From Pseudobdellovibrionaceae bacterium (lineage in GTDB: Bacteria; Bdellovibrionota; Bdellovibrionia; Bdellovibrionales; Bdellovibrionaceae): a DNA stretch of 64,000 nt. The notes beneath the pieces were generated by a model that had not been told where the DNA came from, did no database searches, and worked only from the letters and a program-made list of their open reading frames with translations. The DNA lies in the NCBI GenBank assembly GCA_019637875.1, contig JAHBUW010000002.1, positions 310,001 through 374,000 of the forward strand, given 5' to 3'. Shown in pieces: positions 1 through 64,000 of this stretch (within the stretch, counting starts at the first letter, position 1; each line of letters opens with the position of its first letter). The translations under genes were made by a program, and so were the position numbers.

Positions 1-743
1 GAGTTCGCCAACCGATCCACGAAGTATTTGCGATAAGCCTCGCGGTGGGCCGCCGCATTGGTGAAAGGCGCCTCGGTCCCAAGCCAGTCATCTGGAATCA
101 AATTCACCACCCGTTCCACGACGGCCGGGGTAATTTTATTCTTCATTTCGATGTCGGCTTCCTTCAGAGACTTCGCGAAGGAAAGAAGAACGTGGTCTTT
201 GATCAGCGGAAAAGCGCTATCGCTCTTTGGTTGGCCACTACCCCATGAGTAATGGAAATACAGGGCTGCACCATGATCGATCAGACGCAATTTTTTGTGC
301 CAGACCAGCATGTTCGCATTGCGCGCGGTCCGATCGACATTTGTGATGAACGCGTCGAACCACACGATCTTCGACGCAAGAAGAGAATCCACCGGCTGCG
401 AGATCGGATCGAATGTGACCGAGCCCGGCAGGTAATCCAACGCCAGATTCAGACCGCCACTGGCGCGGATCAAAGTCTGAATTTCCGGATCGGGCTCGCT
501 ACGCGCAAGTTCGGGATCCAGTTCGGCGAAAACGATTTCAGGAATATCGAAACCCGCCGCACGCGCGAGTTCTCCCGCAATCAGCTCGGCGATAAGAACT
601 TTCGTTCCCTGACCCGCACCCCGAAACTTCAAAACGTACAGGCCTTGATCGTCGCCTTCGACAATCGCCGGCAAAGATCCACCTTCACGAAGTGGCGTGA
701 TGTAACGATCAACATGAATCGTGCGTAATCCCATGACGGCCAT
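1..743 (-). CDS. HipA-like kinase domain protein (3' end outside window)
   Basis: The reading frame is open to the window edge, so about 247 N-terminal residues are visible and the C-terminus is missing. The translation has a HipA/PI3-4-kinase-like core. An N-x-D-R-x3-N-x-N catalytic segment lies near residues 135-144 (NVDRTARNAN) and a metal-binding DHG lies near 156-158 (LIDHGAALYFH). This fits the stand-alone HipA_2-type kinase domain family rather than full-length HipA toxins. No HipB-like antitoxin gene is visible beside it, although the downstream side is cut. ATG at 743 is preceded by GGAAG at 8 nt; a second Met three codons later is possible. The substrate is unknown. Confidence 0.75.
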   Translation of the reverse strand, partial: MAVMGLRTIHVDRYITPLREGGSLPAIVEGDDQGLYVLKFRGAGQGTKVLIAELIAGELARAAGFDIPEIVFAELDPELARSEPDPEIQTLIRASGGLNLALDYLPGSVTFDPISQPVDSLLASKIVWFDAFITNVDRTARNANMLVWHKKLRLIDHGAALYFHYSWGSGQPKSDSAFPLIKDHVLLSFAKSLKEADIEMKNKITPAVVERVVNLIPDDWLGTEAPFTNAAAHREAYRKYFVDRLAN

Positions 744-789
744 CTTAACGACTTCCGCGCCGGACGCACAGGTTTTTAATCAAGCTCGC

Positions 790-1608
790 TTAAGGGACGA
801 CCAAAACCGGCTTTGTTCCCGAGCGCACCAGTTTTCCGGTCACCCGTCCAAAACTGGATTTCGGCTTCCTTCGAGGAGCGATGGCGATCAAATCACTGCG
901 TTGTGCTTGTCGACGGATTCCCGCCGCCACCCCGCCCCGCGACAGCCCAACCCGCAGCTGCGGGTGCCGACGACCGAAGGCCGTCATTTTGCGTTCCGCC
1001 TCGCCCGCCATTTTTTCTTCAAGCCGCTTCCAGGTCGGATAATCCAAAATCGGGAAGGGCTCGCCCACGATGTGGTGAGCTTCGACATGAGACTTGAAGT
1101 CCCGACGGAAATTTTCGACCAGCGAAAGGGCCCGATCGGTGCGGCGATCAAAATCCGTCGGCACCAGAATGCGACGGGGGCGCACGGCCTTTTCTCCCCG
1201 ATGAATCCATACGGGGTACGGTGAAAGCGAAGCTAGCTTGTCGGCCACACTACCCAAGAAAAAGCTCGCCACGGGGCCCAAGCTCCGGTGACCAACCATA
1301 ATGAGCGGCTTCTTCTGACTCCGCGCAACTTTAAGAATTTCGTCTTCCGCACGACCAAAGCGGATTTCGATTCGTGCGCCTATGCCGAGTCCGTAGGACT
1401 TACGTGCTTTTTCCCGCAACTTCGACGAGATTTTCGCGGTTTCCGTCTTGAGATCGTCGAAATGCTGGATGTCTTCATAAACAAGAACGTAAATCACCGG
1501 CACCTTCATGCCCGTGGCCAGTATCTTCGCCTGACGCACGACTGTCTTTGAATAAGGAGACAGGTCAACGCCCACCACGATGGAATGAGGTTTCGAAGTC
1601 GCACTCAT
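790..1608 (-). CDS. Tandem universal stress protein (UspA family)
   Basis: The 272-residue protein contains two UspA-like alpha/beta domains. The first (about 8-145) starts with IVVGVDLSPYSKTVV and ends with a G-H-R...LGS stretch resembling the Usp ATP-binding loop. The second (about 146-272) starts RRILVPTDFD and ends KPVLVVP but lacks a clear G-x2-G-x9-G-S loop, so it may not bind nucleotide. Tandem Usp proteins of this size are common stress-response proteins of the cytoplasm, and their biochemical role is usually undefined. Its start overlaps the stop of the preceding secreted-protein gene by one base (TAATG), so the two are probably cotranscribed. Confidence 0.85.
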   Translation of the reverse strand: MSATSKPHSIVVGVDLSPYSKTVVRQAKILATGMKVPVIYVLVYEDIQHFDDLKTETAKISSKLREKARKSYGLGIGARIEIRFGRAEDEILKVARSQKKPLIMVGHRSLGPVASFFLGSVADKLASLSPYPVWIHRGEKAVRPRRILVPTDFDRRTDRALSLVENFRRDFKSHVEAHHIVGEPFPILDYPTWKRLEEKMAGEAERKMTAFGRRHPQLRVGLSRGGVAAGIRRQAQRSDLIAIAPRRKPKSSFGRVTGKLVRSGTKPVLVVP

Positions 1609-2000
1609 TATTTGCCTCCCGAAGCGGGCTCATCCGCCTTCAACCGAATATGAAAGGTCTCTTCCTCGCCTTTAAGAATCGCTTTGATCTCGAGTTCTTC
1701 GATCTCGCCCAACGAGCGCTCCCCGCCACCCATTTCGAAATGAGTTCCCTTGCGGTCCACCACGATCATTTCGCCGGGATAGGGTTTCAACCGGCGAACC
1801 GTGAGTTTCAGTGTGGCGGGGTCGATTTTTGCCTCTTCTCGCCCCACCACAAAAATCCGCCAAGGTTTTCCCCGCGAAAGGCGTACGCTCAGCATTTCGC
1901 CGTCCGCGCGCCAGGTCGCCGTTTCTTTCCAAGTTCGCTCCAGTTCGGAAGCTCCGGAATTCAAGCTCCCGCAGAGTAAGAACAAGACCAAAAATTTCAC
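1608..2000 (-). CDS. Small secreted protein, function unknown
   Basis: I do not recognise this 130-residue protein. It starts with a signal peptide (MKFLVLFLLCGSLNSGASE) with probable cleavage around GAS. The mature part is short, charged and predicted to be mostly beta-strand (SVRLSRGKPWRIFVVG, EMIVVDRKGTHFEMG, EELEIKAIL, TFHIRLKA). It lies 10 nt after the CBS-domain gene and is translationally coupled to the Usp gene that follows, so the three form a likely stress-related operon. Periplasmic location is inferred from the signal peptide only. Confidence 0.6.
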   Translation of the reverse strand: MKFLVLFLLCGSLNSGASELERTWKETATWRADGEMLSVRLSRGKPWRIFVVGREEAKIDPATLKLTVRRLKPYPGEMIVVDRKGTHFEMGGGERSLGEIEELEIKAILKGEEETFHIRLKADEPASGGK

Positions 2001-2010
2001 TCACGACTCC

Positions 2011-2418
2011 TTAATGCTTCAGACGTGTTTCCAGAAGCTCCGCCAAGGCCTTATAAGCGTCCGTCTCGGTGAAGATGCCGACGACCTTTCCGTTATCCAC
2101 GATGATCGCACAGCCATATTTCTTTTCCGCCATGTGGGCGACCACTTCACTCAAAGGGGTTGTCGGCGCGGTGAAATACGGATCGGGTGTGTAGGCTTCT
2201 TCGACCTTCAAAGTTTTCGGATCGACGTCATTGAACTGCAGAACCAAATTAACGTCACGGTCCGAAAGAAGTCCGACGAGTTTACCTCCATCCAGAACGG
2301 GAAGATGACGCGCGCGCAGCGTCTTCATCATCTCTTGCGCCTGGGCGATCGTCTGGTCGAAGCCAATCGATTTGGGAACGTAAGTCATATATTTCTGCAC
2401 CGCGGGAATGGCCTTCAT
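2011..2418 (-). CDS. CBS-domain pair protein
   Basis: The 135-residue protein is essentially two CBS motifs (a Bateman module). CBS1 runs about 8-65 (YMTYVPKSIGFDQTIAQAQEMM ending GLLSDRDVNLVL) and CBS2 about 75-128 (YFTAPTTPLSEVV ending GIFTETDAYKALAELL). The DRD and TETD endings are the usual ribose/phosphate contact positions for adenosyl ligands. No effector domain is attached, so it probably senses nucleotides and acts on a partner. A good RBS (AAGGAGATATCC) precedes the ATG. It appears to lead a three-gene unit with the secreted protein and the tandem Usp. Confidence 0.88.
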   Translation of the reverse strand: MKAIPAVQKYMTYVPKSIGFDQTIAQAQEMMKTLRARHLPVLDGGKLVGLLSDRDVNLVLQFNDVDPKTLKVEEAYTPDPYFTAPTTPLSEVVAHMAEKKYGCAIIVDNGKVVGIFTETDAYKALAELLETRLKH

Positions 2419-2555
2419 GGATATCTCCTTTTGTCGTCAGTGCCATCGCAAGAACGACGCCACTCCCAAGACGCACAGGTTTCAGAACACGCGAAACGTG
2501 TGACAAAATGTCTCGACTCTTCGATTCACGGCGATCCGAATTGTCCCACGACCGA

Positions 2556-2999
2556 TCAGCGTTTTTTACGCACGACTTTCTTCTTTTTTCGTTTCTTTTT
2601 TTTTGCGGTCTTCTTCCTCGAGGACAGCGGAACTTTACCGAATCTTGCGTCGCGCGCGATCACGTAGTCCACGATGGTCAACGCATCGGACTCGAAGGTC
2701 GGGGCCTCTTCGGGCAAACAAAGCCAAGAGGGCGTTCCTTCTTTTCCCGAGTCGAACATCTCGATCGGCCTCAGGGCGGGGAATTCGGCCCGGATCTCGG
2801 AGTTGGCTTCGGAACTCACGATCACCCATAAGCCGTTGTCACGCGGGGACTTTTCACGTTGACGAGTGATCAGGACGATCTTTTCACCGACGTAAATCGC
2901 GTGACAGCCGAACATCGGGTTCACGCGAATCTCGCGCGCAATCTTGGAATCCAACAATGTTTCCAGAACAAAGGAATGGGCGACGGGAACTTTAGCCAT
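2556..2999 (-). CDS. TfoX/YjbR-like domain protein with Lys-rich tail
   Basis: The 147-residue protein has a compact N-terminal domain of about 120 residues. The segment MFGCHAIYVGEKIVLIT resembles the MFGG-x-GIY-x-x-G-x-x-x-x-L strand-turn of TfoX-N/YjbR folds; this match is by eye and weak. From about residue 127 the protein becomes a pure basic tail (KKTAKKKKRKKKKVVRKKR), which suggests nucleic-acid binding or nucleoid association. It is preceded in the same direction by the secreted gene at 3.0-3.5 kb. The precise function is unknown. Confidence 0.55.
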   Translation of the reverse strand: MAKVPVAHSFVLETLLDSKIAREIRVNPMFGCHAIYVGEKIVLITRQREKSPRDNGLWVIVSSEANSEIRAEFPALRPIEMFDSGKEGTPSWLCLPEEAPTFESDALTIVDYVIARDARFGKVPLSSRKKTAKKKKRKKKKVVRKKR

Positions 3000-3011
3000 G
3001 GAATCCTCGGA

Positions 3012-3518
3012 TCAACGAAATGTCAGGCGCATGCCGTAGCTATCGACATCCGCATTCGGGCCACGACCGCCGCTGACGCTATCAAGATGGACCGGCTGAG
3101 TTTTCAAGTCATAGGAAATCACGCGCACGAAAGTATCATGAAAGGCTTCGGGATCTCGCGAGGGCACCATGAAAATATGAGCGTGCGTGTCGCGCACCGC
3201 GCTTCCTTGGAAATTGCGAACTACGACGGCTGGTCGAACCAGAATCTTCGCGGGTTTGCCTTGATAGGTCGCCGCACATTCCAGATTCGGCCGCGGCTGA
3301 CGATAAAAGCAGTAGAACCATTCTTCTTCGCGACCTCGAATATCGAAGACTCCGATCTCGAGTGGCACCGTAGTCGCGCAAACGGATTCAGTTTCGTCCT
3401 GGCGCAAATGATCGACCTGAATCGACACCTTTTGCGTGTCCATCGCCACGAACTCTTTTACGTGCGTGCAATCATAGCCGTAGGCTTTCACCACGAAGGA
3501 GAAAAGAAGGATCCACAT
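3012..3518 (-). CDS. Secreted protein, function unknown
   Basis: I do not recognise this 168-residue protein. It begins with a short hydrophobic signal (MWILLFSFVVKAYG) followed by a mature part with several cysteines (YDCTHVKEF, SVCATTV, WFYCFYR, LECAATY), consistent with a disulfide-bonded periplasmic or secreted protein. It lies just downstream of the tRNA-Asn terminator. No convincing RBS precedes the chosen ATG, and no in-frame ATG lies further upstream, so the start is uncertain. The next gene downstream is the TfoX-like protein. Confidence 0.55.
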   Translation of the reverse strand: MWILLFSFVVKAYGYDCTHVKEFVAMDTQKVSIQVDHLRQDETESVCATTVPLEIGVFDIRGREEEWFYCFYRQPRPNLECAATYQGKPAKILVRPAVVVRNFQGSAVRDTHAHIFMVPSRDPEAFHDTFVRVISYDLKTQPVHLDSVSGGRGPNADVDSYGMRLTFR

Positions 3519-3563
3519 GCGGTTAGCATCGACGGGGATTGCCAGAATTCCAATCCCAGAAAC

Positions 3564-3587
3564 GAAAAAACCACCTTGCGGTGGTTT
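3564..3587 (-). terminator. Rho-independent terminator after tRNA-Asn
   Basis: A perfect 8-bp stem (AAACCACC/GGTGGTTT) with loop TTGC is followed on the minus strand by a run of six T. It sits about 25 nt downstream of the 3' end of tRNA-Asn and should end that transcript. Confidence 0.8.
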
Positions 3588-3609
3588 AATTCTCCATCTT
3601 GAAAAAAGA

Positions 3610-3685
3610 TGGCTCAGGAGGAGGGACTCGAACCCCCGACCAAGCGGTTAACAGCCGCTTGCTCTACCGACTGAGCTACTCCTGA
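3610..3685 (-). tRNA. tRNA-Asn(GTT)
   Basis: The minus strand folds as a cloverleaf with acceptor TCAGGAG/CTCCTGA, D-arm GCTC...GAGC, anticodon stem AGCGG/CCGCT with loop CTGTTAA (anticodon GTT), and T-arm GGGGGTTCGAGTCCC. The discriminator is G, and CCA is encoded at the 3' end (3612-3610). Confidence 0.97.
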
Positions 3686-3699
3686 ACGTGAGGCTGAAA

Positions 3700-3957
3700 T
3701 TAGTGAGATGCCGGGTTCTTGTCAACCGGCTGCGTCTCGCCTGCGCTCTTCTCAGGCACAGATGCCGTATCCCGTATCACCTTCGCGGTGATACCCGTTT
3801 CGGTCTTCGTGGTCGCGTGAGCCCCGGTCAATGGCTCGAAAGTGATTCGAGTGTGGTTCAAATGCTCGATCGCCAGCAGAACCCCCGCCAGCGAAGCGCA
3901 CATCAGAAATAAGCGTAGAAACCAGAAACCGCGATGAACTTTAGACGAATAAGACAT
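3700..3957 (-). CDS. Small single-pass membrane protein, unknown
   Basis: This 85-residue protein (MSYSSKVHRGFWFLRLF...) has one N-terminal transmembrane segment (about 11-32) after a basic stretch, then a polar Thr/Glu-rich tail (TTKTETGITAKVIRDTASVPEKSAGE) predicted to face the periplasm. I do not recognise it. An in-frame ATG eight codons upstream exists, but MSYSSK fits a membrane N-terminus better. It stands alone between tRNA-Asn and tRNA-Arg. Confidence 0.45.
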   Translation of the reverse strand: MSYSSKVHRGFWFLRLFLMCASLAGVLLAIEHLNHTRITFEPLTGAHATTKTETGITAKVIRDTASVPEKSAGETQPVDKNPASH

Positions 3958-4199
3958 AGTGCTATTGGACGTTGAGGACACTCATCCGGCAAGTCCTAGC
4001 CCAGCGATTCAAGTTGCTGAAAACTATAAGCAGTGGTGAATATCTTGAAATTTCAATATCTTGATGCGTGAAGTCTAGTTCTCGCCGCACGAAGAATTAA
4101 TCTGCTGAACGCGAAGAATTGAGCCTTGAAAAAGACGTGCGCGAACCCAGCTGGCTGTTCACGCGTTCCTTCGGTTTTCAGATTTTTCAGAGGAAAAAT

Positions 4200-4276
4200 T
4201 GGCGCACCCGGATGGATTCGAACCACCGACCACTTGATTCGTAGTCAAGTACTCTATCCAGCTGAGCTACGGGTGC
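4200..4276 (-). tRNA. tRNA-Arg(ACG)
   Basis: Minus-strand cloverleaf with acceptor GCACCCG/CGGGTGC, anticodon stem CTTGA/TCAAG around loop CTACGAA (anticodon ACG), T-arm GGTGGTTCGAATCCATC, discriminator G and encoded CCA. Open frames across it in both directions are translation artefacts of the tRNA. Confidence 0.97.
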
Positions 4277-4512
4277 GCACGAGGAAGGGCGACCATATTG
4301 AGGATTCAGATGGAAATCAACATTTTGCCTTGAGCTGCCTTTTCGAAACGCAAAATGAACACAATTCGCGGGGGGATGCGGCAGGCGGCGACACCCAGGA
4401 GTGATGCGTGGATGGGCAAATTCTTGAGGAAGACCGCGACGATGGCTCCTTGCCAGGGCTAGAGGAACCGTGGCAAGTTCCAAGGAGCTGTTGTCTTTCA
4501 GATGACTCCCGC
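4277..4512. other. Intergenic region between divergent tRNA-Arg and tRNA-Ser
   Basis: No credible protein gene lies here. It must hold the promoters of both divergent tRNA genes. A notable inverted repeat pairs GCTCCTTG (4445-4452) with CAAGGAGC (4481-4488). A competing pairing of CTTGCCA (4449-4455) with TGGCAAG (4471-4477) is also possible. I looked for SRP, 6S, tmRNA and RNase P signature sequences and did not find them. Confidence 0.5.
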
Positions 4513-4605
4513 GGACAGGTGGGTGAGTGGCTGAAACCAAGCGTTTGCTAAACGCTCATACGCTCAAAAGGCGTATCGCGGGTTCAAATCCCGCTCTGTC
4601 CGCCA
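4513..4605 (+). tRNA. tRNA-Ser(GCT)
   Basis: Class II cloverleaf with acceptor GGACAGG/TCTGTCC (one G-T pair), anticodon stem AGCGT/ACGCT with loop TTGCTAA (anticodon GCT), a long variable arm (ATACGC...GCGTAT), T-arm GCGGGTTCAAATCCCGC, discriminator G and encoded CCA at 4603-4605. Confidence 0.97.
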
Positions 4606-4612
4606 ATTTTTC

Positions 4613-5326
4613 CTATTGAATCGAATCGCAGTTCGAAGTGTTGAGGTTCGTCGACACCTGGTACAGCACCACTGACGAGAGCTCTTGAGTCCCATCGACA
4701 TAGTTTTTTTGAACTTGATAGTACGGTGCCGCCTTCAGGTAGCGGACTTCCCCCACCGCGCCATTGTACACATGGATGTCTTGGACGGACCCGATCGCGG
4801 TCAGCGTATTGTCCGAATTTTTCATCGCCGGCTTCAAAGTGAAAATGCGCAGAACATCTTCCGCCGGTTCGGGAAAGCGACACTTGCCTAAATCGACTCG
4901 CTGAGTGTTTTTAATGTCGCTCAAGAAGTTTCGATTCAGATTCTCGCAGTCCAAAGTCACCTCGACAGCTTTCGATTTCTGAACGTCTTGAATGACCCTC
5001 TTCGTGCCGACGATTTTTTCCTCGGTTTCATACCAGTAATCTTTCACGGAGACGACGTACCGGACGTCCTTCGCGAAAAGGAGGTTTTCCATCACGTACT
5101 CATGGAGTGGATTCGTATCGGTCACTTGCAAACAGTGACGGCGAATCTTCATGTTTACGGAAACGATTTTTCCCTCAGTTTTAGGGAGCGGAGAGCCGGT
5201 CTCGTCGACTACGGCACTAATGAGAGGCTGCGGAACCTCGTCCGCATCGACATTCGTGCCGCATGAAGTATTGAGCAGAGCGAAGACGATCAGAGCCGCC
5301 ATGAGCAGTCGACGTTGCGTAATCAA
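4613..5326 (-). CDS. Putative lipoprotein, function unknown
   Basis: The chosen TTG start gives a 237-residue protein beginning LITQRRLLMAALIVFALLNTSCGTN, a signal peptide ending in a lipobox-like NTSC. GGGAG six bases upstream supports this TTG; an ATG 31 codons further upstream would bury the signal sequence. The mature part has two similar halves in tone, with phrases such as KIVSVNMKIRRHCLQV, VTLDCENL and GKCRFPEPAEDV, and paired cysteines. I do not recognise the family. It is divergently arranged with the secreted protein at 5653. Confidence 0.55.
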   Translation of the reverse strand: MITQRRLLMAALIVFALLNTSCGTNVDADEVPQPLISAVVDETGSPLPKTEGKIVSVNMKIRRHCLQVTDTNPLHEYVMENLLFAKDVRYVVSVKDYWYETEEKIVGTKRVIQDVQKSKAVEVTLDCENLNRNFLSDIKNTQRVDLGKCRFPEPAEDVLRIFTLKPAMKNSDNTLTAIGSVQDIHVYNGAVGEVRYLKAAPYYQVQKNYVDGTQELSSVVLYQVSTNLNTSNCDSIQ

Positions 5327-5652
5327 GATGAACTCCCGGTTGAGCTTGATGGAATTGCAAAAACAAGCCCGAGGTTCACCAAAGAAACCATTGGGTTTTT
5401 CCGAATTGTGAAAGTCCAAAGAAAAGACCCTTAGGGAAAACTTCCCGCGCCCAATAGATCCGCAAACCCCCGCCAGGCCTCGGTTTTAAGTCACTTCTGT
5501 CGAAGGATCGGCCGACCGCGCAAGTTCGACGTCTCAAATCGACAAGCCGCGGAGTTCTAAAACTCAATCCTCATTTGCGTCCGCCACCGGGCTGCACTAA
5601 TCGCCAAGTCAAATCGCGAACTCGCGATTCCACACAACGCAGAGAGGGATAT
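5327..5652. other. Divergent intergenic region
   Basis: About 325 nt separate two divergent secreted-protein genes. I see no gene, tRNA or strong hairpin here. It presumably carries both promoters, but no confident -35/-10 pair can be read by eye. AGAGAGGG ahead of the rightward ATG is its ribosome binding site. Confidence 0.4.
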
Positions 5653-6159
5653 ATGAAACACCTGATACTGATGAGCGCGATCATTCTGTCGTCTTTCGCC
5701 GGCTTCGCGAATGACGGTGGCGTCGTCGCCATCAAAGTAAACGACATTCGTATGCGCGAGTACAAATACGAGGACGGAATTGAGAAAGAAGTCCGCCGCA
5801 TCGTGAAACCCCAATTCAAAATCACGTTCAGCGGCGGCGAGGCCGCGAAGCTGCAAAAGATCCTGCCCTCTCAAGTTTCAGTCATCACATCCATGCAGCC
5901 CGAGATCGCCGATGCCTTCGCGAAGAGCTTCAAGACGTTGGGGATCTACTCGGACAAAACGCCGCAGGTGTCTTCGAAGATCGTAACCATCAATTGCGTG
6001 GACGCGGACCTCGAAAGCATTGGCGAAACCGGCAAAGTGAAATTGGTGAAGAAAGGCCAAAGCGAATGTTCGATCGAAATCGTCGGCGTCGATAACGGAA
6101 CCGATGCGACCGACTACCTGGGCGACGTGCAACACTACGCCCCTTCTTGCCAACCTTAA
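5653..6159 (+). CDS. Secreted protein, function unknown
   Basis: This is a 168-residue protein with a clear signal peptide (MKHLILMSAIILSSFAGFAND) cleaved after AGFA. The mature part includes VVAIKVNDIRMREYKYE, a Ser/Gly-containing stretch and two cysteines (TINCVDADL and QSECSIEIVG) that may form a disulfide. ATG at 5653 has an AGAGAGGG RBS, so the longer in-frame reading from 5575 is not needed. I do not recognise a family. Confidence 0.6.
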   Translation: MKHLILMSAIILSSFAGFANDGGVVAIKVNDIRMREYKYEDGIEKEVRRIVKPQFKITFSGGEAAKLQKILPSQVSVITSMQPEIADAFAKSFKTLGIYSDKTPQVSSKIVTINCVDADLESIGETGKVKLVKKGQSECSIEIVGVDNGTDATDYLGDVQHYAPSCQP

Positions 6160-6254
6160 GGTTTTGTACGGGACCAGCCGACCCTGGTCCCGGTTTCTGA
6201 ATTCCTCTCGACGTCTCACATTTCCTTGGTTTAGCCTGACAGACAAGGCGCCCC

Positions 6255-7398
6255 ATGAAACTGACCTGCGCTTATCGCGCCGACTCTCTTCCATTTCACG
6301 GACTTTGTTCTTCACGGGACTCGCCGTCCTTTGCCCTCTTCTTTTCTTCATTGATGCCACTTCCGCCGCCTGCTCCACGCCCAATGCGAATGCGGGGGCG
6401 CGCGAATATTTCACTTCGGAAAACCGCATGAAATACTGTGACGGCACGAACTGGGTGGACATGATGAGCGCCGGAACGCTCGGCGCCTGCTCGAACGCGG
6501 GACGCCTGGAATGGGATGCCGGTACTTCGTCTTACAAGTACTGCGCGGGCACGACGTGGATCCAGCTCGGCGGATCGACCGCCGATTTCGGCACTTGCTC
6601 CGGCAGTCCCGTCATTGAACACAACGATGTCCAGAAAGCGCTTGGTTTCTGCAACGGCGCGAACTGGCGGGCTCTGGCTCACAGCACGACCATCACTTGC
6701 CCCATCAATTCTGCGTCGCCAAGTACGAGATGAAGAATGTCAGCGGTGTCGCGACCTCTCAACCCGCCTTGGCGCCGTGGGTGAACATCAATCGGAACGA
6801 CGCGCGGGCGCGCTGCGCGGCTCTGGGCGCGAATTACCGGCTGATTTCAAATGCCGAGTGGCAGGCCGTCGTACGCAATATCGCGTCAGTGGGGTGGAAC
6901 TGGTCGAGCGGTTTCGTGGGGGTCGGCGCCCTCAATCGCGGTCATTCCGACGGAACTCCGGCGGCTGGCCTGGCCGCCAACGCGAGCGATAACAACGCCT
7001 GCAGCGGCACGGGCCAAACTTGTAGTTCGACCGTTTGGCACGCCCAGCGCCGCACGAACAAACTTTCGAACGGCCAAATCGTTTGGGACTTCGGCGCGAA
7101 CGTTTCCGAATGGGTGTACGACGACTACGCTTCACTTGGCGTCAGCCCCGCCATCAGCGCGGCCTGGCGCGAGGCCTCCACACTGGGCGCCAATAACCGC
7201 ATCCTTTTCGGCCCCATCAACACAAGCTGGGATTCGGACGAGGGGGTCGGCCAAAATTACGGAGGCAGCGGCGGAGGAGTCCAACGCGGCGGCGACTTCA
7301 ACTACGAAATCGCCCGCGGAGTATTCGCGATGTGGCTCGATCTCACCATCTTTCTAGCGGACGAGTTCAGCGGCTTTCGTTGCATCCACAACCCGTAA
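6255..7398 (+). pseudogene. FGE/sulfatase-modifying-like surface protein, frame-disrupted
   Basis: Two overlapping reading frames look like halves of one secreted protein. The first part (frame open to 6733) has a signal-like segment (TLFFTGLAVLCPLLFFIDATSA) and three short repeats ending YCDGTNW, YCAGTTW and FCNGANW. The second (6697-7398, about 230 residues) begins FCVAKYEMKNVSG, then LISNAEWQAVVRN, WDFGANVSEWVYDD, RGGDFNYEIARGVF and FSGFRCIHNP, which is the layout of formylglycine-generating-enzyme-like domains. The joint TCP/HQFCVAKYEM requires a -1 frame change, so the gene is frameshifted or carries a small deletion. The best-placed ATG (6255, with AAGG upstream) lies in a third frame, so the start is also unclear. 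Confidence 0.6.
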
Positions 7399-7438
7399 GT
7401 TTCTTGCCTGTCCGCCCCCGCCGCGCTAATCACCGCTC

Positions 7439-7747
7439 ATGCGCGCAACGCTCAAGCTCCGAATCGTTTATCAAGTTTGTCTGCTCGCTTTGATCGCGGC
7501 CGCTTCGGGCCTCGTAAGTCCGGACTTCACGCAGTCGAGCTGGGACATCGTTCTTTTCCTGACCCCCGTCGGTCTGCTCAAAAATTTCCTCGCGGCGAGT
7601 CCTGTCCTACGTTCATTCTACTTTGATCTGTCGCCCGGTCAGACCCCTCTCACGCTAGCGCAAACCGTCTTTCTGTCCGTACTTTACCCCCTGCTCGCCC
7701 TGAATGGGCTTTCGATTTTACGCGAAATCGGCCAGAGGAAGAATTGA
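7439..7747 (+). CDS. Small membrane protein (partner of the next gene)
   Basis: This 102-residue protein has three hydrophobic segments (about 10-26, 35-50 and 70-92: VCLLALIAAASGLV, DIVLFLTPVGLLKNFLA, FLSVLYPLLALNGL). I do not recognise the family. Its stop overlaps the TTG start of the following membrane protein by three bases, so the two are translationally coupled and probably form a complex in the inner membrane. Confidence 0.6.
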   Translation: MRATLKLRIVYQVCLLALIAAASGLVSPDFTQSSWDIVLFLTPVGLLKNFLAASPVLRSFYFDLSPGQTPLTLAQTVFLSVLYPLLALNGLSILREIGQRKN

Positions 7748-8085
7748 TTTATCTTTTCTTTTTCCTGCAATCGAATCTCCTGGAACTTCCCGTCTACCTC
7801 GCGCGCAAGCCCGCAGGCTGGAACTGGAAACGCTCTTTGCTTTTCATCACGGTACTGAACTCGGTCACCCACCCGTTGGTCTTCTTCGGTTTCATGAACT
7901 TGCCCCTTCCCTATCTCGCGAACATTTTGCTCGCCGAGGCCTTCGCGATCGTCGCGGAGGCGTTGGCCCTTCGTCGCTTCGCGGATCGCCGCTGGCGGGA
8001 CGCACTTTGCACCAGCGCGTTCGCGAACCTCATTTCTTGGCAGCTTGCGCCCATGCTGACGTATTCATTCTTCCAACCGAGGTGA
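7744..8085 (+). CDS. Small membrane protein
   Basis: The 113-residue protein has three to four predicted transmembrane segments (IYLFFFLQSNLLELPVYLA, LLFITVLNSVTHPLVFFGFM, LPYLANILLAEAFAIVAEALAL, FANLISWQLAPMLTYSFF). An embedded N-S-x-T-H-P motif and a conserved-looking acidic residue in LAEAFAIVAEAL are notable. It starts at TTG within the stop codon of the previous gene. The function is unknown. Confidence 0.6.
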   Translation: MIYLFFFLQSNLLELPVYLARKPAGWNWKRSLLFITVLNSVTHPLVFFGFMNLPLPYLANILLAEAFAIVAEALALRRFADRRWRDALCTSAFANLISWQLAPMLTYSFFQPR

Positions 8086-8088
8086 CCC

Positions 8089-8865
8089 GTGACCGGCCCC
8101 GCCCTTCGTGAAATCCGTAACCATTTGAAGAAAGAAAAACCGTTGAAAGACGCGAAATTCCTGTCGCGTTATGTCGGTTCGGTCGGTCACGAAGACCGAT
8201 CCTACGATGAGCAAAGCCGCTTAAAGTTCTTGGGCTACTCCATGCCGCAAGTGAACGCTTTCGCGAAATACGACTACAGCTTCACCAGCCTCGATCCGCA
8301 GGATCAACTGCGGATTTGGCTCGACCTCTATCACGGGTCGGATACTCACGATGAACTCAGCATCGCCCTGTCATGGATGTCGCGTCCGAAAAATATGCCG
8401 CTCCTCCTGAAGAATCCAAGAGAGCTTTTCCGGTTGCAAAATCGCGTCGACAACTGGGCGACCTCCGACAGCGTTTCGGATCTGGTCGCGGCGTATAGCG
8501 AGGTGAACCCGGCCGCGCACCTGAAGCAGCTACAGAAGTGGAATCGTTCGAAGAATCCGTGGGAGCGCAGACAGTCGCTCGTGGGTGCCTACTGCTACGC
8601 TCGCAAACGAAAGAAGCCGATCGCGGCATCGAAGGTCTTTCCGTTGATTGAAAATTTGATCGGTGATTCGCATTTCTTCGTACAGAAAGCGGTCGGCTGG
8701 GCCCTGCGCGAAGTCGAGCAGGTCGACCCCCAAGGTCAGCGGAAGTTTCTACGCCAACACCTGTACGATCTCAGCTCGGCGGCCTACACCACCGCGACCG
8801 AAAAATTTCCGGTCGCGGAAAAAAGCAAACTCAAAGCCCTACGGAAAGAAAAGCGACGGCGCTAA
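8089..8865 (+). CDS. DNA alkylation repair protein (AlkD-like HEAT-repeat glycosylase)
   Basis: This 258-residue protein matches the AlkD family in size and motifs: all-helical, with SWMSRPKN, NPWERRQSLVGAYCYARKRKKP and the C-terminal DSHFFVQKAVGWALREVEQVDPQGQRKFLRQHL, where the QKAxGWxLRE signature is the family hallmark. Family members excise N3/N7-alkylated purines by trapping the lesion on a concave HEAT-repeat surface. The start is GTG, four bases after the preceding stop. The C-terminus is basic (KALRKEKRRR). Confidence 0.85.
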   Translation: MTGPALREIRNHLKKEKPLKDAKFLSRYVGSVGHEDRSYDEQSRLKFLGYSMPQVNAFAKYDYSFTSLDPQDQLRIWLDLYHGSDTHDELSIALSWMSRPKNMPLLLKNPRELFRLQNRVDNWATSDSVSDLVAAYSEVNPAAHLKQLQKWNRSKNPWERRQSLVGAYCYARKRKKPIAASKVFPLIENLIGDSHFFVQKAVGWALREVEQVDPQGQRKFLRQHLYDLSSAAYTTATEKFPVAEKSKLKALRKEKRRR

Positions 8866-8871
8866 TCGGAG

Positions 8872-9795
8872 TCAAGGGTTCTGAACTTCAATCGTCCAGC
8901 CGAGACCCGAACCGATTTTGTGTTGGGCCGCAAAGCTGCCTTGGTTCAGGGCCACCGACAAATCCAAAAGGCTGTTAATGTAGAGGAGCGGCTGCCCTTT
9001 CGGAACGGCCGCGAAAGTCGTCACGTAAGGCAGAGTGCCTTGGTACACGACCTTCTTCTTGTTCAGAATGCGCACTTTCAGTTTTTGCGGATTGGGAAAA
9101 CGCGTGAGGAACTCTTTTTTCGAAATATTCGTCCACACGTTTCCGTAATTCACGTCGAGGATCGGAACTTGACCCTTCAGGACACCGCCCTCGAACGCGG
9201 TCTTCTGGTAATCCAAACGGACGATGTCACGGCCCAAAGGTTGACCGACGTCTTCGAACTTCGTGGTGCCCGCCGCCAGTTGCGCGCCAACGTACACATA
9301 GAGGTCACGACCGTGAAAGGTATAGGACTCTTCTGAGCCTTTGAGACGGCTTTTCGACTCGTCGATCACGCGCACTTCGGCAAACGGATCCATTTCCGAA
9401 ATCAAAGTCAGATGTCCATTATCAGGCCCGACGTAGTATTTGCCCGACTTCGATTTAGCGACGATCGACTTACGCTCCGAACCCACGCCCGGATCCACAA
9501 CGGTCACAAAGACCGTACCGTCCGCCCAATAAGGCGCGGTTTGTTTCATGCGGTAAGCGGCTTGCCAGATATCGAACGGCGGCACTTCATGGGTGATATC
9601 CGAAATCAAAAGGTCGGGCGCGACCTGATAAGCGACCCCACGCATTTCACTGACGGCTCCGTCTTTCAAACCGAAGTCGGTCATCAGGACGAGAGCCTGG
9701 CGCGTGGGGCGACCGGCGGTCTCGGGCAAGTGCGAACACGCGGTCCCGAAGACCAAGGCCCACAGGGCCAACGCGGAAATGGCGAACTTTCTCAT
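8872..9795 (-). CDS. SAM hydrolase (DUF62 family), predicted lipoprotein
   Basis: The 307-residue protein carries the S-adenosyl-L-methionine hydrolase/adenosyltransferase signature: LMTDFGLKDGAVSEMRGV, ITHEVPPFDIWQAAY, VFVTVVDPGVGSERK, YVGPDNGHLTLI and the C-terminal domain with VNYGNVWTNI. Known members hydrolyse SAM to adenosine and methionine in the cytoplasm. Unusually, this one starts MRKFAISALALWALVFGTACSH, a lipoprotein signal peptide with lipobox GTAC, so it is predicted to be membrane-anchored outside the cytoplasm. ATG at 9795 has an AGGAGAT RBS; longer in-frame readings lack one. It is convergent with the AlkD-like gene. Confidence 0.88.
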   Translation of the reverse strand: MRKFAISALALWALVFGTACSHLPETAGRPTRQALVLMTDFGLKDGAVSEMRGVAYQVAPDLLISDITHEVPPFDIWQAAYRMKQTAPYWADGTVFVTVVDPGVGSERKSIVAKSKSGKYYVGPDNGHLTLISEMDPFAEVRVIDESKSRLKGSEESYTFHGRDLYVYVGAQLAAGTTKFEDVGQPLGRDIVRLDYQKTAFEGGVLKGQVPILDVNYGNVWTNISKKEFLTRFPNPQKLKVRILNKKKVVYQGTLPYVTTFAAVPKGQPLLYINSLLDLSVALNQGSFAAQHKIGSGLGWTIEVQNP

Positions 9796-9898
9796 AGGGA
9801 TCTCCTCACGGTTGAGCTGTTCCGTGATTATGACCGTCGCCCTTTTTGAGGGCAAAAGATTGCGTGAACTAAGTGTTAAATTCACGCGTCTGCTTAAT

Positions 9899-10612
9899 CT
9901 ACCAGCGGTACCCGAAGCCCAGTGACGACGCGAAGACGTCACCGCTTGGTGCGTTTTTCCAGTCGATCGAAGAACCGCCGATCTCGGCGTTGAAGTACCA
10001 CGGCTGACCGAACTGTAGACCGAACACCAGGGTCGTTAGACTAAAGTCATCTTCGAACTGATGAATGGCATTCGGCTGCTTGATTTCCGTCGCGCCTTGT
10101 CCCTGACGTCGCGCCAGCGTCGAGTAGAAAAGAAGGCTTTCGTTGCGCTGATAGCCCACCGAGGCGCCGTACTCCGTCCCCGTGACACGCGTTGAAGCTT
10201 TATGCTCGACGGTTCCCGACTGAGAACCCGATTCCGAAGTTCGGCTTCCCATGTTCCCGACAAAAACCGTCGCCTTCCACGGCTGCTGATCTTCGATTCC
10301 CAGAAATTGCCAGCGAATTCCCAGACCGTGCGTCAGGTAAATGTCCACGGGCTCGAAAATTCCGAGCGCGGCCACGATCGAGCTTCCCGCACCGCCGACG
10401 GCACCGACCTCGCCTTGCGCACGTACGGGCGGGTTCGAAATCGTATCCGTGAAAAGCGGAACGGAGGCCGCCGAGGAAAGATCCATACCGATCTGGCCGC
10501 CCCAACGTTTTTTGGCGACAACGGGAACTTGGTGCGGAGTATTCGGAATATAAACCGAATGCGCACACCCAAAACCGAAAAGACAAACCCAGATCATTCC
10601 AAAAATCTTCAT
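9899..10612 (-). CDS. Outer-membrane beta-barrel-like lipoprotein
   Basis: The 237-residue protein begins MKIFGMIWVCLFGFGCAHS, a lipoprotein signal peptide (FGFGC). The remainder is a run of alternating hydrophobic strands (WKATVFVGNMGS, TGTEYGASVGYQRN, LLFYSTLARRQG, LTTLVFGLQFGQPWYFNAEIGGSS, SSLGFGYRW). It ends in an aromatic residue typical of outer-membrane barrels. Combining a lipobox with a barrel is unusual but occurs. It follows the cysteine-rich small lipoprotein gene by 9 nt, so the two are probably cotranscribed. Confidence 0.6.
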   Translation of the reverse strand: MKIFGMIWVCLFGFGCAHSVYIPNTPHQVPVVAKKRWGGQIGMDLSSAASVPLFTDTISNPPVRAQGEVGAVGGAGSSIVAALGIFEPVDIYLTHGLGIRWQFLGIEDQQPWKATVFVGNMGSRTSESGSQSGTVEHKASTRVTGTEYGASVGYQRNESLLFYSTLARRQGQGATEIKQPNAIHQFEDDFSLTTLVFGLQFGQPWYFNAEIGGSSIDWKNAPSGDVFASSLGFGYRW

Positions 10613-10621
10613 CCCTGACTC

Positions 10622-10840
10622 CTAAGGCGTCTGCGGTTTCTGTTTCCGATAGTTTTCGGTCCCCGGATAGGAAACACAAGTGCAGGTCCGGCATCCATAA
10701 GCGTTGATCGTGCACTCCTGTTTGGCCCCGACCCACTCACAAGCAGGCACATAGTCCGAACACGACTGCCCGTCTTTCCGTTCTGAAAACCCCGAACATC
10801 CCGCCAAAAGAATCAAGGAACCCAAAACTAAGCCACGCAT
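10622..10840 (-). CDS. Cysteine-rich small lipoprotein
   Basis: This 72-residue product starts MRGLVLGSLILLAGCSG with a good lipobox (LAGC). Its mature part has six further cysteines (QSCSDYVPACEW, QECTINAYGC, RTCTC), suggesting a compact disulfide-stabilised domain on the outer membrane. A purine-rich GGGGTGGGGG stretch precedes ATG at 10840; an alternative ATG 11 codons upstream is less likely. I do not recognise the family. Confidence 0.55.
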   Translation of the reverse strand: MRGLVLGSLILLAGCSGFSERKDGQSCSDYVPACEWVGAKQECTINAYGCRTCTCVSYPGTENYRKQKPQTP

Positions 10841-10959
10841 CGACAGCCCCCACCCCAAAAATGATCGCAACAACCCGATCCTTCAGACAAATAAAAGCGA
10901 AGCGAAATGCTACACGAACGTAACAGGTGTGGATGGCTATTCTGAATTGTATTTGAAGA

Positions 10960-11035
10960 TGGTGGCCAGAGACGGAATCGAACCGCCGACACGCGGATTT
11001 TCAATCCGCTGCTCTACCGACTGAGCTACCTGGCC
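10960..11035 (-). tRNA. tRNA-Phe(GAA)
   Basis: Minus-strand cloverleaf: acceptor GGCCAGG/TCTGGCC (one G-T), anticodon stem GCGGA/TCCGC with loop TTGAAAA (anticodon GAA), T-arm GGCGGTTCGATTCCGTC, discriminator A and encoded CCA (10962-10960). Confidence 0.97.
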
Positions 11036-11090
11036 TCTCGGAAACGAGGATCATCGATTACCGGGCCCGCGTGGGCCCTGTCAATCGAAC

Positions 11091-12260
11091 TTAACGTTGA
11101 ACGGATTGAAAAGCTTGTTCCAGATCCCACAAGAGGTCGTCGATATGCTCGATCCCCACGCTCAAGCGGATCAGCGAGTCGTCGATGCTCAACTGCTTGC
11201 GGGTTTCCGCAGGCACGCTAGCATGCGTCATAATCGCGGGATGTTCGATCAGAGACTCCACACCGCCCAAAGATTCAGCGAGCGCGAAGACTTTCACATT
11301 TTCAAGAAACGCGCGGGCCGCGGGCATTCCACCCTTGATCCAGAACGTGATCATCCCACCGAAACCCGACATCTGCTGCTTCGCGAGCGCGTGCTGCGGA
11401 TGCGACTCGAGACCGGGATAAACGACACGCTCGACGAGGGCATGTTTCTCGAGGAAACGAGCGACCTGCATCGCGTTCTTGCCGTGGGCTTCCATCCGCA
11501 AAGGCAAGGTCTTCAGCGAACGCATGCACATGAATGAATCCATCGGCGAAGCGATACCGCCGATCGAGTTCGTCAGGAACTGAATCCGCTCCGCGAGATC
11601 CGCACGATTCGTCGCCAGAACGCCACCGACCACATCACTGTGCCCACCGATGTACTTCGTCGCCGAGTGCACGGTGATATCCGCCCCCAACAAGAGCGGT
11701 TTCTGGAAGTAAGGACTCATGAAGGTGTTGTCGACCGCGACCAGAATCCCTTTCGCTTTCGCGATTTTCGCGATCGCCGCGATATCGACGAGCTTCAAGG
11801 TCGGATTCGTCGGCGTCTCGAGCCAAACCATCTTCGTTTGCGGGGTGATCAACTTCTCGAATTCACTGACCTTCGTCAGATCTCCGTAGGAAAACCGCAG
11901 ACCATGATGGCGCAGGACTTTGTCGAACAAACGGAAGGTTCCGCCGTACATATCGTCCATCGCGATGACGTGATCGCCCTCGGTCAGCAAGTGCATGATC
12001 GTCGTGGTCGCCGCGCAACCCGAGCTGAACGCGAATCCGTGAGTCCCGCCCTCCAGGCTCGCAACACAGGCTTCGTATGCGCGACGCGTGGGATTGTGCG
12101 TGCGGCTGTATTCGTAACCGCGATGCTCTCCGGGCGAGCTTTGCACGTAGGTCGACGTCATATAAACGGGCGTCATGATCGCGCCGGTCGTGGGGTCGGG
12201 TTCTTGTCCCGCATGAATCGCGCGGGTGGAAAAATGCATTTCGCGGTTCGACTTCTTCAT
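11091..12260 (-). CDS. Cystathionine gamma-lyase/synthase family PLP enzyme
   Basis: This 389-residue enzyme belongs to the Cys/Met-metabolism PLP family. YEYSRTHNPTR is the phosphate-cup motif, FSSGCAATTTIMHLL follows, then VWLETPTNPTLKLVDI and VDNTFMSPYFQKPLLLGADI, and the PLP lysine sits in HSATKYIGGHSDVVGG. The C-terminus has SLGGVESLIEHPAIMTHASV and IRLSVGIEHIDDLLWDL. It is coupled to the upstream beta-synthase gene by a 4-nt ATGA overlap, so the pair probably runs reverse transsulfuration (homocysteine to cystathionine to cysteine). Sequence alone does not separate lyase from synthase activity. Confidence 0.9.
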   Translation of the reverse strand: MKKSNREMHFSTRAIHAGQEPDPTTGAIMTPVYMTSTYVQSSPGEHRGYEYSRTHNPTRRAYEACVASLEGGTHGFAFSSGCAATTTIMHLLTEGDHVIAMDDMYGGTFRLFDKVLRHHGLRFSYGDLTKVSEFEKLITPQTKMVWLETPTNPTLKLVDIAAIAKIAKAKGILVAVDNTFMSPYFQKPLLLGADITVHSATKYIGGHSDVVGGVLATNRADLAERIQFLTNSIGGIASPMDSFMCMRSLKTLPLRMEAHGKNAMQVARFLEKHALVERVVYPGLESHPQHALAKQQMSGFGGMITFWIKGGMPAARAFLENVKVFALAESLGGVESLIEHPAIMTHASVPAETRKQLSIDDSLIRLSVGIEHIDDLLWDLEQAFQSVQR

Positions 12261-13234
12261 AGCAGGCCGTTTTCTTTCATCCACTGGTCGTTGAAGGTCT
12301 TGCTGAGGTACGCGCGCCCGTTATCGGGGAACAGCACCAGCAAGTTCGAAGGTTTTTTCAAAGTTTTCGAGTATTCCACCGCGCAAGCGAGCGCCATCCC
12401 CGACGAAGGGCCAACGCAGATTCCTTCCTCCGCAATCAGACGACGGGTCATCGCGAAAGCGCGCTTATCATCCATCGAAATGACCGCATCCAGATACTGC
12501 AGATGCACATTCGCCGGAAGCATATCCTCGCCGACGCCTTCGACCTTGTAGGGTTTCGCGCCGGTGATGACTTTGCCGTGATAATACAGATCGTAAAGGA
12601 TCGAGCCGATCGGATCCGCAAGGACGATTTTGACGTTCGGATTTTTCTCTTTCAAGAAACGACCGACACCCGAAACGGTGCCGCCCGTACCCATTCCGCC
12701 GAAGAACGCGTCGACTTCCGTCCCCATCTGTTCCCAGATCTCGGGACCCGTGGTTTTGTAGTGTGCGAGCGGATTTGCGCCGTTGTTGAACTGATTCGCG
12801 TGGAACGAGTTCGGAGTCTCTTTCAAGATTCGTTGCGCGGTCATCACGTAGCTGCGGGGATCGGTCGGCTCCACCGACGACGGCGTGATCACGACCTCCG
12901 CGCCGTACGCGCGCAGAATCGCGCGTTTTTCTTCCGAAACTTTGTCGGGCATCACGAAGATACATTTGTATCCCTTGACGGCCGCGACCATCGCGATTCC
13001 CAGACCGGTATTACCCGAAGTCGCTTCGACGATCGTGCCCCCGGGTTTCAACGCCCCACTTTTTTCGGCTTCTTCAATGATCGCGGCGCCGATGCGGTCT
13101 TTGACCGACCCACCCGGATTCATGAATTCCAATTTCGCCCAGAACGTGTGTCCGGTGTCCTTCGAAATACGGGGCAGACGCACGATCGGAGTCCATCCGA
13201 TGGCATCAACGACGTTCTGGTAGACCTTTTTCAT
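12257..13234 (-). CDS. Cystathionine beta-synthase / cysteine synthase family enzyme
   Basis: This is a 325-residue fold-type II PLP enzyme. The PLP lysine lies in NPGGSVKDRIG, the substrate loop is EATSGNTGLGIAM, the phosphate-binding loop is FGGMGTGGTVSGVG, and the C-terminal region has GICVGPSSGMAL. The ending LFPDNGRAYLSKTFNDQWM resembles cystathionine beta-synthases more than CysK. No CBS regulatory domain follows. With the adjacent gamma-lyase-type gene it forms a probable transsulfuration operon that also includes the 78-residue leader gene. Confidence 0.88.
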   Translation of the reverse strand: MKKVYQNVVDAIGWTPIVRLPRISKDTGHTFWAKLEFMNPGGSVKDRIGAAIIEEAEKSGALKPGGTIVEATSGNTGLGIAMVAAVKGYKCIFVMPDKVSEEKRAILRAYGAEVVITPSSVEPTDPRSYVMTAQRILKETPNSFHANQFNNGANPLAHYKTTGPEIWEQMGTEVDAFFGGMGTGGTVSGVGRFLKEKNPNVKIVLADPIGSILYDLYYHGKVITGAKPYKVEGVGEDMLPANVHLQYLDAVISMDDKRAFAMTRRLIAEEGICVGPSSGMALACAVEYSKTLKKPSNLLVLFPDNGRAYLSKTFNDQWMKENGLL

Positions 13235-13236
13235 GT

Positions 13237-13473
13237 TCAGAGGCTCGTTTCTTGCGGTTTCCGCTTCATTCCGCGGTAACCGGTACAGACAGTATTCATA
13301 CGTTTGAGCACCGTCGACATCAGTTCAATGGGATCCTCTGAATAGTCGATACCGGTCTTCGCGCTCAAGCTCTGAATTTCTTTGCGGTCAGGGTTTGTTT
13401 TCATCAATTCGGTAACCAAACGACGAAGATGTTGCGTCATTTCCTCGACGCTGGCCTGGGTGCGTTTTCCCAT
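13237..13473 (-). CDS. Small helical protein, unknown
   Basis: I do not recognise this 78-residue protein (MGKRTQASVEEMTQHLRRLVTEL...). It is polar, without signal or membrane segments, and predicted to be mainly helical, with two cysteine-free helices followed by a short basic tail containing one Cys (MNTVCTGYRGMKRKPQ). GGGAGGGGG lies just ahead of the ATG. It ends 2 nt before the CBS-like gene and is the first gene of that operon, so a regulatory or accessory role in sulfur amino-acid metabolism is possible but unproven. Confidence 0.55.
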   Translation of the reverse strand: MGKRTQASVEEMTQHLRRLVTELMKTNPDRKEIQSLSAKTGIDYSEDPIELMSTVLKRMNTVCTGYRGMKRKPQETSL

Positions 13474-13521
13474 GGTGTTTCCCCCTCCCTGAAACCCCAA
13501 ATTTAGGCGCCAGAAAGGTCG

Positions 13522-13941
13522 TCATTCAAGAGAAATGAGCAGGCGCTCCAGCGTCGGACCGAGCAAGAGGACCAAATAGCCGGGAAAAACGAAGATCAGG
13601 AGTGGGATGAGGCAGCGAAACGTCAGTTTTTGCGTGAAATCCTCGATTTCTGAGTCCGAACGCTCGACGAGGTCCGCTTCGAGCTCTTTCAGCACCGGCA
13701 AAATGGACTCGCCGTCCAAACCGCGACGCAAAACACTGAGCGCGCTTTTCTCAGTTTCTTTCAACTCGCGCGGAAGTTTCCGGCTGTCTTCCGCCTCCAG
13801 CGCGCGATTCAGCAGGAACAGTTTCAAATCCGATTTGTCGGATTCGATGAATTCCGCGATACCAACACGAATTGAGTCCCCGCGCTCGAGCGCTTCGCGC
13901 GCGCACAAAATCAAATGCAATGTTGGACTCAGATCGACCAT
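13522..13941 (-). CDS. TadC-like T2SSF membrane protein (Flp pilus assembly)
   Basis: This is a 139-residue protein from ATG 13941. Residues 1-105 are helical and charged; the C-terminal KLTFRCLIPLLIFVFPGYLVLLLGP segment is the characteristic end of TadC/T2SSF inner-membrane platform proteins. It is shorter than usual TadC (about 280-300), so only the terminal half-domain is present. It overlaps the TadB-like gene by 13 nt. No TadA ATPase, RcpA secretin or TadZ is nearby. Confidence 0.65.
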   Translation of the reverse strand: MVDLSPTLHLILCAREALERGDSIRVGIAEFIESDKSDLKLFLLNRALEAEDSRKLPRELKETEKSALSVLRRGLDGESILPVLKELEADLVERSDSEIEDFTQKLTFRCLIPLLIFVFPGYLVLLLGPTLERLLISLE

Positions 13942-14663
13942 TTGAAGCTCCGTTGCTGACGAAAGATGACGTACAAACCGAAAAAGACGAGCGTCGCCGA
14001 TCCCAAAAGCCATGCCGAGGTCATCACTTCGGGATCTTGCGATGTTTGATAGGCCAGCAGACCTATATATAAGGACAGGATCACACCGATCTGCGCGCGC
14101 ACCGGTTGCGTCGCATTTCTGGACTTTCGTTGAAATCGCTCGCGCATCCGCGCGCTTCGCCGCAAAGACTGCAATCGATCCGCCGTGCGCTGACCCGCGC
14201 TCAGAATTCGCCGCAAATCCTCCGCGCGTTGGCGAAATTCGGCGTCGCGAGTCTCGAAAAGAGCCGCATCCTCCCGAAGACTCGCGTCCGCGAGGTCGCG
14301 CGTGTGGAATCCGAAGCCCGCATCTTGCGAAATTCGGCGCAAGACTTCGCGCGCGGCCACGCCACTGCGGACTCCGAGCAACATTCGGTCGTAGAATCGG
14401 CTCGTCTCGTTGTGAAACTGGCGCCGACGGCGGCGTTGCACGACACTCAAAACGATCTTCGGCGACAAAAACAGGGCCAAAGCGAACGTCCAAAGTACGA
14501 ATTGTGGTGCTCGCGACATCCAGCTCGCGAGAATTGTCACCGCGAGCGCCGCAATCATCACGATTCGACCGTTCATTGGCGACATGTAACCCAGAATTCG
14601 GAGGATCTTGTTTGTTCGAACCACGAAAAGTGATCCGACCAACAGACAAAACATCAAACTCAT
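13929..14663 (-). CDS. TadB-like T2SSF membrane protein (Flp pilus assembly)
   Basis: This 244-residue protein (start MSLMFCLLVGSLFVV, with GGAG seven bases upstream) has N-terminal transmembrane segments, a basic cytoplasmic T2SSF-like domain (FYDRMLLGVRSGVAAREVLRRI ... QRTADRLQSLRRSARMRERF) and two C-terminal transmembrane segments (AQIGVILSLYIGLLAYQ, AWLLGSATLVFFGLYVIF). This is the TadB layout. It is the upstream partner of the TadC-like gene and is divergent from the KA-rich microprotein. An upstream in-frame Met exists at 14831 but has no RBS. Confidence 0.65.
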   Translation of the reverse strand: MSLMFCLLVGSLFVVRTNKILRILGYMSPMNGRIVMIAALAVTILASWMSRAPQFVLWTFALALFLSPKIVLSVVQRRRRRQFHNETSRFYDRMLLGVRSGVAAREVLRRISQDAGFGFHTRDLADASLREDAALFETRDAEFRQRAEDLRRILSAGQRTADRLQSLRRSARMRERFQRKSRNATQPVRAQIGVILSLYIGLLAYQTSQDPEVMTSAWLLGSATLVFFGLYVIFRQQRSFKWSI

Positions 14664-14900
14664 CGTTGAACTCCGATCATCGAAACCAGAAAAAGCAAAA
14701 TTCGAATCCGCAATATTTTTCCTGTTGACGAATGTTGTCAGCTTAGGAACACTAACTCTAACGACACTTCGAAGAAGCGATCTCACAACCAGTGAGTGAC
14801 CTTCGGAAGAAGGGTCAAACAACAACAACAAGGATTCTTGTTAAGTCTGAAGACGCAATTCCTGCGGAAGAAGATGAGGCAGGGCTCTCGAGGAGGAAAA

Positions 14901-14984
14901 ATGGCTAAGAAGAAAGCAACTAAGAAAGCAGCTAAAAAAGCTACTAAGAAAAAAGCGACTAAAAAAGCCGCTAAGAAGCGCTAG
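14901..14984 (+). CDS. 27-residue Lys/Ala-rich histone-H1-like microprotein
   Basis: A strong RBS (GAGGAGG, five bases before the ATG) precedes a 27-codon frame encoding only Lys, Ala and Thr between its Met and a final Arg: repeats of KKATKKA-type units. Such sequences are typical of histone-H1-like tails and bind DNA or RNA electrostatically. Two hairpins follow the stop, the second being a clear rho-independent terminator, so this is an autonomous transcription unit. It is too short for most gene callers. The function is inferred from composition only. Confidence 0.7.
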   Translation: MAKKKATKKAAKKATKKKATKKAAKKR

Positions 14985-14997
14985 TTTCTTACTAGCT

Positions 14998-15015
14998 CAC
15001 TGAAGTAATTCAGTG
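14998..15015 (+). other. Hairpin downstream of the KA-rich gene
   Basis: Perfect 7-bp inverted repeat CACTGAA/TTCAGTG with a GTAA loop, 14 nt after the stop. The tetraloop suggests a stable RNA hairpin, perhaps protecting the 3' end of this short mRNA. Confidence 0.55.
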
Positions 15016-15021
15016 GCTTCA

Positions 15022-15050
15022 AAACCCTCGAGGCAACTCGGGGGTTTTTT
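15022..15050 (+). terminator. Rho-independent terminator of the KA-rich gene
   Basis: A ten-pair stem AACCCTCGAG/CTCGGGGGTT (one G-T) with GCAA loop is followed by a T run ending the stem. It ends the transcript of the 27-residue gene. Confidence 0.85.
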
Positions 15051-15200
15051 CGTTTCAGGGGTTGCACACTCCCGCAAACTCTCTGCCCGCAACACTCTCC
15101 CGTCATTCAAGCAATCCAAACACTCGTCAACAAATCCAAATGCGCAGCCGTCACGACACCACCGACGTGAGGCCCAGGAACACAATTTGTGGGAAGACGG

Positions 15201-16016
15201 TTAGAAGAAGTACTTCGCGCCGACGGACCCCAGCGGCTGTACCGCGAAGGTCGAAGTCTCGGTGAAGAGCAGTGCTTCGGCGAAGATCATGCCGCCGACT
15301 CCCGGTCCGCGGATCTGCAAACTTTGGATCCCGATGGCCGGAATCAAGTAGATCGCCCGCAATCGGGGGTCGGAGGTTTGTCCGGATTTGGGACGAAAAA
15401 AGGACGGCAGGGTCGCGCCGTCGCGAAAATTTTCGGATTCGGACACCCAACTGGACATCGCCATGCTGAAAGAGGGGTGCCAGCGCGAGGTAAAAGGGGT
15501 CCATTTATAGCCGACACTCACGCCCGTATAGCCCGGTCCGCCACCCAAAGAGGCCAAGAACGAATGGTCCGGGAGCAAATTCAGTTCCGCATCTAGACCA
15601 ATGAAGCCCGCACGCCCCAAAAAACTGGCGCCGACGCCCACCCGGCGGGTCCGGCGAAGCTCGGCCACGTCGGAATAGGGGTTTTCCATGCGGTTATCCC
15701 CACGTCCGATCTGCGGACTGTTCTGACGGCGGATCTTCCGGCGTGTTTCGCGCGGGGTGGATTCCGTGGGCTCGGACATCTCTGGACGCGCGTTGGGAGT
15801 GATCTCTTGCATCGGAGCCTCGGCGGGAACACGCGAGGGGGCCTCGCCGCCAGAACCGGGTCGATTCCACTCGGCCACACCTTGATCATCACTTTCGATG
15901 CGCTGATTGTCGTGAACCGGGGGGCCTTCTTCGATCAGCACGGCCGCGTGGGCCGAAACTCCGGAAAAGACGAGGACCAGCGCCAAAACGAATCCCGATT
16001 TAGAACATCCGCGCAC
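15201..16016 (-). CDS. Outer-membrane beta-barrel-like protein linked to the Mla operon
   Basis: This 271-residue protein has a signal peptide (SGFVLALVLVFSGVSAHAA), then a disordered acidic/Pro/Arg-rich linker (about 25-110), and a C-terminal part of about 150 residues with barrel-like strands (FIGLDAELNLL, GYTGVSVGYKWTPF, MIFAEALLF, VGAKYFF) ending in Phe. Its start overlaps the end of the MlaD-like gene by 17 nt, so it is the last gene of the transporter operon. An outer-membrane partner role in place of MlaA is an inference. Confidence 0.6.
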   Translation of the reverse strand: MRGCSKSGFVLALVLVFSGVSAHAAVLIEEGPPVHDNQRIESDDQGVAEWNRPGSGGEAPSRVPAEAPMQEITPNARPEMSEPTESTPRETRRKIRRQNSPQIGRGDNRMENPYSDVAELRRTRRVGVGASFLGRAGFIGLDAELNLLPDHSFLASLGGGPGYTGVSVGYKWTPFTSRWHPSFSMAMSSWVSESENFRDGATLPSFFRPKSGQTSDPRLRAIYLIPAIGIQSLQIRGPGVGGMIFAEALLFTETSTFAVQPLGSVGAKYFF

Positions 16017-16776
16017 GAATTCCCTCCTCCTGAAGAAATTTTTTGATCGCTTCCTTATCCAGGTTTTCCATCCGGAAGAGAAGTTTGTGCATCAAAGCGA
16101 AGCTTTCCTCGGCCTTCTTGGTGCGAAGTTGGCCGGTCAAATAGGACAGGTCATCGGAAATCTTCACCGCGTTGTCCACCAAACGCGAGACCTCGGGGTT
16201 TTTGGACGTCTTATCCATCAAAGCCAACGTCTTATTGAAGTTCGTGACCAATTTGTCGAGCTGGCCGATCAGATTCGAGGCGCTGCCCTCGTTCTTTTCG
16301 ACGATTTCGATGAGCTTTCCGGCCAGACCATAGCTTTGCGAGATCAGCTGATCGACCCGCGGCGGATCTTCACCCCGCACGAAAGCGTCGGGGGTCAACT
16401 CGCCCGCGCTGGAACTGCCGGGCGAGATCTCCAGAAACTTTTCGCCGATGACGCCGGCCAGATTGATGAAGAATTTCGAATCCTGGCGGACGGTGGACCA
16501 GGCCGCCTTGTCGATTTGGATACGAAGTTTGAGCTTCACCTCTTCGCCCGAAGGCGAGCGGTAAGAGGGGTCGAACTCGATTTTCGAGACTTTCCCGACC
16601 TTGATCCCCATCACGCGAACGGGCGAACCTTCCTCGATGCCCCCGGCGAAGTTGTACATGACGTTCAGCTCATGGGTGTTCGAGAACGGATTCAGCGCCC
16701 CGATGAAATAGCCGAACCCGATCAGCACCACGATGGTTGTCAGGAACAGCAATCCGACTTTCGTTTCGGCACGCAT
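16000..16776 (-). CDS. MlaD-like MCE-domain lipid-binding protein
   Basis: The 258-residue protein has one N-terminal transmembrane anchor (about 7-25, KVGLLFLTTIVVLIGFGYFIGAL) and a single MCE domain (about 35-120) with GIEEGSPVRVMGIKVGKVSKIEF and NLAGVIGEKFLEISPG. A helical, coiled-coil-prone C-terminal region of about 130 residues (LAGKLIEIVEKNEGSASNLIGQL...) follows and may form the tunnel or contact the periplasm. MlaD hexamers pass lipids between inner-membrane permease and periplasmic or outer-membrane partners. It is the only MCE protein of this operon. Confidence 0.9.
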   Translation of the reverse strand: MRAETKVGLLFLTTIVVLIGFGYFIGALNPFSNTHELNVMYNFAGGIEEGSPVRVMGIKVGKVSKIEFDPSYRSPSGEEVKLKLRIQIDKAAWSTVRQDSKFFINLAGVIGEKFLEISPGSSSAGELTPDAFVRGEDPPRVDQLISQSYGLAGKLIEIVEKNEGSASNLIGQLDKLVTNFNKTLALMDKTSKNPEVSRLVDNAVKISDDLSYLTGQLRTKKAEESFALMHKLLFRMENLDKEAIKKFLQEEGIRARMF

Positions 16777-16785
16777 GCACTCACC

Positions 16786-17562
16786 CTACGCCTTCAAAAT
16801 TGAAAACAGATACGCCAACAAAAAGTCGACCACAAGAATCGCCACAGAGGAAGCGACGACACTCTTTGTTGTCGCCCGCCCGACACCTTCCGCGCCTTTT
16901 TCACAGTTGAACCCGAAATAGCAGCTCACCAAGGGGATGATGAAGCCGAAACACGCGGCCTTCACCAGCGCGCCGAGGAAGTCGGACATGCCAACGAAAC
17001 GATTCATCGAGGTGATGAACGTCCCGGGCGCGAAACCAAGGTAAAAGTCACTGACCCACATCGCGGCGACCAGGCAGGTGATATTCGCGATGATCCCCAA
17101 CATGACCATACCGATGACGCACGCGAGCAGTCGCGGGACGACCAAGTACTGCACCGGGCGGATGCCCAGCATTTTGAGCGCGTCGATCTGTTCGGTGATC
17201 GCCATCGTGCCGACCTCGGCGGCCAGCCCGGCCCCCACCCGTGATGTCATCAAGAGGGCGGTCACCACGACGGCGAGCTCGCGCAAAATCAGCATCGCCG
17301 CGAAACCCGGAACCATGGAATCGTTCTGGATCACGATTTTCATATGAAAACTGCTTTCCAGAATCGTCACCATCGCCGCGAAACACACGCAAAAGATGAC
17401 CATCGGCACGCTTTGATTCGCGACGAAGTGAAGTTGCTTGAAGAACTCCGAAGGACGGTAAGGGCGGCGCGGGATTTCACGCAAGGTTTCCGCGACCAAC
17501 GCCAGAAACGCCGTCATCTGCTGCGTAAAGGAAATCAAGTTCGCACCCAGCGCGGTGACCAT
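16786..17562 (-). CDS. MlaE-type permease, second of two
   Basis: This 258-residue integral membrane protein belongs to the MlaE/ABC lipid permease family. [47 protein letters not shown] is the family core, followed by [19 protein letters not shown] and a [23 protein letters not shown] coupling loop. It begins one base inside the stop of the first permease (TGATG) and is followed 9 nt later by the MlaD gene. It is clearly different from the first permease in sequence, so the two probably assemble as a heterodimer. Confidence 0.92.
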
Positions 17563-18323
17563 CAGTAAACCCCCGCCGCGCGTAAGACCGACTCACCGAT
17601 AAATGACGTCAGCCAGTCGGCAACGACGATCCCCACCATGGTCGTGACCGCAGTGCCGACCACCGCGAGCCCGACCCCTTTCGCACCGCCGGTTGCGGAG
17701 TAGCCCTTATAAGTGCAGACCGTCGCCAAAAGCAGTGCGAAAACGAAGCATTTGATCAACCCGCTGACGACGGACACCGAGGTGACGATGGTGGGAATAT
17801 GCCGGACGTATTCTTCCGCATTCACGCCGGCGAAGAGGGCCCCCATCAACATTCCGCCGCCAATGGACATCATCAAACCCAGTCCCAGCAAGAAAAAGCT
17901 GGCGACGATGATCCCCAAAAAGCGCGGTAAAATGATCTCTTGGATGGGATCCGCGCCGAGACAGCGGATGGCGTCGATCTGTTCGGTCACCCGCATGGTG
18001 CCGAGTTCGGCCGAAGTGTAGGCTCCGACTTTGCCCGCCAGCATAAACGCGATCAACAGCGGACCGACCTCACGGATCGTCCCCGAAGTCGCGAGCCCAC
18101 CCAAAAAGCCCAGCGCGCCGAACTCTTTCATCTGCAAAGTGAACTGGACGGTCATGATCGCGCCGACGAAAAAACCCGCCATTCCGGTCGTCAAAAAGCT
18201 CTGTTCCGTGACCTTCCAGATCTGCACGAACACTTCCCGTCGCGCGCAGGGGCGTCGGATCATGGTTTCCATGATCAAAAAGAAAAACTGAAGCGTGCGA
18301 CCGATCTCGTTGACGATTTTCAT
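17562..18323 (-). CDS. MlaE-type permease, first of two
   Basis: The 253-residue MlaE-family permease has an N-terminal amphipathic helix (MKIVNEIGRTLQFFFLIMETMI) and the core GPLLIAFMLAGKVGAYTSAELGTMRVTEQIDAIRCLGADPIQEI. Four further membrane segments follow. The coupling loop is TYKGYSATGGAKGVG. It starts in the ATGA overlap with the second ATPase gene, confirming ATG at 18323. Together with the second permease it should form the membrane core of a lipid transporter. Confidence 0.92.
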   Translation of the reverse strand: MKIVNEIGRTLQFFFLIMETMIRRPCARREVFVQIWKVTEQSFLTTGMAGFFVGAIMTVQFTLQMKEFGALGFLGGLATSGTIREVGPLLIAFMLAGKVGAYTSAELGTMRVTEQIDAIRCLGADPIQEIILPRFLGIIVASFFLLGLGLMMSIGGGMLMGALFAGVNAEEYVRHIPTIVTSVSVVSGLIKCFVFALLLATVCTYKGYSATGGAKGVGLAVVGTAVTTMVGIVVADWLTSFIGESVLRAAGVY

Positions 18324-19051
18324 TCCGCAATGACCTCGCGCAGGAAGTCTTGCACAAGGGGAACCTGACTTTGGCGAAGTTCTTCGGGAGTCCCCTGATC
18401 GACGATGTGTCCTTGGTCCAGGACGATGATCCGATCGGCGATCGCGAGCGCGCACTGCATGTCATGCGAAACCACGAGACTCGTCGTGCGGTATTCACGC
18501 GAAAGCTCCGCGATCAGTTCATTCACCGCCGTCGTCGTCACCGGATCAAGACCCGTGGTGGGCTCGTCGAAAAGCAAAATCCGCGGCTTCAAGGCAAGCG
18601 TCCGCGCAAGGCTCGCGCGCTTCTGCATTCCGTACGAAATCTCTTGCGGAAAACGGTCTTCGACATTCGGTAAGTGCACGGCCCGCAAAGCCTCGCGTAC
18701 GCGCACGGCGACCTGCTCTTCGGGCAGACGCTCGAGTTTGCGCAGGCCGAAAGCGATGTTGTCGAAGATCGTCATCGAATCGAAAAGCGCGGGCTGCTGG
18801 AAGACCATGCCGCAGAATTTGCGAATCTCGAGGTATTCGACCTCGCTGATCCGGCTGGTTTCGCGACCATCGATCCAAATTTCCCCTTCGTCCGGACGTA
18901 AAAGTCCGACCAAGTTCTTGAGCAGCACGGATTTTCCGGTGCCCGACGTTCCCAGAATGAACAAAATCTCACCGGCTTCGACCTTAAGACTCAGTCCTTT
19001 CAAAATCGTACGATCGCCAAAACGTTTGACGACATTTTTGAATTCGATCAC
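18320..19051 (-). CDS. MlaF-type ATPase, second of two (degenerate signature motif)
   Basis: The 243-residue ABC ATPase has Walker A GTSGTGKS (34-41), Q-loop MVFQQPALF, Walker B with catalytic Glu (LLFDEPTTGLDP) and switch histidine (VVSHDM), all canonical. Its ABC signature, however, reads ISYGMQKR, with Tyr where LSGGQ has Gly. In the dimer this motif completes the partner's ATP site. It begins with a 4-nt ATGA overlap with the first ATPase gene. The motif pattern complements that of the first ATPase. Confidence 0.93.
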   Translation of the reverse strand: MIEFKNVVKRFGDRTILKGLSLKVEAGEILFILGTSGTGKSVLLKNLVGLLRPDEGEIWIDGRETSRISEVEYLEIRKFCGMVFQQPALFDSMTIFDNIAFGLRKLERLPEEQVAVRVREALRAVHLPNVEDRFPQEISYGMQKRASLARTLALKPRILLFDEPTTGLDPVTTTAVNELIAELSREYRTTSLVVSHDMQCALAIADRIIVLDQGHIVDQGTPEELRQSQVPLVQDFLREVIAE

Positions 19052-19824
19052 ATCGCCCCCGTAAGCGGACCGTGAGCGAGTCCCGAAATGAATTGGTGGA
19101 CGCGCGGATCCGGGTGTTGACGCATTTCGTCTGGGTGCCCGAGGTCGAGCACCTCCGTCTCAACCACCATCAGAACCCGCTCTCCCAGCTGGCGCGCACG
19201 GTTCATGTCGTTCGTGACGGCCACGATCGTGGACTCACGCTGGCGCTGAAGTTCGTTAATCAAATCCACGATTTTCCGGCTGGTGATCGGATCCAAGCCC
19301 GCCGTGGGGTCATCGTAAAAGACGATTTCGGGATCCAAGACCAGCGCCCGCGCGATGCCCAGCCGCTTTTGCATCCCGCCGCTGATCTCGTCCGGAAAAA
19401 GTTCGGTCGCGTGACCCAGCCCCACCGCTTCGAGATAAGATTTTGCCTTGGAATTAAGCGAATCTTCTTCCCGCAAACCCGCTTCCCGCAGTGGAAAGCA
19501 GACATTCTCGAGGTTGCGCATGGAATCGAAGAGCGCGTTTTTCTGAAAGAGCATCCCCATACGGAGTCGCAGTTCCTGCTGCTCGCGCGGGGATAAGGCA
19601 TGGAAATCGCGACCTTCGATGAAAACCTGCCCGGACGTGGGCGCGATCAGACCCGCCAACAGCTTCAAAATCGAGCTTTTACCCTGCCCACTCGGACCGA
19701 TCACCGCTACGCGTTCGCCCTTTTGGATCTCCAGGTTGATGTTTTTCAGAACCACCTGACGACCGAAGCGCAAGGCGACGTTCCGAAGCTCTAAAACCGG
19801 GTTCCCGATGCTGTCCCTCGCCAT
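19048..19824 (-). CDS. MlaF-type ATPase, first of two (degenerate Walker B and H-loop)
   Basis: The 258-residue ABC ATPase has Walker A GPSGQGKS (43-50), Q-loop MLFQKNALF and a canonical signature ISGGMQKR. Its Walker B reads IVFYDDP, so the catalytic Glu is replaced by Asp, and the H-loop reads VTNDM, so the switch His is replaced by Asn. These changes predict weak or no hydrolysis at its own site. ATG at 19824 is the first gene of the six-gene lipid-transport operon; the very long frame running further upstream is antisense to mdh and is not part of it. Confidence 0.93.
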   Translation of the reverse strand: MARDSIGNPVLELRNVALRFGRQVVLKNINLEIQKGERVAVIGPSGQGKSSILKLLAGLIAPTSGQVFIEGRDFHALSPREQQELRLRMGMLFQKNALFDSMRNLENVCFPLREAGLREEDSLNSKAKSYLEAVGLGHATELFPDEISGGMQKRLGIARALVLDPEIVFYDDPTAGLDPITSRKIVDLINELQRQRESTIVAVTNDMNRARQLGERVLMVVETEVLDLGHPDEMRQHPDPRVHQFISGLAHGPLTGAM

Positions 19825-19911
19825 GAAAAGAGGAAGTCGTGAAATGATCGAAGCGGCTTGTCTAACCTCTTGATTTAAGTTTGAATGGCCCCGCTTAAGC
19901 AAGGAGAAATC

Positions 19912-20856
19912 ATGGCACACAAGCGTAAAAAGATCGCCGTTATCGGCGGTGGTTTCGTTGGGTCGACCTGCGCTCATTGGGCGGCAGCGAAAGAGCTCGG
20001 CGATGTTGTTTTGTTGGATATCAATGAAGGCGCAGCCAAAGGGAAAGCTTTGGATCTGTACGAAGCGGCTCCGGTCGAGCAATTCGACTCGCGCGTCGTC
20101 GGAACCGCCGACTACAAAGACATTGCGGATTCCGATGTCGTCATCATCACCGCGGGTCTTCCCCGTAAGCCCGGTATGAGCCGTGACGATCTTCTGGCGA
20201 CGAACGCGAAGATCATGAAAGAAGTCTGCGAAGGCGTGAAGAAGTACGCGCCGAACTCGGTGCTGATCATCGTTTCGAATCCGCTGGACGCGATGGCGTT
20301 CGTGGCGAAACAAGTCACCGGCTTCCCCCGCGAACGCGTCATCGGCATGGCCGGCGTTCTGGATACCGCACGCTTCCGCACTTTCATTTCGGAAGAACTG
20401 CAAGTCAGCGTGAAAGACATCCAGGCGATTGTCCTGGGCGGTCACGGTGACACCATGGTTCCCATGCCCCGTCACTGCTCGGTCGGCGGCGTTCCGCTCA
20501 CCGAAATGATGCCCGCGGATAAACTCGACGCCCTCATCCAGCGCACCCGCACCGGCGGCGCCGAGATCGTCAACCTGCTGAAAACCGGTTCGGCTTACTA
20601 CGCTCCCGCCGCTTCGGCCGTCCAAATGGCCGAAGCGATCCTCAAGGATCAGAAGCGCATCCTTCCTTGCGCGGTCGAGCTGCAAGGCGAGTACGGCGTG
20701 AAGAACCTCTTCGTCGGCGTTCTCTGCAAACTGGGCGGCAAAGGGATGGAGAACGTCATCGAACTGAAGATGAACGATTCGGAAAAAGCCATGCTGGGCA
20801 ACTCGATCAAAGCCGTCGAGGAACTCGTCGGTGCTTTGGGCAAACTGCAATACTAA
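19912..20856 (+). CDS. mdh: Malate dehydrogenase
   Basis: This 314-residue NAD-dependent dehydrogenase has the Rossmann [41 protein letters not shown] and [39 protein letters not shown], plus the catalytic [14 protein letters not shown]. The MSRDDLL loop with Arg residues and the absence of lactate-type signatures indicate malate dehydrogenase. AAGGAG lies ahead of ATG 19912. It catalyses malate/oxaloacetate interconversion in the TCA cycle and precedes sucCD and ndk, making a TCA-linked cluster. Confidence 0.95.
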
Positions 20857-20865
20857 GTTTTTCGC

Positions 20866-20893
20866 ACAAAGGGATCCACACGGATCCCTTTCT
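20866..20893 (+). terminator. Hairpin between mdh and sucC
   Basis: Stem AAAGGGATCC/GGATCCCTTT with an ACAC loop, followed by a T-rich tail (TTTCTTTC). It may terminate mdh or attenuate read-through into sucCD. Confidence 0.7.
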
Positions 20894-20914
20894 TTCTTCT
20901 CACAAGGACATTGA

Positions 20915-22081
20915 ATGAATATCCATGAGTATCAGGGCAAAGAAGTCCTTCGCCGTTACGGAGTGCAAACTCTGAAGGGTAAAGTTGCATTCACTCCCGA
21001 TGAAGCGGTCAAAGCCGCGCAAGACATCGGTGGCAGCGTTTGGGTGGTGAAAGCCCAAATCCACGCCGGCGGCCGCGGTAAAGGCGGCGGCGTGAAGGTC
21101 GCAAAATCCCTCGACGAGGTGAAGTCGCTCTCGCAACAAATCATCGGCATGCAACTGGTCACGCACCAGACCGGCCCCGAGGGCCGTAAAGTGCAAAAGG
21201 TTTTGATCGAGCAAGGTTGCAACATCGCGAAGGAATACTACGTCGCGGTTCTGGTCGATCGCGCCACCGGTCGCGTCGCGATGATGGCCTCGGCGGAAGG
21301 CGGCATGGATATCGAAGAAGTCGCAGCTCACCGCCCGGAAGCGATCCTCAAAGTCGACATCGATCCCGCGACGGGACTGTCGCCCTACCAGTGCCGCGAA
21401 CTCGCGTTCGGCATCGGCATCCCTTCCGCTTCGGTCAACAAGGCCGTGAGCTTCATGCAGGGACTCTACAAAGCCTTCATCGAAATCGACTGCTCGATCG
21501 CGGAAATCAACCCGCTCGTGCTGACGAAAGAAGGCGACATCTTGGCGCTCGACGCGAAGATGAACTTCGATTCGAACGCCCTTTACCGTCACAAAGACAT
21601 CGTCGAATACCGCGACCTGGCGGAAGAAGAGCCCACCGAAATCGAAGCCAGCAAATACGACCTGGCGTTCATCAAGCTGGACGGCAAGATCGGTTGCTTG
21701 GTCAACGGTGCGGGCCTCGCGATGGCGACTTTGGACATCATCAAGCTCAACGGCGAATCGCCCGCGAACTTCCTGGATGTCGGCGGCGGCGCGAACAAAG
21801 AAAAAGTCACCGCGGCCTTCAAAATCATCCTGCAAGACCCGGCCGTGAAAGGCATCCTCGTGAACATCTTCGGTGGAATCATGAAGTGCGACATCATCGC
21901 CGAAGGCGTGGTGGCGGCTTCGCGGGAACTGGGCCTGAAGGTCCCGCTCGTCGTTCGCCTCGAAGGGACGAACGTGGAAATGGGTAAGAAAATCCTCCGC
22001 GACAGCGGTTTGGATATCACTCCGGCCGACGACTTGGCCGACGCCGCTCGCAAAATCGTTGCGGCCGTGAAAGGAAAATAA
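20915..22081 (+). CDS. sucC: Succinyl-CoA synthetase beta subunit
   Basis: The 388-residue protein has an ATP-grasp N-terminal domain ([37 protein letters not shown]) and the CoA-ligase C-terminal domain with [35 protein letters not shown] and [17 protein letters not shown]. Length and motifs match SucC well. It catalyses succinyl-CoA to succinate with ADP or GDP phosphorylation. sucD follows after 2 nt. Confidence 0.97.
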
Positions 22082-22083
22082 TC

Positions 22084-22953
22084 ATGGCAATTCTGATTAA
22101 CAAAGACACCCGCGTGATCTGCCAGGGCCTGACCGGCTCGCAGGGCTCGTTCCACTCGGAGCAGTGTTTGGCTTACGGCACGAAAATGGTCGGCGGCGTG
22201 ACGCCCGGTAAAGGCGGCACCACGCACATCGGTCTGCCCGTTTTCGACACCGTGAAACAAGCGAAGGAAAAAACCGGCGCCAATGTTTCGATGATCTTCG
22301 TTCCCCCGCCTTTCGCGGCGGATTCGATCATGGAAGCCGTCGACGCGGACCTCGATTTGGTGATCTGCATCACCGAAGGTATTCCGGTTCTGGACATGGT
22401 GAAAGTGAAGCGCTTCATGGAAGGCCGCCGCACCCGCCTGATCGGTCCGAACTGCCCCGGCGTCATCACGCCCGGTGAGTGCAAGATCGGAATCATGCCC
22501 GGCGCGATCCACAAGCCCGGTCGCATCGGCGTTCTGTCGCGTTCGGGAACCCTGACCTACGAAGCGGTTCACCAACTGACTCAATTGGGCCTCGGTCAAT
22601 CGACTTGCGTCGGTATCGGTGGTGACCCCGTCAACGGAACGAACTTCATCGACGTGTTGAAACTCTTCAACGCGGATAAAGACACCGACGGCGTCATCAT
22701 GATCGGTGAAATCGGCGGATCGGCTGAGGAAGAAGCGGCCGAGTACATCAAAAAGGAATTCAAAAAACCCGTCACCGCGTTCATCGCCGGCGCTTCGGCT
22801 CCTGCAGGAAAACGTATGGGGCACGCGGGCGCGATCATCAGCGGTGGCAAAGGTACCGCCGAAGCAAAATTTGCAGCGCTCGAGGCCGCGGGTTGCCGTA
22901 TCGCACGTTCTCCGGCAGACCTGGGAACGACAATGAAATCGATGTTGAAATAA
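22084..22953 (+). CDS. sucD: Succinyl-CoA synthetase alpha subunit
   Basis: The 289-residue protein has [38 protein letters not shown], the CoA-binding Rossmann portion, [20 protein letters not shown] and the phosphohistidine region [21 protein letters not shown]. It forms the heteromeric synthetase with the SucC encoded immediately upstream and is followed after 13 nt by ndk. Confidence 0.97.
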
Positions 22954-22966
22954 CTGGAGGAAAATC

Positions 22967-23392
22967 ATGGCAATGGAAAAAACGTTCTCGATCATTAAGC
23001 CGAACGCGGTGAAGAAAAACGCTCTGGGCGACATCATTTCGATGTTCGAAGCGAACGGTCTGACCGTCGCGGCAGCGAAACTGACCGTCATCCCCAAAGC
23101 GAAGTGCGAAGAGTTCTACGCTGAACACAAAGCACGTCCCTTCTTCGGTGAACTGGTCACTTTCATGACTTCGGGTCCCGTTCTGCTGATGTGCCTGTCG
23201 GGCGAAAACGCAGTTCTGAAAAACCGCGAAATCATGGGCGCGACGGATCCCAAAAAAGCGACCGTCGGTACCGTCCGCGCGAAATTCGGCGACAGCATGG
23301 GCGAAAATGCCGTTCACGGTTCGGACAGCCCCGCTTCGGCAGAGCGCGAACTGGCGATCTTCTTCAACAAAGAAGAAATCTGTAACGGTTAA
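22967..23392 (+). CDS. ndk: Nucleoside diphosphate kinase
   Basis: A 141-residue NDK with [60 protein letters not shown] and the catalytic histidine in [20 protein letters not shown] precedes the ATG. It balances NTP pools and sits in the sucCD operon, as in several other proteobacteria. Confidence 0.97.
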
Positions 23393-23403
23393 GGTCTCGA
23401 GCT

Positions 23404-24612
23404 TTGAATCGAACCTTTCGCAAAGAGCGGGCCCGCAAGCCCGCTCTTTCATTTCAGGAACCCAACTCCCGTTTCCGCGATGGTGAAGAACTTGAAGTCA
23501 CGATCGAGAAACTGGTATGGGGAGGCGCGGGTCTCGCCCGCACTGATCGCGGAGTCATCTTCGTGGATTTCGCCGCGCCCGGCGACGTTCTGCGCGTGAA
23601 GATCGACGACGTCGCGAAAGACTATGCTCGTGCGCGCATCCAAGACATCCTGAAGCCTTCCGTGGATCGTATCGATCCCAAGTGCCCCGTCTTCGGGCGC
23701 TGCGGCGGTTGCGACTGGCAGCACCTCACGACGGAAAAACAGCTCGCGACCAAAATCGAACTTCTACGGGAGTCACTCGAACGGCACGCCGATTACCGCG
23801 GCCCCATCGAAGCGATACCGAGCCCGAAGGCTTGGAACTACCGCAACCGGATCCAGGTCCACTTGGACGCGAAGGGTCCCTATTACCACGCGAAGCGCAG
23901 TCACCAGCCCGTACATATGCGCGATTGTCCGATCGCCGAAGACGAAATCAATCGTCAGCTGCGCGAGCTGAAGCCGCTGTCCGCCACCGCAGGGTCGACG
24001 CGGGTCACGGCCGAACGCCTCCAATTGTCGAGTGGTCAGCCCCCGCAACCCGGCATCGATGCGCCTCTCTCCTTCGAGTTTGCGCAGGTGAATACCGCCC
24101 AGAACGTGCAAATGGTCGAGCGGGTTTTACATTGGGCTGCGCACGTGGAATTCGAACGCTTTTTCGACCTTTATTCCGGCTCGGGGAATTTCTCTTTCCC
24201 GATGTCCGAGAAGTTTCCGAAAGCGCGTGGCACGGCCGTGGAACTCAACCCCCTGTCCGTTCGCTCCGCACAAGAAGAAGCCCAGCGCCGCAAGTGGGGC
24301 CGCAACCGCGTGGAGTTTTTCGCCGGTTCGGTCGATGCCTTGATGCCGCGACTTCCCGTCGATGAAAACGCGCTCGTCATCCTGGATCCTCCCCGCGCGG
24401 GCCTTGGAAAAGGCGTCGCGGATTTACTTTCCAAAACACCGGCCGCTTCCATTTTGTACATCAGCTGCGATCCCCCCGGCCTCGTGCGCGATCTCAAGCG
24501 CCTTATGCAGAACGGAAAGTGGAAAATCCACCGCCTGACCGCCTTCGACATGTTTCCGCAAACCGCGCACCTTGAGGTGCTGACGGAGTTGCGACCAATC
24601 GCGCCGAATTGA
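23404..24612 (+). CDS. 23S rRNA m5U methyltransferase-like (RlmD/TrmA family)
   Basis: This 402-residue enzyme has an N-terminal TRAM domain (ELEVTIEKLVWGGAGLARTDRGVIFVDFAAPGDVL), [4Fe-4S] cysteines (CPVFGRCGGCDW plus HMRDC), a SAM-binding DLYSGSGNFSFP and the catalytic cysteine in ILYISCDPPGLVRDLKRL. This domain order is typical of RlmC/RlmD uracil-C5 methyltransferases. The start is TTG; the ndk terminator hairpin covers the first codons, so the true start may be one of a few in-frame alternatives. It is transcribed toward the TPR lipoprotein gene. Confidence 0.88.
   Translation: MNRTFRKERARKPALSFQEPNSRFRDGEELEVTIEKLVWGGAGLARTDRGVIFVDFAAPGDVLRVKIDDVAKDYARARIQDILKPSVDRIDPKCPVFGRCGGCDWQHLTTEKQLATKIELLRESLERHADYRGPIEAIPSPKAWNYRNRIQVHLDAKGPYYHAKRSHQPVHMRDCPIAEDEINRQLRELKPLSATAGSTRVTAERLQLSSGQPPQPGIDAPLSFEFAQVNTAQNVQMVERVLHWAAHVEFERFFDLYSGSGNFSFPMSEKFPKARGTAVELNPLSVRSAQEEAQRRKWGRNRVEFFAGSVDALMPRLPVDENALVILDPPRAGLGKGVADLLSKTPAASILYISCDPPGLVRDLKRLMQNGKWKIHRLTAFDMFPQTAHLEVLTELRPIAPN
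23422..23455 (+). terminator. Strong hairpin after ndk, inside start of RNA methyltransferase gene
   Basis: A long GC-rich stem pairs AAAGAGCGGGC with GCCCGCTCTTT and is followed by CATTT. It sits 30 nt after ndk and overlaps the first codons of the methyltransferase frame, so it probably terminates or attenuates the ndk transcript. Confidence 0.65.
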
Positions 24613-24642
24613 CACGAAGACTTGCGGTGTTATTCTTCCGGA

Positions 24643-25398
24643 ATGCGTATTCGGCACGCCATTTTAGCTATTTGCGTCGTACTTCTCTCGGGCTGCAGCC
24701 ACTTGACCCGAGAGGACGAAGAGCGTTCGCGCCTTCTTCTGCGCATGGGCGTTTCGCAAATGGAAGCCGGAGACTATCCGAATGCTCTACGCACGATGCT
24801 CGAAGCCGAGAAACTGAATCCGAAAGACGCGGTCATTCAAAATAATCTGGGACTGGCCTTCTTCTATCGTGATCGGCTGGACATGTCCGAAAAGCATCTT
24901 CGTCTGGCGGTCGCCGCGCGGCCCGATTACACCGAAGCGATCAACAACTTGGGACGGATCCTCAGTGAGCGCGGAAAAAATGCCGAGGCGATCGCGATTT
25001 TGTCGAAAGCCCAAGGCGATCTGACGTATCCGAAACCCGCGAAGATTTCGTTGAATCTGGGCATCGCGCAATTCCGCCATCGCCAGTTTGACGAAGCCCG
25101 CGAACAGTTCCGAAAAACGCTCGAATATGGACGCGACAACTGCCTGGCGCAGAACTATCTGGGCCGCACGTTCTACGAAACTCGCGACTACAAAAGCGCC
25201 TCCGAAACTCTCGATCGCGCCGTGGGCTTCTGCAAAGCCAGCCAGTTCGATGAGCCCCACTACTACAGCGCGCTCGCGTACTACCAGCTAGGCCAAAAAG
25301 AACAGGCCGAGTCGCGACTGGAAGAAGTAACGAAGATTTATTCCCAAGGAAAATACACCGAGCAGGCCAAGACGCTGCTCGAAACGATTCGGCGGTAA
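24643..25398 (+). CDS. TPR-repeat lipoprotein (PilF/PilW-like)
   Basis: The 251-residue protein has a signal with lipobox LLSGCSH (residues 12-18) followed by at least five TPR units (for example MEAGDYPNALRTMLEAEKLNP, AVIQNNLGLAFFYRDRLDMSEKHLRLAVAARPDY, TEAINNLGRILSERGKNAEAIAILSKAQ). PilF-type lipoproteins help assemble the type IV pilus secretin, and PilT is encoded elsewhere in this window, so this role is plausible but unproven. It lies 3 nt before rodZ. The start at 24643 was chosen because the longer reading has no RBS. Confidence 0.7.
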   Translation: MRIRHAILAICVVLLSGCSHLTREDEERSRLLLRMGVSQMEAGDYPNALRTMLEAEKLNPKDAVIQNNLGLAFFYRDRLDMSEKHLRLAVAARPDYTEAINNLGRILSERGKNAEAIAILSKAQGDLTYPKPAKISLNLGIAQFRHRQFDEAREQFRKTLEYGRDNCLAQNYLGRTFYETRDYKSASETLDRAVGFCKASQFDEPHYYSALAYYQLGQKEQAESRLEEVTKIYSQGKYTEQAKTLLETIRR

Positions 25399-25401
25399 GT
25401 A

Positions 25402-26550
25402 ATGAGTGAAGTCGGACAGAAGTTCAAAGCCGAGCGCGAAAAACGCGGAATCTCGATACAAGAAGTAGGTCTTAGCCTGAAGATCAATCCGCGCGTGATC
25501 GCGGCGATCGAAAACGGCGAGCGTGAATCCTTGCCCGCCCGGACATTTCTGCGCGGTTTCGTGAAGTCCTACGCGCAATTCTTGCGGATGGACGTCAAAG
25601 ACATCATGGACGAGTTCGCACGCGAATACGGAATGGAAAACTCGGGCCTGCCGAGAGTCGGCGCGACCACCGGCATTTCGAACGACGTGCCCGCACCGAC
25701 ACCGGCCTCGGAAGCGAATGCCGCCGCCACCGAGGCCGCGGCGACGACCGCGCCCGCAACGTCCGCCCTGCCCCCGCAACGTTCCCTTTCGGACTCGGCG
25801 AGCATCGCCAAAGAAAACATCGCCACCGAATCGGGCTTCCCCGTCGGCAAGGTCATCTTGGGCGTCATCCTTTTCGCCGCGGTCGTTTTCTTGGCAAAAA
25901 CCGTCGACAAATATCAGCGTGAACGCGTGCTTCCCGAGGACGCGACGGTCGTCGCCGATCCCACGGCCGATGCGCCCATGACCGACGTCGACGAGACGAA
26001 CCTGATGGTGACTTCGGGCACGACGGCGAACGCGGGAACCGGCGCCCTCGAGGCGCTCACGTCCGTCACGGGGGCTTTGACCGCGGCCACCGCGTCGACA
26101 TCTTCAACTCCGCTGGCGACACCCACGCCGGCCCCTTCGCCGACCGCGACACCGACTCCTTCACCGTCGCCGTCGCCCAGCCCCACGGCAACGCCGACAC
26201 CCACACCGACTCCGACCCCCACGCCTACGCCCAAACCTTCCCCCAGTCCGTCGCCCACGGCGACGCCGAAGCCCTCACCGAGCCCCGCCACCGCGGGGGG
26301 CGAGACCTTGCCCCGCCCCGTGGAAGTCATCATCGAAGCGAATAAGTCCGTGCGCGTTCGTTACGATCTCGGAAACGGCCAATGGACCACCTTGGATCTG
26401 AACGAAGGCGGCATCCACACTTTCCGCAGCAAGAGCCCCGTCTCTTTGGATATCGCGGACGGTGCGGCGGTGAATCTCATCGTGAACGGTCGCGATCGCG
26501 GCAAGCCGGGTCCGGCTGGCCAATCCGTGCAGCTGAGACTGCGTGAGTGA
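25402..26550 (+). CDS. rodZ: RodZ-like HTH/membrane cytoskeletal protein
   Basis: The 382-residue protein has an N-terminal Xre-type HTH ([33 protein letters not shown], about 8-45) with a RodZ-type helix ([19 protein letters not shown]), one transmembrane segment ([18 protein letters not shown], about 150-168), a long Ala/Thr linker, a low-complexity Thr/Ser-Pro region and a C-terminal DUF4115-like beta domain ([18 protein letters not shown]). RodZ links MreB to the wall synthesis machinery and governs cell shape. It is followed directly by the glycosyltransferase gene. Confidence 0.8.
26107..26293 (+). repeat. Pro-Thr/Pro-Ser low-complexity tract in rodZ
   Basis: About 62 codons encode almost uninterrupted Pro alternated with Thr, Ser or Ala ([20 protein letters not shown]...). 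This is a rigid, extended periplasmic linker between the transmembrane segment and the C-terminal domain. The nucleotide composition is strongly C-rich on this strand. Confidence 0.85.
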
Positions 26551-27857
26551 TTTGGTTCGCCGCTTTCTGGACGATTACGCTCGGACTTAAAATCGGGTTG
26601 TCGCTGCTTCTGCCGCTGGCGCCCGACGAAGCCTACTATTGGGTTTGGTCGCAAAATCCGCAGCTTTCGTATTTCGATCATCCCGGCATGGTCGCTTGGC
26701 TTTTGAATTTGGGATCGGTTTTCAGCGCGCTCCCCCAAGGCGAACGTATTCCCGCCATCGTCTTGAATCACTCGCTCCTCATTGTCTGGTTTGCGATCCT
26801 GCGCCGTCTTTGGACACCCGATCTGACGAAGAAGTGGATGTGGCTCGTGGTCGCATCGCCATTCCTCGGCGTGGGATCCATTCTGGTGACCCCCGATTCG
26901 CCGGTTCTTTTTTTCGTCTCGCTGGCCGTTCTTTTCTTCGTCGAACAACAGCGCTCGGGCCGGGCGTACTGGTCCCTGCTTTTGGGTTTGTCGCTCGGGC
27001 TCGGATTCTGTTCGAAGTATCACATCGTTCTGCTGGCCCTTTCGATGCTGATCTACGTCGCCCTCGCCCGAAAATGGAAAACGATCCGCGCGCAGGATTG
27101 GGCGCTCTTGATCGTCGGCGGCTTGATCGGCTGCGCGCCGGTTCTGATCTGGAACGCGCAGAATGAATTCATGTCCTTCCGCTTTCAATTGAATCATGGC
27201 CTCGGAAAAAGCGAATGGCGACCGCATTGGACGGGTGACTACATCGTCGGACAAATTTTGATTTTCTTCCCGACGCTACTTTACCTCTTCGCGAAGGGCT
27301 TCCGTTTCCAACGCTTGCGATTGTTCTTTTGGATCGCGATGGTTCCTTGGGTCTTTTTCTTCTTCTCTTCTTTTCGTGGGGCCGTTCAAGGGAACTGGCC
27401 CATCGTGGCCTACCACGCGGCGCTGGTCCTGGTCGTCGCCAGCCACCAATCTTGGCGTCATCTGAAGTATCTGATGGGCTTCTGGTTCGTGGCGGAACTT
27501 CTCGTCGTCAGTCAATGGATCTATCCCTGGTGGAAGTCGGCGCCCGACAAGCTCCAAGAAGTGCATCAGATTCGCTCCCACATCGAAGAAACGCGCGCCT
27601 ACCGACCACTTTTCGGCGGCAGCTACCAGATCGCCTCGATCTTGCGTTACTACAGCGGCGAGCCCATCTACAAACTGCGTGGGATGAGCCGCTTTGACTA
27701 CTACGATCAATTGGAAGGCTCCAAACCCTCTTCGGGTGCGTTCTACGTTCTGCGAACGACTGGCGAGCGCATCCCGGAATGGCTGGAGGAACAAAAACCC
27801 CAGGTGCGCGTGCTGCACGCGTATCCGGGCTACGAACTCATCGAGGTGACTCCATGA
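26547..27857 (+). CDS. GT39/ArnT-like membrane glycosyltransferase
   Basis: This is a 436-residue polytopic protein with the ArnT/PMT-family N-terminal motif [32 protein letters not shown] (catalytic Asp-Glu after the first membrane helix), about ten transmembrane segments and a soluble C-terminal part. Family members transfer sugars from lipid-phosphate donors in the periplasm. The start is GTG within the rodZ stop codon region, and the next gene overlaps its stop by 4 nt, so rodZ, this gene and the PHP-like gene form one operon. The acceptor is unknown. Confidence 0.8.
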
Positions 27858-29071
27858 TTCGGTTTTTGACGGTGATCACCGCCTTTATCATCCTTTACTT
27901 CTGCTACGGAATTTACGTGGCGCAAGTCGATCTCGAAATCATCCCCCCCGAGATCGAACGCGAACATCCCGTCGGGTACTATGACTACCGTGGCGCAATG
28001 AACGTGCAAACGGACCTGTCTTTGGGTTTGGCGAGTCCGACCGAAGTCATCGACGAGGGCCGGCTCGCGGGACTCGACTTCATGATCCTCACCGACATCA
28101 ACCAATTCGAAACCGCCGAACTGTACAACGGGTACTACGGTAGCCTGATGGTGATGTCCGAGGCCGAGTATTCGTTCCTCGATTCGCGGATTCTGTACAT
28201 CGGCGAGCAGCCGGGAAAGAGCTTCCTCAGCGCCGCGGACGCGAACCTTACGTTAACCGATTTACTTTCGCAAAGCTCGCAGGACAGCCGCGACGGGCTC
28301 GCGATTTTGGCGCATCCTTTCTCGAACGGAAAATCCAATTGGACCGGCGCCTATCCGACGGGTCTGCACGGCTTGGAAGTTTTGAATCCGAAAGCCATCA
28401 GCGCCAACGCCTGGCGCGAATCGAAGCTCGAAATTTTCTGGAGTCTCGTCACCTACCCGTTCAATCCGCGCCACGCCTTCTTACGTTTGTTCCGCGAGCC
28501 CACGGAAGAAACCGCGCTTTGGGATAGCCTCAACCGCGAACAGGTCGTGTACGGTTTCGCCGGAGCCGACGCGAATGCGCGTGCGCTGCCGCTGGCCAAC
28601 TACCTGGTTCGCTTTCCGACGTACCAGCGCTCGCTGGAGCTCGCGAACAACCACATTCTGCTGAACTCCGAACTGACGGGGAATTTCGCGAAGGATCGTC
28701 AGAAAGTTCTGCAGGCGCTTCGCAACGGGAACTTCTACATCTCGATGGATGTCTTGGCCGATCCGAAAGGCTTCAACGCGCTTTTGATCGATCGAGACAA
28801 AAGCCATTTGATGGGAACACGTTTGGGTTTCCGCAAAGGTCAGCGCATCGAAGCCCGTTTGGGACATACGCCGGATGAATTTTACGAAATCATTCTATGG
28901 AAAGATGGACAGCGCGAAATGACCGTCAACACGCCAGAGCTCATCTACGAGGTGAATGAACCCGGAGTTTACCGCATCCAGGTTCGCGTCAGCCCCATGC
29001 TCCCCGTCCCCGACGGCAAACGCTGGATCACTTGGATTTACTCCAATCCCTTTTTCATCTTGAAGAAATGA
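27854..29071 (+). CDS. Degenerate PHP-domain-like protein, membrane-anchored
   Basis: This 405-residue protein starts with a signal anchor (FLTVITAFIILYFCYGIYVA), then a PHP-like fold recognisable from GAMNVQTDLSLG (where HxHTxxSDG is expected), FMILTDIN (TDH expected), LAILAHPFSNG and FAGADANAR (GSDAHA expected). The metal-binding histidines are missing at nearly all ligand positions, so phosphoesterase activity is unlikely. The C-terminus holds a beta-rich domain ending before ILKK. It overlaps the glycosyltransferase by 4 nt and the convergent ferredoxin gene by 34 nt. Confidence 0.65.
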   Translation: MIRFLTVITAFIILYFCYGIYVAQVDLEIIPPEIEREHPVGYYDYRGAMNVQTDLSLGLASPTEVIDEGRLAGLDFMILTDINQFETAELYNGYYGSLMVMSEAEYSFLDSRILYIGEQPGKSFLSAADANLTLTDLLSQSSQDSRDGLAILAHPFSNGKSNWTGAYPTGLHGLEVLNPKAISANAWRESKLEIFWSLVTYPFNPRHAFLRLFREPTEETALWDSLNREQVVYGFAGADANARALPLANYLVRFPTYQRSLELANNHILLNSELTGNFAKDRQKVLQALRNGNFYISMDVLADPKGFNALLIDRDKSHLMGTRLGFRKGQRIEARLGHTPDEFYEIILWKDGQREMTVNTPELIYEVNEPGVYRIQVRVSPMLPVPDGKRWITWIYSNPFFILKK

Positions 29072-29361
29072 GGCCGGCTGACCTGAAGCCCTTCGCGGCA
29101 AGGCAGTTGGCAGGACAAGCGCTCTTCGGGCCGGAAGCCTCTTTCCTCGGCAAAGAGCGCCTCGGGCTCGTCACGCGGCGGTAGCTTCTCCACATCCTTT
29201 TCCACAACGACTTGGCAGGTGCCGCAGGTCGCAAAGCCTCCGCAGCTATGGTCAATACGGATCTTGTGGTCCAAGAGCGTTTGCAGGAGCGAATCTGGCC
29301 GGGTCACGGACAGGGCTTGATCCTCGAAATAGAAAAGCGCGGCGGCCTTCTTGTTTTTCAT
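29038..29361 (-). CDS. Adrenodoxin-type [2Fe-2S] ferredoxin
   Basis: This 107-residue protein fits a small [2Fe-2S] ferredoxin with ligands C-x5-C-x2-C (HSCGGFATCGTCQVV) and a fourth Cys in RLSCQL about 36 residues on. The loop spacing is adrenodoxin-like rather than plant-type. The N-terminus is short (MKNKKAAALFYFEDQALSV). It could supply electrons to a hydroxylase or Fe-S maturation system, but no partner is adjacent. Its 3' end overlaps the convergent PHP-like gene. Confidence 0.85.
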   Translation of the reverse strand: MKNKKAAALFYFEDQALSVTRPDSLLQTLLDHKIRIDHSCGGFATCGTCQVVVEKDVEKLPPRDEPEALFAEERGFRPEERLSCQLPCREGLQVSRPHFFKMKKGLE

Positions 29362-29404
29362 CTTTCCGTTTGAAACTCCGGGGTCCGTATGACATCCAAG
29401 ATCT

Positions 29405-30022
29405 ATGGACTTTATCGCATTTGACTTGGAAACGACAGGAACTGTCGCTGGCGTGGACCAGATTGTGGAAATCGGAGCGGTTCGCTTTCAAAACGGCGAA
29501 CCCGTGGCCCTCTTTTCGACGCTGGTCGATCCCGGAATTCCGATCCCTCCGGGCGCCTCGGCCGTCAACGGCATCAAAGACGAAATGGTTCGTGGGCAAC
29601 CCAAAGTTGAAACCCTCTTGGAGTCGCTGTGCGCCTTCTGCGAGGACACCCCGCTGGTCGCCCACAACGCGAACTTCGATGCCCAATTCCTGATTGCGGA
29701 CTTCAAGAAGCACGAATTCCCCACTCCGCGTGGCGTGATCCTCGATACCCTGCCGATGGCCCGTAAGGTCTTCCCGGGGCTTCCGAACTATCGCCTGGGA
29801 ACCTTGGTCCAACACTTGAAAATTCCTGCCGGAACCTTTCACCGTGCGGAAGATGATGCGACCGCCTGCGGACGCCTTTTCATGGAAATGTTCCGCCGTA
29901 TCAGCGTGAACGGCCAACCGGCGCAGCTGACGAACCTGATCGCCCTGACCGGCAAACCCGCCGCGTACTTCCCCTTGGTGGAACGCAAACCCAAGCAACT
30001 CGACCTTCTGGGTCTGCTGTAA
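29405..30022 (+). CDS. DEDDh 3'-5' exonuclease (DnaQ-like)
   Basis: The 205-residue enzyme carries all DEDDh motifs: DLETTG (Asp/Glu near residues 7-9), AHNANFDAQFLIADF, and HRAEDDATACG with the catalytic His and Asp. It is stand-alone, without polymerase or helicase domains, and of the size of DnaQ-epsilon or RNase T-like proteins. It probably acts in DNA repair or RNA processing. It is divergent from the ferredoxin gene and convergent with nadE, with a shared terminator. Confidence 0.88.
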   Translation: MDFIAFDLETTGTVAGVDQIVEIGAVRFQNGEPVALFSTLVDPGIPIPPGASAVNGIKDEMVRGQPKVETLLESLCAFCEDTPLVAHNANFDAQFLIADFKKHEFPTPRGVILDTLPMARKVFPGLPNYRLGTLVQHLKIPAGTFHRAEDDATACGRLFMEMFRRISVNGQPAQLTNLIALTGKPAAYFPLVERKPKQLDLLGLL

Positions 30023-30026
30023 AAGA

Positions 30027-30050
30027 AAAGGTCCCGCGAGGGACCTTTTT
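30027..30050. terminator. Bidirectional terminator between the exonuclease gene and nadE
   Basis: Stem AAAGGTCCC/GGGACCTTT with loop GCGA is flanked by T-rich sequence on both strands and lies between two convergent genes. Confidence 0.85.
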
Positions 30051-30054
30051 CATT

Positions 30055-31677
30055 TCAGGCCAGTGGTGAACGATGGGCGACCGGGAATCGACGGCCACGC
30101 CCAAAGGCATGTTTCGATAACTTCAGAATCGGTGGCGCCTGCCAGCGCTTGAACTCCGAACGGAAAAGCGCCTTTAAAAGCCAAGCATCGGTGTCGTTAC
30201 GGATTTTTCCGGAGTTCTGAACCAAATGCTCAACCGAATTGTCCAATTGCTCATAAGGCGGCAGCGAATCCTGATCTTTTTGATTCGGCCGTAGCTCCGC
30301 GGAAGGCGGACGATCAATGATGAAACGCGGGATCAGCTCGTATTCGCGATTGTAATGTTCCGCCAGCGCGAAGACCTGACCTTTCGTCAAATCCCCTAAG
30401 GGTAAAAAGCCCGCGCAGAGGTCCCCGTAAAGCGTGGAATATCCCGTCGCCAGTTCACTTTTATTGCTCGTCCCCAGCAGCATCGACGAAGAGGAGTTCG
30501 AATAGAACATCAGGGCCATGCCCCGCAGTCGGGATTGCAGGTTCTCGTGCGGCAAACCGAACTTGTCGATCCCCAATGCGCGGTCGAGTTCGCCGCGCAC
30601 CTTCTCGAACATGCCTTGAATCGAAATTTCCTGCAGCTCGATTCCCAAATTCTTAGCGAGTTGGCGCGAAGCCTCGCCGGACTCAGCCGCACTGAATTCC
30701 GTCGGCAGGTAGAAACAACGAACATTCGCCGGTCCCAAGGCGTCGACCGCCACCGCGGCGACCACCGCCGAATCGATCCCGCCGCTCAAACCCAGATGAA
30801 CTTTCGAGAACCCGGACTTCCGGCAGAAATCCCTCAGTCCCAGAACCATCGCTTGGCGAATCTGCTCGATCCCGGTGGGTCCATCGTAGCGGATGCTTCC
30901 CTCTTTCGACTCGAGGTCGTAGAAACCGAAATCTTCTTGGAAGCTTTGGCAACGCAGAAGCGACTTTCCCTTCGGATCCAGAATGAAGCTGCCACCATCG
31001 AAAACGATTTCGTCCTGCGCACCGACCAGATTGCAATAAAGCATGGGCGCATTGAGATGTTTCGCGGTTTGCCGCACGAGTTGACGACGAACCTTGTCCT
31101 TGCCCGGATAAAAAGGCGACGCGCTGAGGTTGATGATGAAATCGACCTTCTTCTCTTTCACTTTCGCGAGTGGATTTTCACGATAATCGCTGCGGCCTTT
31201 ACCGTCCGGCCAAGCCCAAATGTCCTCGCAAATCGTCAGGAAGAATTTTTTGCCGCGGAACCGGAAGACGTTCTTGGAGAGATCCCCGGTCTCGATGAAG
31301 CGGGCTTCGTCAAAGACATCGCCCGTCGGCAAAAGCTGTTTGTGGAAGATGATCGGCTTGCGCCCCTTTTCGATCACCGCAGCGGCGTTGAAGAAGGGTC
31401 GCCCCTTTTTCGCGGGGTTGCGTACGATCAGCCCCAGCACCACGCCGATATCTTTCGGCAGCGAGCGGTGAAGTTTCGCGAAGGCTTTCTCTTGTCGCGC
31501 GACCAGCTCGGGCCGCTCTAACAGATCGAATGGGTGGTAACCGAAAATCGCGGATTCCGGAAAGACCACCAGATCACAGCGCCGCTCGCGCGCACGGTGG
31601 ACCTCTTTGAGGATCTTATCCGCGTTGAACTCGAAATCGCCTAGAACTGGATTGATTTGTGAAACGCCGATGCGCAT
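30055..31677 (-). CDS. nadE: Glutamine-dependent NAD+ synthetase
   Basis: The 540-residue enzyme joins a nitrilase-like glutaminase (Glu in VVFPES, Lys in IIFHKQLLPTGDVF, Cys in FLTICEDIW) to an NAD synthetase domain with the ATP-pyrophosphatase motif LGLSGGIDSAVVAAV, then LGTSNKSELATGYSTLYGD and PSAELRPNQKDQDSLPPYEQLD. This layout matches long NadE proteins that use glutamine-derived ammonia to amidate deamido-NAD. The cluster also contains nadD (37.9-39.0 kb), so two NAD-biosynthesis steps are encoded in this window. Confidence 0.96.
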   Translation of the reverse strand: MRIGVSQINPVLGDFEFNADKILKEVHRARERRCDLVVFPESAIFGYHPFDLLERPELVARQEKAFAKLHRSLPKDIGVVLGLIVRNPAKKGRPFFNAAAVIEKGRKPIIFHKQLLPTGDVFDEARFIETGDLSKNVFRFRGKKFFLTICEDIWAWPDGKGRSDYRENPLAKVKEKKVDFIINLSASPFYPGKDKVRRQLVRQTAKHLNAPMLYCNLVGAQDEIVFDGGSFILDPKGKSLLRCQSFQEDFGFYDLESKEGSIRYDGPTGIEQIRQAMVLGLRDFCRKSGFSKVHLGLSGGIDSAVVAAVAVDALGPANVRCFYLPTEFSAAESGEASRQLAKNLGIELQEISIQGMFEKVRGELDRALGIDKFGLPHENLQSRLRGMALMFYSNSSSSMLLGTSNKSELATGYSTLYGDLCAGFLPLGDLTKGQVFALAEHYNREYELIPRFIIDRPPSAELRPNQKDQDSLPPYEQLDNSVEHLVQNSGKIRNDTDAWLLKALFRSEFKRWQAPPILKLSKHAFGRGRRFPVAHRSPLA

Positions 31678-31709
31678 GCGGGCATTCTATGCCCGACTCC
31701 GCATCCCGT

Positions 31710-32096
31710 TCAAGGACGCGGTTCTTCCATCATCGGCGGGAGCTCGCGGCGGGACGGATAGCCGTCGTTATAACCGTGCTCACAACGAATCTCGGGCTCG
31801 GGATATTTCCAGCAGAAATAGCCATGGCCGTTGTCGAAATCGACGATCCAGACGCCCTTGGGCTTGCCGCCCAAACGTGTGACCTGGTCGCGCCAGACGT
31901 TCATGACGTCGTCGATTTGATTTTCGATTTGGTTGGCTTGTTCTTCGTCGACCTGCCGGACGAGTTCCAGTTTCTGCACGAGAATCTGGACTTCTTTTTT
32001 GGTCCGTTCAGTCAGTTTGATGATCACCGGAATCAGTCGTTGGGCTTCCACCCGACTCATGATTCTGGGCCCCTTCAGCTCAAAAAGCTTCTCCAT
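31710..32096 (-). CDS. DUF2203-family protein
   Basis: This is a 128-residue protein. The N-terminal two-thirds are helical and coiled-coil-like (EAQRLIPVIIKLTERTKKEVQILVQKLELVRQVDEEQANQIENQIDDVM). The C-terminal part, GGKPKGVWIVDFDNGHGYFCWKYPEPEIRCEHGYNDGYPSRREL, matches the conserved DUF2203 module (G-V-W/D-F/W-x-x-x-E-P-E/H-x-x-x-x-G-x-x-x-R). The molecular function of this family is not established. ATG at 32096 follows a G-rich RBS. It lies just upstream of nadE on the same strand. Confidence 0.8.
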   Translation of the reverse strand: MEKLFELKGPRIMSRVEAQRLIPVIIKLTERTKKEVQILVQKLELVRQVDEEQANQIENQIDDVMNVWRDQVTRLGGKPKGVWIVDFDNGHGYFCWKYPEPEIRCEHGYNDGYPSRRELPPMMEEPRP

Positions 32097-32242
32097 CAAC
32101 AGTCCCCCCCTCAGAAAACCTGTCGAACAACTTGGTTTTGAGTCGACGGGGCAGAGAGTTTCAACAAAATCCGGGGACGTGCCTGAATTCAAACCCCGCG
32201 CGGAAAAAAATTCCACTGGCGGTCCGCATCAGCAGGACCGCA

Positions 32243-33127
32243 TCATTCGCCTTTTTCCATGGATTTCGAAATCTGCATGACTTGGCTTCCCACAAAGAGG
32301 ACCAGGGCGATGATAATGACGATGATCAGGAGCATCCGGAACATCTCCCCGAAGGACCAATCGACTTCGCCAATCTCGGGGGCCTTGTCCGGAGGAGGCT
32401 TCAGCTCGCTCGTGACGTTCCGGCCTTTGCCGCGGGCGAAACCCGAAGCGGTTTCGCTGGCGCGACCGACCGATCGTACTTTCTCTTCCCGGCGTTTGAT
32501 CTTCTCTTGTTCCTGCGCCAAGTAACCCGTGATCCCGATGTAGGCCGCGCCCCGAGGGGTCACCTCGTAACGATAAGACCGACCGAAACTCGTTCGATTG
32601 TTCGACCGACTGCTTGCATACTGTCCGGTCACGTCGACCGGTGACCCGCGACCGGAGCCGGCCCCGTTATCAAATCCGGCCCCCAAGTTCATCGCCGAGC
32701 GACGGTTCCGTCCCATCCGTCCGGCCGCTCCGTCGGCGTTGTCGCCGCCCGTGTTCCGCGATCGACGAAGCCGGTCGCGACTCCCTTGATCCGAGGAACC
32801 TCCACTGTCGCTATCGGAGTCCGAACCGCCCGAGCGCGGCGGCCGTCCTTCGCCGAAGGTGTAATTGTCGAAGTTGGCGTTGCATTCTGAGACGGTGCTT
32901 TCGCCGCCTAAACTCGGAAGTTCCCCCTCATCCAGAAGGCAGAAAATGTACTCACCGATGTAGTTCCGCGCCCATTTATCGAAGGGTTTAAAGAGCGCCG
33001 CCGAGACGGCAAGTGCGACCGACAAGATAATGACGAGCAATAAAATGTATTCCACGAACCCTTGGCCGGACGACGAAGACAAAGTTCGTCGCGCAAAGGT
33101 CCGGGGGCCTAGCCATCTCGATCTCAT
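32243..33127 (-). CDS. Flp/TadE-like two-transmembrane protein with disordered linker
   Basis: This 294-residue protein begins with a short basic stretch and a Flp/TadE-type prepilin-like segment (SSSGQGFVEYILLLVIILSVALAV, about 19-42), whose G-x3-E pattern matches a prepilin processing site. Residues about 70-200 are disordered and rich in Gly, Ser, Asp and Arg. A second transmembrane segment lies at the C-terminus (MLLIIVIIIALVLFVGSQVM). This architecture is unusual for a pilin. Its promoter must lie in the 19-nt gap to the divergent TPR gene or inside that gene. Confidence 0.6.
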   Translation of the reverse strand: MRSRWLGPRTFARRTLSSSSGQGFVEYILLLVIILSVALAVSAALFKPFDKWARNYIGEYIFCLLDEGELPSLGGESTVSECNANFDNYTFGEGRPPRSGGSDSDSDSGGSSDQGSRDRLRRSRNTGGDNADGAAGRMGRNRRSAMNLGAGFDNGAGSGRGSPVDVTGQYASSRSNNRTSFGRSYRYEVTPRGAAYIGITGYLAQEQEKIKRREEKVRSVGRASETASGFARGKGRNVTSELKPPPDKAPEIGEVDWSFGEMFRMLLIIVIIIALVLFVGSQVMQISKSMEKGE

Positions 33128-33146
33128 TCCCCTATAATTTTAGCAC

Positions 33147-34163
33147 ATGGGCGTCTTGAAACGAGAGCGGCTGGTCTTTCTACTGATCATGACCGTCTTA
33201 ATTTTAGACTTTGGCAGGGCAGACGCGCAGGGCCTGGACCTGAAGCCAGCCCGTGCCGCCGCCAAAGCGAAAGAACACGCCAAGGTCATCGAGATTATTT
33301 CACCTAAACTGGACGTCGCCCCCCGGGAGGGCTTTTTGCTCCTGGCCGCCGCGTACTCGGGAACCGAAAACCATACGATGGCGCTCAAAACCCTGAATGC
33401 GGCCGCCGCCAAGTTCCGCGGCGATCGCGAAATCTCGACCGAAATCGGCAAAACCTATATCGCTTTGAACAAAGAAAAAGAGGCGAAGGCCACCCTGAAA
33501 GACGTGATCGAAATCCACCCGAAGTACGAACCGGCGTACATGGTCATGGCCGATATCTATGAAAAGCGGAAAAATCGCTACGAGCTGCGCCTGTTGTATC
33601 AGGATCTTGTGGATAACGTCGGGGAAAAGCCCCAATACATCACGAAACTCTGCGATCTTGCGACCAAAGAGGGACACTATGAAATGTCCTTCCGCTTCTG
33701 CGAGCGCGCCGTTTTAAAAGCGCCCAAGGAACCGCTCAATCTCATCAATATCGCGAACGCCGCGAAGGAAACCGGTAGCTCCGAGAAAGCGCACCAGTAC
33801 TACAAACGCGCCGCGGACTTGTTCCCGAAATCCGAGCTGGCGCAGGCTTCGTACGCCCTTTATTTGGACGAAATCAAAAATTCGGTCGAAAGCTACAGCT
33901 ACTGGAAGCGCGCGACGGCCGCGGATGAAAAATCCAGCCGTGCTTGGGCTGGCCTTGCCTTCTCGGCATTGGAAATTCAGAAATTCGCGGAAACCATGAG
34001 CGCTTTTGAAAAGCTCTGCACTCTGGATAAAGCTGCCGAACGCCAACTGCGCCGGGGTGCTGGCCAGCTCAAAACGATGAAGCAAGAGCAGTGGTTGGAA
34101 AAGCTCACCGCGTTGATCAACACGTGCGACGATCTTGGTCAGAAGACCGGTAGTTTTCTTTAA
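33147..34163 (+). CDS. Secreted TPR-repeat protein
   Basis: This 338-residue protein has an N-terminal signal (LVFLLIMTVLILDFGRADAQ) and then a continuous solenoid of about eight helical hairpins of TPR type (YEPAYMVMADIYEKRKNRYELRLLYQDLV, KPQYITKLCDLATKEGHYEMSFRFCERAVLKAP, EPLNLINIANAAKETGSSEKAHQYYKRAADLFP). It is predicted to be periplasmic and to act as a protein-protein scaffold. Its 3' end overlaps the convergent gene at 34160 by 4 nt. Confidence 0.75.
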   Translation: MGVLKRERLVFLLIMTVLILDFGRADAQGLDLKPARAAAKAKEHAKVIEIISPKLDVAPREGFLLLAAAYSGTENHTMALKTLNAAAAKFRGDREISTEIGKTYIALNKEKEAKATLKDVIEIHPKYEPAYMVMADIYEKRKNRYELRLLYQDLVDNVGEKPQYITKLCDLATKEGHYEMSFRFCERAVLKAPKEPLNLINIANAAKETGSSEKAHQYYKRAADLFPKSELAQASYALYLDEIKNSVESYSYWKRATAADEKSSRAWAGLAFSALEIQKFAETMSAFEKLCTLDKAAERQLRRGAGQLKTMKQEQWLEKLTALINTCDDLGQKTGSFL

Positions 34164-34687
34164 CCGACGGTCGGGAAGAAGCGCGCGAATCCCGGAGCCC
34201 GATCACGGATCACGGTCAAATTGCGGCCCGGTCCATCAAACTTGGGCAAACTCCGAATGGCCTCGCCGTCTTCCGTGGTGAGGCTGAGCAGCCCCCGTTT
34301 TTGACCACCACGGGCCGCGCGAAAATCCAGAACCTCAAATCCCATTCCGACGGCCGCCTCGGCCATCATGAACAGCTCGCCGATCGTTTCCGATTCGAAA
34401 AGAATCAAGTGCGCGCCGACCGGCTTGGATTCCAAGGCGTAGAAGGCCTTCAGTAAAGCATCCACATGCTTTTCGACGTAGACCGGCGTCACGCCTTCGT
34501 TCACACGCAGGCCCTGGCCAAACTCACGGAGTGAATGGATCTCGCCCATGAGGATCACGGTGGCCGAATCGCCACCGGGAAGGATCTCGATCAACTTCAG
34601 GTGCGCGTGGGTCGTAAAAACCTGCTGGGCCACCTGGTAGGCATGCCCCAACGCGCCGAAAGTGATGATCGCGAGTCCCGCCTCCAT
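34160..34687 (-). CDS. Unknown protein with a possible duplicated BMC-like fold
   Basis: I do not recognise this 175-residue protein with certainty. Two segments follow the same pattern: residues 4-48 (GLAIITFGALGHAYQVAQQVF...GGDSATVILMGEI) and about 92-138 (LILFESETIGELFMMAEAAVG...GGQKRGLLSLTTED). Each reads as strand-helix-strand-Gly-turn-strand, as in bacterial microcompartment shell domains or other ferredoxin-like folds. No other microcompartment gene is visible. It is coupled to rimO by one base and is the last gene of the rplU-rimO cluster. Confidence 0.4.
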   Translation of the reverse strand: MEAGLAIITFGALGHAYQVAQQVFTTHAHLKLIEILPGGDSATVILMGEIHSLREFGQGLRVNEGVTPVYVEKHVDALLKAFYALESKPVGAHLILFESETIGELFMMAEAAVGMGFEVLDFRAARGGQKRGLLSLTTEDGEAIRSLPKFDGPGRNLTVIRDRAPGFARFFPTVG

Positions 34688-36042
34688 CAGTTTTCCATCA
34701 CCACGCGACCGATCAGGTCGTATTCCATGCTGTCGGTGATTTCGACTTTCACGATGGTTCCGATTTCCGCTTGGCCGTCGTTGATCAAAACGACGCCATC
34801 GATTTCCGGCGCCTGCTGCGAAGTCCGACCCTGCAGAAGAAGCTCGGTCTCTTCCGAGTAGCCCTCGACGATGACGTCCAGGACACGGCCGATCATATCG
34901 CGATGACGTTCACGCGAAATGTTCTGCTGCACTTCCATGACGGCTTCGTAACGCTCCTGTTTGGTCTCTTCGTCGAGCTGGTTCGGCATTTTACCGCCGG
35001 GAGTGCTCTCTTCCGGAGAGTACTGGAAGCAACCCACGCGATCGAATTGTTGATCGACGAGGAACTCCAGGATCTCTTCGAACTGCTCTTGCGTCTCGCC
35101 GGGGAAACCGACGATGAACTGCGTGCGGATAACCGCGTCCGGAAGCTCCGTGCGGATCATCTTCAGCACATCTTCGATTTCCGCGCGGGTCATCTTGCGG
35201 TTCATCGACTTCAATACCTGGTCGTTGATGTGTTGCAAGGGCATATCGAAGTAACGAACGAGCTTCGGTTGCTCTTTCATCAATTGGATCAGCTCCGGCG
35301 TCACGCCGTCCGGATAGAGATACAGCATGCGGATCCACTCGATGCCTTCGACCTTGCACAGCTCACGCAAAAGCTCGACCGGAGTTTCGATGGCTTCTTT
35401 GTTTTTACGACGGAGATCCCAACCGTAGTCCGTGAAATCATGGCTGATGATGATCAGCTCTTTCACGCCGCCCGCCGCCAGGAGCTTCGCTTCGTTCACG
35501 ACGTTTTGCATATTCCGCGACTGCAGATTTCCGCGGATCAGCGGAATCGCGCAGAAAGCGCAACGCTTCAAGCAGCCTTCCGAAATCTTCAGGTAGGCGC
35601 GGTGACGGGGCTGCGAGTTCACGCGGGGCGTGCTCTCTTCCTGCAGGTAGGTCGGCAGATTGAAGAACGTCTTCTGCGTGTTGCCACCTTTGTGGCTTTT
35701 CAGAATCTTCGAAATATTCTGGAACTCACCCGAACCGACGAACAAGTCCGCTTCGGGAAGACCTTCGACAAGATCGTTCTTGTAACGTTGCGTGAGGCAA
35801 CCGGCGACGACGATACGTCCGACTTGGCCGCCTTCTTTCAGCTTCGCCATATCGAGAATGCGCGAGATCGATTCTTTTTTCGAATCTTCGATGAAGCCGC
35901 AGGTATTGATGACGACGGTATCCGCACCTTCGGCATCGCCGACGACTTGAAAACCATCTTTCATCAGGGTGCCGGCCATGATTTCGCTATCGACGAGATT
36001 TTTGGGGCAACCCAGTGAGATAAAGTGGACTTTTTCGCTCAT
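34687..36042 (-). CDS. rimO: Ribosomal protein S12 methylthiotransferase
   Basis: The 451-residue radical SAM enzyme starts with the MTTase domain (VHFISLGCPKNLVDSEIMAG), has the radical SAM cluster motif C-x3-C-x2-C in GCLKRCAFCAIPLIRG, and ends with a TRAM domain. MQHINDQVLKSMNRKMTRAEIEDVL and PGETQEQFEEILEF are typical. Length and motifs indicate RimO rather than MiaB. It overlaps lolA by 4 nt. Confidence 0.95.
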   Translation of the reverse strand: MSEKVHFISLGCPKNLVDSEIMAGTLMKDGFQVVGDAEGADTVVINTCGFIEDSKKESISRILDMAKLKEGGQVGRIVVAGCLTQRYKNDLVEGLPEADLFVGSGEFQNISKILKSHKGGNTQKTFFNLPTYLQEESTPRVNSQPRHRAYLKISEGCLKRCAFCAIPLIRGNLQSRNMQNVVNEAKLLAAGGVKELIIISHDFTDYGWDLRRKNKEAIETPVELLRELCKVEGIEWIRMLYLYPDGVTPELIQLMKEQPKLVRYFDMPLQHINDQVLKSMNRKMTRAEIEDVLKMIRTELPDAVIRTQFIVGFPGETQEQFEEILEFLVDQQFDRVGCFQYSPEESTPGGKMPNQLDEETKQERYEAVMEVQQNISRERHRDMIGRVLDVIVEGYSEETELLLQGRTSQQAPEIDGVVLINDGQAEIGTIVKVEITDSMEYDLIGRVVMEN

Positions 36043-36701
36043 AATTCGGTGACCTGCGCGCCCTTCTCAGGGGTGTATTGAAAGATCTTGGCGTTTTTCT
36101 TCTTCTGAAAAACGGTTCCCGAGAACTTCATCGTAGTTTTGTTGCCGAGTTCGTCCGAGTACTCGACTTCGTTGAAGACTTTGTCTTTGGTATTGATGCG
36201 GAACTTCAGATCGCTGACTTGGATCTGCGTGCTCTTCGGCTTCGCCGTGATTTCCAAGGTCGTGCCGTCCTGTTTCGCATCCAGCATGTCGAACTTCGCC
36301 ATCAGGCCCTGTTCCACCAACAGGTCCCCCAGCAGGATCTGATTCTGATTTTTCTTATCCAGCTTCGCTTTCGCGACCTGCACTTTGCCGCCGCTGCCTT
36401 CGGGAGGATACTGCGCGTTCCACAACGTGCCGCCGTCGTAAACGATCAGCGACTTGTCGGGCTCGTTGAGCTCCAGGCGAAAACGTTTCGACGCAAGGAA
36501 GGCTTTGCCTTTGTTGGTCTTTTCGCGCCCCAGGATTTCGGAAACGACGGTCTTCTCAAGATCAATTTCCACATACGCCGCCTTTTGGTAGCGGATGATC
36601 GTCGATCGCAGATCGCCCAACTGCTTTTTCGAAACCTCGGCAGAGGCTTGTACGGCCGAAAACAGAAAGGCCATCGACAGAAGCGCGGTTGTCAGTTTCA
36701 T
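36039..36701 (-). CDS. lolA: Outer-membrane lipoprotein carrier LolA
   Basis: The 220-residue periplasmic protein has a signal peptide (MKLTTALLSMAFLFSAVQASA) and LolA-type strands (FLASKRFRLELNEPDKSLIVYDGGTLWNAQYP, TTLEITAKPKSTQIQVSDLKFRI, FNEVEYSDELGNKTTMKFSGTVFQKK). LolA shuttles lipoproteins from LolCDE to the outer membrane. Many lipoproteins in this window would be its clients. The start at 36701 gives a proper signal peptide; the longer reading extends antisense into the comF end. Confidence 0.85.
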   Translation of the reverse strand: MKLTTALLSMAFLFSAVQASAEVSKKQLGDLRSTIIRYQKAAYVEIDLEKTVVSEILGREKTNKGKAFLASKRFRLELNEPDKSLIVYDGGTLWNAQYPPEGSGGKVQVAKAKLDKKNQNQILLGDLLVEQGLMAKFDMLDAKQDGTTLEITAKPKSTQIQVSDLKFRINTKDKVFNEVEYSDELGNKTTMKFSGTVFQKKKNAKIFQYTPEKGAQVTEL

Positions 36702-36726
36702 GGGCAAGGATGTACCAGAGAAGCCC

Positions 36727-37485
36727 CTATGGCGCAAGGCGGCTTCGGCGGGCCAGACTCCAAATTTCGTAGGAATTTCCAGCACCCTCGCTCTTCTCCT
36801 GGAGGCTGCGCAACGCCATCAAGCTGGTCGCTCCGGTCGTTACAATATCATCGACCAGAACCCATAGGACGGTCCTGGCGGGGTCTTCGGGAGTCCCCCT
36901 CGCCCGGAGTCCGCCTCTCGCTTCCGGCGCCATGGAGACGCGGCGGACGTCCGAGAGCCGCTGTCGGCGCGTCTTCCGCTTCTGCGGCAGGCCCCAAGTG
37001 GCCGCCTGTGCCAGCTCTTCCCCTTCGACCCCCAGGATCTCGGCGAAACCCTTGGCAAAGTCTGCCGCGTGGGTGCGGTACGGGTTCGAGTTCGGCAGGG
37101 CGAACAATCGGATCTCGGACTTTTGAAAGACCTCCACGGCGTGCTGGTTTATGAAAAGTTGCGCCAGCTCGGCCCAGGTCTTTTCCCGCCCCCTTCCCTT
37201 CAAACCCAGAATCGCGGACGAAAGGGCATCACTCTCTTGCGGCACCCAGTCCCAGAGCGACCGGCAACGGGTTCGCGGATCAAGTGGATGTGGAAAAACC
37301 AAAGCCTCGCTAAATACGCGATCCAGTTCGCGCAGACAGTGACGGCACAAAGAACGTCCCGACCACAAAAAAAGGCCGCAACCGTCGCAGTTTCCGGGCG
37401 ACGGACCGAAGGGAATTGTCAGAAGGTGTTTCAACTCACGTAAGGCTTCCATGTGCCGAAGAACTGCGAAGACCGTACCGCTCAA
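36727..37485 (-). CDS. ComF-family phosphoribosyltransferase-like protein
   Basis: The 252-residue protein has a zinc-finger-like N-terminus (NCDGCGLFLWSGRSLCRHCLREL) and a PRTase domain with the PRPP loop WVLVDDIVTTGATSL at the C-terminal third. Other ComF features include LALPNSNPYRTHAADFAKGFAE and KRKTRRQRLSDVRR. ComF proteins are associated with DNA uptake and are required for natural transformation in several species. The start is TTG overlapping the rlmH stop, with ATG 11 codons later as an alternative. Confidence 0.85.
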   Translation of the reverse strand: MSGTVFAVLRHMEALRELKHLLTIPFGPSPGNCDGCGLFLWSGRSLCRHCLRELDRVFSEALVFPHPLDPRTRCRSLWDWVPQESDALSSAILGLKGRGREKTWAELAQLFINQHAVEVFQKSEIRLFALPNSNPYRTHAADFAKGFAEILGVEGEELAQAATWGLPQKRKTRRQRLSDVRRVSMAPEARGGLRARGTPEDPARTVLWVLVDDIVTTGATSLMALRSLQEKSEGAGNSYEIWSLARRSRLAP

Positions 37486-37955
37486 ACATTATGGTAAGGC
37501 AGGCCCTTCAGGATCGCGAAGCCGCGATAAATTTGCTCGAGCGCGACGATCTGGGCCACCCAGTGGTTCATCACGAGTTTCGAAAAGCTGATCGTCGTTT
37601 GCGCACGGGATTTCACATCATCGTTCACGCCGTAGGCTCCGCCGATGATGAAGACGATTCGTTTCTTTCCGCTCATTTGGAATTGATTGATCTTCTTCGC
37701 GAAGCCTTCCGAATCCAGGCTTTGCCCCCGCTCATCGAACAGCACGACGTAATCGTCGTCCTTCAGCGCCGCGAGCAGCGACTTGGAGTCTTCTTTCTTT
37801 TTCACTTCGGAGTTTTCGCGAGAAGCCCCGGTTGAGCCCGTGACTTCCAACATCTCGATCTTCTGGAGGGGATCGATTTTGCGCAGATAGTCCTCGAGAC
37901 CTTCCTTCACCCAAGCGGGTTTCGCGGATTTCAGGGTCAAGAGGACGAACTTCAT
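37482..37955 (-). CDS. rlmH: 23S rRNA (pseudouridine1915-N3) methyltransferase
   Basis: The 157-residue SPOUT methyltransferase ends with the RlmH signature FSKLVMNHWVAQIVALEQIYRGFAILKGLPYHNV and has the SAM-knot loop RIVFIIGGAYGVNDDVKS. It modifies helix 69 of 23S rRNA. It follows the nadD-rsfS fusion immediately (adjacent stop and start) and is followed by comF with overlapping codons. Confidence 0.93.
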   Translation of the reverse strand: MKFVLLTLKSAKPAWVKEGLEDYLRKIDPLQKIEMLEVTGSTGASRENSEVKKKEDSKSLLAALKDDDYVVLFDERGQSLDSEGFAKKINQFQMSGKKRIVFIIGGAYGVNDDVKSRAQTTISFSKLVMNHWVAQIVALEQIYRGFAILKGLPYHNV

Positions 37956-38972
37956 CTATTTCAGCGTGGGATCTTGGAGCTTCAGGTCTTTACCCTGCGC
38001 CCACAGGTTCTCGAGGCTGTATTCCTGACGGATGTAATCGTAGAAAACGTGAACGATCAGCGAGCCGTAATCGACCAGCACCCAACGACCTTCATCGGCG
38101 CCCTCAAGTGACTGCGGATAGACGTTGAATTCGGTTTTCACCGCATCGGCCACGGCTTCGGCCAGCGCCGTCGCGTGACGGGTCGATGTCGCCGAGCAGA
38201 TCACCGCGAATTCGGACGGCGCCGTCATCGGACGCAGGTCGAATCCGCGTACGCCGATGGCTTTGCGCTCAAACAGCACATTCGCGACAAATTTCGCGAA
38301 CTCCTCGTAGTCGCCGATTTTCTCTTTGAGCGGAGCGTAGAGACCCGAATTTTTAATCTTCAGTTCCACACCAAGCGGCAAATATTTTTCGACCGAGCGG
38401 CCGCTACGCAGCCACTTACGCAGATCCGTCGCCGAAACTTCGACGTCCTTCAGCTGCAGAAACTGAAGTTCCTTACCCGATTTCAAAGTGAAGAAGTTGA
38501 AATCCTGGTCGGTGATCAAGGGTTGCAGGAACTCCGGAAGGTCCTCTTGGGTCCGCGGCAGTTCAAAGCCGGGACGCGAGCAAACGACCAGGTTCGCGAT
38601 GTCGAGGATCTTCTTCCAGTCTTTCCACTCTTCCAGTTCGTTCAGAAGATCCATCCCGATCACCAACGACAGCTCGTCGTTGGGATGTTCCGCTTTGAGC
38701 TCTTCCAAAGTTTGGATCGTGTAGCTGGTCTTGCCGCGCTTCACTTCACGGTCGTCGACGACGTAACCGGCGCCCAGATCCGAAAACGCGATGCGGGTCA
38801 GATCCAAACGCTCTTCCGCCGAAGGGCCGTCGATTTTTTTCTTCAGCGGATTTTTCGCACTGGGGATCACGCGCAGTTCATTCAAACCCGCCTTTTCCTT
38901 TACCGTGCGCGCCACATTCAAATGACCAAAGTGAGGCGGGTTAAAACTTCCACCCAGAATACCGATCTTCAT
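37956..38972 (-). CDS. NadD-RsfS fusion: nicotinate-nucleotide adenylyltransferase plus ribosomal silencing factor
   Basis: This 338-residue protein fuses two normally separate enzymes. Residues 1 to about 215 are NadD: GGSFNPPHFGHLNVA is the nucleotidyltransferase motif, and VSATDLRKWLRSGRSVEKYLP is the typical ISSTxIR end. From about 220 the protein is RsfS/RsfA: FAKFVANVLFERKAIGVRGFDLRPMTAPSEFAVICSATSTRHATALAEAV and WVLVDYGSLIVHVFYDYIRQEYSLENLW. The two genes are usually adjacent, so fusion is natural but not common. It is coupled to obg upstream and rlmH downstream. Confidence 0.92.
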   Translation of the reverse strand: MKIGILGGSFNPPHFGHLNVARTVKEKAGLNELRVIPSAKNPLKKKIDGPSAEERLDLTRIAFSDLGAGYVVDDREVKRGKTSYTIQTLEELKAEHPNDELSLVIGMDLLNELEEWKDWKKILDIANLVVCSRPGFELPRTQEDLPEFLQPLITDQDFNFFTLKSGKELQFLQLKDVEVSATDLRKWLRSGRSVEKYLPLGVELKIKNSGLYAPLKEKIGDYEEFAKFVANVLFERKAIGVRGFDLRPMTAPSEFAVICSATSTRHATALAEAVADAVKTEFNVYPQSLEGADEGRWVLVDYGSLIVHVFYDYIRQEYSLENLWAQGKDLKLQDPTLK

Positions 38973-40007
38973 TTACGTCCCCTTTTCCGAGGGAAAAACG
39001 TGCTCACGCAAACGGTACAGCAGTTGATCCACGTTTTTACCCGCGACCGCCGAGATCGCGAGGGGCTCTTCGCCCGTTTCTTTTTTGAACGCGGCCTTCA
39101 TCGCCGTGAGTTTCGCTTCCGTCAAAGTGTCGATCTTGTTCAGAACGACCAACTGAGTCCGCGTCGTCAACGGGAAGAATCCATCACGCTCTTTGTTCAT
39201 GCGATCGTACTGCACCAGTTCTTCGTTGATATCGCGATAAGCTTGCAGCGCGATATCAACTTCACCCGAAGAGGTGTCGATCATATGCACGAACACCCGC
39301 GTGCGCTCGATGTGTTTCAAAAATTGAATGCCCAAACCCACGCCCTGGTGCGCACCCCGGATCAAACCCGGGATATCCGCAACGACGAACGAGGTGAACT
39401 CACCCGCTTTGACGACACCGAGGTTCGGCGTCAACGTGGTGAAAGGATAGTCCGCAATCTTGGGCCGTGCGGCCGAGATGCGCGAAATCAGCGTCGACTT
39501 TCCCGCGTTCGGAAGCCCGATGATACCGACGTCGGCGATCAGCTTGAGCTCTAAAGTCACGGTCATTTCTTGTTCGTCTTCGCCCGGTTGGGCCTTTTCG
39601 GGAGCCTGGTTCACACTGTTTTTAAAGAACCAGTTCCCTTTGCCGCCGCGACCGCCCTTCAAAAGGACAACCTCTTGAACGTCGGTCAAATCCGCCAAAA
39701 CTTGGCCGTCTTCACCGCGCACCACCGTCCCCGGAGGGACGAGCAGAACGAGGTCTTCCCCGTCCGCGCCCGCGCAATTCGAGGACTCGCCGGGATTTCC
39801 ATTCGGAGCGGCGTATCTTTTCATCGGTCGAAAATCGACGAGAGAGTTGGAGTTAGGGAATGCACGGAAAATCAGATCGCCGCCCTTACCGCCATCACCA
39901 CCATCGGGTCCACCCCGCGGTGTCATGGCCTCACGCCGGAAACTGACTTTACCAGGCCCCCCATGCCCAGAAGCGATTCGAATCTTGATCTCGTCGATAA
40001 ACTTCAT
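38973..40007 (-). CDS. obg: GTPase Obg
   Basis: The 344-residue protein has the glycine-rich Obg domain (FIDEIKIRIASGHGGPGKVSFRREAMTPRGGPDGGDGGKGGDL) and a GTPase domain with G1 GLPNAGKSTLISRIS, G3 VVADIPGLIRGAHQGVG and G4 NKID. It has no C-terminal OCT domain, as in many proteobacteria. It acts in ribosome assembly and stress response. The ATG at 40007 begins MKFIDE, the family standard start. Confidence 0.96.
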   Translation of the reverse strand: MKFIDEIKIRIASGHGGPGKVSFRREAMTPRGGPDGGDGGKGGDLIFRAFPNSNSLVDFRPMKRYAAPNGNPGESSNCAGADGEDLVLLVPPGTVVRGEDGQVLADLTDVQEVVLLKGGRGGKGNWFFKNSVNQAPEKAQPGEDEQEMTVTLELKLIADVGIIGLPNAGKSTLISRISAARPKIADYPFTTLTPNLGVVKAGEFTSFVVADIPGLIRGAHQGVGLGIQFLKHIERTRVFVHMIDTSSGEVDIALQAYRDINEELVQYDRMNKERDGFFPLTTRTQLVVLNKIDTLTEAKLTAMKAAFKKETGEEPLAISAVAGKNVDQLLYRLREHVFPSEKGT

Positions 40008-40015
40008 GCGTAAAT

Positions 40016-40043
40016 AAAAAGGAGCCACGAGGGCTCCCTTTTT
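40016..40043 (-). terminator. Terminator after rpmA, before obg
   Basis: Stem GGAGCC/GGCTCC with loop ACGAG, followed on the minus strand by TTTTTATTT. It lies between rpmA and obg and should separate ribosomal-protein expression from the downstream genes, although read-through is possible. Confidence 0.75.
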
Positions 40044-40073
40044 CTCCTATGCCGTTAGGTTCTTTGCCGAAAC

Positions 40074-40346
40074 CTATGCGGTTTTGGCTTCAGCCTTCGG
40101 ATAGACGCTGATCCGGAAACGTGTTTTCGAATCGCGCTCGAATTTCACCAGGCCCTCGATGATCGAGTAGATGGTGTGGTCACGGCCCATTTTCACGTTC
40201 GTGCCCATGTGGAATTTAGTTCCGCGTTGACGGACGATAATGGTGCCCGGCTGCACCAACTGACCACCGAAGCGTTTCACGCCAAGGCGTTTACTTTGTG
40301 AGTCGCGTCCGTTCTTTGTACTACCGCCGGCCTTCTTACTTGCCAT
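40074..40346 (-). CDS. rpmA: 50S ribosomal protein L27
   Basis: The 90-residue protein has the invariant N-terminus [52 protein letters not shown]27 reaches into the peptidyl transferase centre. There is no cleavable N-terminal extension of the type seen in Firmicutes. It follows rplU by 12 nt, the classical rplU-rpmA pair. Confidence 0.98.
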
Positions 40347-40358
40347 GCTTCACCCCGA

Positions 40359-40934
40359 TTATTTCTTGCTAACTTTTTTCTTAGCGGTTTTCTTTTTCGC
40401 GCCCGAAGCTTTCTTCGCGACTTTCTTTTTCGCGGGTGCAGCTTTTTTCGCTACTTTTTTCTTCGCAGCGGTTTTCTTGGGAGCGGCTTCTGTTGCCGTG
40501 TCGTCGCCTTTGATGCGTGCTTCGGCACGAGCAATGCGAGCGTCGACTTTCGACTGGATGCGCTCCAGGCGAGACTTATCGACGTCAACGACGTTCGCCG
40601 AACCTTCCGCCTTCGCGGTGTTGCCACCGAAAGCGATCGACTTCACGAACAGCTCTGTGAAAGGCTGACGGTGAGTCTTGAAGCGGCGATAGCCTTGACG
40701 GCGTTTCTTTTTGAAGACGATGACTTTGCGATCTTTGGTTTGTTTCGTCACAACCAGAGTCACGCTCGCGTCTTTGACGAGAGGCGCGCCCACGCTGGGA
40801 TTGTCCCCACCGATCATAAGCACTTCAGTCAGGTTAAACTCAGAACCCAGAGCATTATCGAGCTTTTCAACACGAATCACATCACCCGGTTCAACACGAT
40901 ATTGCTTACCGCCGGTGCGAATAATGGCGTACAT
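40359..40934 (-). CDS. rplU: 50S ribosomal protein L21 with Lys/Ala-rich C-terminal extension
   Basis: Residues 1 to about 103 are ordinary L21 (MYAIIRTGGKQYRVEPGDVIRVEKL, KKRRQGYRRFKTHRQPFTELFVKSIAFG). The protein then continues for about 88 residues: a helical, Arg/Ala-rich part (SRLERIQSKVDARIARAEARI) and a tail of KKVAKKAAPAKKK-type repeats. The extension nearly doubles normal L21 length and resembles histone-H1 tails. It is in frame without stop, so it is a real fusion. It heads the rplU-rpmA unit. Confidence 0.95.
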   Translation of the reverse strand: MYAIIRTGGKQYRVEPGDVIRVEKLDNALGSEFNLTEVLMIGGDNPSVGAPLVKDASVTLVVTKQTKDRKVIVFKKKRRQGYRRFKTHRQPFTELFVKSIAFGGNTAKAEGSANVVDVDKSRLERIQSKVDARIARAEARIKGDDTATEAAPKKTAAKKKVAKKAAPAKKKVAKKASGAKKKTAKKKVSKK

Positions 40935-41238
40935 TTTCAGGACCTCACTTCTACGAAGACAAGACTTTTACAATGAATTGCGTCTTAAAGTCATGGGTTC
41001 TTGCCTGTTGGTTGGCGCCTTGTCAATGCCTTGTCGTGACGGTGGAGAGAGGACCCGGGTCGGCGGTGCGAGGCTCCCCTGGCGGGAATCCGCCGAAATC
41101 AGGGACCCCCGCCGCAGGGGCATGAAAGAACTTCAGAAATCGCAGATTTATGAGGCGCGTCACTTCTCCCGTGGAGGCCCAATCCCGCTAAACTGAATCT
41201 TGGAGCGACGCCGCTCCCTCGTTTCAAGGAGTGAATCG
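40935..41238. other. Intergenic region upstream of rplU and the 41.2 kb gene
   Basis: About 300 nt without a convincing gene between divergent units. On the minus strand a perfect TTGACA hexamer (complement at 41021-41026) lies 87 nt upstream of rplU, but the matching -10 is weak, so it is only a candidate promoter. AAGGAG for the rightward gene lies close to 41239. I see no strong hairpin or known ribosomal-protein leader motif. Confidence 0.4.
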
Positions 41239-42093
41239 ATGACGATCTTGCGCGCCCTGTTGGCGCTTCTCCTCTTCAGCTCGACGCCCGTTTTTGCGGC
41301 GAACGAAACCTCGATCTTCCGGTGTATGGAAGGCCTTCAAGGACTGCTCGTTCCCGAGGATATGAACTTCCGCCGGATCGAAACCCCCTCGGGACCGCAG
41401 TACCTGGTGCAAAGCCCTCCCCGCTACGTTCTGTTCGATGGCCGCGGTCATCGTTTCGTCGACACCACGAAGCTCGACCCCGCCTTCCGCACCGAGGTGA
41501 AAGGCATCGATGGCGTCACCATTCCCGAAATCCGCCTGGCGTTCCCCGGGGTTCGCGGCGAGCGTCCGCTGGACGACAAGGCCTACCAGCCCCTGATCGT
41601 CCGCGAGGGAACCATCGTCGAGAACGGCAAGATCATGAGCTGGCTGTCGGGCGACTACGGCGTCGACGGCAAGAAATGGTCTTTGCGGATGCCGAAGTCC
41701 GAACCGCTTTACAAGAACGTATGGATGGGCAAGCCCGCCGTGGGCTTTCGCGACCAAAAGCATATCGTCATGGACAGCGTCGACCCGGACGTCTTCGACA
41801 AATCGGTGAAGAAATCCTTCTACATCGGAATTTTGGATCGAATGTACAACCTGGCCGTCGAGGCTTTGGATGCCCCCGCCCCCCGTGCGCGCGAACTCAG
41901 CCAAAAAATGCAAAAGGCGAAGGCGGAATGCGCGGCCTATTTCGAAGAGTCGGTTCGTGAGGGTCGCACCTCGAGTCGGGAGATGGAAGAGCTGCACTTC
42001 GCCATGGACAAAATCGTCTACTCGCCGAATTCCGGCGTGAAGCCGGTCGAAGCGAAGAAACCCGCCACGAAAGAAAGCGACGGAGTGCAATAG
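41239..42093 (+). CDS. Secreted protein, function unknown
   Basis: I do not recognise this 284-residue protein. It starts MTILRALLALLLFSSTPVFAANE with a clear signal peptide (VFA/A cleavage) and AAGGAG RBS. The mature part contains FRCMEGLQGLLVPEDMNFRR, VLFDGRGHRFVDTTKL, LIVREGTIVENGKIMSW and a helical region near 215-260 (MYNLAVEALDAPAPRARELSQKMQKAKAECAAYFEE). Two cysteines may pair. A HAD phosphatase gene follows 2 nt later, so the pair may be cotranscribed. Confidence 0.6.
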   Translation: MTILRALLALLLFSSTPVFAANETSIFRCMEGLQGLLVPEDMNFRRIETPSGPQYLVQSPPRYVLFDGRGHRFVDTTKLDPAFRTEVKGIDGVTIPEIRLAFPGVRGERPLDDKAYQPLIVREGTIVENGKIMSWLSGDYGVDGKKWSLRMPKSEPLYKNVWMGKPAVGFRDQKHIVMDSVDPDVFDKSVKKSFYIGILDRMYNLAVEALDAPAPRARELSQKMQKAKAECAAYFEESVREGRTSSREMEELHFAMDKIVYSPNSGVKPVEAKKPATKESDGVQ

Positions 42094-42095
42094 TC

Positions 42096-42731
42096 ATGGC
42101 CAGCGATCACCGCCACGAGGAGCTGCGCCGGACCCTTAAACTGGACCGCTACAAGGCCTTACTTTTCGACTGCGACGGCACGATCGCGGACTCGATGGAC
42201 GCCCATCTGCAGGCCTGGAATATCGCCCTGAAAAAACAGGGTGGCTACATCACGGCCGAAGAGAACCAAAAGTTCGCGGGCCAGCCCACGCAAAAGATCG
42301 TCGATCAGTTGAACAAACTGCGCGGCACGCAGATCGACGGCGACCGCGTCGCGCACGAAAAGGAAGAGGCCTTCTTAACGCTCATCGACCAAATCGAAGC
42401 CATCGCGGACGTGGCGGAAATCGTCGCGGCTTTTCATGGGATGGTCCCGATGGCCGTCGTTTCCGGCGGGGGACGTCGGGCCGTTCTGCGCACGCTCGAG
42501 CAGTTAAAGATGAAAGAGATCTTACCGGTCGTCATCGGCGCCGAGGACTACGAACACGGAAAGCCGGCGCCCGACTGCTTTTTGATGGCCGCGAAAGCCT
42601 TGGGCGTTCAAGCCGCCGACTGCTTGGTCTTCGAAGACGCCGAACTCGGCATCCAAGGCGCGAAGGCCGCCGGGATGGGCTACATCCTCGTGACCCGCGC
42701 GGGCCTCGACCTGACGAAGTCGGCGTATTAG
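42096..42731 (+). CDS. HAD-superfamily phosphatase (beta-phosphoglucomutase-like)
   Basis: The 211-residue enzyme shows all HAD motifs: motif I LLFDCDGTIADSMDAHL (catalytic Asp pair), motif II VVSGGG, motif III lysine in EDYEHGKPAPDCFLMAAKALGV and motif IV VFEDAELGIQGAKAAGM. The cap is helical, between motifs I and II, as in subfamily IA beta-phosphoglucomutase and phosphoglycolate phosphatases. The substrate cannot be read from sequence. Confidence 0.85.
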   Translation: MASDHRHEELRRTLKLDRYKALLFDCDGTIADSMDAHLQAWNIALKKQGGYITAEENQKFAGQPTQKIVDQLNKLRGTQIDGDRVAHEKEEAFLTLIDQIEAIADVAEIVAAFHGMVPMAVVSGGGRRAVLRTLEQLKMKEILPVVIGAEDYEHGKPAPDCFLMAAKALGVQAADCLVFEDAELGIQGAKAAGMGYILVTRAGLDLTKSAY

Positions 42732-42733
42732 CA

Positions 42734-43201
42734 TTAGTAGAATTTATTGTAATCGAGGGGCTCACCAAAACCTTTGATCTCGGAAGGGAGCGGGCCTTCG
42801 TACTCGATCACGAAATGCATATCGTGCTTTTCGTAATATTCAGCGATCTCTTTGCGAAACTCTTCACCATCCGCATCGCCACTCTCTTCCGCCCACGAGT
42901 CGCGAAACAGGAATGCGATATAGGTCGAGCGGACCGAAGGCTCAACTTCGAAATAGGGATCCTGATCGAACTGTGCTTTCAGGATGCGCCCGCTTTGCGG
43001 AATCGTGAAACCCAACGCATAACTGCAGCCCACGAACGGCAGACCCGTAACACTGGGCCCGGCTTCACATTTCGAAACGTCCATTTTTAGGCGCAGGGTC
43101 ACGCGCTCGATGCGCACTTCACCGCCACGAACAACTTCCGTGACCGCGTGCGCGGCCAACACCATCAACGACATCACCAACAAAACTGCGTATTTCATCA
43201 T
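42734..43201 (-). CDS. Secreted protein, function unknown
   Basis: The 155-residue protein begins with a signal peptide (MMKYAVLLVMSLMVLAAHAV) and then a beta-rich domain (VRIERVTLRLKMDVSKCEAGPSV, PFVGCSYALGFTIPQ) with two cysteines that could pair, followed by acidic helical stretches (GDADGEEFRKEIAEYYEKHD). I do not recognise a family. It is convergent with the HAD gene, with only 2 nt between stops. Confidence 0.55.
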   Translation of the reverse strand: MMKYAVLLVMSLMVLAAHAVTEVVRGGEVRIERVTLRLKMDVSKCEAGPSVTGLPFVGCSYALGFTIPQSGRILKAQFDQDPYFEVEPSVRSTYIAFLFRDSWAEESGDADGEEFRKEIAEYYEKHDMHFVIEYEGPLPSEIKGFGEPLDYNKFY

Positions 43202-43315
43202 GTCCCCGAGGAACTATGCCCCAACGGTGGAGTCAATATCGTCGCCGCCTCCCCGAAAATTTTAGTGAGTTGCGCAGTTCCGCGGCGAAGGCTAGGTTTC
43301 CGCGCGGAGGCATTC

Positions 43316-43696
43316 ATGAGCACGCACAGCACCTTCGTCGGCTACATCCTTTGGATCTTCGGCTTCACCGGAGCCCACCGGTTCTACTTTGGAAAACCGA
43401 TCAGCGGGACGATTTACTTCTTCACGTTCGGGCTGCTGCTCGTCGGCTGGATCATCGATCTGTTCCTGATTCCGTCCATGGGGCGCGAAGCAGACCGCCG
43501 TTACCGCACGGGGCCCAAAGACTATACGCTCGCGTGGATCTTCCTGACCTTCTTGGGGATGTTCGGCGTCCACCGGTTTTATCTCGGGAAATGGATCACC
43601 GGCCTGATTTGGCTTTTGACCGGTGGTTTGTTTTTGGTGGGATACCTCTACGACTATTGGACGTTGAACGGCCAAGTCGACGAGGCAAATCGCTAA
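43316..43696 (+). CDS. TM2-domain protein (tandem)
   Basis: The 126-residue protein contains two copies of the TM2 module: GYILWIFGFTGAHRFYFGKPISGTIYFFTFGLLLVGWIIDLFLIP and AWIFLTFLGMFGVHRFYLGKWITGLIWLLTGGLFLVGYLYDYW. Each has the G-x-H-R-F-Y-x-G-K signature and two transmembrane helices. TM2 proteins are small membrane proteins of poorly defined function. ATG at 43316 follows CGGAGG. The stop overlaps the convergent gene at 43693. Confidence 0.8.
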   Translation: MSTHSTFVGYILWIFGFTGAHRFYFGKPISGTIYFFTFGLLLVGWIIDLFLIPSMGREADRRYRTGPKDYTLAWIFLTFLGMFGVHRFYLGKWITGLIWLLTGGLFLVGYLYDYWTLNGQVDEANR

Positions 43697-43899
43697 CGCG
43701 TGCCCGCGCCATGGCGGACCGCCGCGCCCCCACCCGTACTCTCGGGGGCGTACTTATCGGCGACGTGGTAAAAACCGCGATCGAGTTCATTCTGTGACCA
43801 GCCCGGAAAACCGCGCGCGTTCATCGCGTTTTGCAGCTTCGTCATCCGCTCCTTCAACTTCAGGAACTGCGCCTCGGTTTTGATGTACTTGGCTTTCAT
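43693..43899 (-). CDS. Small basic protein, unknown
   Basis: The 68-residue product from ATG 43899 (MKAKYIKTEAQFLKLKERMTKLQNAM...) is a polar, mostly helical, basic protein. AAAGG is close upstream. Longer in-frame readings to 43974 or 44046 add a Cys/Pro-rich stretch with no RBS and run into the end of the RNase G gene. I do not recognise it, and its reality is only moderately supported. Confidence 0.35.
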   Translation of the reverse strand: MKAKYIKTEAQFLKLKERMTKLQNAMNARGFPGWSQNELDRGFYHVADKYAPESTGGGAAVRHGAGTR

Positions 43900-44046
43900 G
43901 CAGCCTTTTTCCGAGTTGAACTTCCCCTGCGCGTCTTCCCCACCGCATGAACGAGGATGACGCGCATGTCTCATTATCGACGAAATCGGACACGGGCACG
44001 CAACTGAAATGTTCGCGAACCCGTCGCCCGTCCCGACCTGAGACAC

Positions 44047-45573
44047 TTAGATGATGAAGATCTCGTACTGCTCGACGTGGTAGTTCGGCTCGATCTTGAA
44101 GGTCACCGAGCGGCCGACTTTGGCTTCGATGAAATTCAAGGTCTCCCCTTCGACTTCGTAGATCCAGTCGACGATCGAGCTGTGGCAGTGGACCATGATG
44201 TTCGCTTTCTTCTGCTGCTCGATCTTCGGCAAATCGCGTTCGAGTTCGCGGAAAATCTCGTTCGCGACCGTCGACTTGCGTTTCAGGTAGCCCTTCCCTT
44301 CGCAATAAGAGCAGGGTTCGCATAACGTTTTGATCAGACTCGGGCGGATGCGCTTACGGGTCATCTCGACCAGACCCAACGGCGACATCGAAATGATGTT
44401 CGTACGCGCGCGGTCGCTGTGGAGCTCTTCTTCCAGCGCGGTCAGGATCTTTTCGCGATGGGAGTCTTTTTCCATGTCGATGAAGTCGATGATGATGATT
44501 CCGCCGCAGTTACGGATGCGCAGCTGATGCGCGATCTCGCGTACGGCTTCGAGGTTCGTCTTCAGGATCGTGTCCTCAAGATCTTTTTTACCGACGAAAC
44601 GGCCCGTGTTCACGTCGATCACGACGAGGGCTTCGGCTTCATCGACGACGATGTAACCGCCGGACTTCAGCCAGATCTTGCGATCCATCGAACGCGAAAT
44701 CTCGAGGTCGACGTCGTACATATCGAACAGCGGTTTACGCTCTTCGTAGTGCACGATGTTCTGTTTGTATTTCGGCATCAGCTGGGACACGAATTTGACG
44801 ACTTTTTTGTGAACTTCGGCGTCGTCAACCCAAACGACCGACACATCTTCGTTCATCAGATCGCGGAGCGCGCGCAGCTCGACGTCCAACTCTTGATGGA
44901 CGGGACCGATGCCCTTTTTCTTTTCGTAGCTCTTCAAAATCTCTTTCGCCAAGCGATCGAGATATTCGACGTCGTTACGCAAGGATTCGTCGGGAGCGGC
45001 TTCGCCCGCCGTACGCACGATCACGCCGCCGGACGGGTTGATCTTTTGCACGATGGAACGCAGACGTTCGCGTTCGGCTTCACTTTCGATCCGGCGCGAG
45101 ATCCCCAAGTGGCGAACCGTGGGCAAATAGACGACGTAACGACCGGGCAACGAGATGTGCGTGGTCAGACGCGCGCCCTTCGTGCCGATCGGATCTTTCG
45201 CGACCTGCACGAGGATGTGTTGTCCCTCTTTCAAAAGCTCCTGAATGGGAGTTTTCGGAGGCTCGGGCAGATGGTGATCTTCGTCGTCATGCAGACTTTG
45301 GCCGCGCTCGTGACCGCCCTCGCCGTCGCCAAAACCTTCGTCCAGGTCACCGCGAATATCGCCGACGTAAAGGAAAGCGGCCTTTTCCAGACCGATATCC
45401 ACAAAGGCCGCCTGCATGCCCGGCAGGACCCGAATGACCTTTCCACGGTGGATCGTCCCGACCAAGGTCGGGGAGGTTTTGCGCTCAATTTTGAAGTCGG
45501 TCAGCGTCCCGCCCTCTACGTAGGCCACGCGGGTTTCGTTAGGACGGCAATTGATGAGGATTTCTGCGGACAT
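44047..45573 (-). CDS. rng: Ribonuclease G/E family endoribonuclease
   Basis: The 508-residue enzyme has an N-terminal S1-like domain (GTIHRGKVIRVLPGMQAAFVDIGLEKAAFLYVGDI), the catalytic DNase-I-like region with VVIDVNTGRFVGKKDLEDTILKTNLEAVREIAHQLRIRNCGGIIIIDFIDM (two metal-binding Asp) and the zinc link CEPCSYCEGKGYLKR. It ends without the long RNase E scaffold, so RNase G is the better label. It processes 16S rRNA and degrades mRNA. Confidence 0.95.
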   Translation of the reverse strand: MSAEILINCRPNETRVAYVEGGTLTDFKIERKTSPTLVGTIHRGKVIRVLPGMQAAFVDIGLEKAAFLYVGDIRGDLDEGFGDGEGGHERGQSLHDDEDHHLPEPPKTPIQELLKEGQHILVQVAKDPIGTKGARLTTHISLPGRYVVYLPTVRHLGISRRIESEAERERLRSIVQKINPSGGVIVRTAGEAAPDESLRNDVEYLDRLAKEILKSYEKKKGIGPVHQELDVELRALRDLMNEDVSVVWVDDAEVHKKVVKFVSQLMPKYKQNIVHYEERKPLFDMYDVDLEISRSMDRKIWLKSGGYIVVDEAEALVVIDVNTGRFVGKKDLEDTILKTNLEAVREIAHQLRIRNCGGIIIIDFIDMEKDSHREKILTALEEELHSDRARTNIISMSPLGLVEMTRKRIRPSLIKTLCEPCSYCEGKGYLKRKSTVANEIFRELERDLPKIEQQKKANIMVHCHSSIVDWIYEVEGETLNFIEAKVGRSVTFKIEPNYHVEQYEIFII

Positions 45574-45625
45574 AGCTTAAGCCTTCTGTGATTTCGACCG
45601 ATGAGTGTCTTGAAGGAAGTGATCT

Positions 45626-46681
45626 ATGGCAAGTGTCGATGAGCTGCTTAAAATCATGCGTGAACAGGATGCGTCCGACCTTCATGTGACCAGTGGCGCG
45701 CCCCCGTTTCTGCGACTTCACGGAAGCATGGTTCCGTTGAGCAACTTTCGGGATCTTTCCAACCAAGACGTACAGGGTCTTCTATTCGAAATCCTGAGTG
45801 AAAAGCAAAAGAAACAGTTCATTGAAAAATGGGAACTCGATTTCGCGTATCAGATCCCAGGCATCGGGCGTTTCCGGGTGAATATGTTCATGCAACGCCG
45901 TGGACTTGGCGCCGTATTCCGGATCATTCCCGAAAAAATCAAAACGGCGGAAGAGCTCGGTCTGTCCAAAGGCATCATGGATCTGATCGATTGCGACAAG
46001 GGACTCGTGCTCGTCACGGGCCCCACCGGTTCCGGTAAGTCGACGACGCTCGCCGCGCTGATTCACCACATCAACGCGAGCCAAGATCTACATATCATCA
46101 CGGTGGAAGATCCCATCGAATTCGTGCACCAGAACGTCAAATCATTGGTGAACCAACGTGAGGTCGGGACGCATACGAAGTCTTTCGCGAACGCGCTTCG
46201 CTCGGCTTTGCGTGAAGATCCCGATGTCATGCTCGTCGGAGAGATGCGTGACCTCGAGACGATTTCGCTCGCCTTGACGGCGGCGGAAACCGGTCACTTG
46301 GTCTTCGCAACTCTGCACACCAACTCGGCCGCCAAAACCATCGACCGTATCATCGACGTCTTCCCTGAAGGACAACAGCAACAGGTTCGCACCATGTTGG
46401 CCGAGTCGCTCCGTGGCGTCGTCGCGCAAACGCTCTTCCGCCGCGCAGACGGTCAGGGACGGGTCGCGGCCCACGAAGTCATGCGCTGCAATCGCGCGAT
46501 CTCGAACTTGATTCGCGAAAACAAGATTCACCAAATCCCTTCGGCCATTCAAACCGGTGCTTCGCAGGGCATGGTGCTTTTCGAAAAATCCGTGGATGAG
46601 TTGGTCCGCAAAGGAAAGATCTCGCGCGAAGACGCGCTGACGTTCATCGGTAAGACCGACGACGTGCCCAAAGCGAGCTAG
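45626..46681 (+). CDS. pilT: Type IV pilus retraction ATPase PilT
   Basis: This 351-residue protein has an N-terminal PilT domain (LLKIMREQDASDLHVTSGAPPFLRLHGSM), Walker A GPTGSGKSTTLAALIHHIN, Asp box ITVEDPIEF, Walker B VMLVGEMRDLETISLALTAAETGHLVFATLHTNSAAKTIDRIIDVFP and the C-terminal helix bundle. Length and motifs match PilT/PilU. It drives pilus retraction and twitching motility. It is divergent from RNase G and separated by 52 nt. Confidence 0.95.
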   Translation: MASVDELLKIMREQDASDLHVTSGAPPFLRLHGSMVPLSNFRDLSNQDVQGLLFEILSEKQKKQFIEKWELDFAYQIPGIGRFRVNMFMQRRGLGAVFRIIPEKIKTAEELGLSKGIMDLIDCDKGLVLVTGPTGSGKSTTLAALIHHINASQDLHIITVEDPIEFVHQNVKSLVNQREVGTHTKSFANALRSALREDPDVMLVGEMRDLETISLALTAAETGHLVFATLHTNSAAKTIDRIIDVFPEGQQQQVRTMLAESLRGVVAQTLFRRADGQGRVAAHEVMRCNRAISNLIRENKIHQIPSAIQTGASQGMVLFEKSVDELVRKGKISREDALTFIGKTDDVPKAS

Positions 46682-47076
46682 AACGACCAGGTATAAGCTG
46701 CCAAAGGGACCGCCGCCGGCGGTCCTTTGCTTTTGGGCGCTTCGGCGAAGAGCGAAAGCTCCGGCCGGGGGGGCAAAGCCATGGCCATATCCGAAGGCTC
46801 CATCATGACGTAGCCCACGCCCGCGATCAGCCCCGCGCCCAAACCCGCGTAAATGTTTCCCGTATGGTCTTGGGGACGACCGTAAAAGCTGAGTGTTGAA
46901 AGTCCCAGCACCGCCCCGCCCAGTCCGCAGAAAATGACCGTCGCCACACTCCGACGCACGCCCTGCAGCTCGCTGCTGCCTTGCGCGTTCGCGGTGTTCA
47001 GGTGGGCCAGCAACAAAGCCATGACGAGGACCAGCTTGTACGGAATTTTGTTGAGGCGCGTGTGACGTGCTGACAT
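46678..47076 (-). CDS. Small exported membrane protein, unknown
   Basis: The 132-residue protein begins with a signal-like segment (IPYKLVLVMALLLAHLNTANAQ), followed by two Gly-rich hydrophobic segments (TVIFCGLGGAVLGLSTLSFYG, IYAGLGAGLIAGVGYVMM) that look like a transmembrane hairpin, and a short C-terminal tail ending WSF. I do not recognise it. The pilT terminator lies within its last codons. It is divergent from deoC. Confidence 0.5.
   Translation of the reverse strand: MSARHTRLNKIPYKLVLVMALLLAHLNTANAQGSSELQGVRRSVATVIFCGLGGAVLGLSTLSFYGRPQDHTGNIYAGLGAGLIAGVGYVMMEPSDMAMALPPRPELSLFAEAPKSKGPPAAVPLAAYTWSF
46703..46735 (+). terminator. Rho-independent terminator after pilT
   Basis: A GC-rich stem AAAGGGACCGCC/GGCGGTCCTTT is followed by TTGCTTTT. 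It lies 20 nt past the pilT stop and inside the 3' end of the convergent gene. Confidence 0.7.
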
Positions 47077-47117
47077 ATGATTCAAATCCCAGCATACAGC
47101 GCCGGGGGAGGCAAGCC

Positions 47118-47798
47118 TTGACCATCACGAACGCGAAAGAATTGGCCCGGTTTATCGATCACACCCTGCTGAAGCCGGACGCCAGCGAAAATGACCTCCG
47201 CAAGATGTGCACCGAAGCGCGCGAACATGGCTTCTTCGGCGTTTGCGTGAACTCGATGCACGTTCCCTTCGTCGTCCAAGAGCTCAAAGGTTCGAGCGTG
47301 CAGATCGTTTCGGTCATCGGCTTTCCATTAGGCGCCATGGATACCCGCGCGAAAGCCTTCGAGGCCGAGCTCGCGTTGAAAAATGGCGCGCGCGAAATCG
47401 ACATGGTCATCGACATCGGCGCGATGAAAGAAAAGAACTTCAACCGCGCCGAAAAAGACATCGCCGCGATCGCCGCCGTTTGCAAAGACCACACACTGAA
47501 AGTGATTTTGGAAACCGTCTTTTTGACGGACGAGGAAAAACGGATCGCGTGTACTTTGACCCGCAATGCGGGCGCGCATTTCGTGAAAACCTGCACCGGT
47601 TTCGCCGGCGGGGGCGCCACGATTTCGGATATCGCCCTCATGCGGGAAGTGGTTGGAGCCGATTTCGGAGTGAAGGCCAGTGGCGGCATCAAAACCACCG
47701 CCGCCGCCATCGCACTGATCGACGCGGGCGCGACCCGCTTGGGCACAAGCTCGGGCGTCGCGCTGATTCAAGGCCAAGCCGCGGGTCCGGGTTACTGA
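47118..47798 (+). CDS. deoC: Deoxyribose-phosphate aldolase
   Basis: The 226-residue enzyme has the DeoC motifs FIDHTLLKPDASENDLRKMCTEA, VSVIGFPLGAMDTRAKAFEAELALKNGAREIDMVIDIGAMK and the Schiff-base lysine in AHFVKTCTGFAGGGAT, followed by VKASGGIKTTAAAIALIDAGATRLGTSSG. It splits deoxyribose-5-phosphate. The start is TTG with GGGGGAGG 7 nt upstream; the longer reading overlaps the divergent gene. It is coupled by TGATG to the nucleoside phosphorylase gene. Confidence 0.93.
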   Translation: MTITNAKELARFIDHTLLKPDASENDLRKMCTEAREHGFFGVCVNSMHVPFVVQELKGSSVQIVSVIGFPLGAMDTRAKAFEAELALKNGAREIDMVIDIGAMKEKNFNRAEKDIAAIAAVCKDHTLKVILETVFLTDEEKRIACTLTRNAGAHFVKTCTGFAGGGATISDIALMREVVGADFGVKASGGIKTTAAAIALIDAGATRLGTSSGVALIQGQAAGPGY

Positions 47799-49117
47799 TG
47801 GAACCCCTTCTTCCCGCAAAATTCATTCGCCGCAAACGCGACGGTCAAGAGCTCGGCGACGCCGAGATTCAGGAATGGATCAAGGCGTACACCGATGGCA
47901 CCGTGACGGACTATCAAATGTCGGCCTTCCTGATGGCGGTCTACTTTCGCGGAATGACGAATACCGAAACTCTCGCGATGGTGAAGGCGATGATGGCCTC
48001 GGGCGAAGTTCTGACTTGGCCGGGTCATGATCTGTTCAAGGTCGACAAACATTCGACCGGCGGTATCGGCGACAAGACGAGTTTGATCTTGGCCCCCATC
48101 GTCGCGGCGGCCGGGCTGGCCGTGCCGATGATGTCCGGCCGCGGCCTGGGACATACCGGCGGCACCCTCGATAAACTGGAATCGGTCCCCGGCTTCAATA
48201 CCCAAACCACATTGCCGGAGTTTGATCGGCTGGTTCGTGAAAATCGCATGGGTATGATCGGTCAGACGACCGCGATTTGTCCCGCCGATCGGAAGATGTA
48301 CGCCCTTCGCGACGTCACCGGAACGGTGGAAAGTCTGCCGCTCGTCTGCGCGAGCATCATGTCGAAGAAACTCGCCGAAGGAATCGACGGCTTGGTTCTC
48401 GATGTGAAGTACGGCAATGGCGCCTTCTTCAAAGATCAAGAAAAGGCGCGGGAACTTGGCAAGGCCCTCAAGGCGATCGGCACCCAGTACGGCAAAAAAG
48501 TCGTCGTGCTTTTGACCGATATGAACCAACCTCTCGGCGCTTTCGCCGGCAATGCCTTGGAAATTTTCGAATGCCACGAGATTCTCAAAGGCGCGACCCG
48601 ACCCGGCGCGCGCGGCCAAGACCTGTACGCCGACACCCGCGCATTGAGCCTCGAGCTCGCCGCGCAGATGCTGCAGTTGGGTCGCCCCGAGATGAAAATC
48701 GAAGCCTGCCGCGCGGAATGTGATCGTATCCTGAAATCCGGCGAAGCGCTGAAAGCATTCGAGCTCATGTTGTCCGCCCAAGGCGGGCGCCTCGCCGAGC
48801 TTCCCCATGCGGAACATCGCCACGTGGTCAAAGCGCCGCGCGCGGGATATATTCACGCCTTCGAAACGGAAAAGATCGGGTACCTGAACGTCGCGCTCGG
48901 CGCGGGACGCTTGAAAGTCACCGATACGATCGATCCCGTTTCGGGTATGGAATTCCACGCCAAAGTGGGCGACCGTATTGAAGCGGGCGAGGCCCTCGTG
49001 ACCGTTTACGGTCGCGACGCCGAAAAACTCCGCGCCATCGAGAATGACGTGACCGCCGCGATTCACATCGGTGAAGCGGCTCCCTCCGCGAAGCCCTTGA
49101 TCCTGGCCACGCTTTAA
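47798..49117 (+). CDS. deoA: Thymidine/pyrimidine-nucleoside phosphorylase
   Basis: The 439-residue enzyme has the family signature SGRGLGHTGGTLDKLESVPGF, phosphate loop KHSTGGIGDKTSLILAP, and KKLAEGIDGLVLDVKYGNGAF and MNQPLGAFAGNALE. The C-terminal alpha/beta domain (GYIHAFETEKIGYLNVALGAGR) is also present. It supplies deoxyribose-1-phosphate for the DeoC reaction. Whether it is strictly DeoA or a pyrimidine-nucleoside phosphorylase (Pdp) cannot be decided here. Confidence 0.92.
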   Translation: MEPLLPAKFIRRKRDGQELGDAEIQEWIKAYTDGTVTDYQMSAFLMAVYFRGMTNTETLAMVKAMMASGEVLTWPGHDLFKVDKHSTGGIGDKTSLILAPIVAAAGLAVPMMSGRGLGHTGGTLDKLESVPGFNTQTTLPEFDRLVRENRMGMIGQTTAICPADRKMYALRDVTGTVESLPLVCASIMSKKLAEGIDGLVLDVKYGNGAFFKDQEKARELGKALKAIGTQYGKKVVVLLTDMNQPLGAFAGNALEIFECHEILKGATRPGARGQDLYADTRALSLELAAQMLQLGRPEMKIEACRAECDRILKSGEALKAFELMLSAQGGRLAELPHAEHRHVVKAPRAGYIHAFETEKIGYLNVALGAGRLKVTDTIDPVSGMEFHAKVGDRIEAGEALVTVYGRDAEKLRAIENDVTAAIHIGEAAPSAKPLILATL

Positions 49118-49215
49118 GTTCGTTTCGATTGAACGATCTCTTCACCAAGAGCGATCACGTCGCAGGTCGCTTCGGCTTGCGTGGACCGGCGGTTCGTGTT
49201 GATCTAACGATCACT

Positions 49216-49647
49216 ATGGAACAATTTTGGATCTGGTTGATTCTAGGACTGGCGCTTATCGGTGCCGAACTGCTGTCGGGCGCTTTCGTGATTTTGTTTT
49301 TCGGAGTCGGCGCGCTCATCACGGCCGTCACGGTCATCGTCACGATCATTCCGCTCGCCTTGCAGATTTTGATCTTCGGGGTCAGCTCGCTGGCCCTGTT
49401 GATGATTTTCCGCAAACGCTTCATCAAAACCGTCTCGGAAGAAGAGAAGAAGCGCTCGCTGTCAGCCGACGTCGACACGCAACTCATTCTTTCGGAAAGC
49501 CTCGCCCCCGGCGCCGAGGCGATGGTCGCGTATCAAGGCACGCATTGGACCGCCGTGAATTTGGAAAATGAAGAGCTGAAACAAGGTACACGCGTGCGTA
49601 TCGAGCGCACCGAAGGCATCAAGATTTTCGTGCGCCGCGCGCACTAA
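49216..49647 (+). CDS. NfeD-family membrane protein
   Basis: The 143-residue protein begins with two to three transmembrane helices (FWIWLILGLALIGAELLSGAFVILFFGVGALITAVTVIV, ALQILIFGVSSLALLMIF) and ends with an OB-like beta-barrel (AMVAYQGTHWTAVNLENEELKQGTRVRIERTEGIKIFV), the short NfeD form. NfeD proteins partner with stomatin-type SPFH proteins, and one follows 13 nt downstream. The start at 49216 was chosen for the hydrophobic N-terminus. Confidence 0.87.
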   Translation: MEQFWIWLILGLALIGAELLSGAFVILFFGVGALITAVTVIVTIIPLALQILIFGVSSLALLMIFRKRFIKTVSEEEKKRSLSADVDTQLILSESLAPGAEAMVAYQGTHWTAVNLENEELKQGTRVRIERTEGIKIFVRRAH

Positions 49648-49660
49648 AAGGAGCACCCCT

Positions 49661-50581
49661 ATGGAGATTTCTTTCGCACTGGTATTTTTGATCGTGGCGG
49701 TGATCTTCGCGGTGAGCGCGATCCGCATCGTTCCCCAGCAGAGCGCGTTCGTGGTCGAACGACTGGGTCGTTACTCGCGCACCATGGAGCCCGGACCGCA
49801 CTTCATCGTGCCGTTCGTCGACCAAATTCGTTACAAACACTCCCTGAAGGAGTTCGTTCTCGATATCCCCGAACAGATCTGCATCACGAAGGATAACGTC
49901 TCCGTCGCGATCGACGGGGTCGTGTTCTTCCGTATCGTGGATCCGTTCAAAGCCACCTACGGGATCAACAACTACGCGCAGGGTCTGGTGCAACTGGCGC
50001 AAACGACCTTGCGTTCCGAAATCGGTAAATTGGATCTGGATCGCAGCTTCGAAGAGCGTGAACATATCAACCGCGCCGTCGTCATGGCCGTCGAAAACGC
50101 GACCGAGCCGTGGGGCGTGAAGATCCTGCGTTACGAGATCAAGTCGATCACTCCCCCGCGCGACGTCCTGGAAGCCATGGAAAAACAAATGCGCGCCGAG
50201 CGTGAAAAACGCGCGAAAATTTTGGAATCCGAAGCGGATCGCGATTCGAAGATCAATCGTGCCGAGGGTTTCAAACAAGAAACCATCAAAACTTCGGAAG
50301 CCGAAAAAATCCGTCAGATCAACACCGCAGAGGGTGAAGCTTCGGCGATCTTCTCGGTCGCGAAAGCCACGGCCGACGGTTTGCGCGAAATCTCGCTGGC
50401 CCTCACCCAGCCCGGCGGCGACCAAGCGGCACGTCTGCGCATGGTCGAAGAGTACATTAAGCAATTCTCGGCCGTCGCCTCGGACGCACGCGCCGTGATC
50501 GTTCCCGCCAACGTCAGCGACCCGACCTCGCTCCTCGCGACGATCACGACGGCTTACGATCACTTGAAAGTAAAAGGCTAA
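49661..50581 (+). CDS. SPFH/stomatin-family membrane protein (QmcA-like)
   Basis: The 306-residue protein has an N-terminal membrane anchor (FALVFLIVAVIFAVSAI), the SPFH domain (VPQQSAFVVERLGRYSRTMEPGPHFIVPFVDQIRYKHSLKEFVLDIPEQICITKDNVSVAIDGVVFFRI) and a coiled-coil C-terminal part (MEKQMRAEREKRAKILESEADRDSK). It pairs with NfeD upstream, the common membrane-microdomain module, and precedes the amine oxidase gene. Confidence 0.93.
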   Translation: MEISFALVFLIVAVIFAVSAIRIVPQQSAFVVERLGRYSRTMEPGPHFIVPFVDQIRYKHSLKEFVLDIPEQICITKDNVSVAIDGVVFFRIVDPFKATYGINNYAQGLVQLAQTTLRSEIGKLDLDRSFEEREHINRAVVMAVENATEPWGVKILRYEIKSITPPRDVLEAMEKQMRAEREKRAKILESEADRDSKINRAEGFKQETIKTSEAEKIRQINTAEGEASAIFSVAKATADGLREISLALTQPGGDQAARLRMVEEYIKQFSAVASDARAVIVPANVSDPTSLLATITTAYDHLKVKG

Positions 50582-50585
50582 GCAG

Positions 50586-51962
50586 GTGGTCTCCCGGCGC
50601 GCCCTCCTTGGGTATGGTTTGGGCGCCGCCGGCTCGCTTCTTCTTCCCGGCTGCGCGACCCGCGCCGTTCGCGGTCCCGCCGGGAAACCTCGCTCTGAAT
50701 CCATCGCCATCGTCGGTGCCGGTGCCGCGGGACTCGCGGCCGCGCAAGAGCTTCGTCGTCGCGGATTTATGAACCTCTCCATTTTCGAAGCCCGAAATCG
50801 CATTGGCGGCCGCGTCCACACCCTCGCCGCCGATGACGGTACACCCTACGAACTCGGCGCCGGTTGGGTGCACGGACACACCGACAACAGCATCTACAGC
50901 CTGATGAAAGAGCGGAACTTTCCTTTGCGGCTTTCCGGAAGCAATTCCGATACGCAGCTTTGGAACGCACGCGGCCTTCCCGTCACCCGCAACGAATCAC
51001 GCAAGCGCCACGCGAAATTCGTCAGGTATCTCGAAAGAATCCGTGAAAACGCAAAGGCCGAAGAATCCCTCGCGGAAGCGATCCACCGCCTGGGACCCCT
51101 ACCCGATCCGTGGACGGAACACTTTTTACGCTCGAACGTCGTCGAAACCGAAGGCGCCGAACTCAATGAGCTCGCCGCTCGTGAACCCAACGCCCCCGGA
51201 GGAGCGGACGGATTCGACTTCATTCCCGGCCCGGGCTACGCCGCTTTTTTCGAAGGCGAGGCCCGCCAACTCTCCGTTCATCTGAACGTCCGTGTGGAAG
51301 CCATCGGTCTGGAGCGCGACGACGTTCGGCTTTCCATCAGTGAGAATGGCCAACCGCGCACCGAAAACTTCTCTGCCGTCATTTTGACCCTTCCCCTCGG
51401 AGTCCTCAAAGCGCGCCCGGAGATTTTTGAATTCAACCTTCCCGATTGGAAACAAGCCGCCATCAACAACATCGGCTATGGCCATTTCGCGAAAATCATT
51501 TTGCGGTTTCCCGAAGCCTTTTGGCCACCCGATGCGCGCTGGATGGAACGCATGGGCGCCGCCGACCGCATCACCCAGTTCTTCCCTTTAAGCCCCTTCA
51601 CCGGCTCGAAGACTTTGATCGGAATCGCGGGCGGACGCCAGGCCATGGAATGGCAAAACGCGACCGACGAACGACTGCGCAAACACGCCACGAAACAACT
51701 TCGTCAGCAGTTCGGAAAACGCGTCCCCGACCCCGTCCAGATGATCCGCACGGACTGGAGCTACGATCCCTTCGCGCGTGGCGCGTATTCTTTTTTCGCG
51801 AAGACAACTTCCGTCACCGACTATGAAAAACTCGCCGCACCCCTGAACGATCGTCTGTATTTCGCGGGCGAGGCGACCAACGCCGCCGACTACGGCACCG
51901 TTCATGGCGCCTGGGATTCCGGCCGTCGCGCGGCCGCGGAGCTCGCGCAAAAATTCACCTAG
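50586..51962 (+). CDS. FAD-dependent amine oxidase-like protein, Tat lipoprotein
   Basis: The 458-residue flavoprotein starts MVSRRALLGYGLGAAGSLLLPGC, a twin-arginine signal with a lipobox Cys. Its FAD-binding region IAIVGAGAAGLAAAQELRRRGFMNLSIFEARNRIGGRVHTL follows, along with YELGAGWVHGHTDNSIYSLM and the C-terminal YFAGEATNAADYGTVHGAWDSGRRAAAEL. This is the flavin monoamine oxidase fold. The signal predicts folded export by the Tat system whose genes lie at 59.9-61.1 kb. The start is GTG, just after the SPFH gene. Confidence 0.85.
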   Translation: MVSRRALLGYGLGAAGSLLLPGCATRAVRGPAGKPRSESIAIVGAGAAGLAAAQELRRRGFMNLSIFEARNRIGGRVHTLAADDGTPYELGAGWVHGHTDNSIYSLMKERNFPLRLSGSNSDTQLWNARGLPVTRNESRKRHAKFVRYLERIRENAKAEESLAEAIHRLGPLPDPWTEHFLRSNVVETEGAELNELAAREPNAPGGADGFDFIPGPGYAAFFEGEARQLSVHLNVRVEAIGLERDDVRLSISENGQPRTENFSAVILTLPLGVLKARPEIFEFNLPDWKQAAINNIGYGHFAKIILRFPEAFWPPDARWMERMGAADRITQFFPLSPFTGSKTLIGIAGGRQAMEWQNATDERLRKHATKQLRQQFGKRVPDPVQMIRTDWSYDPFARGAYSFFAKTTSVTDYEKLAAPLNDRLYFAGEATNAADYGTVHGAWDSGRRAAAELAQKFT

Positions 51963-52142
51963 CCTGTTGATTGGCGCCTAGCCGCTGGTCCAGTCTTTCA
52001 CGCCAGCGCAATCCTAGACTGAGACGATTCCCTACCCTGACCGAAAAGCTAACCGGGCACTCGCAAACCCGCGTCCATCAAGTATTCCCGGCCGTTCATG
52101 ACGAGCGCTTCGGGGGACGCGGCAGGATGCCCGGAAGGTCAC

Positions 52143-53387
52143 ATGGAAGTTCGACACTCATTGTACGCGGTGGCGTTGGCGCTCTCACTTTCCGCTTGCG
52201 GTCAAAAGTCTTCGAATACGGTATTCCCCGAATCCGTCAACCGCGCGCAATCCTGCTCGGGCGATATGATCGCCGATCAATTCATCGTGCAGTGGGAGGA
52301 CGGACGCCGCAGTCTGGAGTCCGCCGCGAACGCCGAGGAATTCAAAAAGAACTTCGTCGAATCGCGCCTACCGCAAATCCGTCACGTCGAGTTCAACAAA
52401 CGAATCAAACTGCATCCGGCGGTCATGCGCGCCTCGGGTGAGCTGCAAACTCAGGCTTCGAGCATGGTCAATTGGGGACAAGAGAACATCGAGGCCGCCA
52501 ACGTCTGGGCGGCGGGTTACAAAGGGGCCGGAGTTCTGGTCGGTATCGTCGATACCGCCGTCGACGTTCATCACGCACAGCTGTCCGCGCAAATCGCGAT
52601 CAATACCTCGGAAAAAAACGGCCGCACCGGCGTCGATGACGACGGCAATGGACTGGTCGACGATGTCCTCGGATGGGATTTTCTGGATGAAGTCCCCATG
52701 GGACAACGAAGCGTCGTGGACGCGCACGGCACGCACGTCGCGGGCATCGTGGCGGCGGATCACGCGCAAGGCCCCATTCAGGGGGTCGCTCCCGAGTCGA
52801 AAATCGTTCCCGCTTCTTTCCTGAGTGAAAATGGTGATGGCGATCTTTACGGCGCGCTGAAGGCATTAGATTACGCCGCCGCCCGTGGCGTGAAGGTCAT
52901 CAATGCCAGCTGGGGTGGACCGAGTTGTTCGAAAAGCCTGCAAGAGTCGCTCAAGAAATTAAGCGATCAAGATATCGTGATCGTCGTTGCGGCGGGAAAC
53001 TCGGGACTGGATTTGGATTCTTATCCCGATTATCCGGCGGCCTTCGAGACGCCCTCGCAAATCACGGTCGCGGCGCTGAAGCCCTCGGGTTATTTGGCCG
53101 GTTTTTCGAATACGAGCTTCCGCTTCGTTCATCTCGCGGCGCCGGGCGAAAGCATCTACAGCACCGTTCCCGACGATCAGTTTTATTCGATGAACGGCAC
53201 CAGTATGGCGGCGCCTTTCGTAGCGGGTGCGGCCGCCGTCCTGCGTGGCGCACGACCGAACGCGACGGCCCTGCAAGTACGTCAAGCCTTGCTCGAGTCC
53301 GTCGACCGCGGCAACTACCGCGTCTCGACCCAAGGTCGCCTCAACCTCCGCAAAGCTCTGACACGTTTGTTTCAAATCGCGCCGTAA
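52143..53387 (+). CDS. Subtilisin-like serine protease (S8), lipoprotein
   Basis: This 414-residue protease has a lipoprotein signal (SLYAVALALSLSACGQ) and the S8 catalytic triad: Asp in VGIVDTAVDVHH, His in DAHGTHVAGIVAADHAQG and Ser in MNGTSMAAPFVAGAAAVLRG; the oxyanion-hole Asn lies in VVAAGNSG. An N-terminal part of about 100 residues resembles an inhibitor-type propeptide. It should act outside the cytoplasm, as expected for proteases of a predatory or scavenging bacterium. ATG at 52143 has GGAAGG upstream. Confidence 0.93.
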   Translation: MEVRHSLYAVALALSLSACGQKSSNTVFPESVNRAQSCSGDMIADQFIVQWEDGRRSLESAANAEEFKKNFVESRLPQIRHVEFNKRIKLHPAVMRASGELQTQASSMVNWGQENIEAANVWAAGYKGAGVLVGIVDTAVDVHHAQLSAQIAINTSEKNGRTGVDDDGNGLVDDVLGWDFLDEVPMGQRSVVDAHGTHVAGIVAADHAQGPIQGVAPESKIVPASFLSENGDGDLYGALKALDYAAARGVKVINASWGGPSCSKSLQESLKKLSDQDIVIVVAAGNSGLDLDSYPDYPAAFETPSQITVAALKPSGYLAGFSNTSFRFVHLAAPGESIYSTVPDDQFYSMNGTSMAAPFVAGAAAVLRGARPNATALQVRQALLESVDRGNYRVSTQGRLNLRKALTRLFQIAP

Positions 53388-53427
53388 GGCACGTAAAGCA
53401 ATTGCGCCGTAAGGCGCGCGTCCTCAC
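53376..53427. repeat. Short direct repeat at the protease stop
   Basis: The 12-nt sequence GCGCCGTAAGGC, which includes the stop codon of the protease gene, occurs twice about 25 nt apart. The second copy can fold as GCGCC-GTAA-GGCGC. Confidence 0.6.
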
Positions 53428-54209
53428 TCGATCGAGGTGAGGTCCGGCGCTTCGGTATAGATCTTCACGCGCGAGTCATTCATGAGCGCGCTCTTCCCGC
53501 CGTCGATCCGCAATTCATTTTTCGAAAGATGGAATTCCAGTTCGGAGCGATGCTGCTCGTTCGAGATCGTGATCTTCAGCACACGATCTTCACCGCCGGC
53601 ACCAAAAACCATCTCTCCTTTCAGCTTCAGAAGACCCGCGCGCAGATGTTTCGCGACGGCGCTGACTTCCAACTTGCGCGGCGTCGCCTGACCGTCCGCG
53701 AACTCCAGGTGGAAAGCGAAGTGGGAATGAATCTCTAGTCCCTCGCGCTCACGCGCGGCCGTCCGTTCGCGCACGTACATCACGTTTTCGCGAAAGCGCA
53801 CGATCCCATTTTCCATGTCGACGTTCTGGTCGAAGTTGTCGACTTCGATACGAACCGGACAACCTTCACCACCGAGGGCCTCTTGGCGAAGACCGTCGAA
53901 GTTTTCGTTCATTTCAAAACGACAGACGTCGCCCAAACGCTGGCTCAGGAAACTTTGATCTTCCTGCTTTTTGAGCGCGTCGCGCGCGGGGCTCATGTGC
54001 ACACCGGGCAGCGCGCTCAATGCCGTTTGCACCAGGTCGACATAGGTTTCGTTCGACCACGGAAAGGGCGTGACCGCTTTGGACGACGGCGTTTCGGGCA
54101 TGCGGAAACAGCCCGAAATCAGGCTTACGCAGATCAGTCCCAGAAGGCTTCGGCCCCAAAGTTGGTTTCCCACGAGCGGTGAGATCTCCAATTTCGAGGC
54201 CACCGCCAT
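53424..54209 (-). CDS. Lipoprotein, function unknown
   Basis: The 261-residue protein has a signal peptide ending in the lipobox LISGCF (about residues 28-33). The mature part contains WSNETYVDLVQTALSALPGVHMSPARDALKKQE and long beta segments (CPVRIEVDNFDQNVDMENGIVRFRENVMYV, FHLEFADGQATPRKLEVSAVAKHLRAGLLKLKGEMVF, LEFHLSKNELRID). I do not recognise the family. It is convergent with the protease gene and divergent from the small secreted gene at 54340. Confidence 0.65.
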   Translation of the reverse strand: MAVASKLEISPLVGNQLWGRSLLGLICVSLISGCFRMPETPSSKAVTPFPWSNETYVDLVQTALSALPGVHMSPARDALKKQEDQSFLSQRLGDVCRFEMNENFDGLRQEALGGEGCPVRIEVDNFDQNVDMENGIVRFRENVMYVRERTAAREREGLEIHSHFAFHLEFADGQATPRKLEVSAVAKHLRAGLLKLKGEMVFGAGGEDRVLKITISNEQHRSELEFHLSKNELRIDGGKSALMNDSRVKIYTEAPDLTSIE

Positions 54210-54339
54210 CGTCGATACACCGCGAAATCAGGTTGTTTTCGGGGCAGTGCGCTGTCAAATCCGAGAACGCTCCCGGCAAATCCTTCATGGCCCTCATTTG
54301 CGCCTACCCCCTTGAAAGTCCCTTCGCTAAGGCCGGGGG

Positions 54340-54831
54340 ATGCCTCATTTCATCGCGTTTCTTACGACTCTGACGTTGTCCTGCGCCGCCCTTGCGGGAT
54401 TTCCCACCCAAAACCTCTCGCCGGAAAATGTGCACCGCTTCGGGCGCGGCTCGGAGTTGAATCAATTCGCGAGCTCGCTTTTGAAGCTTTCTGAAACCAC
54501 CCGCGTGGACGGACGGCTGCTGATCGTCGACCTCCAAGGAGCGCGTTATCCCCTGCAGCGCCTGAAGAATTTCGAGACTCGCGCACGGATCACGGATCTC
54601 GACAATCTACGGAAAATCCGCAGCGAAGCCGGAGTTATCGTGGATGTGCTCTTCCCCTGGTTGAGTTGGACACGCTACCAATCGATCCTGGGGGACATCG
54701 CGGATTGGTCGACAAAGGACGTTAAGAACCGCCGCGTTTGGCGGATTGAGCCCCTCGAAGCCGGAACACCCCATGCGCTTTGGCTCGTGGACCTCCGGAG
54801 TGGCTGGGCACTGGTGCTGCGCCTTCCCTAA
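54340..54831 (+). CDS. Secreted protein, function unknown
   Basis: This 163-residue protein has a signal peptide ([21 protein letters not shown]). The mature part includes [53 protein letters not shown] and [20 protein letters not shown], without recognisable motifs. No strong RBS precedes the ATG, so the start is tentative. It lies about 120 nt upstream of asnS and may be independently transcribed. Confidence 0.5.
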
Positions 54832-54953
54832 AAGCTTTAGAAAAACCGCGACTTGGCGCGGCAGAAGCGCCGCACATTCCAGTGCTTTCCCCATGCTTTC
54901 CTCGGATCGCTCGGCTAAAAATCGAGTCTTCTTTCAATTCGAGGAACCTACCC

Positions 54954-56243
54954 ATGCGTTACTATATCGACGAGATTTCGAAATACGTCGGCCAAGAAGT
55001 TGAGCTCAAAGGATGGGCTTACAACACCCGCTCTTCCGGAAAAGTGAAGTTCCTGGAAATCCGCGACGGCACGGGCATCATCCCCGTCATTTTCTTCCGC
55101 GGTGAGTGCGACGATTCCGCGTTCGAAGTTTTCGAGAAAATCACTCAAGAGACCTCGGTGAAGGTGACCGGCATCGTCCGCAAGCACCCCAAACACGAAA
55201 ACGTCTACGAGCTCGGCGGTAAAACGGTCGAGATCATCGGCGCCTCGCCCGATTACCCGATCACCCCCAAAGAACACGGCACCGACTTCCTGATGGACAA
55301 CCGCCACTTGTGGCTGCGCTCGAAGCGTCAACACGCGATCTTGCGCATCCGTTCCGAACTCGTTTCGGCGATCCGCGATTTCTTTGACGGTCGCGGCTTC
55401 ACGCTGACGGACTCGCCGATCTTCACGCCCGCCGCGTGCGAGGGAACCTCGAACCTGTTCGAAACCAAATACTTCGACGAAAAAATGTATCTCTCTCAGT
55501 CGGGACAGCTCTACGCCGAGGCGACCGCCGCCGCCCTGGGAAAGGTCTACTGCTTCGGCCCCACCTTCCGCGCCGAAAAGTCGAAGACCCGCCGCCACCT
55601 GATCGAATTCTGGATGGTGGAACCCGAGGTCGCGTTCAACGATATGTACGACAACATGGAGCTCGCCGAGCAGTTCGTCGAGTACATCGTTCAGCGGACC
55701 CTGAAGAATCGTCCCGAAGAGTTCAAAGTCCTGGAGCGCGACACTTCGAAACTGGAAGTGATCAAAGGCTCGTTCCCCCGCCTGCACTACAAAGAAGCGG
55801 CGGAGCTCGTGGCGAAGCACAACCCCGAATTCAAAATCGGCGACGACTTCGGTGCTCCGGACGAAACGATCATCTCTTCGCAATTCGATAAACCCGTTTT
55901 CGTTCACCACTACCCGGCGGCGATCAAAGCCTTCTACATGAAGGAAGATCCCAAAGAGCCCGGCTACGCGATGGGCTGCGATCTGCTGGCGACCGAAGGT
56001 TACGGCGAAATGATCGGCGGCGGTCAGCGCGAAGATAATCTCGAGATTTTGACTCGCAAAATTAAAGAGCACGATCTGCGCGAAGAGGACTTCCGCTGGT
56101 ACATGGATCTGCGCCGCTACGGCACCTTCCCGCACTCGGGCTTCGGCTTGGGCCTGGAAAGAACCGTCGCGTGGATCTGCGGACTTCCGCACATTCGCGA
56201 AACACTCCCTTTCCCCCGTCTGTACGGACGCAGCTACCCCTGA
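54954..56243 (+). CDS. asnS: Asparaginyl-tRNA synthetase
   Basis: The 429-residue class IIb synthetase has an OB-fold anticodon domain ([38 protein letters not shown]) and class II motifs: motif 2 [28 protein letters not shown] and motif 3 [15 protein letters not shown]. The [11 protein letters not shown] form and the absence of Asp-specific residues support AsnS. Together with tRNA-Asn in this window, it indicates direct charging of tRNA-Asn rather than only transamidation. ATG at 54954 has GAGGA upstream. Confidence 0.95.
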
Positions 56244-56262
56244 TATCTAAGGAGAATTTTCC

Positions 56263-57822
56263 ATGGAAGAAATGACGACCGAATCACGCATTCGGGACCT
56301 CGATCAGCGCAACGAAGGCGCCATGCAGGGCGGCGGCAGCGCACGCCTCGCGAAGCAAAAGCAAGGCGGACGCCTGACGGCGCGCGAGCGCTTGGATATC
56401 CTGCTCGATCCCGGCTCTTTCGTTGAGATGGACCGTTTCGTCACCCACCGCTCGTCCAACTTCGGTATGGATAAGAACCGCGTTCCCGGCGATGGCGTCA
56501 TCACCGGTTACGGACGCGCGAACGGCAAGCTCGTGTACGTTTACTCGCAAGACTTCACCGTCATCGGCGGATCGATGTCGCGCACGCAGGCGAACAAGAT
56601 CTGCAAAATCATGGATCTGGCCGCGAAGAACGGCGCACCCATCGTCGGCTTGAACGACTCGGGCGGCGCGCGGATCCAAGAGGGCATCGAGTCCCTTGGC
56701 GGCTACGCGGACATCTTCACCCGCAACGTGATCAACTCGGGCGTCGTCCCGCAGATCACCGGCATCATGGGCCCGTGCGCGGGCGGCGCGGTCTACTCTC
56801 CCTCGATCACGGATTTCGTGTTCATGGTGCAGAAGACCTCTTACATGTTCGTCACCGGCCCCGACGTCATCAAGACCGTCACCCATGAAGAGGTGACGAA
56901 AGAAGACCTCGGCGGCGCCGAAACCCATTCGCAAAAATCGGGCGTCGCGCACTTCGCCTGCGAGGACGACAAGCACTGCTTGCTGATGATCCGCGAGCTT
57001 CTCAACTTCCTGCCTTCGAACAATGTCGACGATCCGCCGGTGCTTCCCGTGCAAGACCGCCCCGATCGTTTGTGCGAGTCTTTGAACAAGCTGATTCCCG
57101 ATAATCCGAAGAAGCCTTACGACATGCTGGCGCTGATCACGGAAGTTGTGGACGAGCACTACTTCCTCGAGATTCACAAACATTGGGCGACGAACATCAT
57201 CGTCGGCTTCGCGCGCCTGAACGGCCGCCCCGTCGGCGTCGTCGCGAACCAACCGCAGATTCTGGCGGGTTGCTTGAACATCGAAGCCAGCCGCAAGGCC
57301 GCGCGCTTCATCCGCTTCTGCGACGCTTACAACATCCCGATCGTCTCTTTCGTCGACGTCCCCGGATTCCTGCCGGGAACCGATCAAGAGTGGAACGGCA
57401 TCATCACTCACGGCGCGAAGCTGCTTTACGCTTACGCCGAAGCGACGATTCCGAAAGTCACCTTGATCACGCGCAAGGCCTACGGCGGCGCCTACATCGT
57501 CATGGGATCGAAGCTTTTGCGCTCCGACATCAATTTGGCTTACCCGACGGCGGAAATCGCGGTCATGGGTGCCGAAGGGGCCGTGAACATCATCTTCCGC
57601 GAAGAGATCGCGAAAGCGAAAGACCCCGCCGCCGAACGCGCGCGGCTGATCAAGGAATACGAACAGAAGTTTTCGAACCCTTACGTTTCCGCCGAGCTGG
57701 GTTATACCGATGAAGTCATTGAACCCGCTTTGACCCGTAAACGTCTGATCGAATCGCTCGAGATGCTGAAGAATAAACGCGATGTGAACCCGGCGAAAAA
57801 GCACGGGAACATCCCCCTCTAA
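56263..57822 (+). CDS. Acyl-CoA carboxylase carboxyltransferase subunit (PccB-like)
   Basis: This is a 519-residue crotonase-type carboxyltransferase. Its halves carry the acyl-CoA and carboxybiotin loops: [29 protein letters not shown] and [23 protein letters not shown], then [54 protein letters not shown] and [22 protein letters not shown]. These match propionyl-CoA carboxylase beta chains, but the acyl specificity cannot be fixed by eye. It is cotranscribed with the biotin carboxylase and BCCP genes. Confidence 0.92.
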
Positions 57823-57832
57823 GGAGCACGGT

Positions 57833-59332
57833 ATGTTCAAAAAGATTTTGATCGCAAACCGTGGCGAAATCGCGATCCGGGTCACCCGCGCTTGCCGCGA
57901 ACTGGGGATCAAGTCGGTCGCGGTGTTTTCGGACGCGGATCGCGAAAGCTTGCACGTCTTTCTGGCGGATGAGGCCTATAACATCGGTCCCGCGCCCAGC
58001 CGCGAATCCTACCTGAACGTTTCGAAGATTATCGACGTCGCGAAGAAGTCGGGTTGCGACGCCATTCACCCGGGTTACGGTTTCCTTTCGGAGAACGCGT
58101 TTTTCCTGCGCGCTTGCCGGGATGCCGGAATCACGTTCATCGGACCGACTCCGGAAAACATCGAAGCGATGGGCGACAAGCTGTCGGCCAAAGCTCTGAT
58201 GAAAAAAGCGGGCGTACCGACCGTACCCGGAAGCGACGGCGCCGTCGACACCGTCGAGCAGGCGGCCGCGATCGCCTCGAAGATCGGCTTCCCGGTCATC
58301 ATCAAGGCGTCCGCCGGCGGTGGTGGTAAAGGAATGCGCGTGGTGCGCGCCGCGGATGAAGTCGACAGCGCCTTCCGCGCCTGCCAATCGGAAGGCCAGA
58401 ACTACTTCGCCGACAAACGCGTCTATATCGAAAAGTTCGTCAACGATCCGAAACACATCGAGATCCAAGTTTTCGGCGATAAGCACGGCAACGTCGTGCA
58501 TCTGTTCGAGCGCGAGTGCTCCGTCCAGCGTCGTCACCAAAAGGTCATCGAAGAAGCGCCCAGCCCTTCGGTTCCCCCCGCGGTGCGGATCAAGATGGGC
58601 GAAGCCGCCGTGCGCGCGGCGAAACAGATCGACTATATCGGCGCGGGAACCATCGAATTCATTTTCGATAACTCCACGAAGGATTTTTACTTCATGGAGA
58701 TGAACACCCGCTTGCAAGTCGAGCACCCCATCACGGAACTGACGACCAACGTGGATCTCGTGAAAGAGCAAATCCATGTCGCTTGGGGCGACCCCTTGAG
58801 CTTCAGCCAGTCGGATCTGGTGCAGTCGGGACACGCGATCGAAGTCCGCGTCTGCGCGGAGGACCCGATCACGTATAAACCCAGCCCGGGCCTGATTCGC
58901 GCCTGCCGTCACCCGCAAGGTCCCTTCGTGCGCGTGGATAGCTATGCCTATCCCGGTTACGAAGTGCCGATCTACTACGATCCCATGATCGCGAAAGTCA
59001 TCACCTGGGGTGAAACGCGCGAAGAGGCCATCGAGCGTATGGATCGTTCGCTGAGCGAGTTCATCTTGTCGGGGATCAAGTCGAACATCATGCTTTTGAA
59101 GACCATTCTGAGGCACGAAAAGTTCCGTGATGGCTCGTACACCACGCAGTTCTTGGAAAAGAATTTCGAGGTCATCGAACCCACGATCTTTACCGAAGTG
59201 AACGACGACGTGTTCCTGATTGCCGCGGCCATCACCGCGTACAACGACCGGAAGTCGAAGGACGTGCGCCAACTCAACACTCTGTCGAAGTGGCGTAACA
59301 TCGGCCGCAAGATGCAACTGCGGTTGCCGTAA
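57833..59332 (+). CDS. Biotin carboxylase subunit of acyl-CoA carboxylase
   Basis: The 499-residue ATP-grasp enzyme begins FKKILIANRGEIAIRVTRACRELGIKSVAVFSDADRES and has the glycine loop KASAGGGGKGMRVVR, EAPSPSVPPAVRIKMGEAAVRAAKQIDYIGAGTIEFIFD and FMEMNTRLQVEHPITELTTNVDLVKEQIHVAWG. It lacks a biotinyl domain, which is supplied by the separate gene downstream, so the complex has three subunits plus biotin ligase from elsewhere. RBS AAGGAG precedes the ATG. Confidence 0.94.
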   Translation: MFKKILIANRGEIAIRVTRACRELGIKSVAVFSDADRESLHVFLADEAYNIGPAPSRESYLNVSKIIDVAKKSGCDAIHPGYGFLSENAFFLRACRDAGITFIGPTPENIEAMGDKLSAKALMKKAGVPTVPGSDGAVDTVEQAAAIASKIGFPVIIKASAGGGGKGMRVVRAADEVDSAFRACQSEGQNYFADKRVYIEKFVNDPKHIEIQVFGDKHGNVVHLFERECSVQRRHQKVIEEAPSPSVPPAVRIKMGEAAVRAAKQIDYIGAGTIEFIFDNSTKDFYFMEMNTRLQVEHPITELTTNVDLVKEQIHVAWGDPLSFSQSDLVQSGHAIEVRVCAEDPITYKPSPGLIRACRHPQGPFVRVDSYAYPGYEVPIYYDPMIAKVITWGETREEAIERMDRSLSEFILSGIKSNIMLLKTILRHEKFRDGSYTTQFLEKNFEVIEPTIFTEVNDDVFLIAAAITAYNDRKSKDVRQLNTLSKWRNIGRKMQLRLP

Positions 59333-59341
59333 AGGATTGCC

Positions 59342-59869
59342 ATGTATTTTGAAGCCGAGCTGAAAGGCCAAAAATTCAAAGTCGACGTCACCGAAAACCG
59401 GAATTCGTGGAAGATCTCGATCCAGCGCGAGCAAGATCCGTGGGTCGCCTACGATATCTCGAAGAAGGACTACCAAAAATCGGAGTCCTACTTCAGCTTC
59501 CTGTTCAAAGGCGTCAGCTACATGATGGACGTCATCGGTCAGGATACCGAATATACCGTCTTCACGCGGAATTCGTTCCGCACCGTGAAGATATTTAACG
59601 ACGAAATGCTTCTGCATGAATCTTTGAAACGTGGCGGAGGTTTCGGCGGTGCCGCCGACCTGCGCGCGGGTATGCCCGGCAAGATCATCGAGATCTTCGT
59701 CAAACCTGGCGACATCGTGAAAGAGAACAAACCGCTCCTCATCATGGAAGCCATGAAGATGGAGAACGAAATGCGCGCCACTCGCGACGTCGTGATCAAA
59801 GAGGTCAAGGTGAAGCAAGGGGATAGCGTCGAATCCGGCGCGGTTCTCATCAAATTCGAACAGGCTTGA
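59342..59869 (+). CDS. Biotin carboxyl carrier protein (BCCP domain)
   Basis: The 175-residue protein has an N-terminal globular domain of about 100 residues that probably docks the carboxylase complex, a Gly-rich hinge (RGGGFGGAADLRAG) and a biotinyl domain with the biotinylated lysine in IMEAMKMENEMRA. It completes the three-gene carboxylase operon. The N-terminal domain resembles the BT/linker domain of propionyl- and methylcrotonyl-CoA carboxylases. Confidence 0.92.
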   Translation: MYFEAELKGQKFKVDVTENRNSWKISIQREQDPWVAYDISKKDYQKSESYFSFLFKGVSYMMDVIGQDTEYTVFTRNSFRTVKIFNDEMLLHESLKRGGGFGGAADLRAGMPGKIIEIFVKPGDIVKENKPLLIMEAMKMENEMRATRDVVIKEVKVKQGDSVESGAVLIKFEQA

Positions 59870-59872
59870 ATG

Positions 59873-59899
59873 AAAAACCCGGGGCTTCCCGGGTTTTTT
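59873..59899 (+). terminator. Terminator after the carboxylase operon
   Basis: Stem AAACCCGGG/CCCGGGTTT with loop GCTT is followed by a T run on the plus strand and preceded by an A run, so it can act for both convergent units. It ends the pccB-BC-BCCP transcript and overlaps the tatC stop codon. Confidence 0.85.
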
Positions 59900-60665
59900 A
59901 TGTCCGGGGACGCTCGTCCGCAGGCTCTTCCGCTTTTTTCTCGAAAAAGCCGACGAAGAAGATCGAGATCTCAAACAAAATGTACAGCGGGATCAGTAGC
60001 GTGAACATACTGATCGCATCCGGCGTCGGCGTCAGGATCGCCGATGCGATCGCCAGGATCACGACCATGTAGCGACGATTCTTGCGCAGGAAATCCTGGC
60101 TGACGAAGCCCAACATCCCCAGGATGACGATGATGAGCGGCAGCTCGAACGCGAGTCCGAACACCAAAAGCATCGTCGTGAAGAAACTCAGATAATGATC
60201 GATCGTGATCATGGGCTTGTCGGTTCCATCGCCGAACATCATCAAAAAGTCGAACGCCGCCGGCAACGCCAGGAAGTACCCAAAGACGACACCCGCAATG
60301 TACAGAACCGAGCCCGAGAAGATGAACGCGAGCGAGTACTTCTTCTCTTTTGCGTAGAGCCCGGGGGCCACGAATTTCCAAGCTTGGTAAAGCCACCACG
60401 GTGTCGCCACAATGAAGCCGCAAAAAACCGCGACCTTCAAATACGCGATGAATTTATCCGCCGGCGCGGTGAAGACCAGGCCGCCCCCCTGGAGGTGGCG
60501 CTCGATCGGCGCGCGAATGTAGAGCATGATCTGCTCGACGTAGTTGTAGCAGATGATCGCGCCGATCAGGATTCCGTAGAGCGCTTTGATGATACGAGTG
60601 CGCAACTCTCGCAGGTGTTCCGTCAGGCTTTGCTGGCTTTCCGCGAGATCCTCTTGGCGACTCAT
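59898..60665 (-). CDS. tatC: Sec-independent translocase TatC
   Basis: The 255-residue protein has six transmembrane helices and the TatC signature: SQQSLTEHLRELRTRIIKALYGILIGAIICYN, PWWLYQAWKFVAPGLYAKEKKY, the FGLAFELPLIIVILGMLGFVSQDFLRKNRRYMVVILAIASAILTPTPDAIS stretch. TatC binds twin-arginine signals and nucleates the export complex. It overlaps the TatB-like gene by 4 nt. A Tat substrate, the amine oxidase, is encoded 8 kb upstream. Confidence 0.95.
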   Translation of the reverse strand: MSRQEDLAESQQSLTEHLRELRTRIIKALYGILIGAIICYNYVEQIMLYIRAPIERHLQGGGLVFTAPADKFIAYLKVAVFCGFIVATPWWLYQAWKFVAPGLYAKEKKYSLAFIFSGSVLYIAGVVFGYFLALPAAFDFLMMFGDGTDKPMITIDHYLSFFTTMLLVFGLAFELPLIIVILGMLGFVSQDFLRKNRRYMVVILAIASAILTPTPDAISMFTLLIPLYILFEISIFFVGFFEKKAEEPADERPRT

Positions 60666-61081
60666 GATTTTTTCGGATCTTTCTCGTCGTCGTCGAGATT
60701 CATCGAGGTCTGACCCTCTTCATCCGTCGGCGGATGACCAAGACCGTTGGAACCGGTGACTTGGACGGGCTCGTGGTTGTCCTCCAGAAGCCCCGCGTAG
60801 GGATCGTGCTCTTCGTGTTCGGGTTTTGCGTTGGCCAGATGGGCCGGCGGTGCGATTTGGTTCGGCGCGGGCTGATCGCGACGCGACTCCAGCCACTCGT
60901 CGAAGTTTTGCGGAAGACCGGATTGCTGTTGGAAATCTTTCTTCAGGTCGTCGGTGCTGCGCTTGAGATCGTTCATGAACTTGCCCACGTTGCGCGCAAC
61001 CGCGGGAATCTGATCCGGTCCGATGAAGATGAGGGCGATCACCGCGATGATTAACATCTCGGACATTCCGATACCAAACAT
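60662..61081 (-). CDS. tatB: Sec-independent translocase TatB-like protein
   Basis: The 139-residue protein begins MFGIGMSEMLIIAVIALIFIGPDQIPAVARNVGKFMNDLKRSTDDLKKDFQQQ, the TatA/B transmembrane-amphipathic unit with the TatB-typical Glu (SEM) and GPDQIP. The long polar tail of about 90 residues is rich in Pro, Glu and Asp and fits TatB rather than TatA. No separate tatA gene is visible in the window. Confidence 0.9.
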   Translation of the reverse strand: MFGIGMSEMLIIAVIALIFIGPDQIPAVARNVGKFMNDLKRSTDDLKKDFQQQSGLPQNFDEWLESRRDQPAPNQIAPPAHLANAKPEHEEHDPYAGLLEDNHEPVQVTGSNGLGHPPTDEEGQTSMNLDDDEKDPKKS

Positions 61082-61120
61082 AGGATTTAGCCTATACCCG
61101 GGGGACGGGGCTGTCCAGGT

Positions 61121-61747
61121 TCAGTCCTGCTTTGAAGCTTTCAGCTGATCGCGGGTCAGGGGCACGACCCCATGTTCGGCGAGCTGCTCGCGCGCGAGCT
61201 CGGAGCCCGTTTTTAGGTAGCGGTCGTACAGGCGCAAGAGGCTCTGGTCCGACTGCACCATGGAGCGTTGGCTGATGTAGGCCAGGACGTCCACGAACTC
61301 ATGAAAGCGTTTCGAGTAGATGCGGTAGACTTCGGCAACCTCGGCTTCGTTCACGCTGTCGGCCAGCCAGCCATAGGCCGCGCCGCCCATCTCCGCATAA
61401 TAATCGACGTCGACGAGGCTGCGCTCGAGCGAATCCCCGAAGAAGCCGCTGATGTACAACGAACGATCGCCGAGTTTCTTGAGCAGATCGAATTTTTCGG
61501 GCGATTTGCGCTGGCCGGCCTCCAAAAACATCTCGGCCAAGGTCGGCGAGCGGCCCCCTCCTTCGGTGGCGAACAAATTCGTCGCATGCAAGTAGTGCTC
61601 GAGCAAATCCACAAGGTAACGTTCACCGAGCGGCGAAACGCGCACCTGACGTTTCTGCAAACTCTCACTCACGATCTCAACGAAGTAATCGCGCGAGCTG
61701 ACCAGCAATGTGGATTCCTGCGGGGATTTCCCGGCTTTCAGTCCCAT
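61121..61747 (-). CDS. Conserved protein, function unknown (possible regulator/housekeeping)
   Basis: I do not assign this 208-residue protein. It is soluble and helical (YFVEIVSESLQKRQVRVSPLGERYLVDLLEHYLHATNLFA, EMGGAAYGWLADSVNEAEVAEVYRIYSKRFHEFVDVLAYISQRSMV) with no signal or membrane segment. It is of similar size and helical character to hypothetical proteins common in former deltaproteobacteria. It lies between the hairpin array and the tat genes and is transcribed toward them. Confidence 0.6.
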   Translation of the reverse strand: MGLKAGKSPQESTLLVSSRDYFVEIVSESLQKRQVRVSPLGERYLVDLLEHYLHATNLFATEGGGRSPTLAEMFLEAGQRKSPEKFDLLKKLGDRSLYISGFFGDSLERSLVDVDYYAEMGGAAYGWLADSVNEAEVAEVYRIYSKRFHEFVDVLAYISQRSMVQSDQSLLRLYDRYLKTGSELAREQLAEHGVVPLTRDQLKASKQD

Positions 61748-61848
61748 CTTGCTTCTATTTTATCCTGGCCACGGTCCGGGGTGCGGAAAAAAGTCCGATT
61801 TCCAGACCTCGATCTCAATCTGAGATAACCCCACCTACTACAACCGAT

Positions 61849-61985
61849 AAGGTAGCCTCTACTTTCCAGAAGGTAGCTGCTACCTTCCGGAAAGTACCAC
61901 GTACCGCGTGCGGTACCACGTACCGCGTGCGGTACCACGTACCGCGTGCGGTACCATCTACCCTGCGCGGCAGGGTAGATGGTAC
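61849..61985. repeat. Clustered GTACC-type hairpin array
   Basis: The intergenic gap holds consecutive palindromes sharing a GGTA/TACC core. An imperfect hairpin AAGGTAG/CTACTTT lies at 61849-61865. A long near-perfect hairpin (CTTTCC...GGAAAG around AAGGTAGC-T-GCTACCTT) lies at 61862-61894. Three exact 19-bp tandem units GTACCACGTACCGCGTGCG run from 61894 to 61950, each giving a GTACCGC-GT-GCGGTAC hairpin. A perfect 15-bp inverted repeat GTACCATCTACCCTG/CAGGGTAGATGGTAC with loop CGCGG closes the array at 61951-61985. It lies downstream of the M16 gene, whose stop is 5 nt away. Confidence 0.9.
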
Positions 61986-61989
61986 CCTA

Positions 61990-64000
61990 CTAGCCGGCGG
62001 CCTGTTCCAGGGCGCGGGGGCCGACGACCGAGACGACCGTGGGTTGGCGGAAGATTTGGCGGGCGAGGTCGCGGATCTCTTGGGCCGTGACGGCTTGGTA
62101 TTTGGCGGCGCTGGTGAAGGTTTCGTTGTAGTCCATGCCGTAGAGGTCGTTGAAGAGGATCGCTGCCGAGATGGAGCTTGCGCGCTGCAGGTCGATGTCG
62201 TGGCGACCGATGATGTAGCGCTTCGCGCGTTCGAGTTCGTCCGCCGGGACGATTTCTTCGCACAGGCGATCGAACTGCTCGTGCATCATGCGAAGCGCGG
62301 TTTCGGTTTTGCCCGGAGCGCAGCCGATGTACGCGCCGAAGTAACCGCCGTCCAGACCTTCCATCCGCAAAGGCGACACGCTGTATGCCAGCGAGTTTTT
62401 ATCGCGCAATTCGAGGAAAAGGCGTCCGCCCTGCCCCGCCAGGATCGACTGAATGATCTGTAGAGCGTAGCGGCGATCGTCGAACATCGTCAGACCCGGA
62501 AACCCGCACACCAGGTGGGTTTGCTCTTTTTCGACCTTCTCGAAAACCGAAACCGCCGAGGTCGGATACACGATCGCCTTCGAATCCGGCACCAACGCAA
62601 TCGGCGCTTTTTTGCCAACCGCGGCTTCGTAGGCTTGCACCCAGGAGTCGACATCGGTCGCCCCGCAAATCGCGATGGTTTTCCTGCGCTTCAGGAAATT
62701 CGCGCTCCACCAGTCGCGCAGATTCTCGCGCGTCAGCGATTGCAGGCTGGCCATCGTGCCCAGTCCGTCACGGCTATACGCATGCGCGCCGAACATCCCT
62801 TGCGCGAAAAGCTGCATGCAGATCTGCGCGGGGTTGTCCTTCTTCGCCTGGATCTGGTGCTGCTGAATCTGACGTTCGCGGTCGATCACTTCCTGCGGGA
62901 ACGTGGGCTGAGTCAACATTTGCGCCCACAGCTCGGTCATCGGCTGAATCGCCGAAGACAGAACGTCCACACCCATCGAGAGCGAATTTTTACCGCCCAT
63001 GGGACTCATGCCCGCCGCGAGGCCTTCAATCTTGGTCGAAATGTCGAGCTCGGTCAGCTCGGGCGTTCCGCCCATCCACGCGCGCGTGACGAGTTCACAC
63101 AAGCCGCCTTGGTTGGCGGGCTCGGCGCGCATTCCGCTCATCGCCGCAACCCGTACGGAGACGACCGGAGTATCGAAAGAGGGACGGTAAAGGACGCGGT
63201 CCCCGTTCGCGAGTTCGATCAGCTCGACCTCGGGCGTCCGGTTCTGCGCCTTGAAGCGCGGAACCGCCGCATGTTTCACCTTCACGACCTTCGCTTTTTT
63301 CTTCGCCGCGGGATCTTTCAGATCTTTCTTCAAATCCGCGATGAACGTCTTCAAAGCGACCGCAAGATCCTTCGCCTTCTGTCCCTGCAGACCCGTCGCG
63401 ATCGTCGCGTCGGGAAGTAGGTACTTGCGCGCGACCTTTTGCAAATCCGCCGAGGTCAGACCCCGCATGATTTTCAGATAGCGCTCGGACATCTTCACGT
63501 CGCGGAAGTGAAATTCAAGATTCCCGTACTTGCGCGCAAGGCCGTCGACGGACTCCAACGAGTAGAATTCATCACTTTGCAGATTCGTGACCGCGCGCTG
63601 AATTTCCGCGGCGTCGACACCGTCGCGGATCACGCGCATGAGCTCTTCACGGATGGCGGCGAAGATTTTTTTCGGATCCGAATCCGCGAAGCTGGTCGAG
63701 ATCAGAAAGAGTCCCGCATCGGAAGGCGTGAACGTGCTGGCGCCCACGCTCTGCACGAGCGGCTCCTGCATCCGCAGCCGGTGCACCAGACGTGAAGTTT
63801 CCCCCGCGCCCAACACGAACGCGAGCAGATCGAGCGCCGGAATGTCGGCGTGCGAGATTTTCGGCACGGGCCAGCCCACGTAGGCGATGGACTGCTCGAA
63901 CTTCGAAGTGTCGACCTTGATTTTCGCCTTGGTGATCTTCGGCACCTTCGGGCGCTTCACTTTGCGCACGGGATGCGTCTGCAGATCGCCGAAGAACTCC
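61990..64000 (-). CDS. M16-family peptidase, two-module (5' end outside window)
   Basis: The frame is open to the window edge; about 670 C-terminal residues are visible. The visible part holds the second half of an N-terminal M16 module (VPKISHADIPALDLLAFVLGAGETSRLVHRLRMQEPLVQSVGAS) and a complete C-terminal module (VELIELANGDRVLYRPSFDTPVVSVRVAAMSGMRAEPANQGGLCELVTRAWMGGT) in which HxxEH is absent, as expected for the inactive partner module. The active module's HxxEH should lie beyond the edge. FFGDLQTHPVRKV lies next to the edge. Bacterial two-module M16 proteases act in periplasm or cytoplasm. Confidence 0.85.
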   Translation of the reverse strand, partial: EFFGDLQTHPVRKVKRPKVPKITKAKIKVDTSKFEQSIAYVGWPVPKISHADIPALDLLAFVLGAGETSRLVHRLRMQEPLVQSVGASTFTPSDAGLFLISTSFADSDPKKIFAAIREELMRVIRDGVDAAEIQRAVTNLQSDEFYSLESVDGLARKYGNLEFHFRDVKMSERYLKIMRGLTSADLQKVARKYLLPDATIATGLQGQKAKDLAVALKTFIADLKKDLKDPAAKKKAKVVKVKHAAVPRFKAQNRTPEVELIELANGDRVLYRPSFDTPVVSVRVAAMSGMRAEPANQGGLCELVTRAWMGGTPELTELDISTKIEGLAAGMSPMGGKNSLSMGVDVLSSAIQPMTELWAQMLTQPTFPQEVIDRERQIQQHQIQAKKDNPAQICMQLFAQGMFGAHAYSRDGLGTMASLQSLTRENLRDWWSANFLKRRKTIAICGATDVDSWVQAYEAAVGKKAPIALVPDSKAIVYPTSAVSVFEKVEKEQTHLVCGFPGLTMFDDRRYALQIIQSILAGQGGRLFLELRDKNSLAYSVSPLRMEGLDGGYFGAYIGCAPGKTETALRMMHEQFDRLCEEIVPADELERAKRYIIGRHDIDLQRASSISAAILFNDLYGMDYNETFTSAAKYQAVTAQEIRDLARQIFRQPTVVSVVGPRALEQAAG

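Follow-up and report, generated by a model that had tools for sequence, protein, structure and literature searches.

Two different ATPases predicted to combine a degenerate with a canonical site in an MCE-type lipid transporter of Bdellovibrionota

Introduction

The Mla transporters of E. coli (MlaFEDB), A. baumannii and P. aeruginosa are assembled from an MlaF-type ATPase, a permease of the MlaE fold and the MCE protein MlaD. In the E. coli-type system one ATPase and one permease are present as homodimers, accompanied by MlaB, MlaC and MlaA; the homodimeric state of MlaF is seen in MlaFB (PMC7367683). The mycobacterial Mce1 transporter (YrbE1A/YrbE1B, MceG, Mce1A-F) combines a homodimer of the ATPase MceG with the heterodimeric MlaE-family permeases YrbE1A and YrbE1B (PMC9882608), and its MCE ring is a heterohexamer. 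In Veillonella, MlaEFD forms a trans-envelope bridge in which the MCE system is linked to an outer-membrane β-barrel (PMC10665443). This system has neither MlaA nor MlaB nor MlaC, contains a single ATPase and a single permease, and carries its barrel as the C-terminal domain of MlaD.

Pairs of ABC ATPases with a degenerate site are textbook features of CFTR, TAP, the ABCC family and some bacterial exporters, and the purpose of the non-catalytic site in such pairs is an open question. In TAP1/2, TM287/288, the ABCC family and CFTR, lesions of the Walker B motif and/or the H-loop are located in one nucleotide-binding domain (NBD) and the signature lesion in the other (PMC7756269). All human degenerate sites have signature changes, the exchange of Glu to Asp is second commonest, and H-loop changes often accompany those in Walker B (PMC7756269). 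The membrane parts of these transporters are exporter-fold or ABCG-type.

Here we describe a six-gene operon from a Pseudobdellovibrionaceae bacterium, found in a window of 64,000 nucleotides (the whole stretch of DNA that was analysed), which very probably encodes an ABC lipid transporter of the MCE group (type VIII) with an obligate NBD heterodimer harboring one degenerate and one canonical site.

Results

Organization of the operon

The operon comprises the following features, all on the minus strand.

15201-19824, minus strand: six-gene operon (ATPase1, ATPase2, MlaE1, MlaE2, MlaD, barrel)
19048..19824, minus strand: ATPase1, MlaF-like NBD, 258 aa; D172 and N205 degenerate, signature ISGGMQKR canonical
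19672..19698, minus strand: Walker A of ATPase1, GPSGQGKSS, intact; Lys in 101/101 operons
codon 19311-19309, minus strand: catalytic position of Walker B in ATPase1, FYDDP, Glu to Asp (D172)
codon 19212-19210, minus strand: H-loop of ATPase1, VTNDM, His to Asn (N205)
18320..19051, minus strand: ATPase2, MlaF-like NBD, 243 aa; E163 and H196 canonical, signature ISYGMQKR
codon 18634-18632, minus strand: signature of ATPase2, first Gly to Tyr (Y140)
17562..18323, minus strand: MlaE1 permease, 253 aa; its start ATG at 18323 overlaps the ATPase2 stop
16786..17562, minus strand: MlaE2 permease, 258 aa
16000..16776, minus strand: MlaD-like MCE protein, 258 aa
15201..16016, minus strand: outer-membrane 8-stranded β-barrel protein, 271 aa including signal peptide

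The six coupled genes described in the first-pass annotation (two ATPases, two permeases, MlaD and a barrel) are all present, overlapping or nearly so. ATPase1 and ATPase2 overlap by 4 nt, ATPase2 and MlaE1 by 4 nt and MlaE1 and MlaE2 by 1 nt, which suggests translational coupling at these first three junctions; MlaE2 and MlaD are separated by 9 nt, and MlaD and the barrel gene overlap by 17 nt. The most likely start of ATPase1 is ATG 19824, downstream of the one in the open reading frame list, and that of MlaE1 is ATG 18323.

Both permeases match the Pfam family MlaE (PF02405; 219 and 192 bits, cut-off 22.5), the MCE protein matches MlaD (PF02470; 60 bits, cut-off 25.1) and both ATPases match ABC_tran, while a Pfam match was not obtained for the barrel gene product. 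In NCBIfam, MlaF ranks first among the matches of ATPase1 and fourth among those of ATPase2, without reaching the equivalog cut-off. Among the sequences of solved structures, those nearest to ATPase1 are MlaF/MceG, and the best match of MlaE1 is YrbE1A. The locus therefore contains all components by which membership in the MCE or Mla-type (type VIII) ABC transporters is recognized, namely an MlaE-family permease, an MCE-domain protein and an MlaF-type ATPase.

Compared to the E. coli-type Mla system, ATPase and permease are each present in two versions and a barrel gene is added. MlaB and MlaC are missing from the operon, as had been noted from the sequence, and MlaA was not found in a genome-wide search; the only match to MlaC in the genome lies on another contig and scores below the curated cut-off. 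The canonical pathway (MlaFEDB-C-A) is thus not what is encoded here. In contrast to Mce1, the ATPases differ from each other and there is a single MlaD gene.

The host genome of 3.98 Mb contains five MlaE genes, two of which are the tandem pair of the operon. Two more reside in ordinary MlaE-MlaF-MlaD loci (contigs C17 and C1), each of which has a single permease and a single, canonical ATPase. The neighbours of the fifth, on contig C12, are an ATPase whose motifs are strongly degenerate and an MlaD-like protein.

The barrel and MlaD

The model of the barrel product depicts eight strands within residues of about 126-270, with most of the barrel blocks above 90 pLDDT, preceded by an N-terminal linker of low confidence. 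Matches to solved folds have Z scores of 16.4 and 13.7 for OprF/OmpA, and the OmpW fold matched as well; this OmpA/OmpW-like assignment refers to the fold only, and homology is not claimed. The protein ends in KYFF and hence has the C-terminal aromatic residue of outer-membrane barrels. The sixth protein, introduced in the first-pass annotation as barrel-like, is accordingly modeled with confidence as an 8-stranded outer-membrane β-barrel. The MlaD model shows one transmembrane helix and one MCE domain of good confidence, followed by about 110 helical residues of low model confidence, for which no bridge length is claimed.

The barrel protein is probably the outer-membrane partner of the transporter. 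Like Veillonella MlaEFD, the system combines a link to a barrel with the lack of MlaA, MlaB and MlaC, but its barrel is a separate gene and, by analogy, may represent a split version of the Veillonella MlaD-barrel design.

The substitutions fall into one composite site

Upon re-reading of the translations every motif reported for the two ATPases proved exact. ATPase1 harbors Asp172 and Asn205 in place of the catalytic Glu and the H-loop His next to a canonical signature. ATPase2 has the reverse set, with canonical Walker B (LLFDEP, Glu163) and H-loop (VVSHDM, His196) and a Tyr for the first signature Gly.

If both subunits pair head-to-tail as an obligate heterodimer, site 1 would be formed by Walker A/B and H-loop of ATPase1 with the signature of ATPase2 and would be degenerate, and site 2 would be formed by Walker A/B and H-loop of ATPase2 with the signature of ATPase1 and would be canonical. 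In a homodimer of either ATPase the lesion would be present in both sites, which argues for the heterodimer. As judged from the motifs, the combination matches the review description of degenerate sites given above (PMC7756269), in a different architecture. Since the membrane part is MlaE-type, the degenerate-site pattern appears to have arisen independently.

Conservation among Bdellovibrionota

In order to follow these motifs, ATPase1 was searched in 60 relatives, an ATPase2 profile was searched in 369 genomes of the phylum, and an ATPase1 alignment was searched in one genome per species, from which the best 80 loci were taken. Nearly all of these 80 loci are named as Bdellovibrionota or as broader groups containing them, and they include one of B. 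bacteriovorus strain kdesi (L103). As the ATPase2 search is blind to the motifs of ATPase1, the states of the neighbouring ATPase1 provide an independent test.

Motifs were counted over 101 non-redundant operons. The first signature glycine of ATPase2 is replaced by an aromatic residue throughout (Tyr in 90, Phe in 11), one signature reading GFS. The H-loop position of ATPase1 is Asn in 88, Ser in nine, Thr in one and His in three operons, i.e. it has changed in 98 of 101. At the catalytic Glu position of ATPase1 there are 75 Asp, 25 Glu and one Ser, and all 101 copies carry the Walker B change (D/S), the H-loop change (N/S/T) or both. The partner site is untouched: ATPase2 retains its Glu in 101/101 and its His in 100, with one residue unreadable, and ATPase1 retains SGG in 101/101. 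Every operon has the Walker A Lys, Q-loop Gln and Walker B Asp in both of its ATPases, which at the level of sequence agrees with both sites binding ATP, and ATPase1 keeps its D-loop Asp in all copies. The canonical MlaF proteins used as a reference, 25 from Bdellovibrionota genomes and that of E. coli, retain E, H and SGG in 26/26.

The departures are thus confined to the ATPase1-Walker/ATPase2-signature site in 101/101 operons, one residue of site 2 being unreadable, as anticipated by the earlier prediction of one degenerate and one canonical composite site. Homologous operons with unconserved substitutions were looked for, and the pattern turned out to be conserved instead. This holds for the aromatic signature residue and the H-loop change, whereas the exchange of Glu to Asp, likewise expected to be conserved, is lineage-dependent. 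The first five genes are found together in 85 of the 101 loci and all six in 46; many loci are truncated at contig ends, and the barrel evolves fast.

Evolutionary history

Changes were counted on trees calculated without the scored columns (Glu and His of ATPase1, signature of ATPase2). At least six changes are observed at the Walker B Glu and at least four at the H-loop His of ATPase1, at least six and at least four at the two signature glycines of ATPase2, and none at Glu and His of ATPase2. All of these changes (six and four in ATPase1, ten in the signature of ATPase2) hit the same composite site. One site that changes again and again beside another that never does is predicted by a heterodimer, not by two homodimers.

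In the trees, a well-supported branch sets off ATPase2 (50 rows), and the same is true of MlaE1 and of MlaE2; these clades are separate from the canonical MlaF and MlaE of the same genomes. This indicates that the ATPase pair has a long history within the phylum and does not stem from a recent duplication of the local MlaF. ATPase1 is joined by a derived clade of free-standing genes. Twelve free-standing ATPase1-derived genes (L073, L075, L084, L086, L087, L088, L090, L091, L092, L093, L145 and L159) have kept the Walker B Asp and show His in 11/12 and SGGM in the signature; no permease lies beside them and their neighbours are divergent.

Among the 60 relatives both ATPases are present in 44, neither in 14 and ATPase2 only in two, in which a contig edge lies near, upstream of ATPase2 (G038, G035). 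This joint presence or absence lends indirect support to the NBD heterodimer. The operon is split in G042, G015 and apparently G016. There, a lone ATPase1 is located beside the usual flanking genes of the operon, while ATPase2 is found elsewhere with its permease genes, so that both ATPases are retained; both permeases stay with ATPase2 (L127, L139 versus L235, L236). Directly after the lone ATPase1 of G042 come two genes (L127 7714-11476) with products of about 630 aa, whose ATPase parts match ABC proteins and which resemble a pair of exporter half-transporters. In one genome ATPase2 and MlaE1 are fused to a protein of 570 residues (L117/L237).

The consensus of ATPase1 ends in QFI-x-G-x-x-x-GP, a motif that looks like the beginning of the C-terminal extension of MlaF and is missing from ATPase2. 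In E. coli MlaF the extension is wrapped around the neighbouring subunit (PMC7367683).

The six-gene operon is apparently absent from genus g3 (G002, G031 and others) and from family f12; in the six genomes checked, no more than one or two MCE loci were found, each with a single permease. Whether the absence from g3 points to a link with invasive predation was considered, but no such link is claimed, since the large family f12 lacks the operon too and many uncultured lineages carry it.

Discussion

The proposed transporter has the likely composition ATPase1:ATPase2:MlaE1:MlaE2:MlaD6; complex formation, this stoichiometry, the pattern of ATP turnover, the lipid substrate and the docking of the barrel are all predictions. 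Site 1 would still bind ATP, with hydrolysis slow or nil, and site 2 would hydrolyse. By analogy to TAP, TM287/288 and ABCC proteins, the ATP held in site 1 might act as a hinge that keeps the NBDs partly engaged while site 2 cycles. Cycling of site 2 would move the MlaE1/MlaE2 heterodimer, and lipid would pass between the inner membrane and the MlaD ring. Two observations do not fit a uniform picture. Glu is retained in 25 operons and His in three, so that the extent of degeneracy differs and hydrolysis at site 1 may occur in some lineages; furthermore, the free-standing clade derived from ATPase1 shows that proteins of this type are able to work with other partners or in other roles.

The presence of two ATPases and two permeases could be read as two homodimeric transporters in one operon, with one ATPase per permease and a shared MlaD, and the separation of ATPase1 from ATPase2-MlaE1-MlaE2-MlaD in some genomes would agree with this. 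Each homodimer, however, would have two impaired sites, yet in 101/101 operons the lesions lie in one composite site; the split operons leave both permeases with ATPase2 and ATPase1 alone, and the ATPases are retained or lost together, which renders this arrangement very improbable. A decaying or regulatory pseudo-ATPase1 beside an ATPase2 homodimer as the engine would account for the altered H-loop and Walker B of ATPase1 and for its branches, which are longer than those of ATPase2 in several lineages. Walker A Lys, Q-loop Gln, SGG, the first Walker B Asp and the D-loop Asp of ATPase1 are nevertheless kept in 101/101, which is not decay, and an ATPase2 homodimer would place a bulky Tyr or Phe in the signature of both sites; we consider this reading very improbable. 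From the motif pattern of the 101 operons, separate homodimers and a decay of ATPase1 were both set aside as unlikely.

Least probable of all appears a heterodimer with two hydrolysing sites, in which the substitutions are neutral quirks of lineages. The exchange of Glu to Asp is conservative and Glu is kept in part of the operons, but an aromatic signature residue in every copy and an H-loop change in 98/101 extend over many families of the phylum and occur in no canonical MlaF, and the Glu170Gln variant of E. coli MlaF is non-functional (PMC7367683).

An open-access literature search found no paper describing two different ATPases or a degenerate site in an MCE transporter. The first-pass annotation had regarded an asymmetric Mla-type transporter as undescribed; this can be upheld for the ATPase heterodimer, but MlaE-family permease heterodimers are known from YrbE1A/B in Mce1 (PMC9882608). 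The new element would hence be the ATPase heterodimer. If MCE transporters acquired this lesion pattern independently, they amount to a natural second experiment and argue for a general mechanical use of the ATP-holding site. The built-in asymmetry, with two ATPases, two permeases and a separate barrel, is useful for the disputed direction and mechanism of Mla-type lipid transport, and Bdellovibrio bacteriovorus, a member of the same phylum, has genetic tools.

A further observation concerns the MCE locus on contig C12 (G000:C12:15056-15790; L038 3580-6115), composed of MlaE, an ATPase and an MlaD-like protein. None of the 12 copies of its ATPase that were read retains the Q-loop Gln, the signature Ser, the D-loop Asp or the H-loop His. 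This ATPase is present in 44 of the 60 relatives, 43 of which also have the heteromeric operon; 13 relatives have neither, and three and one are discordant (Fisher p 1.4e-9, uncorrected for kinship). It is conceivable, albeit doubtful, that the heteromeric transporter and this locus constitute one Bdellovibrionota lipid apparatus consisting of a single-site ATP burner and an ATP-independent MCE conduit.
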